NCBI RefSeq assembly: GCF_000224415.1 | Contig: NZ_AFXQ01000029.1 | Location: 1-37,303 of the forward strand | Source of the DNA: Citricoccus sp. CH26A | GTDB taxonomy: Bacteria; Actinomycetota; Actinomycetes; Actinomycetales; Micrococcaceae | DNA: 37,303 bases | Direction: 5' to 3' | In this document: piece after piece, positions 1 through 37,303 of the stretch | Numbering within the stretch: position 1 is the first letter of the stretch | Layout of the letters: the number at the start of each line of letters is the position of its first letter | The notes under the pieces: model-generated | Database searches by the model: none | What the model was told of the DNA's origin: nothing | Seen by the model: only the letters and a program-made list of their open reading frames with translations | Made by a program: the position numbers and the translations under genes

Positions 1-911
1 AGCAACCGGTTGGCCAGGTCCACGATCTGGGGGGTGGAGCGGTAGTCCCGGACCAGCTTCACGACGGTCGCCTCCGGGTACTGGGCCCGGAAGTCCAGCA
101 GGAACCGGGAGGTCGCCCCGGTGAAGGAGTAGATGGTCTGCGAGGCGTCCCCGACGACGCACAGCTCCTGCCTGCCGCCCAGCCAGAGGTCCAGCAGCCG
201 GTGCTGCAGCGGGGAGACGTCCTGGTACTCGTCCACGATGAACACCCGGTACTGGTCCCGGACCTGGGCCGCGATCTTCGGCTCGGTCTCCAGGATGCCG
301 ACCATCAGCAGCAGCACGTCCTCGAAGTCGATGAGGTTGCGGTCGGACTTCACGTCCTCGTAGCCCTGGTAGAGACGGGCCACCCCGTTCACGTCCCACC
401 CGGCGGGCATCTCCCGTCCCGCCGCGGCGGCGGCGTAGCCGTCCGGGGTGTGCATGGACACCTTCGCCCACTCGATCTCCCCGGCCAGGTCCCGCAGGGC
501 GGCACGGTCCGTGGTGGTCCGCAGGCGCCGGGCCGCCTCGGCGAGCAGGTTGACCTTGTACTCGACCAGTTCCGGCACCGTCCCGCCCACGACCTGGGGC
601 CAGAAGTACTGCAGTTGGCGCAACGCCGCGGAGTGGAAGGTACGGGCCTGCACCCCGTGCGTGCCGAGGTCCCTCAGCCGGGTGCGCATCTCGGCGGCGG
701 CCCGGGCGGTGAAGGTGACCGCCAGGGTGCGGTGCGGATCGAAGACGCCGGTCTGGACCCCGTAGGCGATCCGGTGGGTGACGGCGCGGGTCTTGCCGGT
801 GCCGGCCCCGGCCAGGATGCACAGGGGCCCGTTCAGGGTGGTGACGGCCTGGCGCTGCTCGGCATCCAGGCCCGCCAGGATGTCGCGGGGTTCCTCGGGG
901 TGTTCGGTCAC
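1..911 (-). CDS. uvrD2: ATP-dependent DNA helicase UvrD2 (5' part; gene runs off the window)
   Basis: This is a superfamily 1A DNA helicase (UvrD/PcrA/Rep family) acting in repair and replication-fork maintenance. Only the first 303 residues are in the window; the rest lies to the left. Motif I reads GAGTGKT at about residue 35, the TFTARAA segment is motif Ia, and motif II reads DEYQD followed by SPLQHRLL, as expected for UvrD-like ATPases. The GTG start at 911 has GGAG 4 nt upstream. The gene lies 23 nt after the nudC stop on the same strand, so nudC-uvrD2 is probably one operon. The UvrD2 assignment rather than UvrD1/PcrA rests on the nudC/adnAB neighbourhood, which matches the uvrD2-nudC order of mycobacteria. 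The HRDC domain that would confirm it is outside the window. Confidence 0.88.
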   Translation of the reverse strand, partial: MTEHPEEPRDILAGLDAEQRQAVTTLNGPLCILAGAGTGKTRAVTHRIAYGVQTGVFDPHRTLAVTFTARAAAEMRTRLRDLGTHGVQARTFHSAALRQLQYFWPQVVGGTVPELVEYKVNLLAEAARRLRTTTDRAALRDLAGEIEWAKVSMHTPDGYAAAAAGREMPAGWDVNGVARLYQGYEDVKSDRNLIDFEDVLLLMVGILETEPKIAAQVRDQYRVFIVDEYQDVSPLQHRLLDLWLGGRQELCVVGDASQTIYSFTGATSRFLLDFRAQYPEATVVKLVRDYRSTPQIVDLANRL

Positions 912-934
912 GGTTCTCCGGTAGGTGCTCTCGG

Positions 935-1945
935 TCAATTCTGCAAGGTGCGGGGTTCGGGCAGGTCCCCGCCGAACCAGTGCTCGATCAGTGCCCGGGA
1001 GATGGACGTGGCCCCCGGGATGGTGATGTCCCCGGCGGCCACCTGGTCCCGGAGCTGCTCCCGCGTGAACCATCGCACCTCGGCGAGCTCCTCGCCGTCG
1101 GCCGCGGCGGCATCGGGCTCGTCCGTGACGGCCGAGAAGCCGAGCATGAGCGACTGCGGGAAGGGCCAGGGCTGGGAGCCCAGGTATTGCGGTGAGTGCA
1201 CGACGAGCTGGGACTCCTCGTGGATCTCCCGCACCACGGCGGCCTCGAGGGCCTCCCCCGGTTCCACGAAGCCGGCCAGGGTGGAGAACCTGCCCGGCCC
1301 CCACGCGGTGTTGTTGCCGAGCAGGATCCGGTCGTCCCGGTCCGTGATGGCCACGATGATCGCCGGGTCGGTGCGCGGGAAGTGCTCGGAGCCGTCGGCG
1401 GGACAGACCCGGACCCAGCCGGACTGGGCCAGGGTGGTCGGCGTCCCGCAGCGGGGGCAGTGCGTGTGGGTGGCGTGCCAGTTGGCGATGGCCTGGGCCT
1501 CGACGAACACCCCGGCGTCCCGGTCGGTCAGGGCGGCGGCCACGTCCCGCAGCCCGACCCAGTTCACGTCCTCCGGACGGTCCACCGGCACGCCGCCGGC
1601 CTCGGGACCCGCCAGCCGCGGGTGCTCGTCCGCGGTCAGCAGGATCAGTTCGGCGCGCACGGCACCGGTCCCTCCCGTGGCCGGGTCCGGGCTCACGAGG
1701 GCGGCCGCGGACCGGCCGAGGTAGACGGCACTCTCCGGCAGGTCCCCCTCCGGACGGGCCAGCACGAGCTGGCCGCCCAGGACGGGAGCGCGCCTGCCAC
1801 TGAGCCACAGCACCCTGGCCTCCGGACGGGTCCAGGCCTCCTGCAGCCACCCCTCGTGGGCGCGCACCTCGCAACCGCGGTCCACGTCCTCCCGGGCCAG
1901 GGGCAGCCGGCCCAGGGCAGGCAGGGTCTCATCCGGAATTCGCAT
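935..1945 (-). CDS. nudC: NAD(+) diphosphatase, Nudix family, NudC-like
   Basis: NudC-family enzymes hydrolyse NAD(H) to NMN(H) and AMP, and some remove NAD caps from RNA. The protein has 336 residues, slightly longer than E. coli NudC. A zinc ribbon begins with CPRC (residues 163-166), but the second knuckle reads CPAD (181-184), so the expected fourth cysteine is aspartate. The Nudix box starts at G225 and has REIHEE, although its last conserved glycine is glutamine (EESQL). The diagnostic NudC signature SQPWPFPQS follows at 257-265 and fixes the subfamily. The ATG at 1945 has GGAGG only 1 nt upstream, too close for ordinary Shine-Dalgarno use; no in-frame start nearby fits better. It probably leads the nudC-uvrD2 operon and is divergent from the phosphotransferase gene. 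Confidence 0.92.
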   Translation of the reverse strand: MRIPDETLPALGRLPLAREDVDRGCEVRAHEGWLQEAWTRPEARVLWLSGRRAPVLGGQLVLARPEGDLPESAVYLGRSAAALVSPDPATGGTGAVRAELILLTADEHPRLAGPEAGGVPVDRPEDVNWVGLRDVAAALTDRDAGVFVEAQAIANWHATHTHCPRCGTPTTLAQSGWVRVCPADGSEHFPRTDPAIIVAITDRDDRILLGNNTAWGPGRFSTLAGFVEPGEALEAAVVREIHEESQLVVHSPQYLGSQPWPFPQSLMLGFSAVTDEPDAAAADGEELAEVRWFTREQLRDQVAAGDITIPGATSISRALIEHWFGGDLPEPRTLQN

Positions 1946-2110
1946 GCCTCCACGGTACCGTCCGGCGGGGACGGTCCAGGGGCCGCCCGGCCGGCTGTGG
2001 ACGATCCCACACGGTGGCGGCGGACGGGACCCGCCCGGTGCACGCCGCACCTCGAGGCGTCATTCGGGCGACTCGCCGCCCGCACGAGCCGCGCACGGGC
2101 GGCGGGAAAG

Positions 2111-2116
2111 TACGGT
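2111..2116 (+). promoter_or_regulatory. -10-like hexamer TACGGT, 7 nt before a GTG start
   Basis: TACGGT fits the TANNNT pattern of actinobacterial housekeeping promoters and ends 7 nt before the GTG at 2124. Transcription would then start at or next to the GTG and give a leaderless mRNA. No convincing -35 hexamer is visible, which is common in high-GC actinobacteria. Confidence 0.45.
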
Positions 2117-2123
2117 TGGGTAC

Positions 2124-3530
2124 GTGAACCGTACGCCCATGGAACTTGCTGCCTTGGCCAGCGCCGCGATACCGGACCTGGCTCCGACCGGCGTGGTCGG
2201 CTCGCCGGACGATCCCCGCGACTTCTCCGCCGCCGTCGTGCTCGACCGGCAGGGGAACCGGTGGCGGGTGCGTTCCCCCCGCCATGAGGAGGCCGCCATG
2301 CGGCTGGAGACCGAGCTCCAGGTCCTCTCCGGGTTCACTCCCGCCGTCCGCGCCGCACTGCCCTTCCGCGCCCCCTCCGTGGCCGGTGCCGTCCGGATCG
2401 ACGGGCTGCGCACCTTCGTCTACCACGACATGCCCGGCCGCGAGCTGGAGATCGAGGAGCTGGCGGGGCTGGGACCCCGCGGCATCGACGACATCGGCCG
2501 GGTCATCGCCGCCGTGCACGCCCTGCCAGCCGAGGTGGTGGAGAACGCCGACCTGCCGGTGTACACCGCCGACCAGTTCCGCCAGCGCCGGCTCAACGAG
2601 CTGGACCAGGCCGCCACGACCGGACGGATCCCCGCCGTGCTGCTGCGCCGCTGGGAGAACGCGCTCGAGGAGATGGAACTCTGGGACTTCACCCCGGTCG
2701 TGGCCCACGGGGACCTGCACGAGGACAACCTGCTGGTGGACCACGGACGCGTGGTGTCCGTGACCGGTTGGACCGACCTGCACATCGGGGACCCGGCCGA
2801 CGACTTCTCCTGGCTGGCCTCCTCCGGTGACCAGCAGTTCACCGACGCCGTCGTGAGCTCCTACTGGCAGCACCGCACGGGCGGGTCCGTGGCGGACGAG
2901 CACCTGATGCGCCGCGCCGCGCTGGCCGCCGAGTTCGCGCTCGCCCAGTGGCTCGTCCGGGGCGTCGCCAACGACGACGAGGACATGGCGGCCGAGGCCG
3001 AGGCCATGCTCCTGGAGCTGCGGGACGACGTGGAGGACCACGGTGGCCAGGAGATCAGCCTGGCCCGGCCCGGCCCGCGCCCGGTGACGACGCCGGCCGC
3101 GGCCGCCGCAGCGGCGGCCGCGGACACGGCATCCGACGTGGGCGCGAGCGCGCCGGCGTCCCCGGTCGCAGAGGGGACGGGCTCGCACGCAGCCGGATCT
3201 CCTGCGCCGGAGGCGCGGGACGTGGACGACGAGGACCACATGGACGGCGAGGACGATGAGGACGACGCCGTCATCACCGACCACGACCCGGTGGACACCC
3301 CCGAGACAGGATCCGGGGACGAGGACGGCGCAGCCGAGCACGCGCCCGAGGCGGGGTCCGAGGACGAGGACGGCACCACCGAGCAGGCGCCCGACGAGGC
3401 CGTGGACCAGCCCGGAGGTGGCACCCGGTCCTCGGGATCGCACCGCGCCGAGGAACCGCCCACGACCGCCCTGGACCTCGACGAGGTCCGGCAGCTGCGG
3501 ATCGAGCGGGACACCGGCTCGCCCTCCTGA
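2124..3530 (+). CDS. APH-fold phosphotransferase with acidic, low-complexity C-terminal tail
   Basis: Aminoglycoside/choline-kinase-like phosphotransferase, 468 residues. The catalytic loop HGDLHEDN is at residues 195-202, and the metal-binding loop follows as GDPADDF near residue 222. Both are hallmarks of the APH family (aminoglycoside, macrolide or small-molecule kinases). The kinase fold ends near residue 310. The last ~155 residues are an alanine run followed by an Asp/Glu-rich disordered tail that is not part of the fold. The GTG at 2124 is preferred because a -10-like hexamer lies just upstream; ATG at 2139 is possible. It stands alone between nudC and adnB on the opposite strand. Its substrate is unknown, and calling it a resistance gene would be unsupported. 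Its stop codon lies in the first copy of an 18-bp tandem repeat. Confidence 0.82.
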   Translation: MNRTPMELAALASAAIPDLAPTGVVGSPDDPRDFSAAVVLDRQGNRWRVRSPRHEEAAMRLETELQVLSGFTPAVRAALPFRAPSVAGAVRIDGLRTFVYHDMPGRELEIEELAGLGPRGIDDIGRVIAAVHALPAEVVENADLPVYTADQFRQRRLNELDQAATTGRIPAVLLRRWENALEEMELWDFTPVVAHGDLHEDNLLVDHGRVVSVTGWTDLHIGDPADDFSWLASSGDQQFTDAVVSSYWQHRTGGSVADEHLMRRAALAAEFALAQWLVRGVANDDEDMAAEAEAMLLELRDDVEDHGGQEISLARPGPRPVTTPAAAAAAAAADTASDVGASAPASPVAEGTGSHAAGSPAPEARDVDDEDHMDGEDDEDDAVITDHDPVDTPETGSGDEDGAAEHAPEAGSEDEDGTTEQAPDEAVDQPGGGTRSSGSHRAEEPPTTALDLDEVRQLRIERDTGSPS

Positions 3531-3584
3531 ACCGGCTCGCCCTCCTGAACCGGCCCGCCCTCCTGAACCGGCCCGTCCTCCTGG
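3513..3584 (+). repeat. 18-bp tandem repeat, four copies, spanning a stop codon
   Basis: Four head-to-tail 18-bp units begin at 3513, 3531, 3549 and 3567, with unit ACCGGCTCGCCCTCCTGA. Copies 1 and 2 are identical, copy 3 has one change, and copy 4 two further changes. A fifth begins but diverges after about 9 bp. The first copy encodes the last residues and stop of the phosphotransferase gene; the others lie between it and the end of adnB. Confidence 0.9.
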
Positions 3585-3610
3585 ACCGGCCCGGCGCGGC
3601 CGGGGCCGGT
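3585..3610. terminator. Hairpin between two convergent genes (candidate bidirectional terminator)
   Basis: ACCGGCCC (3585-3592) pairs with GGGCCGGT (3603-3610) to form an 8-bp GC stem with a 10-nt loop. It lies between the convergent ends of the phosphotransferase gene and adnB. No T-run follows on either strand, so it is a weak intrinsic terminator at best. Confidence 0.4.
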
Positions 3611-3624
3611 CAGCTCCCGGCCGG

Positions 3625-6600
3625 TCAGCCTCCGGCCGGCCGGATGGCGTCTGCCAGGATCCGCTCGAGGTCCTCCTCGCCGGCGAGGTCGTGCATCGAC
3701 TTCTCGACGCCGTGGGCCACGTAGACGAAGCTCGCGCTGATGTTCTGCAGGGGGATGCCGTGCAGGCGTGACCAGGCGAGCCGGTAGACGGCCAGCTGCA
3801 GGGACTTGACCTCGAGGTCCCGGCCGCGCGGCACCGCACCGGTCTTCCAGTCCACGAGTTCCCAGCGGGCCTGGGGGTCGTCGAAGGCATCGCTGGTACC
3901 ACCCTCCCGGAAGACGGCATCGATCCGTCCACGCAGGGTCACGCCCCCGACCGTGGTCTCCACGGGGGGCTCCACGACGACGGGCACCCGGTCCGCCCAG
4001 CGGCTGGCCAGGAAGCTCTGCTTCATCGGCTCCAGGTCCAGGGCATCCTCCACCCAATGATCCGCCGAGTCCTCCGCATCCTCGAAGTCGAGCATCCCGG
4101 TGCTGCCGAAGTGGTCCTCCACCCAGCTGTGGAACGCCGTCCCGCGGCGTGCGGCGTGCGCCGGCGGCCGGGGCATGGGCCGCCGCAGCTGACGGGCCAG
4201 GGCCTCGGGATCGCCGGCCATCTCCACGAAGGTCGAGGCACTGATGTGGCTGGGCAGCTCCACGGCGGCCCCGCGGTGGTTCACCGGCGCGGCCCGGTCC
4301 AGAACCCACTGCGCCTGGCGCGCCAGGTCGGTCGCTCCCCCGTCCACCACCACCAGCGGGTCCGCCCGCCGCACCCAGTCCGCCGCCGCCTCCAGGGCGG
4401 CCCGGCGGGGCCGGGCCCGGGGCGGCAGGAGGCTGGCCCGGTCCTCGTCATCGGGCGCCTCCGGGTCCATGACCCGCACCACCGGCCCGTCCAGCGGGTC
4501 GAACGGCCACCACGCCGTGAGCTTCCGCCCGGCGAACGGGTTGGTCTCCCCCGCCTCCTCCGGTGCCGCCCACGTCCCGCGCGCGACCTCCGGCGTGCCG
4601 GCCCGCTCGGCCAGTTCGGCCAGGAACACCGACGGTTCCGCCGGGGTCTTGTTCGACCCGCGCCAGTGACTGCCGCTCACCAGCAGCAGGGTCCGGGCGC
4701 GGGTGAAGGCCACGTAGGCCAGCCGGCGTTCCTCCTGCAGGTGGTGGGCGGCGGCCAGGTCCCGGTAGGAATCCGGGTAGGCCTCCTGGTGCTTGAGCCA
4801 CCAGCCGGCCGCGTGGCCGGCCCAGTCCTGTTGCGTGGCCCAGTCCCTGGACCAGTGCGGCAGGCTCTCCCGGTCACCGCGCAGGTCCCACGGCAGGTGC
4901 CCGCTGCCGTGCGCGGTCCACGTGTCGAAGGTCGTGCCGGGGAACTGGCCGTCCACCATGCCCGGCACGGCCACGACGTCCCACTCCAGTCCCTTGGACG
5001 CGTGTGCGGTCAGCAGCTGGACGGCATCGTGGCGGGGTTCGACCCCGATGATCCCCAGCCCGTTCTCCCGTTCCTCGGCCGCCTCCAGCCAGGCCAGGAA
5101 GGCGGTGAGGTCCGTGCTGGACCCCTCCTCCGCGCCGTGGGAGAAGTCCCGTGCCGCGTCCAGGAAGGCATCCAGGTGCCGGCGTGCGGCCACACCCGTG
5201 ACGCCCGGGCGGGCGAGCACCTCGATGTCCAGGCCCAGGGTCTTCTCCACCAGCCGGATCAGGGCCGGCAGCTCGAGGCCGGTCTGTCCCGACAGCGCCC
5301 TCAGCTCGGCCGCCAGCCGTTCCAGCCGGCGTCGGCCCTCGGCACTGAACGCCCGGCCGGACCCGGAGGTCCAGCCCGGTTCGGGCAGCCAGTCCAGCGC
5401 CTCCACGAGGGAGGCGGCCTCGGACTCCTCCTCCGGCGAGGTGTCCTGGTTCGCCGCGTCCTCGTCCCCGGCGGACTCGGCCCCGGGGTCCGGCTCGGTG
5501 CGCCGCCGGTTCCGGGCCAGGGCCGAGGCCCGTTCCTGCAGCACCATGAGGTCGGCGGTGCCGATGCGCCAGCGGGGCCCGGCCAGGATCCGCATCAGGT
5601 GGTCGGAACGGCGCGGATCCGAGATCACCTGCAGCACGGCGATGACGTCCGCGACCTCGGGGATCGACAGCAGCCCGGACAGGCCCAGCACCTCGTAGGG
5701 CACCCCCGCGGTGTCCAGGGCCTCCATGAGCGGTTCGAACTGCCGGCGGGTGCGGCACAGCACGGCGCGCGTCCGCCGGTCGGCCACCGGCAGGTCCTCG
5801 TCCGCGGCGTCCTTGAGGGCCTCCACGACGGCCGCCGCCTCCTGCTCGGAGTCCGGCAGCCAGGACACTCGGACCTCACCGTCCCCGGCGACCGGTGACG
5901 GGGCGAGCGGCCTCACCTCGATCCCGTTCACCGGTTCGCTGCGCAGCGGGCCGGCCACCGTGTTGGCAGCGGCCAGGACGTTGAGCGAATTGCGCCACGC
6001 CGTGGTCAGGTAGCTGACCGGAGCGGGCCGGGCGCCACCCCGGGGATCCGGCACGGGGAACTGGCCGGGGAAGGCGAACAGCTGCCCCGCGGAGGCCCCC
6101 CGGAAGCCGTAGATGGACTGGTTGGGATCGCCCACGGCCGTGACCGGGTGGCCGGTGCGGCCGTACAGTCCACGGAACAGTTCCAGCTGGGCGTGGGAGG
6201 TGTCCTGGAACTCGTCCAGCAGCACCACCCGGTAGCGCGAGCGCTCGATCTCCCCCACGGCCTCGACCTCGCTCGCGATGCGTGCCGCGTACCGCACCAG
6301 GTCCCCGTAGTCCATGACCCCGGCCTCGTCCTTCGCGGCCCGGTAGTCCGCCACCAGGTGGGACATCACCCGGCGCAGGCGCAGCATGCCGAGGAGGGAG
6401 GCGACCTTGGCGTGGCTGCCCTCGACCTGCTTCTCGCTGTAGGGCAGGGCCGCCCCGGCGTCGTGGATCCGGGTGAGGAACTCCTCCACGGCCTCCGGCT
6501 CCACCAGGTGCTCGGCGCAGTCCGCCGCCAGCTTGATGACGCCCCGCACGATGGTGGAGGACGCCACGTCGGCGAAGCCCAGGTCTCCCTCGTAGGCACG

Positions 6601-7062
6601 GACCAGCCGGGCGACCATCTGGTAGGACTGGGCCTCGCCGATCATCCCGGTGTCCGGTTCCAGCCCGATCCGCATGCCGTGGTCGCGCACCAGCGTGTGG
6701 GCGTAGGAGTGGTAGGTGGAGACGCTGGCCCGGGCGGGCGCCTCCTCGGCCCCCTCGATCTCGATGCCGGTCTCGGACAGCAGGTCGAGCTTGCGGTTGA
6801 TCCGATGGGCCAGCTCGCCGGCGGCCTTGCGCGTGAACGTCACCCCGAGCACCTGGTCCGGGGCCACGAGGCCGTTGGCGACCAGCCACACCACGCGGTC
6901 CGACATGGTGGCCGTCTTGCCCGAGCCAGCACCGGCCACCACGAGCCGCGGTTCGAGCGGAGAGCTGATCACCACGGACTGCTCCGGGGTCGGGGCGTAC
7001 TGGCCCAGCCGCTCGGCGAGGTCCTCGGGCGTGTACTGCACCACGATGGCCTCCTGGGTCAT
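3625..7062 (-). CDS. adnB: AdnB-like helicase-nuclease subunit (UvrD-type helicase with PD-(D/E)XK nuclease)
   Basis: Large subunit (1145 residues) of a heterodimeric double-strand-break resection machine. In mycobacteria the AdnAB complex uses AdnB as the lead motor, and both subunits carry nucleases. The helicase has motif I GAGSGKT (44-50) and motif II DEFQD (about 283). Motif VI appears in the AYVAFTRARTLLLVSG segment. The C-terminal RecB-like nuclease has RGTAFHSWVE, an Asp in GRIDAVF, and VDWKTG near residue 1070, so the active site looks intact. The ATG at 7062 forms an ATGA overlap with the adnA stop, implying translational coupling; an in-frame ATG at 7071 is also possible. It is the last gene of atl-adnA-adnB. 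Length, double-domain architecture and partner gene favour AdnB over AddA. Confidence 0.88.
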   Translation of the reverse strand: MTQEAIVVQYTPEDLAERLGQYAPTPEQSVVISSPLEPRLVVAGAGSGKTATMSDRVVWLVANGLVAPDQVLGVTFTRKAAGELAHRINRKLDLLSETGIEIEGAEEAPARASVSTYHSYAHTLVRDHGMRIGLEPDTGMIGEAQSYQMVARLVRAYEGDLGFADVASSTIVRGVIKLAADCAEHLVEPEAVEEFLTRIHDAGAALPYSEKQVEGSHAKVASLLGMLRLRRVMSHLVADYRAAKDEAGVMDYGDLVRYAARIASEVEAVGEIERSRYRVVLLDEFQDTSHAQLELFRGLYGRTGHPVTAVGDPNQSIYGFRGASAGQLFAFPGQFPVPDPRGGARPAPVSYLTTAWRNSLNVLAAANTVAGPLRSEPVNGIEVRPLAPSPVAGDGEVRVSWLPDSEQEAAAVVEALKDAADEDLPVADRRTRAVLCRTRRQFEPLMEALDTAGVPYEVLGLSGLLSIPEVADVIAVLQVISDPRRSDHLMRILAGPRWRIGTADLMVLQERASALARNRRRTEPDPGAESAGDEDAANQDTSPEEESEAASLVEALDWLPEPGWTSGSGRAFSAEGRRRLERLAAELRALSGQTGLELPALIRLVEKTLGLDIEVLARPGVTGVAARRHLDAFLDAARDFSHGAEEGSSTDLTAFLAWLEAAEERENGLGIIGVEPRHDAVQLLTAHASKGLEWDVVAVPGMVDGQFPGTTFDTWTAHGSGHLPWDLRGDRESLPHWSRDWATQQDWAGHAAGWWLKHQEAYPDSYRDLAAAHHLQEERRLAYVAFTRARTLLLVSGSHWRGSNKTPAEPSVFLAELAERAGTPEVARGTWAAPEEAGETNPFAGRKLTAWWPFDPLDGPVVRVMDPEAPDDEDRASLLPPRARPRRAALEAAADWVRRADPLVVVDGGATDLARQAQWVLDRAAPVNHRGAAVELPSHISASTFVEMAGDPEALARQLRRPMPRPPAHAARRGTAFHSWVEDHFGSTGMLDFEDAEDSADHWVEDALDLEPMKQSFLASRWADRVPVVVEPPVETTVGGVTLRGRIDAVFREGGTSDAFDDPQARWELVDWKTGAVPRGRDLEVKSLQLAVYRLAWSRLHGIPLQNISASFVYVAHGVEKSMHDLAGEEDLERILADAIRPAGG

Positions 7063-10000
7063 CGGTGCCATTCGGTGGCCTGCCTTCCGTCGCTGTGGAT
7101 GGGGCACACGGCGGGCAGCGCACACCCGGGGTCGTCCGGCCCGCCGTGGACCGCGAGGAACTCCGGGCCGACCATGCTGGCCGCTGCCGTGAAGACCTCG
7201 TCGAGCGCCCACGGGTCGTCCGGGGCCAGCGCCGGCTGGTCCTGGACCTTGACCGACTTGTTCTTGGTGCGCAGTTGCACGAGCGCCGCCCCGCCCGGTT
7301 CCTGGGGCCGGTCGAAGTCCTGCCCGTCCACCGCCCCGGCGGCGATCGCCGCCTGGTAGACCCCGAGCTGGGGCAGCTGGAGCAGGTCGGCCTTGGAGGG
7401 TTCGTGCCGACCGGTCTTGAGGTCGATGACGACGGGACGGCCCTGGGCGTCCCGCTCCAGCCGGTCGATGCTGCCGTTGATGCGTACCCTCAGCCCCCCG
7501 CGCTCGAGTTCCTGGTGGAACCGGTGCTCCACGTCGACCAGCGACCGGCCGTCCTTGGCCATCTGGCGCAGGTAGGACACGAAGTACTCGAGCATCCGGC
7601 GGGCCTCGGCCGCGATGCGCTCGGACTCCCAGCCCGGTTCCAGGCCGAGGTCCGGCAGGCGCCGCTCCAGCTCCGCGGCCAGCGCCTCGGCCGGGCCGTC
7701 CGGGTGTGCCTCGGCGATGGCGTGGATGAGCGTGCCGATCGACTGCGCCTGCGTGCTGCCCGGCTGGGCACCGGCCTGGTACAGGAACCAGTTCAGCGGG
7801 GACTTCAGGGCGGTCTCCACCCTCGAGGGCGAGACGGGGATCTCGGTGGTGGTGACGTCCACGAGGGGTTCCTGCGTGGACAGCGGCAGCAGCCCCCACC
7901 AGTCGGCCGGATCCGCGCCCCGGATGCCCTGCGCGGCGAGCAGGGCCAGGGCAGAGGCCGCCTCGGCGAGCCCGGCCTCGAGTGGCTCCGGTGCCGTCGC
8001 ACCGTCGTCGACCGGCTGGGCGGCGGCCTCCTCCAGCCGTCGCCGCAACCCGGCCACCAGGGCGGTGGCGGTGATGGGTGGCGGGACATCGGTCAGCGGA
8101 CGGGTGGTCTCCACCTCACGCCACGGTGACAGGACGTCCAGGAAGTCACTGGGCTGGGCGTCCTCGGAGGCGACCGCCACGCCGATCACGGTCCGGCGGG
8201 CCCGCGACACCGCGGTGGAGAAACTGCGCAACTCGTCCTGGCGGACCTCGGCGGTGCGGGACCGCCGGTCGGCGATCGTGCCGCGCCCGGAGGCGATGTC
8301 CGCGAGGTCGCCGGCCCCGAGCAGTTGCCCGCGCAACCGGGTGTTCGGCCAGATGCCGTCCTGCAGCCCCGCGATGATGACGGCGTCCCATTCCTGCCCC
8401 GCGGCCGTGGCCGGGGTCAGCACGGAGACGGACCCCTCGTGCCGGGCGGTGGAGGCCAGGAAGTCCATCGGCAGGTCCTGGGCCTCCATGTAGTCGGCGA
8501 AGGACAGCGCCGAGGCCCCGGGGAACTGGTCCACGTAGCGCTCGGCGGCCTGGAAGAGCCCGACGACGGCGTCCAGGTCCCGGTCGGCACGCCGGGCGTC
8601 CGCTCCGGTCCCGGCCACCGCCTCCCGTTCCCAGCGGCCCGGGCGGTCGGAGGCCTCCCACAGGGCCCACAGGACGGTCTCCGCGGTGGCGGCGGGATCC
8701 TGTGCCGCCGTGCGTCCGGCGGCCACCATGCGGGCGATGCGCTGCAGTCCCGCTCCGGCGAGCCGGTAGTGGTCGAGGGAGCCGGGGTCCTCGAGGGCGT
8801 CCAGCATCAGCTCGGTGCTGGCGCGGGTGCCTCCCCGGGCGCGCTCGTCCCGGAGCAGTCGCTGGCGCAGCTGGCGCAGGTGCAGGGCGGTGGCCCCGCC
8901 GTAGCGGCCTCCGGCCAGCCACAGCGCGCGGTCGATGTCCGGGGCGGACTCGGGGCTGCCCGGCGCTGCGGACACCGTCCGGAGCAGGTACAGCAACGGC
9001 GTCACGGCCGGCTCGGTCTTGAGCACCGTGTCCGACAGGGAATGGTTCACGGGGATGCCCTCGGACTCCAGGAACCGACCCATCTCGGCCACCAGGGGGC
9101 CCGAGCGGGCCATGACCGCCAACCGGTCCAGGGCGATGCCCTCCCGGTGGTGCAGGTGCAGCAGCTGTTGCAGCACGAGGTGCTGCTCATGGGCCGGGGA
9201 GGCCACCAGGTGCACGGCGACGTCTCCCGCCGCGGCGTCCTCCCGGGGCGTCAGGTCCTGGCGGACCTCCAGCATCCCGGGCTGGGCGGGGATGCGCCGG
9301 GCCACCCGCTGCCAGGCGGTGAGCGCCTCCGGACCCATCCGGTGGCCCACGGTCAGCGCCAGGGTCAGGCCCTCGGGTGCACCGGTCGGGTCCACGGGCG
9401 GCCGGCGGCTCACCAGGCAGTCCGGGTAGTCGTGGACCAGGTCGGGCCGGGCGCCGCGGAAGCCCTGGACCACCGTGTCCGGGCTGGCGGTCGCCACCAC
9501 GTCCTGTCCCCGTCCCAGCAGGCGGATGAGCCGGTGCACCGAGGGGGTGGCCTCCTGCAGGTCGTCGATGACCAGCACCGGCAGTCCGGCCCGCTCGGCG
9601 TCCAGCAGGTCCGGGTTCTCCTCGAGCAGCCTGCTGGCCGTGGTCAGGAGGCCGGCCGGGTCGAAGGCCTCGGCCATGCCCAGGTCGAGGCGGTCCCGGT
9701 AGTCCTGCAGGAGCACGGCCGCCGCGCTCCACTCCGGTCGCCGGTACTGCTCCCCCAGCTCCTCCAGGCGCCCCGGCTCCACGCCGTACTCGCTGGTGCG
9801 GTCGATCAGCTCACGGACCTCACGCCGGAAACCCCGGGTGGTGACCGCCTCGGACAGGTCCCCGGGCCAGTCCGGGCCGGAGCGGGCCTCGGAGGCGTAG
9901 CTCTCCAGGAGCTCGGCGATGACGGTGTCCTGCTCCGCGCCCGACAGCAGCCGCGGGGTGCGCTGGACGGTCGGCAGGTATCCGCCGACCCTGGCCCGCC

Positions 10001-10397
10001 GGATCAGGTCGAAGGCATAGGCCGCCCAGGTCCGTACCGGCGTGGCGGAGCGGGTCCCCCGCCCGCCCCGGTCCAGCCGGACGGACAGGGCGTCCCGCAG
10101 CCTCGCCGCGGACTGGCGGGTGGGGGCGAGCACCAGCAACGCCGCGGGGTCCAGGCCACCCTCGATCCGGCGCGCGGCATACTCCACGGCCACGGAGCTG
10201 CGTCCGGTGCCCGGCCCGCCGAGGACCAGGACGGGACCGTGCCCGGGCGCGAGGTCCAGCACCCGCTGCTGGTCCCGGTCCGGTACGAACGCCTCGGCGC
10301 GGACCGGCGCCGGACCGGTCAGGCGCAGGCCCTGGGTCGGTGCTCCGGACGACGTCGGTGCTCCGGAGGACGCGGCGGGAGGGGTTTCGGCAGGCAT
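7059..10397 (-). CDS. adnA: AdnA-like helicase-nuclease subunit
   Basis: Partner subunit of AdnAB, 1112 residues. The N-terminal UvrD-like motor has motif I as GGPGTGRSS near residue 58, with arginine in place of the Walker A lysine, and its motif II region reads VIDDLQE. This suggests a weak or vestigial ATPase, in line with AdnB being the main motor in mycobacterial AdnAB. The C-terminal RecB-family nuclease looks complete: GTLIHAIAEAH, NGSIDRLE, VIDLKTG (about 989) and QLPQLGVYQ. The start is uncertain. ATG at 10397 was chosen, but TTG at 10409 has GGAACGG upstream at a plausible distance. The gene follows atl by about 30 nt and overlaps adnB by 4 nt, so the three genes are probably co-transcribed. 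Confidence 0.85.
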   Translation of the reverse strand: MPAETPPAASSGAPTSSGAPTQGLRLTGPAPVRAEAFVPDRDQQRVLDLAPGHGPVLVLGGPGTGRSSVAVEYAARRIEGGLDPAALLVLAPTRQSAARLRDALSVRLDRGGRGTRSATPVRTWAAYAFDLIRRARVGGYLPTVQRTPRLLSGAEQDTVIAELLESYASEARSGPDWPGDLSEAVTTRGFRREVRELIDRTSEYGVEPGRLEELGEQYRRPEWSAAAVLLQDYRDRLDLGMAEAFDPAGLLTTASRLLEENPDLLDAERAGLPVLVIDDLQEATPSVHRLIRLLGRGQDVVATASPDTVVQGFRGARPDLVHDYPDCLVSRRPPVDPTGAPEGLTLALTVGHRMGPEALTAWQRVARRIPAQPGMLEVRQDLTPREDAAAGDVAVHLVASPAHEQHLVLQQLLHLHHREGIALDRLAVMARSGPLVAEMGRFLESEGIPVNHSLSDTVLKTEPAVTPLLYLLRTVSAAPGSPESAPDIDRALWLAGGRYGGATALHLRQLRQRLLRDERARGGTRASTELMLDALEDPGSLDHYRLAGAGLQRIARMVAAGRTAAQDPAATAETVLWALWEASDRPGRWEREAVAGTGADARRADRDLDAVVGLFQAAERYVDQFPGASALSFADYMEAQDLPMDFLASTARHEGSVSVLTPATAAGQEWDAVIIAGLQDGIWPNTRLRGQLLGAGDLADIASGRGTIADRRSRTAEVRQDELRSFSTAVSRARRTVIGVAVASEDAQPSDFLDVLSPWREVETTRPLTDVPPPITATALVAGLRRRLEEAAAQPVDDGATAPEPLEAGLAEAASALALLAAQGIRGADPADWWGLLPLSTQEPLVDVTTTEIPVSPSRVETALKSPLNWFLYQAGAQPGSTQAQSIGTLIHAIAEAHPDGPAEALAAELERRLPDLGLEPGWESERIAAEARRMLEYFVSYLRQMAKDGRSLVDVEHRFHQELERGGLRVRINGSIDRLERDAQGRPVVIDLKTGRHEPSKADLLQLPQLGVYQAAIAAGAVDGQDFDRPQEPGGAALVQLRTKNKSVKVQDQPALAPDDPWALDEVFTAAASMVGPEFLAVHGGPDDPGCALPAVCPIHSDGRQATEWHR

Positions 10398-10427
10398 GGG
10401 TGTATTCAACCAGCCGTTCCGGACGGG

Positions 10428-10835
10428 TTAGGGACCCAGCCCGGCCCGCAACCGGGCCAGCAGGGCGAGCGCCGCCGTGTCCGGGACCCACCGCGCGGCC
10501 GCGAGGTCCACGCGCGGGCCGGCGCCGTCGTCGGGCCCGCCGGTGCCCTTCAGCGGGGTTCCCTCGGCGAGGTACCGCGGGGCGGCCCGGGCGGACAGCG
10601 ACGCCGGCAGCGTCCCGTCCGCGCGCACGATCCGCCACCAAGGGGTGCCGTGAGGGGCCATGGACATCGCCCGGCCGGCCTGCCGCGGCCCACCGGCGCC
10701 CAGCAGCCCCGCCAGTCCCCCGTAGCTGATCGCCCGGCCGGGCGGGACCAGCCCGGCGGCCAGAACGAGCGCCTCGGACAGTTCGTAGGGCCCCTCGGGC
10801 CAGCCGGGACCGGCGGTGTGCTCCACAGGTGACAT
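10428..10835 (-). CDS. Alkyltransferase-like (ATL) DNA lesion-binding protein
   Basis: Small (135-residue) member of the O6-alkylguanine-DNA alkyltransferase family. The AISYGGLA segment supplies the tyrosine of the nucleotide-flipping helix, and RQAGRAMS matches the DNA-binding arginine helix. In true alkyltransferases the active site is PCHR; here it reads PWWRIV, with tryptophan in place of the acceptor cysteine. That is the hallmark of ATL proteins, which bind O6-alkylguanine without repairing it and hand it to nucleotide excision repair. The fourth residue context differs from the usual PWHR, because His is also Trp. It leads the atl-adnA-adnB gene run, fitting a repair role. The ATG at 10835 is 71 nt from the divergent exonuclease start. 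Confidence 0.87.
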   Translation of the reverse strand: MSPVEHTAGPGWPEGPYELSEALVLAAGLVPPGRAISYGGLAGLLGAGGPRQAGRAMSMAPHGTPWWRIVRADGTLPASLSARAAPRYLAEGTPLKGTGGPDDGAGPRVDLAAARWVPDTAALALLARLRAGLGP

Positions 10836-10894
10836 GGTGCCATCCGCACCGCACGGCGCCCGGCCCCCCGGTCCTGCGTGTCCGCCCCGGGCGG

Positions 10895-10900
10895 TACGGT
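10895..10900 (+). promoter_or_regulatory. -10-like hexamer TACGGT, 6 nt before a GTG start
   Basis: TACGGT ends 6 nt before the exonuclease GTG at 10907. The spacing predicts transcription from the start codon itself. The adjoining GAGGGG abuts the GTG and is too close to act as a Shine-Dalgarno sequence, which favours the leaderless reading. Confidence 0.45.
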
Positions 10901-10906
10901 GAGGGG

Positions 10907-11629
10907 GTGAGCGACGTCCCAGCCAACGCCCCCGCAGCCCAGCCCACGCCGTGGCACGAGCAGATCCGGGTCGGCTTCGACCTGGAGACCACGGGACGGG
11001 ACCCGGAGACCGCCCTGGTGGTCACCGCCTCGTTGGTGGTGGTGGACCCGCACGGCAACCTGGCCGCGAACTACGAATGGCTCGTGGACCCGGGGGTGCC
11101 GATCCCCGCGGAGGCCGCGGCGGTGCACGGTGTCACCACCGAGCGCGCGCGGGCCGAGGGCCTGCCGGCCGACGTCGGCATCGTGGAGATCGCCGACACC
11201 CTGCGGGACTTCTTCGACGCCGGGATCCCGGTCATCGCCTTCAACGCCTGCTATGACTTCACCGTCATGGACCGGGAGCTGGCGCGCCGGGGGCTGGAAC
11301 CGCTGCCGAACCGCTGGATCATCGACCCCTACGTGATCGACAAGCAGGTGGACCGGTACCGCCGCGGCAAGCGCACCCTCACGGACGTCTGCTCCCTCTA
11401 CGAGGTGCAGTTGCTGGACGCGCACACCTCCGCGGCGGACTCCCTGGCCGCCGTCGGGGTGGCGGACTGCCTGGCCCGGAAGTACCCGCAGCTGCAGGTG
11501 CCGCTGGAGACCCTGCACGCCCAGCAGGCGGCGTGGAAGGCCGAGCAGTCCGCGAGCTTCCAGGACTACCTGCGCCGCAAGGACCCGGCCGCCGTGGTGA
11601 ACGGCGACTGGCCGGTCATCGCCCGCTGA
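10907..11629 (+). CDS. DEDDh-family 3'-5' exonuclease (DnaQ/epsilon-like)
   Basis: Exonuclease of the DnaQ-like RNase T superfamily, 240 residues. ExoI is FDLETTG near the N-terminus, giving the first Asp and Glu. ExoII is in AFNACYDFTVMD, with Asp. The DEDDh ExoIII is represented by DAHTSAADSLAAVGVAD, with His and Asp in the expected HxxxxD arrangement. Family members remove mismatched or damaged 3' ends or degrade oligonucleotides; no second domain is present, so it is not a full DNA polymerase III epsilon fusion. The GTG at 10907 was chosen because the region upstream to ATG 10829 contains the putative -10 and overlaps the divergent gene. Its exact substrate is not readable from sequence. 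Confidence 0.88.
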   Translation: MSDVPANAPAAQPTPWHEQIRVGFDLETTGRDPETALVVTASLVVVDPHGNLAANYEWLVDPGVPIPAEAAAVHGVTTERARAEGLPADVGIVEIADTLRDFFDAGIPVIAFNACYDFTVMDRELARRGLEPLPNRWIIDPYVIDKQVDRYRRGKRTLTDVCSLYEVQLLDAHTSAADSLAAVGVADCLARKYPQLQVPLETLHAQQAAWKAEQSASFQDYLRRKDPAAVVNGDWPVIAR

Positions 11630-11639
11630 GGCACCCGGG

Positions 11640-11645
11640 TAGAAT
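11640..11645 (+). promoter_or_regulatory. -10 hexamer TAGAAT of the metNIQ operon
   Basis: TAGAAT is a good match to the actinobacterial -10 consensus and lies 11 nt after the exonuclease stop. A start near 11652 would give the metN mRNA a 5' leader of about 220 nt. A 5-bp direct repeat (CGTCA, spaced 5 nt) follows at 11667-11681 in the early leader. Confidence 0.5.
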
Positions 11646-11651
11646 CCTCTT

Positions 11652-11871
11652 CACGGTCCCGCGTCGTCACGAAACGTCATTCTGGGCCCGGTCGTCGTGG
11701 TCTGGGCGCCCCGGGAACCGGGTATGTCACCGTGAGACGGGCAACCGGCCCATCACGCCTGCGCCCGGCGTGCATGCTTGATTGAATGGTGAGTCGCCGT
11801 CCACCGACGGCGACCCCGCGTTGCGGGCGCCGACCGTGCCGACAGCAACGATGCCAACCCGAAGGAACTGC
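11652..11871 (+). promoter_or_regulatory. Structured 5' leader of metNIQ (riboswitch or attenuator candidate, class unknown)
   Basis: This ~220-nt stretch between the putative promoter and the metN ATG has no convincing long gene. It has several GC hairpins: CCCGG/CCGGG (11710-11722), a CACGCC/GGCGTG stem (around 11754-11772) and a 7-bp CGCCGTC/GACGGCG stem (11795-11812). A GGGCAACCGGCCC segment near 11739 recalls the GGCAACC signature of SAM riboswitches, but the flanking conserved elements of SAM-I and SAM-IV are not recognisable. A 29-codon upstream frame (11786-11875) ends across the metN start. Control by methionine, SAM or cysteine is plausible from the operon's function but is inference. 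Confidence 0.4.
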
Positions 11872-11875
11872 ATGA
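11786..11875 (+). other. Candidate upstream ORF overlapping the metN start (29 codons, three Cys)
   Basis: ATG at 11786 opens a 29-codon frame ending in TGA at 11873-11875, so its stop overlaps the metN ATG as ATGA. The peptide is Arg/Pro-rich with cysteines at positions 13, 18 and 23. No Shine-Dalgarno is visible. A three-codon frame (ATG CTT GAT TGA, from 11774) ends immediately before it. A cysteine-rich leader peptide next to a sulfur-nutrient importer is suggestive, but chance is possible in sequence of this GC content. Confidence 0.2.
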
Positions 11876-12921
11876 TCTCGATCCGTGACCTGCGCAAGGT
11901 CTACCGGCAGGGTGAGCGTGAGGTGGTGGCCCTGGACGGGATCGACCTCACCGTGCCCACCGGTGCCGTGCACGGCATCATCGGCCATTCCGGTGCCGGC
12001 AAGTCCACGCTCGTGCGCTGCCTGACCCTGCTGGACCGCCCCACCTCCGGTTCCGTGTCGATCGACGGGTCCGACCTGTCCACCGCCGCCGACCGCGACC
12101 TGCTGCAAGCCCGGCGCCGGATCGGCATGGTGTTCCAGCACGCGAACCTGCTGGACTCGCGCACGGTCCTGGGCAACGTGGCCTACCCCCTGGAGGTCAC
12201 CGGTCAGGACAAGGCCGGCCGCACCGCGCGCGCCCGCGAGCTGTTGGGCCTCGTCGGACTCGAGGACTACGAGTCCTCCTATCCCTCCCAGCTCTCCGGC
12301 GGCCAGCGCCAGCGGGTGGGCATCGCCCGCGCCCTGGCCTCCGACCCCCGCGTGCTGCTCTGCGACGAGCCGACCTCGGCACTGGACCCCGCGACCACGG
12401 ACGGCATCCTGGAGCTGATCCGCGACCTGTCCGACCGGCTCGGGCTGACCGTGGTGGTCATCACCCACGAGATGCACGTGGTCAAGAAGATCTGCACCTC
12501 GGTCTCCCTGCTGGACCGGGGCCGGATCGTGGAGGGCGGTGCGCTGACGGAGGTGGCGTCCGACCTGGGTTCACGGCTGTCCGCCGCCCTGCTCCCGCTC
12601 CCCGAGGCCGCCCTCGACACCGCCGGGCCCCTCGTGGAGGTCCTCGGTCACGGACCGGCCGCCGACGTCCCGGTCAGCGCGGTCATCAAGGACCGCTTCG
12701 GCCACGGCGTGCGCGTCCTCGCCGGTTCGGTCGAGGACCTCGCCGGCGTGCGCTTCGCCCACCACCTGCTGGCCCTGCCGGACGGTGCGGACGACCGGAC
12801 GGACGGAGCGGATGCCGTCGTGGCCTTCCTCGAGCAGAACGGATACCGGGCCGCCCAGCGGACCCGGACCCAGGTGGAGACCGCCCAGGGCACCGCCCAG
12901 GACCTCGGAGGTGCACAGTGA
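11872..12921 (+). CDS. metN: Methionine ABC importer ATP-binding protein MetN
   Basis: ATPase of the MetNIQ D/L-methionine importer, 349 residues, on the cytoplasmic face. Walker A GHSGAGKST is at 38-46, followed by the Q-loop VFQHANLL, signature LSGGQRQRVGIARA, Walker B LLCDEPTSALD and switch histidine VITHEM. From about residue 265 a NIL (ACT-like) domain follows; in MetN this domain binds methionine and inhibits transport. The ATG at 11872 was chosen because AAGGA lies 5 nt upstream and the protein starts where MetN homologues do (MISIRDLRKVY). Its stop overlaps the metI GTG (GTGA). Confidence 0.95.
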   Translation: MISIRDLRKVYRQGEREVVALDGIDLTVPTGAVHGIIGHSGAGKSTLVRCLTLLDRPTSGSVSIDGSDLSTAADRDLLQARRRIGMVFQHANLLDSRTVLGNVAYPLEVTGQDKAGRTARARELLGLVGLEDYESSYPSQLSGGQRQRVGIARALASDPRVLLCDEPTSALDPATTDGILELIRDLSDRLGLTVVVITHEMHVVKKICTSVSLLDRGRIVEGGALTEVASDLGSRLSAALLPLPEAALDTAGPLVEVLGHGPAADVPVSAVIKDRFGHGVRVLAGSVEDLAGVRFAHHLLALPDGADDRTDGADAVVAFLEQNGYRAAQRTRTQVETAQGTAQDLGGAQ

Positions 12922-13595
12922 ACCGGTTCCAGGAACTCCTGGCCAACCCCGCCCTGACCGAGGCCCTGCCCGAGGCGCTCGTCGAGACCCTCGTGATGGT
13001 CGGCATCGCCGGTGTCTTCACGTTGGTGATCGGCCTGGCCCTCGGCGTCATCCTGCACGTCACGGCGCCCGGTGGCCTGCGGCCGGTGTCCTGGCTGCAC
13101 GTGCTGCTGTCCGCGGTCATCAACGTCACGCGCTCGATCCCGTACGCGATCCTGATGGTGGCGCTCATCCCGTTCACGGCCTGGCTCGTGGGGACCTCGA
13201 TCGGGCCGATCGCCGCGTGCGTCTCGCTGACGATCGGCACGGCCCCGTTCTTCGCGCGGCTGGTGGAGACCTCGTTGCGCGAGGTGCCCTCCGGGACGGT
13301 GGACGCGGCCCGGGTGATGGGTTCCACCCGCGGCCAGATCGTGCGCAAGGTGCTGTTGCCCGAGGCGATGCCCGGGCTGGTCGCCTCCATCACCACCACG
13401 CTCGTCATGCTCGTGGGCTACTCCGCCATGGCCGGCCTGATCGGCGGTGGCGGCCTGGGCCGCCTGGCCTACAACTACGGCTACCAGCGCTTCGACACCG
13501 CGGTGATGATCGCGACGATCGTCATCATGGTGATCCTCGTCCAGCTCATCCAGTGGATCGGCGACCGGATCGTCCGCGCCGTGGACCATCGCTGA
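12918..13595 (+). CDS. metI: Methionine ABC importer permease MetI
   Basis: Permease of the MetNIQ importer, 225 residues, with about five hydrophobic membrane helices. The coupling (EAA) loop reads VDAARVMGSTRGQIVRKVLL before PEAMPGL, the site that contacts the MetN ATPase. The GTG start overlaps the metN stop and has GGAGG 6 nt upstream inside the metN 3' end, so translation is probably coupled. The usual MetI length is about 215-225 residues, so the gene is complete. Confidence 0.95.
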   Translation: MNRFQELLANPALTEALPEALVETLVMVGIAGVFTLVIGLALGVILHVTAPGGLRPVSWLHVLLSAVINVTRSIPYAILMVALIPFTAWLVGTSIGPIAACVSLTIGTAPFFARLVETSLREVPSGTVDAARVMGSTRGQIVRKVLLPEAMPGLVASITTTLVMLVGYSAMAGLIGGGGLGRLAYNYGYQRFDTAVMIATIVIMVILVQLIQWIGDRIVRAVDHR

Positions 13596-13634
13596 CCCCC
13601 TCCCCTATCCCCGCATCAATCCGAAGGAAACCCG

Positions 13635-14504
13635 ATGACCAAGAACACCTCCCCGCTGCGCCGTCGTTCGCTGCTCGGTGCCGGTGGCCTGCTGCTGGTC
13701 GGCGCGCTGGCCGGCTGCGGTGCCGGTGGCGGCGACGCCTCCCCGTCCGCGGACGCCACCCTGGACCCGGCCAACCCGGTGGTCCTGAAGGTCGGCGCCA
13801 ACCCCGTCCCGCACGCCCAGATCCTGGAGTACGTGGACGAGAACCTCACCGAGGGCACCGGAATCGACCTGGAGATCCAGGAGTTCGACGACTACCAGCT
13901 GCCCAACGTCTCCCTGGACGAGGGCTCCTCGGATGCCAACTACTACATGCACGAGCCGTTCTTCGACTCCCAGGTCGAGGAGAAGGGGTACGAATTCGAG
14001 CACGGCGAGGGCATCCACATCGAGCCCTACGCGGCGTTCTCCGAGAAGCACGACTCGGTCGAGTCCATCCCGGACGGCGCCACCGTCGCGATCACCAACG
14101 ACCCGGGCAATCAGCCGCGGGCCCTGAAGATGCTCGAGTCCGCCGGGCTGCTCTCGGGCATCGAGGACGACTCCGCCGCCCTCACCCTGTCCGAGGAGCA
14201 GAACCCGAAGGGGCTGACGTTCGAGGAGAACCAGCCGGAGATCCTGGTCCAGATCGTGAAGGACCCGGCGATCGACCTGGCCATCATCAACGGCAACTAC
14301 TTCATCCAGGCCGGCATGACCCTGGACGACGCCCTGGTGGTGGAGGACATCTCCGGGGAGAACCCGTACGCGAACTTCCTGGCCTGGCGCGCCGGTGAGA
14401 AGACCGCCGCCGTCGAGAAGCTGGAGGAGCTCCTGCACTCCCAGGAGGTCAAGTCCTACATCGAGCAGACCTGGCCCGGCGGGGACGTCACCCCGGCCTT
14501 CTGA
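13635..14504 (+). CDS. metQ: Methionine-binding lipoprotein MetQ (NlpA family)
   Basis: Substrate-binding component of MetNIQ, 289 residues. The N-terminus is a lipoprotein signal peptide: positively charged start, hydrophobic stretch, and lipobox LAGC with the lipidated Cys at about residue 28. The signal also has RRRSLL, close to a Tat motif, so export through Tat is possible but unproven. The mature part has the NlpA/Lipoprotein_9 pattern (VGANPVPHAQIL, NYYMHEPF, AITNDPGNQPRAL). A GAAGGAAA Shine-Dalgarno precedes the ATG. The gene lies 39 nt after metI and ends just before a strong hairpin. Confidence 0.94.
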   Translation: MTKNTSPLRRRSLLGAGGLLLVGALAGCGAGGGDASPSADATLDPANPVVLKVGANPVPHAQILEYVDENLTEGTGIDLEIQEFDDYQLPNVSLDEGSSDANYYMHEPFFDSQVEEKGYEFEHGEGIHIEPYAAFSEKHDSVESIPDGATVAITNDPGNQPRALKMLESAGLLSGIEDDSAALTLSEEQNPKGLTFEENQPEILVQIVKDPAIDLAIINGNYFIQAGMTLDDALVVEDISGENPYANFLAWRAGEKTAAVEKLEELLHSQEVKSYIEQTWPGGDVTPAF

Positions 14505-14512
14505 CCGCAGGC

Positions 14513-14550
14513 ACGAAGGGCCGGTACCCCTCGGGGTACCGGCCCTTCGT
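14513..14550. terminator. Strong bidirectional terminator between metQ and hemL
   Basis: Two perfectly complementary 18-nt arms (14513-14530 and 14533-14550) share a 2-nt apex. The arms begin ACGAAGGGCC and carry AAGGG/CCCTT at the base, so each strand ends in a short T-containing tract. It sits 8 nt after the metQ stop and about 60 nt beyond the hemL stop, so it can end transcription from both convergent operons. Confidence 0.88.
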
Positions 14551-14611
14551 CATCCCCGGGACCGGGCCGGCGTCGGGGATCCCGACGCCGACCCCACCCG
14601 CGGGGGCGGCG

Positions 14612-15988
14612 TCAGGATCCCGTGGCGGGCTGGGCCTGCGCCGCGGCCCGGGCCGCGTGCGGCAGGGCCGCGGCGATCCGCTCCATGGCGGCGTCGTCAT
14701 GCGCGGCCGAGACGAACCAGGCCTCGAAGACGCTCGGCGGCAGGTAGACCCCGTGGTCGAGCATCGCGTGGAAGAACGGGGCGTACCGGTGGACGTCCTG
14801 GGCCTGGGCGTCGGCGTAGTCGTGCACACCGCGCTCCGACGTGCCGAAGGCGACCGAGAACAGCGTCCCCGCCCGCTGGATCGAGTGGTCCACCCCCGCC
14901 TCGTCGAGCGCGCCCACGAGCAGGTCCTCGAGCTGCCGCGAGCGCCGGGCGATCGTCGCGTAGACGTCCTCCGTCGCGTTCTGCAGGGTGGCCAGGCCGG
15001 CGGCCATGGCCACCGGGTTCCCCGAGAGCGTCCCGGCCTGGTAGACGGGTCCGAGCGGTGCCAGCAGGTCCATGACCTCGGCGCGGCCGGCGACGGCGGC
15101 CGTGGGCATCCCGCCCCCGATCACCTTCCCGAAGGTCCACAGGTCCGGGGTCCATCCCTCCGGCTTGCCGGACAGTCCCCAATAGCCGGTGTCCGAGGCG
15201 CGGAACCCGGTGAGGACCTCGTCCCAGACCAGCAGCGCACCGTGGCGTTCGGTGATCTCGCGCAGGAACCGGTTGAATCCCTCGGCGGGGGTGACCACGC
15301 CCATGTTGCACGGGGCGGCCTCCGTGATGATCCCGGCGATCTGGTCACCGCGCGCGGCGAAGGCCTCCTCCAGGGCGGCACGGTCGTTGTAGGGCAGGAC
15401 CAGGGTCTCGGCGGCCTGGGCCTCGGTGACGCCGGCGGATCCGGGCAGGGCCTGGGTGGCGACGCCGGAACCGGCGGCGGCCAGCAGGCCGTCCGAGTGC
15501 CCGTGGTAACAGCCGGCGAACTTCACGATGAGGTTCCGGTTCGTGGCCCCGCGTGCCAGCCGCACGGCGGTCATGGTCGCCTCGGTGCCGGTGGAGACCA
15601 TGCGGACCCGGTCCACGGGGACGCGGGACGCGATCAGGGCCGCCAGCCGCGCCTCGTCCGGCGTGGAGGCGCCGAAGGACAGCCCGGCGTCCACGGCACG
15701 GTGCACGGCGTCCACCACGGCGGGATGGTTGTGTCCCAGCAGCATGGGCCCCCAGGAGCACACCAGGTCCACGTACTCGTTGCCCTCGATGTCCGTCAGG
15801 TAGGCGCCCTGGGCCCTCACCATGGCCCGCGGGGTGCCGCCCACGGAGCCGAACGCCCGGACCGGCGAGTTCACCCCGCCGGGGATGACGGTGCGGGCCG
15901 CCTCGTAGATCCCCGCGTTGGTGGACGGCGACGGCGCGCCGGCGCGTTCCTGCCCGGTGGTCCCGGTGGTCTCCGTGGTCTCCGACAT
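14612..15988 (-). CDS. hemL: Glutamate-1-semialdehyde 2,1-aminomutase
   Basis: PLP enzyme converting glutamate-1-semialdehyde to 5-aminolevulinate, the second step of C5 heme synthesis. 458 residues, class III aminotransferase fold. The PLP lysine is K288 in [13 protein letters not shown]. Other family segments are [15 protein letters not shown] at the substrate loop, [15 protein letters not shown], and [10 protein letters not shown] with the PLP-contacting Asp. The first ~25 residues are a Thr/Ser-rich extension of no clear function. The ATG overlaps the hemB stop (TGATG), so hemB-hemL is a coupled pair. Confidence 0.95.
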
Positions 15989-16974
15989 CAGAGCCTTCCC
16001 TCCTTGATCCAGCGGGCCAGTTCACTGGCCCAGTACGTCAGCACGCTGTCCGCCCCGGCACGGCGGATGGACAGCACGGACTCGATGATCGCCTGGTCGC
16101 GGTTGATCCAGCCGTTGGCGGCGGCGGCCTCGATCATCGCGTACTCTCCCGAGATCTGGTATGCGGACACCGGCACGTCGGAGACCTCGGCCACGTCCCG
16201 CAGGATGTCCAGGTAGCTCATGGCCGGCTTGACCATGACGAGGTCGGCACCCTCGTCCAGGTCGAGGGAGACCTCCAGCATGGCCTCGCGCCGGTTGGCG
16301 GGATCCATCTGGTAGGTCTTGCGGTCGCCGGTCAGCTGGGAGTCCACCGCCTCACGGAAGGGGCCGTAGAACGCCGAGGAGTACTTCGCGGCGTAGGCGA
16401 GGATCGCGGTGTCCTGGTGTCCGGCGTCGTCCAGGGCCTGGCGGATGACGGCCACCTGGCCGTCCATCATGCCGGAGGGGCCGACCATGTCGGCCCCGGC
16501 CTCGGCCTGGGCCACGCCCATCCGGCCGTAGATCTCCAGGGTCGCGTCATTGTCCACCACGCCGTCCGCGGTGAGCACGCCGCAGTGGCCGTGATCCGTG
16601 AATTCGTCCAGGCACAGGTCCGACATCACCACGAGGGAGTCCCCGACCTCCTGCTTGACCGCCCGGATGCCGGCGTTGAGCACGCCGGCCGGGTCGAGGG
16701 AGGCGGAACCGATGGCGTCCCGGGTCTCGGGGACGCCGAACAGCATGATGCCGCCCAGGCCCAGCTCCGCGGCCTCGGCGGCGGCGGAGCGCAGGGAGTC
16801 CTGGGTGTGCTGGACGACCCCCGGCATGGACTGCAGCGGGATCGGCTCGGCGGCACCCTCCCGGACGAAGACCGGCAGGATGAGGTCGGCCGGGTGGATC
16901 CGGACCTCGGCGACCAGCCGGCGCATGGCGGCGGACTGACGCAGGCGGCGCGGACGGTGGGTGGGGAAGGACAT
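15988..16974 (-). CDS. hemB: Delta-aminolevulinic acid dehydratase (porphobilinogen synthase)
   Basis: Condenses two 5-aminolevulinates to porphobilinogen, third step of the pathway. 328 residues, full length. The two Schiff-base lysines are in [13 protein letters not shown] and [10 protein letters not shown]. The metal site reads [14 protein letters not shown]: one of the cysteines of the zinc-type enzymes is Asp, which points to the Mg-dependent or mixed class rather than the three-cysteine zinc class. The ATG at 16974 has AGAGGA 4 nt upstream. A TAGACT promoter-like hexamer lies about 34 nt upstream. It leads hemB-hemL and is divergent from the NYN gene. Confidence 0.95.
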
Positions 16975-17007
16975 GGATTCCTCTGGGCTCGACGGTGGTG
17001 CCAGACC

Positions 17008-17013
17008 AGTCTA
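17008..17013 (-). promoter_or_regulatory. -10 hexamer TAGACT upstream of hemB
   Basis: On the minus strand TAGACT matches the actinobacterial -10 and would give a leader of about 27 nt that includes the AGAGGA Shine-Dalgarno of hemB. The hem operator-like repeat seen at the other two heme promoters is not present here. Confidence 0.45.
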
Positions 17014-17096
17014 GTGAGCCACCGGGTCTTCCTCTCCCGTGCCGCCCCCCGGTCCGGAGGCCTCGCCACGGACGGGTCCGGCGGCCCCGCGGCCAG

Positions 17097-17102
17097 TAGG
17101 GT
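17097..17102 (+). promoter_or_regulatory. -10-like hexamer TAGGGT, 7 nt before an ATG start
   Basis: TAGGGT ends 7 nt before the ATG at 17110. The position predicts a leaderless mRNA, although GAGGGG between them could also act as a close Shine-Dalgarno sequence. Confidence 0.45.
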
Positions 17103-17109
17103 GAGGGGC

Positions 17110-18027
17110 ATGACCATCTCCTCCAGTGCGACCACCCGCATCGCCGTGCTCATCGACTGCGACAACGTCTCCGCCACCCACGCCGGCGCCGTCCTGGAGG
17201 AACTGGCCACCTACGGAACGCCCACCATCAAGCGCGCCTACGGTGACTGGACCACCAACCAGCTGGGCGGCTGGAAGAACGAGCTGAACCGGCTGGCCGT
17301 CCAGCCGGTCCAGCAGTTCTCCTACACCACGGGAAAGAACTCCACCGACTCGGCGCTGATCATCGACGCGATGGACCTGCTGTGGATGGGCAACGTGGAG
17401 GCGTTCGCGCTGGTGTCCTCCGACTCGGACTTCACTCGGCTGGCCACGCGGTTGCGCGAGTCCGGCAAGCGCGTGATCGGCCTGGGTGAGCGCAAGACCC
17501 CGGCGTCGCTGCGCAATGCCGTGGACCAGTTCATCTACCTCGAGCTGCTCGGTGACGGTGAGTCCACCGGTGCCGCCGAACCCTCGACCGGCGGTTCGAC
17601 CGGCCGGAGCCGGAGCCGCAGGGCCCAGGCGGCGGCCGGCCCGGGGTCCGTGGCCGGTACGCCTGCGGTGTCGGGTGTCCCCGAGGCGGCGGCACCGGAC
17701 GGCGGGGTCCGCGCGACCGGAGAGACGACCGGCACCGGTGAGGTCCGTGGTGCCGAGGAGACGAACGGCACCGGCGAGGCCGAGGCGCCGCGGATCAACC
17801 TGGAGAGCGCGCTGGTCAAGGCGGTCAACGCCACGAGCAACGACGACGGCTGGGCCGGACTGAGCCGGGTCGGCCAGCACCTGAGCCGCGCCCACGTGGA
17901 CTTCGACCCGCGCGACTTCGGCCACCAGAAGCTCAGCACCCTGGTGGCCGAGCAGCCCTACCTCGAGCACCGCACCGAGGGCGGCCACATGCAGGTCGCC
18001 CTGAAGCGCCGGGCCGGCCGCAGGTGA
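17110..18027 (+). CDS. NYN-domain ribonuclease-like protein with C-terminal OST-HTH/LOTUS domain
   Basis: The 305-residue protein has an N-terminal NYN/LabA-type PIN-fold nuclease domain (about 8-150). Acidic residues lie at the expected sites: D16 and D18 in LIDCDN, an Asp in STDSALIIDAMDLL, and the Asp pair in SSDSDFTRLA. A Gly/Ala/Thr-rich linker follows (about 155-225). The C-terminal ~75 residues match an OST-HTH/LOTUS winged helix (INLESALVKAV, GWAGLSRVGQHLS, LSTLVAEQPYLE). LOTUS domains bind RNA and occur with NYN nucleases in bacteria and in animal germ-line factors. Endoribonuclease activity is likely but the substrate is unknown. It sits between two blocks of heme genes, divergent from hemB and convergent with hemD. 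Confidence 0.88.
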   Translation: MTISSSATTRIAVLIDCDNVSATHAGAVLEELATYGTPTIKRAYGDWTTNQLGGWKNELNRLAVQPVQQFSYTTGKNSTDSALIIDAMDLLWMGNVEAFALVSSDSDFTRLATRLRESGKRVIGLGERKTPASLRNAVDQFIYLELLGDGESTGAAEPSTGGSTGRSRSRRAQAAAGPGSVAGTPAVSGVPEAAAPDGGVRATGETTGTGEVRGAEETNGTGEAEAPRINLESALVKAVNATSNDDGWAGLSRVGQHLSRAHVDFDPRDFGHQKLSTLVAEQPYLEHRTEGGHMQVALKRRAGRR

Positions 18028-18060
18028 CGGCCCGCCGCCGCGGGTCACCGGCTGACGGTA

Positions 18061-18083
18061 CCGGTCCGCGGTTCCCGGACCGG
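18061..18083. terminator. Hairpin between convergent NYN gene and hemD
   Basis: CCGGTCCG (18061-18068) and CGGACCGG (18076-18083) form a perfect 8-bp stem with a 7-nt loop, 34 nt after the NYN-gene stop and 30 nt beyond the hemD stop. There is no clear T-run, so termination strength is uncertain. Confidence 0.5.
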
Positions 18084-18112
18084 GCGGGGGTTCGGCGGAC
18101 GGTTGTCCTGGG

Positions 18113-18958
18113 TCAGGGTGAGCGCGGGGCCGACTGACGGCCGAGCACCTCCAGCAGCCCGGCGGCGTCCGGGCTGGCGGCGGTGCCGATCAGCTCGATC
18201 CCGGCCTTCTCGGCGGCCCGCCGGGTGGGCTGGCCGATGGCCACGAACCGGACCCCGGCGGGTCCTCGTCCGTCCGGGTGGCGGGACAGTTCCCGGACGG
18301 CACTCGGGCTGGTCAGCACGACGACGGCGCCGGATAGGTCCGGCAGGCCCACCACCGCTCCTCCCGGACCGTCCGCCGCGGGGTCGCGTCCCGTCCCGGC
18401 CAGCAGGCGGCGCTCCGGCGCCGCCGGGTACGGCACCGTGCGGTAGGCCTCCACCCGCTGCACGTCCCAGCCGCGGGACCGGAGCGCCGTGGCCACCTCG
18501 TCCGTGGCCAGGGCCGACTGGGGCAGGAACACCCGCGCCGTCTCCCGGGATCCCCCGGCCCCGCGGGCGGGGGCTTCCCCCGGTGCGGCGGGGAACCCGG
18601 CGATGATCCCGGCGGCGGACGCGTCGCCGTCGGGCATCCAGGGGGTCGCGGGGCATCCGGCCCCCGCCAGCACGCGGGCCGTCCCCGGTCCGGTCACGGC
18701 CACCCGCGTGCCCGTCGGCAGGGATCCGTCCCAACCGGCCCGGACGAGCGAGCGCACGGTGTTGGGACTGGTCGCGACCAGCCAGGCGTAGCCTCCGGCA
18801 CGCAACCGGTCCACGGCGCCGTGCAGGTCCGTGAGGTCGGCCGGCAGCTCGAAGTCGGTCAGCGGCAGGAACCGGACCGTCCACCCGGCCTCGCGCAGCC
18901 CGGCCTCCACGTCACCGGCCTGGGCGGGCTGGCGTGTCATGACGACCCGTCCGGTCAC
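18113..18958 (-). CDS. hemD: Uroporphyrinogen-III synthase
   Basis: Closes and inverts ring D of hydroxymethylbilane to give uroporphyrinogen III. 281 residues. The family is poorly conserved; support is the N-terminal GRVVMTRQPAQ start, WLVATSPNTVRSLVRA, VAVTGPGTARVL, and VVVLTSPSAVREL with FVAIGQPTRRAAEKAG, which are HemD landmarks in the correct order. GTG at 18958 is chosen because GGGA lies 8 nt upstream and the protein then starts at the usual place; GTG at 18964 is also possible. It is last in hemQ-hemH-hemC-hemD, 20 nt after hemC. Confidence 0.9.
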   Translation of the reverse strand: MTGRVVMTRQPAQAGDVEAGLREAGWTVRFLPLTDFELPADLTDLHGAVDRLRAGGYAWLVATSPNTVRSLVRAGWDGSLPTGTRVAVTGPGTARVLAGAGCPATPWMPDGDASAAGIIAGFPAAPGEAPARGAGGSRETARVFLPQSALATDEVATALRSRGWDVQRVEAYRTVPYPAAPERRLLAGTGRDPAADGPGGAVVGLPDLSGAVVVLTSPSAVRELSRHPDGRGPAGVRFVAIGQPTRRAAEKAGIELIGTAASPDAAGLLEVLGRQSAPRSP

Positions 18959-18978
18959 GGGCACCGTCCCGGCATCCG

Positions 18979-20016
18979 TCAGCGGTCGGCCGGGAGCAGG
19001 TCCGCGCCGTCGGCCAGCAGCGCCTCGGCCACCTCGATGCCCAGGGCCCGGGCCGCCGCGAGGGTCTTCTCGTCCGGTGACCCGTCCTCGAACCGGATCC
19101 GCACGGCGGGCAGCTCCACGGAGGCGTGCTTGCGCAGCACGCGGCTGCCGTCGGTGGCGGCCACCACGGCGTCCAGCACCAGCCGGGTCGGGTCCTTCTC
19201 CACGCGGGCCAGGGCGCCGATGGGCGCGGCACAGCCGGCCTCCAGTCGCTCGAGCAACCCGCGCTCGGCGGTGACCTGCAGTCGCGTGACGGGGTCGTCG
19301 TACCCGGCCAGCGCCTGGGCCAGGGCGTCCCCGGCATCGGCGGTCTCCGGCCGGCACTCCACCGCCAGGGCACCCTGGCCGGGCGCCGGCAGCATCACGG
19401 TCGGCGCGAGCCGCTCGGTGATCGCCCACTGCATCTCGATCCGGTCCAGGCCGGCGCAGGCCAGGATCACCGCGTCCAGGTCCCCCCGGGGGGAGCCGGC
19501 CGCTGCGGGTGCATGGTCGTCGTGCTGTTCCAGTCCCGGCACCCGGGCCAGTCGCGTCTGGACGTTGCCGCGGATGTCCACGACCTTCAGGTCCGGGCGG
19601 ACGGCGAGCAGCTGCGCCACCCGGCGCGGGGAGCCGGTGCCCACCGTCGCCCCCTCGGGCAGCTCGGCCAGTGTCAGCCCGTCCCGGGCGCACAGGGCGT
19701 CACGGACGTCCACGCGCTGCGGAACGGCGGCGATCCGCAGTCCGGCGGGCTGGGCGGAGGGCAGGTCCTTGAGCGAGTGCACGGCCAGTTGCACGTCGCC
19801 GTCGAGCACTGCGGCGCGCAGCGCGGAGGCGAAGACACCGGTGCCGCCGAGAGAGGCGAGGGACCCGGTGGTCACGTCCCCCTCGGTGCGGATGATCCGC
19901 AGCTCGTACTCCAACCCGGACCCAGCGGCCAGCGCCTCGGCCACCGTGGTGGTCTGGGTCCGGGCCAGGTTCGACCCGCGAGTGCCGACGGTGAAGCCGG
20001 TGCCTGCACCACTCAC
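18979..20016 (-). CDS. hemC: Hydroxymethylbilane synthase (porphobilinogen deaminase)
   Basis: Polymerises four porphobilinogens into hydroxymethylbilane. 345 residues. The dipyrromethane-cofactor cysteine is C262 in LEAGCAAPIGA. Substrate-binding arginines are in GTRGSNLARTQ and GTGSPRRVAQ, and the catalytic Asp lies in HSLKDLPS. The region around EQHDDHAPAAAGSPRGDLDAV holds a small insertion compared with typical enzymes. The GTG start overlaps the hemH stop as GTGA, indicating translational coupling. The chain from hemH through hemD is tightly packed. Confidence 0.95.
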   Translation of the reverse strand: MSGAGTGFTVGTRGSNLARTQTTTVAEALAAGSGLEYELRIIRTEGDVTTGSLASLGGTGVFASALRAAVLDGDVQLAVHSLKDLPSAQPAGLRIAAVPQRVDVRDALCARDGLTLAELPEGATVGTGSPRRVAQLLAVRPDLKVVDIRGNVQTRLARVPGLEQHDDHAPAAAGSPRGDLDAVILACAGLDRIEMQWAITERLAPTVMLPAPGQGALAVECRPETADAGDALAQALAGYDDPVTRLQVTAERGLLERLEAGCAAPIGALARVEKDPTRLVLDAVVAATDGSRVLRKHASVELPAVRIRFEDGSPDEKTLAAARALGIEVAEALLADGADLLPADR

Positions 20017-21280
20017 GCGGACGGCACCCCCACCTCGGAGTCGACGGCGGCCACGGTGGGCCGCACGGTGCCGTCCCGCATGACCTTGACGCAGCAGTTG
20101 GGCCGGCAGACGTCGTACCACGGGCCGAAGCAGCCGACGGCGGCGCGGCCCTCGCGGGTGCCCAGCCGTTCCTCGACGATGTCCACCAGGCCGGACACGA
20201 ACGAGGGGTGGGTGCCCGGCGTCGGGGTCCGGCGGAAGGCCAGCCCGAGCTCCTCACAGGTCTCCCGGGCCTCGGTGTCCAGGTCCCAGACGACCTCCAT
20301 GTGGTCCGAGACGAAGCCCAGCGGGATGACCACGACCCCGGCCAGCGGCTCCGTGCCGTCCTCGCCGGACCGCGCGGCCAGTTCCTCGATGGCGTCGTTG
20401 ATGTCCGGCTCCAGCCACGGGACGTGCGGGGCGCCGGAGCGGGACTGGTAGACCAGCGACCAGTCGATGCCCTCGGCCTCCGGCACGAGCTTGAGGACCT
20501 CCTCGGCCACGTCCAGGTGCTGGGCGGAGTAGACGTCCGCGCCGTTGCCCTCCCCGGGCTTCAGCCCGGTCCTCTCCTGCAGCTCCGCGGCCAGCGGACG
20601 CGGGCCGGCGGCCTCGGCGTCGGCGGTGGGGATGGAGTGGGTGGCGAAGAACAGGTGCAGCCGGCCCCGGCCCGGCCGGCCTCGGCGAGCTCGGCACGGA
20701 TCTCGGCCAGCCCGGTGCGCAGTCCCTCGGCGAAGGGCTCCACGAAGCCGGGGTGGTTGAAGTACTGGCGGACCTTGTCGGCCTCCAGCTTGCCCTCCAG
20801 ACCGGTGGAGCGCAGGGCCATCCCCAGGTCCTCGCGGTACTGGCGGCAGGAGGAGTAGCAGGAGTAGGCCGAGGTGGTCACGGTCAGCAGCCGGCGGTGG
20901 CCGTCGGCGTGGATGCGCTCCAGCGTCTCGGGAACGTAGGGGTCCCAGTTGCGGTTGCCCCAGTAGACCGGCAGGTCGATGCCGCGGGCGGCCAGCTCGG
21001 CCTCGATCGCGGCCTTCAGCTCGCGGTTCTGCGCGTTGATGGGGCTGACCCCGCCGTTGGCCCGGTAGTGGGTGGCCACCTCCTCGAGCCGCTCGTCCGG
21101 GATGCCCCGGCCCCGGGTGACGTTGCGCAGGAAGGGGATCACGTCGTCCTGGCCCTCGGGCCCGCCGAAGGAGGCCAGCAGCACGGCGTCGTAGGCCTTG
21201 GGCGCCATGACCCCGTTCTCGTCGTACCCGGTGCGCGGGTCGAAGGACTGCCCGGCGGTTCCGGTGGTGTTCTCGCTCAT
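20013..21280 (-). pseudogene. hemH: Coproporphyrin ferrochelatase, reading frame broken by an apparent 1-nt deletion
   Basis: Inserts iron into coproporphyrin III in the coproporphyrin-dependent pathway (CpfC). The frame from ATG 21280 encodes a normal N-terminal part ([36 protein letters not shown]) as far as [15 protein letters not shown]. It then enters nonsense near 20665. The expected continuation [12 protein letters not shown], with the catalytic His, is in the -1 frame and runs through WLEPDINDAIEEL (catalytic Glu) to stop 20013. The break lies in GC-only sequence (about 20659-20682). One added base gives about 422 residues, a normal length. Cysteines in SAYSCYSSC and the C-terminal CFG...CRPNCC fit the [2Fe-2S] cluster of actinobacterial ferrochelatases. 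ATG 21280 overlaps the hemQ stop. The enzyme is normally required and every neighbour is intact, so a sequencing error is at least as likely as real loss. Confidence 0.85.
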
Positions 21281-22005
21281 CAGGCCAGCACCTCTGCGAT
21301 CTCGGCCGAGGAGATCAGGCGTCCGGTGTAGAACGGGACCTCCTCGCGCACGTAGTGACGGGTCTCGTTGTTGCGCAGGTGGCGCATCATGTCCACCAGG
21401 TGGTTCAGCCTCGGCGCCTCAAGCCCGAGCAGCCACTCCCAGTCGTTCAGGGCGAAGGCGCTCGTGGTGTTGGCCCAGACCATGGGGAAGTCCCGGCCCA
21501 GCAGCCCGTGGTCCTTCAGCATCCGGCCGCGCTCGGCCGGCTCCAGGGTGTACCAGTCGTAGGAGCGGACGAAGGGGTAGAAGCACAGCCACTTCAGCGG
21601 CTCGCGGCCCATGGCGAACGCGGGCACGTGGTCCTTGTTGAACTCGGCCATCCGGTCCGAGCCCATCGCGGACAGCACGATCTGCGTCCCGGCCAGCAGC
21701 TCGGTCCGGCGCAGGGTCCTGATGGCCGCCTGCAGGTCCTCGGGGACGTGACCGTACATCCACACCATGACGTCCGCGTCGGCGCGCATGCCGGAGACGT
21801 CGTAGGTGCCCCGGACCGTCACGCCGCGCTCGGCGAGCCCGGCGATCGCGGCGTCGAACTGCTTCACCGCCCGCTGGCGCTCGGCCTCGGTGTGTGCCCC
21901 GCCCTGGCCGGACCCGTTCCGGGCGAAGACGGTGTAGGTGGTGAACCACTCGACGTGCTCGGCGCTCCCGGCCTCGGGGTCCGCTGCTGCCTGGTTCTCG
22001 GTCAT
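21280..22005 (-). CDS. hemQ: Coproheme decarboxylase (HemQ/ChdC, chlorite dismutase-like)
   Basis: Last enzyme of the coproporphyrin-dependent pathway: peroxide-driven decarboxylation of two propionates of coproheme to give heme b. 241 residues, within the family range. The heme-binding region has [17 protein letters not shown], carrying the Tyr that acts in catalysis, then MLKDHG, supplying the proximal iron-ligand His, and a C-terminal [16 protein letters not shown]. It lacks the arginine-loop context of true chlorite dismutases and lies among heme genes, so HemQ is the right call. The ATG at 22005 has AGGAG 8 nt upstream. It leads hemQ-hemH-hemC-hemD, and a 16-bp inverted repeat lies 83 nt upstream. 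Confidence 0.94.
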
Positions 22006-22088
22006 CGTCACAACTCCTGTGTTGTCACCGTGTGGCGTCGGGCACGTGCGGTGCACCGCGCTGCCGTGGTCGTTGCCGCGCACCGGCT

Positions 22089-22104
22089 TCTACAGCCGGT
22101 AGAA
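22089..22104 (-). promoter_or_regulatory. Inverted-repeat operator candidate upstream of hemQ operon
   Basis: The plus-strand sequence is TCTACAGCCGGTAGAA. With the preceding T it forms the inverted repeat TTCTAC-N5-GTAGAA. Fifteen of 16 bases match the element between hemE and hemA. On the hemQ strand it contains TGTAGAAG, a possible -10 region, so a bound protein would be expected to repress. It lies in the 119-nt hemY-hemQ gap. Confidence 0.6.
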
Positions 22105-22124
22105 CGGCGTGTCCAGCCTACCCC

Positions 22125-23615
22125 TCAGGTCTGGTCCGCACCGATCCGGCGCCGGACGTCCCCGACGACGGCGGCCAGTCCGGTCCCGGCCAGCCAGGCC
22201 CCGACGGCGTCCAGGCCGTCCTGCCCGTCCAGCCAGTCCCGGACGCTGCGCACGGCCGCCCGGTGGGCGGTGGTCGCCGCCGGCAGGGCGGCTCGCCAGC
22301 GCACCACGAAGGAGTGCACCACCGCACCGGCCAGGTCCACGCCGGTCAGCGTGCTCGCGTCGGCCACGGCCCGGGCCAGCAGTTCCCGGTCGCCGGTGCC
22401 GTATCCCGGGGTGGAGGCGTCCGGGGCGTCCGTGACGCGCCCGTAGGACAGGCGCAGCACGTGCCGGTGCGGTGCCGTCCGTACCCAGTCCCACTTGGCG
22501 GTCACGTGGGTCATCGCCTTGGCGCCCACGACGTCGGCCGGCACCTGCGGGGAGACCAGCAGGCCGGTCCCCCGCGGGGCGGCGTCGAGCCCGGCGGCGT
22601 CGGCCACCAGGGTCACCAGGGCGACCCCGGCCCCCTCGGCCGGGCGGTCCGCCGCGGTCAGGGCACCGTCGGCCACGGGGACGAGCAGGTCCCAGGCGGC
22701 CGGCCCGTCGGTGGCGAGGACGACGCGGCCGGCGGACAGGGTCTCGTCCGTGCCCTCCTGCGTGCGCGCCGATACGGTCCACCCGTCCGCGGCACGGTCC
22801 AGCCCGGTCGCGCGGATCCCGGTCCGGATCGAGACCCCGGCGTCCCGCAGGGCCTGGACCAGGGCCGCGGTCAGGGTGTTCATCCCCCCGCACAGGGAGG
22901 CCACGAGGGCACCGGGCGGGGCGGCGGCGCGCCGGGCGGCCACCGCCCGGGCCAGCGAGCCCTCGGCCACGAGCGCCTCCAGCAGGCCCGGGGCGACGGT
23001 CCGCAGGTCGAGGGTGTCCGGGTCTGCCGAGTGCACTCCGGCGACGACCGGCGCCACGAGGACCTGCAGCACGCCCTCGCCCATCCGGTCCCGCACCACC
23101 GCACCGACGGTGACCGGGCCGCCGTCGAGCAGGGCCTGCTCCCAGCGCCCCACCGGCAGGGCGAGGTCCCGGTGCGCCCGCTCCAGCGCGTCGGCCCCCA
23201 GGGCCTCGGCGACCTCGGGGGCGTCGAGGTCCCCGGGGATGCCCAGGATCCCGACGCGCGGGGAGCGGACGGCCCGCCCGCCGCCTCCGGCCGGGTCCGG
23301 CAGGTACATCCACGAGCCCACGGGGTTCGGGCTCACGACGGCGTCGGAGAGCCCGAGCTCCTCGACCAGCGCGCGCACGGCGGGGGTGCGGACCGCGAAC
23401 GACTCGGCGCCGGCGTCGAGGACCAGTTCCGCGCCGTCCGGCAACGGGGCGCGGACGGGCGCGACGCAGCCCCCCAGGGTGGCCGTGGCCTCCAGCAGGG
23501 TCACCTCGTGCCCGGAGCGGGTCAGCTCCCAGGCGGACAGCAGCCCGGCGATCCCACCGCCGACGACGACGGCCCGGCGCGGACCGCGGCGGTGCGCCTC
23601 GGTGCCGGACCTCAC
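22125..23615 (-). CDS. hemY: Coproporphyrinogen III oxidase (CgoX/HemY type), FAD-dependent
   Basis: Flavoenzyme of the protoporphyrinogen oxidase family, 496 residues. In monoderm bacteria this enzyme oxidises coproporphyrinogen III to coproporphyrin III. The N-terminal dinucleotide-binding motif is VVVGGGIAGLLSAWEL, followed by LLEATATLGG and LDAGAESFAVR. GGMNTLTAALV and a C-terminal GTGLAAVVGDV FAD-contact region also fit. The presence of hemQ and absence of a protoporphyrin route in the cluster support the coproporphyrinogen assignment. GTG at 23615 overlaps the hemE stop as GTGA, so hemE-hemY is translationally coupled. The name cgoX is the current alternative. Confidence 0.93.
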   Translation of the reverse strand: MRSGTEAHRRGPRRAVVVGGGIAGLLSAWELTRSGHEVTLLEATATLGGCVAPVRAPLPDGAELVLDAGAESFAVRTPAVRALVEELGLSDAVVSPNPVGSWMYLPDPAGGGGRAVRSPRVGILGIPGDLDAPEVAEALGADALERAHRDLALPVGRWEQALLDGGPVTVGAVVRDRMGEGVLQVLVAPVVAGVHSADPDTLDLRTVAPGLLEALVAEGSLARAVAARRAAAPPGALVASLCGGMNTLTAALVQALRDAGVSIRTGIRATGLDRAADGWTVSARTQEGTDETLSAGRVVLATDGPAAWDLLVPVADGALTAADRPAEGAGVALVTLVADAAGLDAAPRGTGLLVSPQVPADVVGAKAMTHVTAKWDWVRTAPHRHVLRLSYGRVTDAPDASTPGYGTGDRELLARAVADASTLTGVDLAGAVVHSFVVRWRAALPAATTAHRAAVRSVRDWLDGQDGLDAVGAWLAGTGLAAVVGDVRRRIGADQT

Positions 23616-24733
23616 GGCTGCAGCGAGTGGATGAGCCCGACGACGCGGGTCAGGACCTCGGGGTCCGTGGTCGGCGGCACGCCGTGGCCGAGGTTCACGA
23701 CGTGCCCGGGGGCGACCCGGCCGGTCTCGACGACCTCGCGGACGTGGGCCTCGAGCACCTCCCAGGGAGCGGAGAGCAACGCGGGGTCGATGTTGCCCTG
23801 CAGGGGCACCGCACCGCGGCCGTCCGCTCCCGGGCTGGCCTGCAGGCGGCGGTGGGCCTCGTCCAGGGGGAGCCGGTAGTCGACGCCCACCACGGAGGCG
23901 CCGGCGTCGCGCATGGCGGGCAGGATCTCCCCCGTGCCGGTGCCGAAGTGCACGAGCGGCACCCCGGTCTCACCGGCCAGGTCCTGGACGTGGGACAGGG
24001 CCCGGGCTGAATGGGGCTGGACGTACTCCAGGTAGTCGGCCAGGGAGAGTGACCCGGCCCAGGAGTCGAAGAGCTGGCCGGCCGAGGCCCCGGCCTCGAT
24101 CTGGGCGCGCAGGAACCGGCCCGAGGCGTCCGCGGCCCACTCGGCCAGCGCGTTCCAGGTCTCCGGGTCGGCGTGCATCATGGTCCGCGGGCCCAGGTGA
24201 TCGCGCGAGGGGCGGCCCTCGACCATGTAGGCGGCCACGGTGAACGGCGCCCCGGCGAAGCCGATCAGGGGGGTCGAGCCGAGTTCGGCCACGGTCAGCC
24301 GCACGGCCTCGCGGATGGGTTCCAGGGCCTCGTCCGTCAGCTCGGGCAGGGCCGCGACGTCCTCGGCGGTGCGCACGGCGGCGCCCAGGACGGGACCGGT
24401 GCCGGGCACGATGTCGACGTCGACGCCGGCCAGCTTCAGCGGGATGACGATGTCGGAGAAGAAGATGGCGGCGTCCACGTCATGCCGGCGCACGGGCTGC
24501 AGCGTGATCTCCGAGGCCATCGCGGGCCTCAGGCAGGACTCCAGCATGTCGGTGCCCTCACGCAGGGCCCGGTACTCCGGCAGGGAACGCCCTGCCTGGC
24601 GCATGAACCACACCGGCTTCCGGGACGGGGTACCGCCGCGGTAGGCGGTGATCAGCGGTGACGACGCCGTCGAGCGGGCGGGGTCCGTGGTGATCAGCGG
24701 GTGGTCGGCGGGCAGGGCGGTGGAGGAAGGCAT
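23612..24733 (-). CDS. hemE: Uroporphyrinogen decarboxylase
   Basis: Removes four acetate carboxyls from uroporphyrinogen III to give coproporphyrinogen III. 373 residues. The signature KPVWFMRQAGRSLPEYR near the N-terminus contains the substrate-binding arginines, and later GFAGAPFTVAAYMVEG and LVHFGTGTG also match. ATG at 24733 is preferred because GGAAG lies about 10 nt upstream; ATG at 24742 has the same GGAAG almost touching it. An AAGAAT hexamer ends 7 nt before ATG 24733, so a second, leaderless promoter is possible. It leads hemE-hemY and is divergent from hemA across a 94-nt gap. Confidence 0.95.
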   Translation of the reverse strand: MPSSTALPADHPLITTDPARSTASSPLITAYRGGTPSRKPVWFMRQAGRSLPEYRALREGTDMLESCLRPAMASEITLQPVRRHDVDAAIFFSDIVIPLKLAGVDVDIVPGTGPVLGAAVRTAEDVAALPELTDEALEPIREAVRLTVAELGSTPLIGFAGAPFTVAAYMVEGRPSRDHLGPRTMMHADPETWNALAEWAADASGRFLRAQIEAGASAGQLFDSWAGSLSLADYLEYVQPHSARALSHVQDLAGETGVPLVHFGTGTGEILPAMRDAGASVVGVDYRLPLDEAHRRLQASPGADGRGAVPLQGNIDPALLSAPWEVLEAHVREVVETGRVAPGHVVNLGHGVPPTTDPEVLTRVVGLIHSLQP

Positions 24734-24800
24734 GGCGCCCATTCTTCCATCGAACCCGCCCGTGTTTCCGCTGACCGGCAGGTCCGGTGGCCCCTCATGC

Positions 24801-24816
24801 TCTACAGGCGGTAGAA
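24801..24816. promoter_or_regulatory. Inverted-repeat operator candidate in the divergent hemE/hemA promoter region
   Basis: TCTACAGGCGGTAGAA, with inverted arms TCTAC-N5-GTAGA, lies 11 nt before the hemA GTG and 67 nt before the hemE ATG. It overlaps TAGAAT (24812-24817), the likely -10 of hemA, and carries TGTAGA on the hemE strand. One base differs from the element upstream of hemQ. The position suits a single regulator controlling both directions. Confidence 0.62.
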
Positions 24817-24827
24817 TCGCTCGCATT

Positions 24828-26198
24828 GTGACTTTGTTTTCCCTGGTTGCCTCGCACACCGACCTTGACCTCGACACGGTGGCGCAGTTGAGCAACGGCA
24901 CCGACGAGGTCGCCTCAGCCATCCCCACCTCGACCGCCCAGGGGGCGGTCGTGCTGGCCACCTGCAACCGGGTGGAGATCTATGCCGAGGCCCCGGACGA
25001 GGGATCCGTGGACCGGGCCCGCCAGGAGCTCGTCGAGGCCATCGCCCGGGGATCGGGCCTGTCCACGGACGCCGTCGCCTCCTCGTTCCGGACCCTCGCC
25101 GGCGACGCGGCGGTCCGGCACCTGTTCGAGGTCGGCGCCGGGCTGAAGTCGGCCGTCGTGGGAGAGCGCGAGATCGCCGGCCAGGTCCGGCGCGCGCTCG
25201 GCGCCGCCCGGGAATCCGGCACCGCCACCGGGACCCTGACCAAGCTCTTCGAGTCCGCCACCCGCACCGCCAAGGACGTGGGCACGCACACCGCCCTGGG
25301 CACGGCGGGCCGCTCGATCGTCTCCGTGGCCCTGGACCTGGCCACCAGCATGCGGGCCGGCACCTCGGTGGTCGGCGCCCAGCGTTTCTGGCAGGACGCC
25401 AACATCCTGCTGATCGGCACCGGGGCCTACGCGGGGACCACGCTGGCCCAGCTGGCCGACCGCGGCGCCGCCAACGTGGGCGTGCACTCGTCCTCCGGCC
25501 GCGCGGAGGCCTTCGTCGCCGACCGTGGTGGCTGGGCCCTGGCCCTGGGGGGCGAGAAGATCCACGGGGCCATCGCGGAGGCGGACGTGATCATCGGCTG
25601 CTCCGGTGGTGACCGACGGCTCGAGGCCGAGACCCTGCGGCGCCTGCGCGAGGGTGTCACCGCCCGGTTGACCGTCCTGGACCTGGCCCTGACCCATGAC
25701 TTCGACCCCGCCATCGCCGACCTGCCCGGCGTGGACCTCATCACCCTGGAATCGGTGAAGATGGCCGCGCCGGAGGGACAGCAGGCCGCCCTGACCGCCG
25801 CCGCGCAGCTCGTGGACGGCGCCGTGGACGGCTTCCTGCAGGAGCGCAAGTCCCGCAGCGCCAACGAGGCCATCGTGGCCCTGCGCCGGCACACACAGCG
25901 GGTGCTGGACTCCGAGATGCAGCGGGTGCGCAGCCGGCACGGGTGCACCGCGGCCGCCGAGGAGGTCGAGTTCGCCCTGCGTCGCATGGTCCGGCAGATG
26001 CTCCACGAGCCCACGGTCCGCGCCAAGGAACTCGCCGCCGAGGGTCGCCTCGATGAGTACGAGAACGCGCTGAACGTCCTCTTCGGCCTGGACGTCTCGC
26101 CCGCCACGGCGAACGGCGCCCCGGGGTCCTGCCCGGTCGGCGACCCGCGCGAGGACGCCCTGCCGGACGCCCTCGCCGCCTCGCCCCGGATAGCCTGA
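24828..26198 (+). CDS. hemA: Glutamyl-tRNA reductase
   Basis: First committed step of C5 heme synthesis: NADPH reduction of glutamyl-tRNA to glutamate-1-semialdehyde. 456 residues. The catalytic cysteine is C46 in LATCNRVEIY. GEREIAGQVRRAL is the characteristic active-site helix, and ILLIGTGAYAGTTLAQL is the NADPH-binding site. The C-terminal dimerisation helix runs to NVLFGLDVS. GTG at 24828 gives the expected start (MTLFSLVASH) and lies 10 nt after the putative -10, so the mRNA leader is very short. HemA is often controlled by heme-dependent proteolysis; nothing in the sequence shows that here. Confidence 0.95.
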   Translation: MTLFSLVASHTDLDLDTVAQLSNGTDEVASAIPTSTAQGAVVLATCNRVEIYAEAPDEGSVDRARQELVEAIARGSGLSTDAVASSFRTLAGDAAVRHLFEVGAGLKSAVVGEREIAGQVRRALGAARESGTATGTLTKLFESATRTAKDVGTHTALGTAGRSIVSVALDLATSMRAGTSVVGAQRFWQDANILLIGTGAYAGTTLAQLADRGAANVGVHSSSGRAEAFVADRGGWALALGGEKIHGAIAEADVIIGCSGGDRRLEAETLRRLREGVTARLTVLDLALTHDFDPAIADLPGVDLITLESVKMAAPEGQQAALTAAAQLVDGAVDGFLQERKSRSANEAIVALRRHTQRVLDSEMQRVRSRHGCTAAAEEVEFALRRMVRQMLHEPTVRAKELAAEGRLDEYENALNVLFGLDVSPATANGAPGSCPVGDPREDALPDALAASPRIA

Positions 26199-26230
26199 CC
26201 GGCCCCGACGACCGGCGTACCCCCACCGTC

Positions 26231-26247
26231 CTACCGGCCGGTAGACT
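26231..26247 (+). promoter_or_regulatory. Palindrome and -10 hexamer upstream of tetR
   Basis: CTACCGGCCGGTAG (26231-26244) is a perfect 14-bp palindrome overlapping TAGACT (26242-26247), a good -10 hexamer. This is the usual arrangement for an autorepressing TetR-family regulator. The first eight bases, CTACCGGC, are identical to the hemQ-side operator read on the minus strand, but the half-site spacing is 1 bp longer. Confidence 0.5.
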
Positions 26248-26294
26248 CCTCGACACCGTCCTGACCGGGCGTCCCCGTGCAGAAAGGCCTCACC

Positions 26295-26915
26295 GTGACC
26301 TCCAGCCCCATGCGCCAGTCCCGGCTGCCCCGCGAGGAGCGGCGGCGCCAGCTCCTGGACGCCGCGCAGCAGGTCTTCGTGGAGCACGGCTACCACGACA
26401 CCTCCATGGACGACATCGCCGTGGCGGCCGCCGTGTCCAAGCCGGTGCTCTACCAGCACTTCCCCGGCAAGCACGAGCTCTTCCTGGACCTGATGGACAC
26501 CCAGCTGACGCTCCTGCAGGGCGCCCTCTCCGACGCGCTGGGTTCGACCACGGACAACAAGGAGCGGGTCCTGGCCACCATCAGGGCCTGCTTCCAGTTC
26601 GTGGACCGGCCGGACCGTGCCTACCGCCTGATCTTCGACTCCGGGCTGAACAACGACCCCGAGGTCGCGGGCCGGATCGAGGAGATGGACCACCGCTTCG
26701 CCACGGACATCGCCGAGATCATCGCCGCGGACACCCGGCTCTCGCGGGAGGAGGCGCTGCTGCTGGGCCACGGCCTGGCCGGGCTCGCGCAGTCCGCGTC
26801 CCGCCACTGGGCCGGGCAGGCCGGCCAGGAGGGACGCCCGGACCTGGAGAGCGCCGCGGACCTCGCCTTCCGGCTGGCCTGGCGTGGCATCAGCCGGTTC
26901 CCCAAGGAGGGCTGA
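26295..26915 (+). CDS. TetR/AcrR-family transcriptional regulator
   Basis: 206-residue repressor-type regulator. The N-terminal helix-turn-helix domain is canonical: RRRQLLDAAQQVFVEHGYHDTS, then DDIAVAAAVSKPVLYQHFPGKHELF as the recognition region. The C-terminal ligand-binding domain is a generic TetR_C type; its ligand cannot be predicted. GTG at 26295 is preferred because AAAGG lies 7 nt upstream; GTG 26277 and ATG 26310 are alternatives. It follows hemA by 96 nt and precedes a DUF3107 gene. The TetR-DUF3107 pairing resembles Rv3208-Rv3208A of M. tuberculosis. An autoregulatory palindrome lies upstream, and a role in heme gene control is a hypothesis. Confidence 0.9.
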   Translation: MTSSPMRQSRLPREERRRQLLDAAQQVFVEHGYHDTSMDDIAVAAAVSKPVLYQHFPGKHELFLDLMDTQLTLLQGALSDALGSTTDNKERVLATIRACFQFVDRPDRAYRLIFDSGLNNDPEVAGRIEEMDHRFATDIAEIIAADTRLSREEALLLGHGLAGLAQSASRHWAGQAGQEGRPDLESAADLAFRLAWRGISRFPKEG

Positions 26916-26921
26916 CCGGCC

Positions 26922-26940
26922 GGCGGCACGTTACGCCGCC
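26922..26940 (+). terminator. GC hairpin after tetR
   Basis: GGCGGC (26922-26927) and GCCGCC (26935-26940) form a 6-bp stem with a 7-nt loop, 7 nt after the tetR stop. It lies just before the stronger hairpin at 26949-26979 and could reinforce termination. Confidence 0.4.
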
Positions 26941-26948
26941 AGCCGAAG

Positions 26949-26981
26949 AACCGGCGCATCCGCCCGTCGAGCGCCGGTTTT
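26949..26981 (+). terminator. Intrinsic terminator after tetR
   Basis: AACCGGCGC (26949-26957) pairs with GCGCCGGTT (26971-26979) to form a 9-bp stem with a 13-nt loop, followed by a T-run that begins within the stem (TTTT, 26978-26981). It separates tetR from the DUF3107 promoter. Confidence 0.75.
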
Positions 26982-26985
26982 CGCC

Positions 26986-26991
26986 TAGTCT
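26986..26991 (+). promoter_or_regulatory. -10 hexamer TAGTCT of the DUF3107 gene
   Basis: TAGTCT lies just after the tetR terminator. It would give the DUF3107 transcript a leader of about 57 nt that contains its GAAGGAG Shine-Dalgarno sequence. Confidence 0.45.
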
Positions 26992-27054
26992 GGCGACGTA
27001 AGAGCAGCCCGGCCGGCCCCCTGGACGGCCCGTGACCTACTGAAGGAGACCGCC

Positions 27055-27288
27055 ATGGAGATCCGCATCGGCGTGCAGAACGTGGCCCGCGAAGTCGTCA
27101 TCGAATCGGACGCCAGCAACGAGGACGTCGCCCGCCTGGTCTCCGACGCCATCTCCGACGGCGGCATGCTGCGACTGAAGGACACCAAGGGCCGCCTGGT
27201 CATGATCCCCGCCGGCATCATCGGCTACGTGGAGATCGGCACCGAGGCCGCCCGCCCCGTGGGCTTCGTCGCCGCCCCGAGCGCCTGA
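27055..27288 (+). CDS. DUF3107 family small protein
   Basis: A 77-residue protein of the actinobacterial DUF3107 family (M. tuberculosis Rv3208A/TB9.4 type). It has the typical start EIRIGVQNVAREVVIES, a helix SNEDVARLVSDAI, and the mid-protein VMIPAGIIGYVEIG. No enzymatic motif or membrane segment is visible and its function is unknown. A very good GAAGGAG Shine-Dalgarno lies 6 nt before the ATG. It is preceded by tetR, as in mycobacteria. Its stop is one base from the stop of the convergent pterin dehydratase gene, so there is no room for a terminator between them. Confidence 0.9.
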   Translation: MEIRIGVQNVAREVVIESDASNEDVARLVSDAISDGGMLRLKDTKGRLVMIPAGIIGYVEIGTEAARPVGFVAAPSA

Positions 27289-27289
27289 C

Positions 27290-27969
27290 CTAGGCATCGG
27301 CGCCGTCACCGGCGTCCTCCTCCCCGCTGCACAGGCACACCCGGTTGCCGTCCGCGTCGGTGTAGATCCACCAGCGCGGCGCGAAGGTGGCGTCCTCCCG
27401 CTGGTCGCGTGAGCGTTCGGTGAGTGCGGCGCGCACCGGGTCCCAGCCGTCCCGCGGGCCGTTGACGTCCACGTGCATGGGGCGGGGTCCGGGGTGTCTG
27501 TCCGCTGGAACCAGAACCCCGGCCCGCGCCCCCAGGGATCCCGCAGGTCTCCGGTCCGGTCGTTCCTCCGGTACCCCAGGGCCGTGGTCCAGAAGTCCTC
27601 CAGCGCCGACGGGTCCCGGGTGTCCAGGGCCAGATCGTAGGTACGGTTCTCGGCCGGCACCGGGGTGGCCCCGGCGTCGGCGGCCAGTTCGGAGATCCTC
27701 CGGGCCAGCCGCACGTCCCGCTTCGTCACGGCACCGCCGGCGTCATGGCTGGACGAGTCGATGAACAGGTGATCGTACCGCCAGTCCAGGTCCGGGTGGT
27801 GGTCGAGCTCCTGGCACACCGCGCCGATACGGCCCATCAGGTCCACCGCGGCGGCGCTGTCCGCGCATCGATAGGCGGTGTATATCCCGGTGTTCCGGCG
27901 CCGCCAGTCCGGCAGCCCGGACAGGGCGGCGTCGAGTTCGGCGGTGGTGAGGATTCCCTTGCCAGTCAT
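27290..27969 (-). pseudogene. Pterin-4a-carbinolamine dehydratase fused to a VOC/glyoxalase-like domain, frameshifted
   Basis: The N-terminal ~95 residues are a pterin-4a-carbinolamine dehydratase-type domain with the active-site ELDHHPDLDWRYDHLF and SSHDAGGAVTKRDVRLAR. After about residue 105 a VOC/glyoxalase-like domain begins (YDLALDTRDPSALEDFWTTALGY). The frame from ATG 27969 fails near 27478. The expected continuation, MHVDVNGPRDGW to WWIYTDADGNRVCLC, is one frame away and ends at 27290. The break is in a C-rich run; one added C restores a ~226-residue protein. This may be a sequencing error, as for hemH. The fusion is known in actinobacteria, but its substrate is not established. It is divergent from the exoribonuclease gene and convergent with DUF3107. 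Confidence 0.8.
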
Positions 27970-28052
27970 GCATCCCACCGTGCCGCCCACCCCCGCGATC
28001 GGTCAACGACCTGCAGGCCACGAGGGCCCGCCGGGATCCCCCGACCCGCCGG

Positions 28053-28058
28053 TAGGGT
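28053..28058 (+). promoter_or_regulatory. -10-like hexamer TAGGGT, 7 nt before a GTG start
   Basis: TAGGGT ends 7 nt before the exoribonuclease GTG at 28066 and no Shine-Dalgarno sequence lies between. This is one of the clearest leaderless-promoter arrangements in the window. Confidence 0.5.
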
Positions 28059-28065
28059 GTGATCC

Positions 28066-29616
28066 GTGGCCTACTACCATCTGGACCTCGCCCGCTCCGC
28101 CGCGCAGACCGAACTGGCGCGCAGCCTGGCCGCCCTGCGCGAGGAGTTCGACCTGCCCACCGCGTTCGCCCCCGAGGTGCTGGACGAGGCCGAGCGGGCC
28201 GCCGCCGCCGTCGTGCGGTCGCTGCCGGAGAACGACCGGACGGACCTGCCGCTGGTGACCATCGATCCGCCCGGGTCCACCGATCTCGACCAGGCCCTGT
28301 ACATCGAGCGCGGGGCCGAGGGACATCCGGACGGGTTCACCGTGCACTACGCCATCGCGGACGTCCCGGCGTTCATCGCCCCGGGCGGTGCCCTGGCCGC
28401 CGAGACCCTGCGGCGCGGCCAGACGATCTACCTCCCGGACGGACGCGTGCCCCTCCACCCCGAGGTGATCAGCGAGGACGCCGGCTCGCTGCTGCCGCGC
28501 GTGGACCGCGGGGCGTACCTGTGGACCTTCGTCCTGGACGCCGACGGCGCCCTGGTGGACACCGCCCTGGAACGGGCCACCGTGCGCAGCCGCGAGCAGC
28601 TCACCTATGAACAGGCCCAGGCCAGGATCGATGCCGGCCCGGGCGCCGCGGACGACGAGACCGCCACGTCCCTGGCCCTGCTCAAGCAGGTCGGGATCCT
28701 GCGCACCCGTCAGGAGGCGGCGCGAGGCGGGGCCAGCCTGAGACTTCCCGAACAGGAGATCACGGTCACCGACCACGGTTACGCGGTGCTGACCGCTCCC
28801 CCGCTGGAGGTCGAGGACTGGAACGCGCAGGTGTCCCTGCTCACCGGGATGGCCGCCGCGCGGATCATGCTGGAGGGCGGGATCGGCCTCCTGCGCACCA
28901 TGCCGCCGGCGGACGCGGACTCCATCGACCGGTTCCGGGCACGCACCCGCGCGCTGGGCCACCCGTGGTCCGATCGGCAGTCCTACGGGGAGTACCTGCG
29001 CGGACTGGACATCAGGGACCCGCAGCAACTGGCCATCATGCACGCCGCCACCTCCCTGTTCCGCGGCGCCGGATACACCCCCTTCGACGGTGACGCTCCC
29101 GAGATCGCCGTGCAGTCCGCCATCGCGGCGCCCTACGCCCACACGACGGCGCCGCTGCGCCGCCTCGTGGATCGCTTCGTCCTGGTGACCTGCCTGGCCC
29201 TGCTGCACGGCGAGCGCGTCCCGGAGGGGATCCGCGCCATCCTGCCGGCCCTGCCCGAGGCCATGAGGGAGTCCAACCTGCTGGCCTCCCGGACCTCCAA
29301 CGCCGCCCTGGAACTGGTGGAGGCGGCCTCGCTGCACGGCCTGGAGGGGCAGGAGTTCACCGCCGTGGTGGTCTCCGGACCGGACCCCGAGCAGGAGGAG
29401 AAGGCCCGTGCGCAGGGACGGCTGCCGTGGGGCGAGGTCCAGGTCGAGCACCCGCCCGTACTGGCCCGCTACGAGGGCTTCGCCGAGGCCGGCAGCCGCA
29501 TCCGGGTGGTCCTGGTGCGCGCGGACATGGCCACCCGGACGGTGTTGTTCCGGGTGGCCGGCCAGGCCCCGGCCGGGGACGGCGCACACCAGGACGCGCC
29601 CGGACCGGTAGACTGA
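28066..29616 (+). CDS. RNB-domain exoribonuclease (RNase II/R family)
   Basis: 3'-5' exoribonuclease of the RNase II/RNase R family, 516 residues. The catalytic site is the aspartate cluster DPPGSTDLDQALY at about 67-79, which coordinates Mg and corresponds to the invariant DxxxxxDxDDA-type motif of the family. The downstream HYAIADVPAFI, DGRVPLHPEVIS and APYAHTTAPLRRLVDR segments are the remaining RNB landmarks. The protein is shorter than RNase R and lacks clear cold-shock domains at its N-terminus, like a mostly RNB-only form. GTG at 28066 follows a -10-like hexamer by 7 nt. Its last two codons overlap the putative -10 of the downstream DEAD-box gene. It is probably monocistronic or read into the helicase leader. 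Confidence 0.93.
   Translation: MAYYHLDLARSAAQTELARSLAALREEFDLPTAFAPEVLDEAERAAAAVVRSLPENDRTDLPLVTIDPPGSTDLDQALYIERGAEGHPDGFTVHYAIADVPAFIAPGGALAAETLRRGQTIYLPDGRVPLHPEVISEDAGSLLPRVDRGAYLWTFVLDADGALVDTALERATVRSREQLTYEQAQARIDAGPGAADDETATSLALLKQVGILRTRQEAARGGASLRLPEQEITVTDHGYAVLTAPPLEVEDWNAQVSLLTGMAAARIMLEGGIGLLRTMPPADADSIDRFRARTRALGHPWSDRQSYGEYLRGLDIRDPQQLAIMHAATSLFRGAGYTPFDGDAPEIAVQSAIAAPYAHTTAPLRRLVDRFVLVTCLALLHGERVPEGIRAILPALPEAMRESNLLASRTSNAALELVEAASLHGLEGQEFTAVVVSGPDPEQEEKARAQGRLPWGEVQVEHPPVLARYEGFAEAGSRIRVVLVRADMATRTVLFRVAGQAPAGDGAHQDAPGPVD
29609..29614 (+). promoter_or_regulatory. -10 hexamer TAGACT of the DEAD-box helicase gene, inside the end of the preceding gene
   Basis: TAGACT covers the last codons and the first base of the stop of the exoribonuclease gene. 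It lies in GGTAG-N8-CTACC (29607-29624), an imperfect inverted repeat. Transcription from it would give the helicase mRNA a leader of about 285 nt. Confidence 0.45.
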
Positions 29617-29620
29617 TCCC

Positions 29621-29908
29621 TACCAAGGATGACCGGTCGCACTGTTCATCTGTGTTCACCCTCGTGATCTGACTTACCGGATCCGGCACGCGGCCCCGCC
29701 CCGTCAGCGGTGTGGCCCAGCCCGGGTCCCGGGACTCCCCCTCGCGGAGGACGTCCCGGCAACTCCCAGCGATCGGCTCCACCACAAGGACGCACGGCGT
29801 CCGGCCGATCCGCGCCGCCCCCACGTGTGGGCGAGCCGCCGGAGTGCACTCGCAGACAGTGCCATCGCACCGGGCCGACGTGCCTGAACGACGGGACCGA
29901 ACTCCCCC
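29621..29908 (+). promoter_or_regulatory. Long 5' leader of the DEAD-box helicase gene
   Basis: About 288 nt lie between the putative promoter and the helicase ATG with no convincing gene. The leader has inverted repeats, including CCCGGG-T-CCCGGG near 29728 and CCCAC-GT-GTGGG near 29819. Long leaders of RNA-helicase mRNAs in other bacteria often mediate temperature- or self-dependent control. Whether this one does is inference; no known RNA family is recognised. Confidence 0.35.
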
Positions 29909-31645
29909 ATGACCCCTGAACACAAGATCGCCGCCGACAACGACATCGACACCGAGGACCTCGCCACGGCCTCCCTGGAGACCATCGACGTCGAGGACTC
30001 CATCGACATCACCGAGCCCAACGCGCCGCAGCCCGAGAAGTCCTTCGCCGACTTCAACGTGCGCGCCGACATGGTCGAGGCCCTCGCCGAGAAGGGCATC
30101 ACCCATCCCTTCCCCATCCAGGCCATGACCCTGCCGGTCGCCCTGGGCGGTCATGACATCATCGGCCAGGCCAAGACCGGTACCGGCAAGACCCTCGGCT
30201 TCGGCCTGCCGCTGCTGCAGCGTGTCATCGGCCCGGACGAGGAGGGCTTCGACCGGCTGGCGGCCCCCGGTGCCCCGCAGGCCCTCGTGGTCGCCCCCAC
30301 CCGTGAGCTCGCCAACCAGGTGGCCGCGGACATCACCGCCGCCGCCTCGAAGCGGTCCGTGCGCATCGCCACCATCTACGGCGGCCGGGCCTACGAGCCG
30401 CAGATCGAGGAGCTGCAGCGCGGCGTGGAGGTCGTGGTCGGCACCCCCGGCCGCCTGATCGACCTGATGCGCCAGCGGCACCTGAACCTGAAGCTGGTGA
30501 AGATCGTCGTCCTCGACGAGGCCGACGAGATGCTGGACCTGGGCTTCCTGCCGGACGTCGAGACCCTGCTGTCCGCGGTGCCCGAGGTCCGCCAGACCAT
30601 GCTGTTCTCCGCGACCATGCCCGGCCCCGTGGTCGCCATGGCCCGCCGGTACATGACGCAGCCGACCCATATCCGCGCCGCGGACCCCGAGGACGAGGGC
30701 ATCACCAAGAAGGACATCCGCCAGCTGGTGTACCGCGCCCACCACATGGACAAGGACGAGCTGGTGGCCCGCTCCCTGCAGGCGGAGGGCCGCGGCAAGA
30801 CCATCATCTTCACCCGCACCAAGCGCACGGCGGCCAGGCTCTCCGACGAACTGGAGAAGCGCGGCTTCGCCGCCGGATCCATCCACGGCGATCTCGGCCA
30901 GGGCGCCCGCGAGCAGGCCCTGCGTGCCTTCCGCGGGGACAAGATCGACGTGCTCGTCGCCACGGACGTCGCCGCCCGCGGCATCGACGTGGACGACGTC
31001 ACCCACGTGATCAACTTCCAGTGCCCCGAGGACGAGAAGACCTACCTGCACCGGGTGGGCCGCACCGGCCGCGCCGGCAACAAGGGCACCGCCGTGACCC
31101 TGGTGGACTGGGAGGACATGCCCCGGTGGACCCTGATCAACAAGGCCCTGGGGCTCGACGTCCCGGAACCGCCGGAGACCTACTCCTCCTCGAAGCACCT
31201 CTTCGCGGACCTCGGCATCCCGAAGGGGACCAAGGGCCGGCTGCCCCGGTCGCAGCGCACCAAGGCGGGACTGGACGCGGAGCAGCTCGAGGACCTCGGC
31301 GGCCCGGGCGCACCCCGTGGCGGCCGTGAGGGCGGCCGCGGACGCGGTGGCCGGGACGGGTCCGACGGGGGCCGGGGCCGTGGGCGTGGACGCTCCGGCG
31401 GCCGCGACGCCGAGCGCGGCGGACGGGGTGAGCGCTCCGAGCGCGCGCCGCGCGACGGCGAGCAGGGCACGGAGGGTGAGGGCCGGCGTCGTGACGGCGC
31501 AGCGGCAGGGGCCGGAACCGAGGGCGGCGAGCAGCGTGCGAGCCGCAGCCGCGGACGCAGCCGGACCCGCACGCGCCGCCGCAACGGCAACGTGGTCGCC
31601 GGGGGCGAGGCCGGCCAGTCCGGTGCGCAGCCCGAGGACCGCTGA
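29909..31645 (+). CDS. DEAD-box ATP-dependent RNA helicase with RGG-rich C-terminal tail
   Basis: RNA helicase, 578 residues. All motifs are present in order: Q-motif region FADFNVRADMVEAL, motif I AKTGTGKT, Ia PTRELA, Ib TPGR, II DEAD, III SAT, IV IIFTRTKR, V ATDVAARGIDV and VI HRVGRTGRAG. An acidic N-terminal extension (about 45 residues) precedes the core. The C-terminal ~115 residues are Gly/Arg-rich with many RG repeats, typical of nonspecific RNA-binding tails and compatible with condensate formation. It corresponds in type and neighbourhood to M. tuberculosis RhlE (Rv3211); the symbol is left blank because the orthology was not tested. The Shine-Dalgarno is weak. A methyltransferase gene follows 27 nt downstream. 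Confidence 0.94.
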   Translation: MTPEHKIAADNDIDTEDLATASLETIDVEDSIDITEPNAPQPEKSFADFNVRADMVEALAEKGITHPFPIQAMTLPVALGGHDIIGQAKTGTGKTLGFGLPLLQRVIGPDEEGFDRLAAPGAPQALVVAPTRELANQVAADITAAASKRSVRIATIYGGRAYEPQIEELQRGVEVVVGTPGRLIDLMRQRHLNLKLVKIVVLDEADEMLDLGFLPDVETLLSAVPEVRQTMLFSATMPGPVVAMARRYMTQPTHIRAADPEDEGITKKDIRQLVYRAHHMDKDELVARSLQAEGRGKTIIFTRTKRTAARLSDELEKRGFAAGSIHGDLGQGAREQALRAFRGDKIDVLVATDVAARGIDVDDVTHVINFQCPEDEKTYLHRVGRTGRAGNKGTAVTLVDWEDMPRWTLINKALGLDVPEPPETYSSSKHLFADLGIPKGTKGRLPRSQRTKAGLDAEQLEDLGGPGAPRGGREGGRGRGGRDGSDGGRGRGRGRSGGRDAERGGRGERSERAPRDGEQGTEGEGRRRDGAAAGAGTEGGEQRASRSRGRSRTRTRRRNGNVVAGGEAGQSGAQPEDR

Positions 31646-31672
31646 GGCGCCGGTCGCGGATGACGCCCTGAC

Positions 31673-32542
31673 GTGACGCATTTCGACCCCGAGGGCCCCG
31701 ACCTCGTGGTGGCGGCGGAGAACCTGGAGTTCCTGCCGTCGCTGCCGGGCGGGGCCTTCACCGTGGTGTACCTCGACCCGCCGTTCAACACCGGACGGAC
31801 CCAGCGACGTCAACAGCTGACCACCGTGCGCGCCCCCGAGGAGGAGGCGGACCGGATCGGCTTCGGCGGCCGCGGGTACCGGACCATCAAGGGGGCGCTG
31901 GCCTCCTATGACGACGCCTTCGCCGACTACTGGGAGTTCCTCGAGCCGCGGTTGCGCGAGGCCTGGCGGCTGCTGGCCGAGGACGGGACGCTGTACCTGC
32001 ACCTGGACTACCGGGAGGTGCACTACGCCAAGGTCATGCTGGACGCGATCTTCGGCCGGGAGTGCTTCCTGAACGAGATCATCTGGGCCTACGACTACGG
32101 TGGCCGGTCCAAGCGGCGCTGGCCGTCCAAGCACGACACGATCCTGGTCTACGTGAAGGACCCCGACGGGTACTGGTTCGACTCCGCCGAGGTGGACCGG
32201 GAACCGTACATGGCACCGGGTCTGGTCACCGCGGAGAAGGCCGCGCGGGGCAAGCTGCCCACCGACGTGTGGTGGCACACCATCGTCTCCCCCACCGGCA
32301 GGGAGAAGACCGGTTATCCGACGCAGAAGCCCCTGGGCCTGCTGCGCCGGATGGTCGCCGCCTCGTCCCGGCGCGGAGACTGGGTGCTGGACTTCTTCGC
32401 CGGCTCCGGGACGCTGGGGGCCGCGGCGGCGGAACTCGGGCGCAGGTTCGTGCTGGTGGACCAGAACCCCGAGGCGATCGAGGTGATGCGCCGACGGCTG
32501 GCGCCGGTCACCGCCCACCTGGAGGTCCGCACCGGGCCGTGA
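31673..32542 (+). CDS. Orphan DNA (N4-cytosine/N6-adenine) methyltransferase, beta class
   Basis: S-adenosylmethionine-dependent methyltransferase of the N6-adenine/N4-cytosine class, 289 residues. The catalytic motif IV is DPPF (35-38) and precedes TQKP (217-220) and motif I DFFAGSGT (240-247), the circularly permuted beta order seen in HinfI/CcrM-type enzymes. No restriction endonuclease or specificity subunit lies in the window, so it is an orphan here. The GTG at 31673 has no strong Shine-Dalgarno; it starts 27 nt after the helicase stop and is probably co-transcribed with it. Target and substrate are unknown. DNA is expected from the family, but a role on RNA cannot be excluded given its partner. 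Confidence 0.88.
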   Translation: MTHFDPEGPDLVVAAENLEFLPSLPGGAFTVVYLDPPFNTGRTQRRQQLTTVRAPEEEADRIGFGGRGYRTIKGALASYDDAFADYWEFLEPRLREAWRLLAEDGTLYLHLDYREVHYAKVMLDAIFGRECFLNEIIWAYDYGGRSKRRWPSKHDTILVYVKDPDGYWFDSAEVDREPYMAPGLVTAEKAARGKLPTDVWWHTIVSPTGREKTGYPTQKPLGLLRRMVAASSRRGDWVLDFFAGSGTLGAAAAELGRRFVLVDQNPEAIEVMRRRLAPVTAHLEVRTGP

Positions 32543-32549
32543 GAGGGCC

Positions 32550-32580
32550 AGGGCCCTCCGCACCCCTGCCGGAGGGCCCT
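32550..32580 (+). terminator. Terminator after the helicase-methyltransferase pair
   Basis: AGGGCCCTCCG (32550-32560) and CGGAGGGCCCT (32570-32580) form a perfect 11-bp stem with a 9-nt loop, 8 nt after the methyltransferase stop. The stem is strong but lacks a good T-run. It ends the helicase-methyltransferase unit and isolates the FHA relic and ABC transporter gene. Confidence 0.75.
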
Positions 32581-32601
32581 GCCTCGTGTCCGGCCGGGGA
32601 C

Positions 32602-32821
32602 CGGCTCGGGGGACCGCACTCGTCCGCCGCGATGCGCGACGATCTGCTGGTCCTCCACTCGTCTTCCACTTGCTTTGCGCCGTCCCGCGACCCTCGGGGC
32701 GGGCGGCCATGGCGCCGTCCGGTGCGACGCTGGTAGCTTCAGCGGCACCTCCCTCAAGACCGGACGTGTCCACGGCGAGGGCCTGCCGAGCAAGGGTGCC
32801 CCAATCGGAGTTGGTTCGACC
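32602..32821 (+). pseudogene. Relic of an FHA domain, frameshifted, just upstream of the ABC exporter start
   Basis: Two frames of this 220-nt stretch read like consecutive parts of a forkhead-associated domain. The frame of ATG 32632 gives MRDDLLVLHSSS and later DPRGG, like the strand before the FHA SRxHA motif. The frame of the ABC gene from 32726 gives DAGSFSGT then SLKTGRV, like DLGSxNGTxVNGxRV, ending IGVGSTMVMW, like the last FHA strand. The two are offset by one base, and nothing recognisable precedes them after the terminator at 32580. In mycobacterial Rv1747 an FHA domain sits immediately before the ABC ATPase. Alignment was by eye; a chance match is possible but the order and join point fit well. 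Confidence 0.45.
32734..32739 (+). promoter_or_regulatory. Possible -10 hexamer TAGCTT before the ABC exporter gene
   Basis: TAGCTT has TANNNT form and lies 83 nt before ATG 32822. It lies inside the FHA relic. If the relic is untranslated, this is the most plausible promoter for the transporter. Confidence 0.25.
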
Positions 32822-34531
32822 ATGGTGATGTGGAATGAAGAGGATGTGGTCACACCGCCGTCTGGACCTCCCGTCTTCAGCGCCCGGAACCTGAAGGTCA
32901 CCACGAAGTCCGGCGTACAGCTGCTGGACGATGTCTCGATCACCGTCCCCTCCGGCACACTCGTGGGCGTGATCGGCCCGTCCGGTGCGGGCAAGTCGAC
33001 GCTGCTGGGCGCACTGACCGGGCTGCAGCCGGCGACGCGCGGACAGGTCACCTGGAACGGGCGGGACCTCTACACCGAGTACGCCCAGCTCCGGTTCCTG
33101 GTGGGGCTGGTGCCGCAGGAGGATATCCTCCACCGCCAGCTCACCGTTCGCAGGGCGCTCCAGTTCGCCGCCCGGTTGCGCCTGCCTCCGGACCTGCGCC
33201 CGGCAGAGCGGGACCAGCGGGTCGATGAGGTCCTCGCGGAGGTCGACCTGACGGGCCAGGCAGACCAGAGGATCGATTCCCTCTCGGGGGGCCAGCGCAA
33301 ACGGACCTCGATCGCCCTGGAGTTGCTCACGGCACCGCGACTGCTGTTCCTGGACGAGCCCACGTCCGGACTCGATCCCGGCCTGGACAGGCAGGTCATG
33401 GAGAGCCTGCGGTCGCTGGCCGACTGCGACCGAGTGGTGCTGGTCGTCACGCACAGCGTCCTGGCCCTGGACGAGTGCGATCGCGTGCTCGTCCTGGCCC
33501 GGGGCGGACGCGTCGCGTTCTTCGGACCGCCGGCAGAGGTGCTGCCCTTCTTCGGCGTGGACGACTACCCCTCGGCATTCGCGGCCCTGGAGGACGAGAC
33601 CTGGGTGGACCGCAACGCACGGGCCTCCGCCCGTGACGCCTACGCGGGTCGGACCACGTCAGTCCAGGTGCCGGTCCCGGCCGCGGCGGCCCCGCCACCG
33701 CAGCGGACGGCGCCGGCTCGCCAGCTGTGGACGCTCATCCGGCGCAACGTCTCGGTGGTCGCCGCGGACCGGCTCTTCGTCATGCTCCTGATCGGCATGC
33801 CCATGCTGCTCGCGCTGATGGCGCAGGCCTTCCCCGGCAGGGCCGGGTTGTCCCTGAGTGAGGCACAGGGCGACGTCAATCAAGTCCAGCAACGCCTGGT
33901 GGTCCTCGTCGTCGGCGCCGCCCTGATGGGAACCGCGCTGTCCATCCGCGAACTCGTCGGGGAGCGGCCGATCTACCGACGAGAGCGCGCCGTCGGGCTC
34001 TCGCCGGCGGCCTACCTGCTCAGCAAGGCCGTGGTGCTCGGCGTGCTGGTGGCGTGCCAATGCGTGGTGTTCACCGTGCTCGCCCTCCTCGGCCTGCCGG
34101 GACCGGACGAGGCCCTGCTCCTGGGTGACGGACGCGTGGAGGTCGCCGTGGCGATAGCGGCGGTCGGCGTGGCCATGGCCGTCGCCGCACTGGCCGTATC
34201 CGGAGCCGTGACGTCCACCGAACAGACCATGCCCGCACTCGTCGCCATGGTGATGTCCCAGCTGATCCTGTGCGGCGGGCTGTTCCCGCTGGCGGGACGC
34301 GATGGCCTCGAGCAGGTGTCCTGGTTGCTTCCCGCTCGCTTCGGCTATGCGGCGACGGCCGCGACAGTGGGCCTACAACAACCCCCCGCGCCCGGAATCG
34401 ACCCGCTGTTCGAGCCGACGGCCGGACAATGGCTCATCGACCTGGGCCTGCTCGGGGTCCAGGCCCTGGCCTTCCTCGGCCTGGCGGCCTGGACGCTGCA
34501 CGTGTCCGTGACCCGGAACCCCTGGCGCTGA
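32822..34531 (+). CDS. ABCG-type ABC exporter half-transporter (ATPase-membrane fusion), Rv1747-like
   Basis: Half-size ABC exporter, 569 residues. The ATPase is N-terminal: Walker A GPSGAGKST (about 52), VPQEDILHRQLTVRRAL, signature LSGGQRKR (about 155), Walker B LLFLDEPTSGLDPGLDRQVM and switch VTHSVLALDECD. The membrane domain follows from about residue 310 with roughly six helices, including GERPIYRRERAVGLSP, the reverse-order arrangement of the ABCG/White family. Sequence blocks match M. tuberculosis Rv1747, which exports phosphatidylinositol mannosides and has N-terminal FHA domains, here missing or ruined. The ATG at 32822 is supported only by CGGAG 11 nt upstream; in-frame TTG 32675 would add relic residues. 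It is convergent with the PHP gene. Confidence 0.88.
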   Translation: MVMWNEEDVVTPPSGPPVFSARNLKVTTKSGVQLLDDVSITVPSGTLVGVIGPSGAGKSTLLGALTGLQPATRGQVTWNGRDLYTEYAQLRFLVGLVPQEDILHRQLTVRRALQFAARLRLPPDLRPAERDQRVDEVLAEVDLTGQADQRIDSLSGGQRKRTSIALELLTAPRLLFLDEPTSGLDPGLDRQVMESLRSLADCDRVVLVVTHSVLALDECDRVLVLARGGRVAFFGPPAEVLPFFGVDDYPSAFAALEDETWVDRNARASARDAYAGRTTSVQVPVPAAAAPPPQRTAPARQLWTLIRRNVSVVAADRLFVMLLIGMPMLLALMAQAFPGRAGLSLSEAQGDVNQVQQRLVVLVVGAALMGTALSIRELVGERPIYRRERAVGLSPAAYLLSKAVVLGVLVACQCVVFTVLALLGLPGPDEALLLGDGRVEVAVAIAAVGVAMAVAALAVSGAVTSTEQTMPALVAMVMSQLILCGGLFPLAGRDGLEQVSWLLPARFGYAATAATVGLQQPPAPGIDPLFEPTAGQWLIDLGLLGVQALAFLGLAAWTLHVSVTRNPWR

Positions 34532-34587
34532 ACAGGCGCCGCCCTGCCCCTGAACCCCCCGGTGTCCTCCGCCGTCCACCCCAGGGG

Positions 34588-35436
34588 TCAGGGGTAGATG
34601 ACCTCGGTGCCCGTGCCGCGCTCGATGATCTGCTGCACCACGGCCGCGTCGGTGGTGTGCTCCCCGATCCGGTTGGGCTTGCCGGCCCCGTGGTAGTCGG
34701 AGGAACCGGTGACGAACATCCCGTGCTGGCGGGCGAGCACGCGCAACCAGCGGCGGGCGTCGTCCGGGTTGTCCCGGTGGTCGGCCTCCACCCCGGCCAG
34801 CCCGGCGTCGATCATCTCGTGGAACAGCTCCGTACCGACCACGCGCCCGCGCATGGAGGCCAGGGGATGGGCGAACACGGGCACTCCCCCGGCCGCCAGG
34901 ACCAGCCGGACCGCGTCCACCGGGTCCGGTGCGTAGTGGCCCACGTAGTACTTGGAGCGCGGCGTCAGGATCGAGGTGAACGCCGCCGAACGGTCCTCCA
35001 CCGCGCCCAGGGAGACGAGCGCGTCGGCGATGTGCGGCCGGCCGATCGTGGCGTCCGGCGTGGAGTGGCGCAGCACGTGGTCCCACGTGATCGGGAAGTC
35101 CTCGGCCAACCGGTCCACCATCCGCTGGGCCCGGGTGAGGCGGGAGCTGCGGGACCGCTCGATCTCCGCGGACAGGTCCGGATCGTGGGGGTCGTGCAGG
35201 TAGGACAGCAGGTGCACGCTGATGCCGGTGTCCGAGACGCAGGAGACCTCCATGCCCGGGATGAGTACGATCCCCGAGGCCACCGCCTGGTCCGCGGCCT
35301 CGGCCCAGCCGGCCGTGGAGTCGTGGTCGGTCAGCGCCAGGCCGCTCAGTCCGGCCCTGGCCGCAGCGCGCACCACGGTGGCGGGCGGTTCGGTGCCATC
35401 CGAGATGTTGGAGTGCGTGTGCAGGTCGAACGGCAT
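34588..35436 (-). CDS. PHP-domain phosphoesterase
   Basis: Metal-dependent phosphoesterase of the PHP family, 282 residues. Motif I is HTHSNISDG at the N-terminus, motif II ALTDHDSTAGW, then PGMEVSC, VFAHPLAS and GSSDYHG with the remaining metal ligands. Related proteins (the TrpH/RNase AM type) hydrolyse 3',5'-nucleoside bisphosphates or act as 5'-3' exoribonucleases; which applies here is unclear. The start is ATG 35436, 7 nt after TAGGCT (-10-like, 35449-35444 on the minus strand), so a leaderless mRNA is likely. It is divergent from the aminopeptidase gene with 46 nt between starts. Confidence 0.9.
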   Translation of the reverse strand: MPFDLHTHSNISDGTEPPATVVRAAARAGLSGLALTDHDSTAGWAEAADQAVASGIVLIPGMEVSCVSDTGISVHLLSYLHDPHDPDLSAEIERSRSSRLTRAQRMVDRLAEDFPITWDHVLRHSTPDATIGRPHIADALVSLGAVEDRSAAFTSILTPRSKYYVGHYAPDPVDAVRLVLAAGGVPVFAHPLASMRGRVVGTELFHEMIDAGLAGVEADHRDNPDDARRWLRVLARQHGMFVTGSSDYHGAGKPNRIGEHTTDAAVVQQIIERGTGTEVIYP

Positions 35437-35443
35437 GACCACC

Positions 35444-35449
35444 AGCCTA
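35444..35449 (-). promoter_or_regulatory. -10-like hexamer TAGGCT, 7 nt before the PHP gene ATG
   Basis: On the minus strand TAGGCT ends 7 nt before ATG 35436. No Shine-Dalgarno sequence lies in between, which favours leaderless initiation. Confidence 0.45.
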
Positions 35450-35482
35450 GCCAACGCCGGGCGCAGTGCGATGATGGACGCC

Positions 35483-37042
<1,560 letters not shown>

Positions 37043-37058
37043 GGCCCGCCCGTGACGG

Positions 37059-37079
37059 CCCGGCCGGTGTCAGGCCGGG
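37059..37079. terminator. Hairpin between pepP and the convergent partial gene
   Basis: CCCGGCC (37059-37065) and GGCCGGG (37073-37079) form a 7-bp GC stem with a 7-nt loop, 17 nt after the pepP stop. It includes the stop codon of the convergent gene. There is no T-run, so its role as a terminator is tentative. Confidence 0.45.
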
Positions 37080-37303
37080 TCGTCGTCGCGCGCCGGAGGC
37101 TCGGTGTCCGGTCCGGCGCCGGGTTCCGCGCCGGTCTCGCCGGCAGGGCGCTCGGCGTGGCGGCCGTAGCGCGGCCGGGCGAAGCGTCCCTCCGTGGTGC
37201 CCGACGCCGGCCCGGTGCCCGCCGCGGTGCCCTCCCCCGCTGCGGGGACCGAGGGTGGCTCGGACGCGGTGCCGGAACCGGCGTCGGGGGCGGGGCCGCC
37301 GTC
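37070..37303 (-). CDS. Unidentified protein, C-terminal 77 residues (gene continues beyond the window)
   Basis: An open frame of 77 codons ends in TGA at 37072-37070 and stays open to the window edge. Its codons show the G/C third-position bias of neighbouring genes, which supports translation. The visible part is Pro/Gly/Ala-rich and disordered, with one more conserved-looking piece GRFARPRYGRHAERP, and ends ARDDDPA. No domain is recognised, so the function is unknown. It converges with pepP. Confidence 0.5.
   Translation of the reverse strand, partial: DGGPAPDAGSGTASEPPSVPAAGEGTAAGTGPASGTTEGRFARPRYGRHAERPAGETGAEPGAGPDTEPPARDDDPA

Follow-up and report, generated by a model that had tools for sequence, protein, structure and literature searches.

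A palindrome upstream of heme genes in Citricoccus sp. CH26A as a candidate operator of a BlaI-type repressor of respiration, heme and NO-defence genes

Two palindromes that precede heme-synthesis genes in Citricoccus sp. CH26A are probably operators of a winged-helix repressor of the BlaI/MecI/CopY fold, and BlaI dimers would accordingly repress a regulon of respiration, heme and NO-defence genes, a reading to which we give a probability of roughly 0.85. As far as comparison of sequences can go, this is based on the sites themselves, the constant N5 spacer, the position of the sites in front of genes, their presence together with one BlaI lineage and the nature of the neighbouring genes.

Results

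Two palindromes in the heme-gene window

The window, i.e. the whole stretch of 37,303 nucleotides that was analysed, contains two copies of an inverted repeat (Table 1). Its full form, TTCTAC-N5-GTAGAA, covers 17 bp, extending the repeat first described by one base on the left. Both sequences were found where the first-pass annotation had placed them, and its distances to the downstream genes were borne out, as was its remark that the second copy overlaps the likely -10 of hemA, the hexamer TAGAAT. The 16-mer originally described matches only the two known places at up to three mismatches, and hemB is therefore without a site, as had been noted. The minus-strand operon behind operator 1 is hemQ-hemH-hemC-hemD. 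Since TAGAAT lies 10 nt before the hemA GTG, hemA looks leaderless, and a -10 in a like position is kept by the leaderless hemA promoters in most of the 30 hemA loci shown.

Table 1. Operators, promoter element and genes in the window, and the BlaI-type gene located outside it
Feature	Position	Strand	Remarks
Operator 1, TTCTACAGCCGGTAGAA	22088..22104		0 mismatches to TTCTAC-N5-GTAGAA; 83 nt 5' of hemQ ATG at 22005
Operator 2, CTCTACAGGCGGTAGAA	24800..24816		1 mismatch; divergent hemE/hemA promoter, 67 nt to hemE ATG at 24733
hemQ (coproheme decarboxylase)	21280..22005	-	ORF; first gene behind operator 1; match in 100/100 family genomes
hemY	22125-23615		ORF after hemE; named by eye and from the first-pass annotation
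hemE	23612..24733	-	ORF; first minus-strand gene behind operator 2; named as hemY; second in-frame ATG at 24742
-10-like TAGAAT of hemA	24812..24817	+	read from sequence; overlaps operator 2
hemA	24828..26198	+	ORF, GTG start at 24828; first plus-strand gene behind operator 2; match in 100/100 family genomes
TetR-like gene	26277-26915		ORF after hemA
BlaI-type gene (protein P0001)	G000:C64:89792-90130 (= L013:6293-6631)		outside the window; divergent from cydABDC

Site counts and controls

The form TCTACN5GTAGA occurs twice in the window and in none of 100 dinucleotide-preserving shuffles. The full motif was found in exact form five times in the whole genome (reversed-pattern control, 0): before hemQ, before hmp, before the CopC/DyP operon and twice between cydABDC and the BlaI-type gene. 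Across 100 genomes of the family 471 exact sites stand against 39 for the reversed control, and changing the spacer to 3-4 or 6-7 bases leaves 5 and 6 sites, respectively. A chance origin of the palindromes was rejected on the shuffles and on this excess over the reversed pattern and over other spacers. The shorter TCTACN5GTAGA is not enriched genome-wide (8 sites, 8 in the reversed control), nor is the 17-mer at up to two mismatches (68 versus 115 in the control), and only exact or near-exact full-length sites therefore carry weight. Seven places in the genome have one mismatch, two of them inside genes; the hemE/hemA, atp, SURF1 and cytochrome c maturation sites of the genome each have one. 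The 187 distinct exact sites prefer TTCTACR-N3-YGTAGAA, and TACA-N3-TGTA is a common core.

Genes of respiration or heme synthesis turn up repeatedly behind the sites. Among the targets are cyd, hmp, cytochrome c maturation, ctaA, SURF1 and CopC genes, together with cytochrome oxidase and sdh. The proposal of an operator dedicated to heme has to be abandoned in view of the first six of these groups, and a heme-only regulon is ruled out by the non-heme neighbours. No respiratory role could be named for several site neighbours, e.g. those in L232, L241, L248 and L251.

The BlaI-type gene and its neighbour

The genome has one gene with the PF03965 domain, and it adjoins the twin cyd sites. Its product, P0001, scores 72.2 bits against PF03965 (curated cut-off 22.6), and the only match in the PDB was 2g9w, which we take to be BlaI (Rv1846c) of Mycobacterium tuberculosis. 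P0001 has no cysteine and hence no Cys-X-Cys motif, and its score against TIGR02698 is 22.3 bits, under the cut-off of 121.95; copper sensing of the CopY/TcrY type through a C-terminal Cys-X-Cys was rejected on these grounds. After blaI lies a gene for a short putative BlaR-like zinc metalloprotease of 324 residues with the motif HERAH, which matches M48 with 43.7 bits (cut-off 20.3) and M56 with 29.3 bits, just under the cut-off of 31. No penicillin-binding sensor domain was found by Pfam in these 324 residues. The first-pass annotation knew of no described heme repressor with this site; a candidate can now be named in the BlaI-type repressor, encoded beside cydA and with the site in its own promoter.

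Co-occurrence of the sites with the BlaI lineage

In the 100 family genomes, where a PF03965 match better than 1e-10 was taken as strong, at least two exact sites were present in 84 of the 91 genomes with such a match; the exceptions were six genomes with one exact site and one, G090, with none. Among the nine genomes lacking a strong match, eight had no exact site and one had a single site. All 42 loci of this BlaI lineage have a site in the 500 bp 5' of the gene, blaI promoters holding two or three of them, and none of the 16 other PF03965 loci has one; on a tree of 54 the label "lineage" or "other" changes once. The promoter site is also present where the stretch shows no cydA (L166, L172, L185, L219, L323 and L325). 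Another 72 loci from named genomes gave 65 exact sites, one with one mismatch and six without a site; many come from the same species as the family set, and these loci are therefore not independent of it.

Conservation at the heme loci

A shared operator through which one dimeric regulator could act on the heme operons had been proposed, and conservation at orthologues supports this for hemQ: among 51 loci from 32 genera, 21 genera have a 5' site with at most one mismatch, and it is exact in 19 of 30 loci. The restriction of the proposal to heme did not stand. The hemQ site is absent in 11 of the 32 genera, including g10, g16, g17, g20, g22, g23 and g30; in the genera named here the BlaI lineage is present and carries sites of its own.

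The hemE/hemA site fared less well, being in the same place in only 6 of 30 hemA loci: the genome itself (one mismatch), G060 (two mismatches) and four genomes of genus g12 (one mismatch). It is absent from three of the four other genomes of the genus (g1), and exact in G008 (L244), which lies outside the 30 loci. The hemE/hemA site is lineage-restricted and poorly conserved.

Other actinobacterial families

In families f4 and f24 sites were found at cyd-blaI, hmp and hemE, and exact sites lie in hemE-hemY promoters of a distant family (L337, L344). An Rrf2 gene with a site was seen in another family (L346), and loci L338, L339, L340, L343 and L354 of f24/f4 showed no clear link. When up to one mismatch was allowed, the core CTAC-N5-GTAG was found no more than 250 bp from BlaI-like genes of other families at 14 of 21 loci, taken as the best of each genome from 30 BlaI-like loci (f24 3/3, f10 6/8, f23 2/2, f26 2/2, f33 1/1, f25 0/4 and f19 0/1).

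A related pattern, TACKAC-N5-GTAGTA, was scanned in six genomes of f10, f33 and f26 and exceeded its control only slightly (forward, 19 versus 7; reverse, 11 versus 11). In the 16 regions read, the neighbours included cydA four times and atp three times, the latter as atpI-like genes in three genomes (L390, L391 and L396; f10 has both atp and cyd sites). No respiratory neighbour could be named in 7 of the 16 regions (L386, L387, L393, L394, L395, L397 and L398).

Discussion

In the mechanism that we propose, BlaI dimers would bind the 17-bp palindrome (core CTAC-N5-GTAG), cover the promoter and so repress hemQHCD, cydABDC, hmp, the CopC/DyP operon and blaI itself. HemEY and hemA are probable further targets, as are SURF1, cytochrome c maturation and atp through sites with one mismatch. 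The putative membrane protease, lacking a beta-lactam sensor domain, may lift repression when respiration is disturbed, with NO, a block of the oxidase, low oxygen and shortage of heme or copper as candidate signals. Derepression would then raise heme supply together with bd oxidase and NO defence. Against this reading speak the genera without a hemQ site, the single mismatches in several sites of the genome and the location of two such sites inside genes, the seven genomes that have a strong PF03965 match and fewer than two exact sites, and the site neighbours for which no respiratory role could be named.

It is improbable that another dimeric regulator, of the HrrA/ChrA or Rrf2/NsrR type or the TetR-like protein of the window, binds the motif while BlaI merely adjoins cyd. 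The targets do resemble those ascribed to HrrSA of Corynebacterium glutamicum in a review (PMC10991733), the TetR-like gene follows hemA, and the Rrf2 gene mentioned above has a site; however, site counts track the BlaI gene, other PF03965 genes have no site, and the blaI promoter keeps its site in stretches without cydA. Still more improbable, in our judgement, is that the palindrome is only a promoter element, a two-way extended -10 that owes its symmetry to RNA polymerase. The first-pass annotation had itself raised the extended -10 as a refuting case, and for the hemA copy it fits in part, as TAGAAT at operator 2 would serve well as the -10 of a leaderless hemA and most of the 30 hemA loci keep the -10 alone. 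It leaves unexplained the spacer fixed at five bases and the link to BlaI, with which the site is lost; also against it are the multiple copies of the site at blaI promoters and the hemQ site, kept without being an obvious -10.

A view to be taken more seriously, though we consider it unlikely, is that operator 1 is real and that operator 2 resembles it only by chance, around the hemA -10. Operator 2 has one mismatch and is missing in three of the four other genus g1 genomes, and two of the seven places with one mismatch in the genome are inside genes. On the other side, the same place is occupied in G060, in the four g12 genomes and, exactly, in G008, and the hemE-hemY promoters of the distant family have exact sites.

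The candidate BlaI resembles M. tuberculosis BlaI in being a PF03965 repressor, and its sole PDB match is 2g9w. The M. tuberculosis BlaI regulon presumably also includes Rv1456c, and its ABC-ctaA layout resembles that of L230 and L238. Mycobacterial BlaI binds before the Rv1303-atp operon and represses it (PMC12565901), in agreement with the sites before atpI-like genes. Mycobacterial BlaI (Rv1846c)/Rv1845c has been described for atp, sigC and the beta-lactam response (PMC12565901, PMC8265638, PMC5874750); in contrast to the regulon proposed here, the available parts of these papers mention no control of heme synthesis, cyd or hmp, and no link of BlaI to these was found in the excerpts of the open-licence literature searched.

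Staphylococcal BlaI/MecI with BlaR1/MecR1 are similar in repressor family and in operators of the TACA/TGTA kind (PMC7253601), here with a TACA-N3-TGTA core, and the gene beside blaI here probably likewise encodes a membrane metalloprotease; they differ in that the putative protease here is without a penicillin-binding sensor, in the spacer and outer bases, and in the respiratory targets found here. The CopR/CopY copper repressors belong to the same repressor family and have a similar operator, RNYKACANNYGTMRNY, while here the half sites are one base further apart, and P0001 differs from them in its lack of cysteine and low TIGR02698 score. HrrSA shares the kind of target genes and is a two-component system, unrelated to PF03965. 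It is reported to act on four heme-synthesis genes of C. glutamicum (PMC10991733) and to have terminal oxidases among its targets (PMC7337898).

It is tempting to speculate that BlaI and its BlaR-like partner without penicillin sensor form a conserved sensor of respiratory state across Actinomycetes, in which the protease would read failure of the respiratory chain (NO, a blocked oxidase, low oxygen, or lack of heme or copper) and so simultaneously release from repression cytochrome bd, ATP synthase, cytochrome biogenesis, NO dioxygenase and the coproporphyrin-dependent heme pathway. We put this forward tentatively, because of the cyd-blaI, hmp and hemE sites in f4 and f24 and the sites at cydA (four) and atp (three) in f10, f33 and f26. 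If true, the beta-lactam role of such BlaI proteins would be secondary.

That mycobacterial BlaI represses the atp operon was already known; the link to heme synthesis, cyd and hmp that the sequences point to appears to be new. BlaI is not in Table 3 of a 2024 review of regulators of the coproporphyrin-dependent heme pathway in Gram-positive bacteria (PMC10991733), and the same table lists as unknown which regulator lies behind the combined increase of heme genes and low-oxygen oxidase in M. smegmatis. The operator of the candidate regulator is here defined to the base, and the proposed BlaI would link heme supply with terminal oxidases, cytochrome assembly and NO defence throughout a bacterial family. 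Our data suggest that a repressor which takes its name from penicillin resistance may in Actinomycetes be mainly a regulator of respiration.

The palindrome in the Citricoccus genome

A sequence check confirmed the positions of the two 16-bp inverted repeats TCTAC-N5-GTAGA that the first-pass annotation had noted before two heme operons. The window of 37,303 bases has two copies of the pattern, and 100 shuffles produced none; lengthened on the left by one base, the repeat becomes the 17-bp palindrome TTCTAC-N5-GTAGAA. Operator 2 overlaps a -10-like TAGAAT, the end of which lies 10 nt before the hemA GTG. In the genome of strain CH26A (3,466,927 bases, 67 contigs) the exact 17-mer occurs at five sites, against none for the reversed control pattern, and seven further places carry one mismatch. 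In this genome there was no excess of the 17-mer at up to two mismatches (68 versus 115 in the control) or of the 10-letter core alone (8 versus 8). The reading of the repeats as a heme operator was too narrow, since the same operator also stands before hmp, cydABDC, cytochrome c maturation and CopC operons. In the window, hemH appears split across two frames, with the protein start in one and the remainder in the other, a pattern that either a sequencing error or a genuine frameshift could produce; a TetR-like regulator gene directly follows hemA.

Sites and related features (C, contig of the CH26A genome, C39 being the window contig; L, locus read in the genomes compared; f4, family of the same order; f24, another family)
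Feature	Location	Detail
Operator 1, exact	C39:22088-22104	before hemQ
Operator 2, one mismatch	C39:24800-24816	hemE/hemA
hemH	C39:20013-21280	minus strand
TetR-like gene	C39:26277-26915	plus strand
Exact site	C40:31392	operon of membrane protein, CopC and DyP peroxidase (Pfam CopC, Dyp_perox)
Exact site	C62:77203	flavohemoglobin hmp (Pfam globin with FAD and NAD domains)
Two exact sites, 35 bp apart	C64:89629 and 89664	between cydABDC and divergent gene (Pfam Cyt_bd_oxida_I)
PF03965 match (P0001)	C64:89798-90121	plus strand
One-mismatch site	C58	SURF1
One-mismatch site	C60	small membrane protein without Pfam family
One-mismatch site	C57	atpB, 198 bp away
One-mismatch site	C65	TlpA-CcdA-ResB-ResC operon
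One-mismatch places	C66 and C67	both within genes
Family site	L255	SURF1
Family site	L246	cytochrome oxidase subunit II
Family site	L256	succinate dehydrogenase membrane subunit
Family site	L233	CopC
Family site	L067	pyridoxamine-oxidase-like protein
Small membrane protein target	L011:4901-5323	relatives in L062, L070, L073, L078, L222, L225, L243, L250
CopC operon behind operator	L009:5971-9824	CH26A genome, with membrane protein and DyP
f4 sites	L347, L349, L351, L352, L355	between blaI and cydA
f4 site	L353	before cydA, BlaR-like gene next
f4 site	L348	before cydDC-like gene
f4 site	L350	before hmp
f24 site	L336	before cydA near divergent blaI
f24 sites	L337, L344	before hemE-hemY
f24 sites	L341, L342, L345	CopC
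f24 site	L346	Rrf2 gene
TACKAC-N5-GTAGTA	L388, L389, L392, L399	before cydA
TACKAC-N5-GTAGTA	L390, L391, L396	before atpI-like genes
TACKAC-N5-GTAGTA	L400, L401	before CopC or CopC-operon genes

A BlaI-type candidate regulator

The sole PF03965 (Penicillinase_R) match of the genome, P0001, adjoins the twin sites at cydABDC. It has 112 residues and scores 72.2 bits (cut-off 22.6), and its one match in the PDB is 2g9w (4e-21), which we take to be M. tuberculosis BlaI; the nearest BlaI proteins from named genomes, those of Citricoccus sp. WCRC_4 (98%) and of a MAG under the name Micrococcus (96%), point to Citricoccus or a close relative as the probable source of the window. The gene that follows codes for a BlaR-like membrane protein, about 324 residues long and carrying a HERAH motif, which matches M48 above the cut-off and M56 just under it and in which Pfam found no penicillin-binding domain. 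Sites before blaI are often paired or tripled, about 21-35 bp apart (C64:89629-89680 and other cydA-blaI stretches), suggesting that dimers may stack there.

Among 100 family genomes, taken from a larger set and spanning 32 genera, 91 carry the exact motif, with 471 sites versus 39 for the reversed pattern; the same arms gave 6 sites with spacers of 6-7 and 5 with spacers of 3-4. Of the 91 genomes with a PF03965 match better than 1e-10, 84 have at least two sites, six have exactly one (G011, G041, G044, G061, G065, G088) and G090 has none, while the nine without such a match have no site in eight cases and one site in the other. The association gives a Fisher's p of 6e-9, kinship being ignored and the absences being confined to three genera (g3, g5, g14). 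Four genomes of genus g12 (G012, G042, G066, G089) hold 9-15 exact sites each, the average being about 5, and the regulon seems, from these counts, to be enlarged there.

At 58 PF03965 loci, a subset of all matches picked by genus and score, the lineage of P0001 (49-92% identity, the gene itself aside) had a site no more than 500 bp upstream of the gene in 42/42 cases, exact in 41 and differing by one base in L174; none of the remaining 16 loci (30-47% identity) had a site 5' of the gene. Identity alone scarcely separates the two sets (47.3 versus 48.7%). In a tree of 54 of these loci (three lacked a called gene and one was too short) the site label required one change, with support of 87/83, and none of 500 shuffles was as low; several branches are long, that of L171 the longest. 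Among 72 loci from named genomes (Citricoccus, Arthrobacter, Pseudarthrobacter, Paenarthrobacter, Nesterenkonia, Galactobacter, Micrococcus, Brevibacterium, Pseudonocardia and Dietzia) the site is exact in 65 and off by one base in L326, and it is missing from six (L328-L333, 44-48% identity). Six blaI genes (L166, L172, L185, L219, L323, L325) carry the site although the stretch read around them showed no cydA.

Targets in the family and beyond

Upstream of hemQ, 33 of 51 loci have a site that is exact (26) or differs by one base, always within 150 bp of the start save in G027 (357 bp); the first 30 loci comprise 19 exact, 3 one-mismatch and 8 without. The site shared by the heme operons is conserved before hemQ, in 21 of 32 genera (among the 51 loci it was not found in g3, g5, g10, g11, g14, g16, g17, g20, g22, g23 and g30), and it is the hemA copy that did not hold generally, being in place in 6 of 30 loci (one mismatch in CH26A and the four g12 genomes, two in G060). 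Of the others, L161 has a site with one mismatch at a distance of 120 bp, L147 a poor one, and most retain just a -10 ahead of a leaderless hemA. Outside these 30, G008 has an exact site in the divergent hemA/hemE promoter (L244).

In 66 site-bearing regions, read with our own gene calls and named by eye unless Pfam is stated, hemQ recurs as a target. Others are hmp in 11 genomes (CH26A, G009, G063, G039, G025, G028, G060, G018, G013, G027, G022) and TlpA-type cytochrome c maturation operons in six (CH26A with one mismatch, G009, G063, G086, G060, G003; behind a phosphatase-like gene in three). In five, an ABC ATPase-permease-CtaA-like operon faces suf-like genes (L223, L230, L238, L245, L252; Pfam COX15-CtaA in L230). 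In nine of the genomes read, one target is a small membrane protein of a family with an SxKxPLxFS motif and no Pfam entry, possibly a new respiratory accessory protein. The targets of L255, L246, L256, L233 and L067 (see table) were met once or in few genomes. The site of L236 lies within a predicted gene, and the neighbours in L232, L241, L248, L251 and L227 (no Pfam match) had no nameable function.

Class-wide, 41 of 296 genomes carry the exact motif, chiefly in the own family, f4 and f24. Among 20 site regions read in the latter two, no clear link could be made for L338, L339, L340, L343 and L354. The site at the Rrf2-family gene of G186 (L346) is a hint that the repressor acts through a cascade on an Fe-S or NO sensor. 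In other families, the core CTAC-N5-GTAG (at most one mismatch) lies in the promoter of the best BlaI-like gene in 14 of 21 genomes, and TACKAC-N5-GTAGTA has 19 forward and 11 reverse matches in six of these, versus 7 and 11 in the control. Of 16 such regions read, places at blaI excluded, seven had no nameable gene behind the site. An operon resembling the CopC-DyP one was seen by eye in a distant family (L401).

Proposed mechanism

Mycobacterial BlaI is described as a repressor acting before the atp operon and is tied to sigC and the beta-lactam response (PMC12565901, PMC8265638, PMC5874750, PMC7924339); the sites before atpI-like genes agree with its published target, Rv1303-atp (PMC12565901). 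Its role as atp repressor is known already. Table 3 of a 2024 review (PMC10991733) makes no mention of BlaI as a heme-synthesis regulator, and among the papers listed in searches of the open-licence literature none connects BlaI with cyd, hmp or the heme pathway.

The operator is real and conserved, and most likely belongs to the BlaI-type repressor, with support at the sequence level shown for operator, spacing, placement and co-occurrence with the BlaI gene. BlaI dimers would bind the palindrome and repress by covering the promoter, as suggested by how near the site centres lie to the start codons (median distance 74 bp over 84 site-gene pairs, 63 within 120 bp), and the BlaR-like protease would relieve repression upon a signal. 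As the targets include bd oxidase, NO dioxygenase, heme synthesis and cytochrome assembly, they point more to respiratory or nitrosative stress as that signal than to heme feedback alone. Heme synthesis would most likely be one branch of a regulon for respiration.
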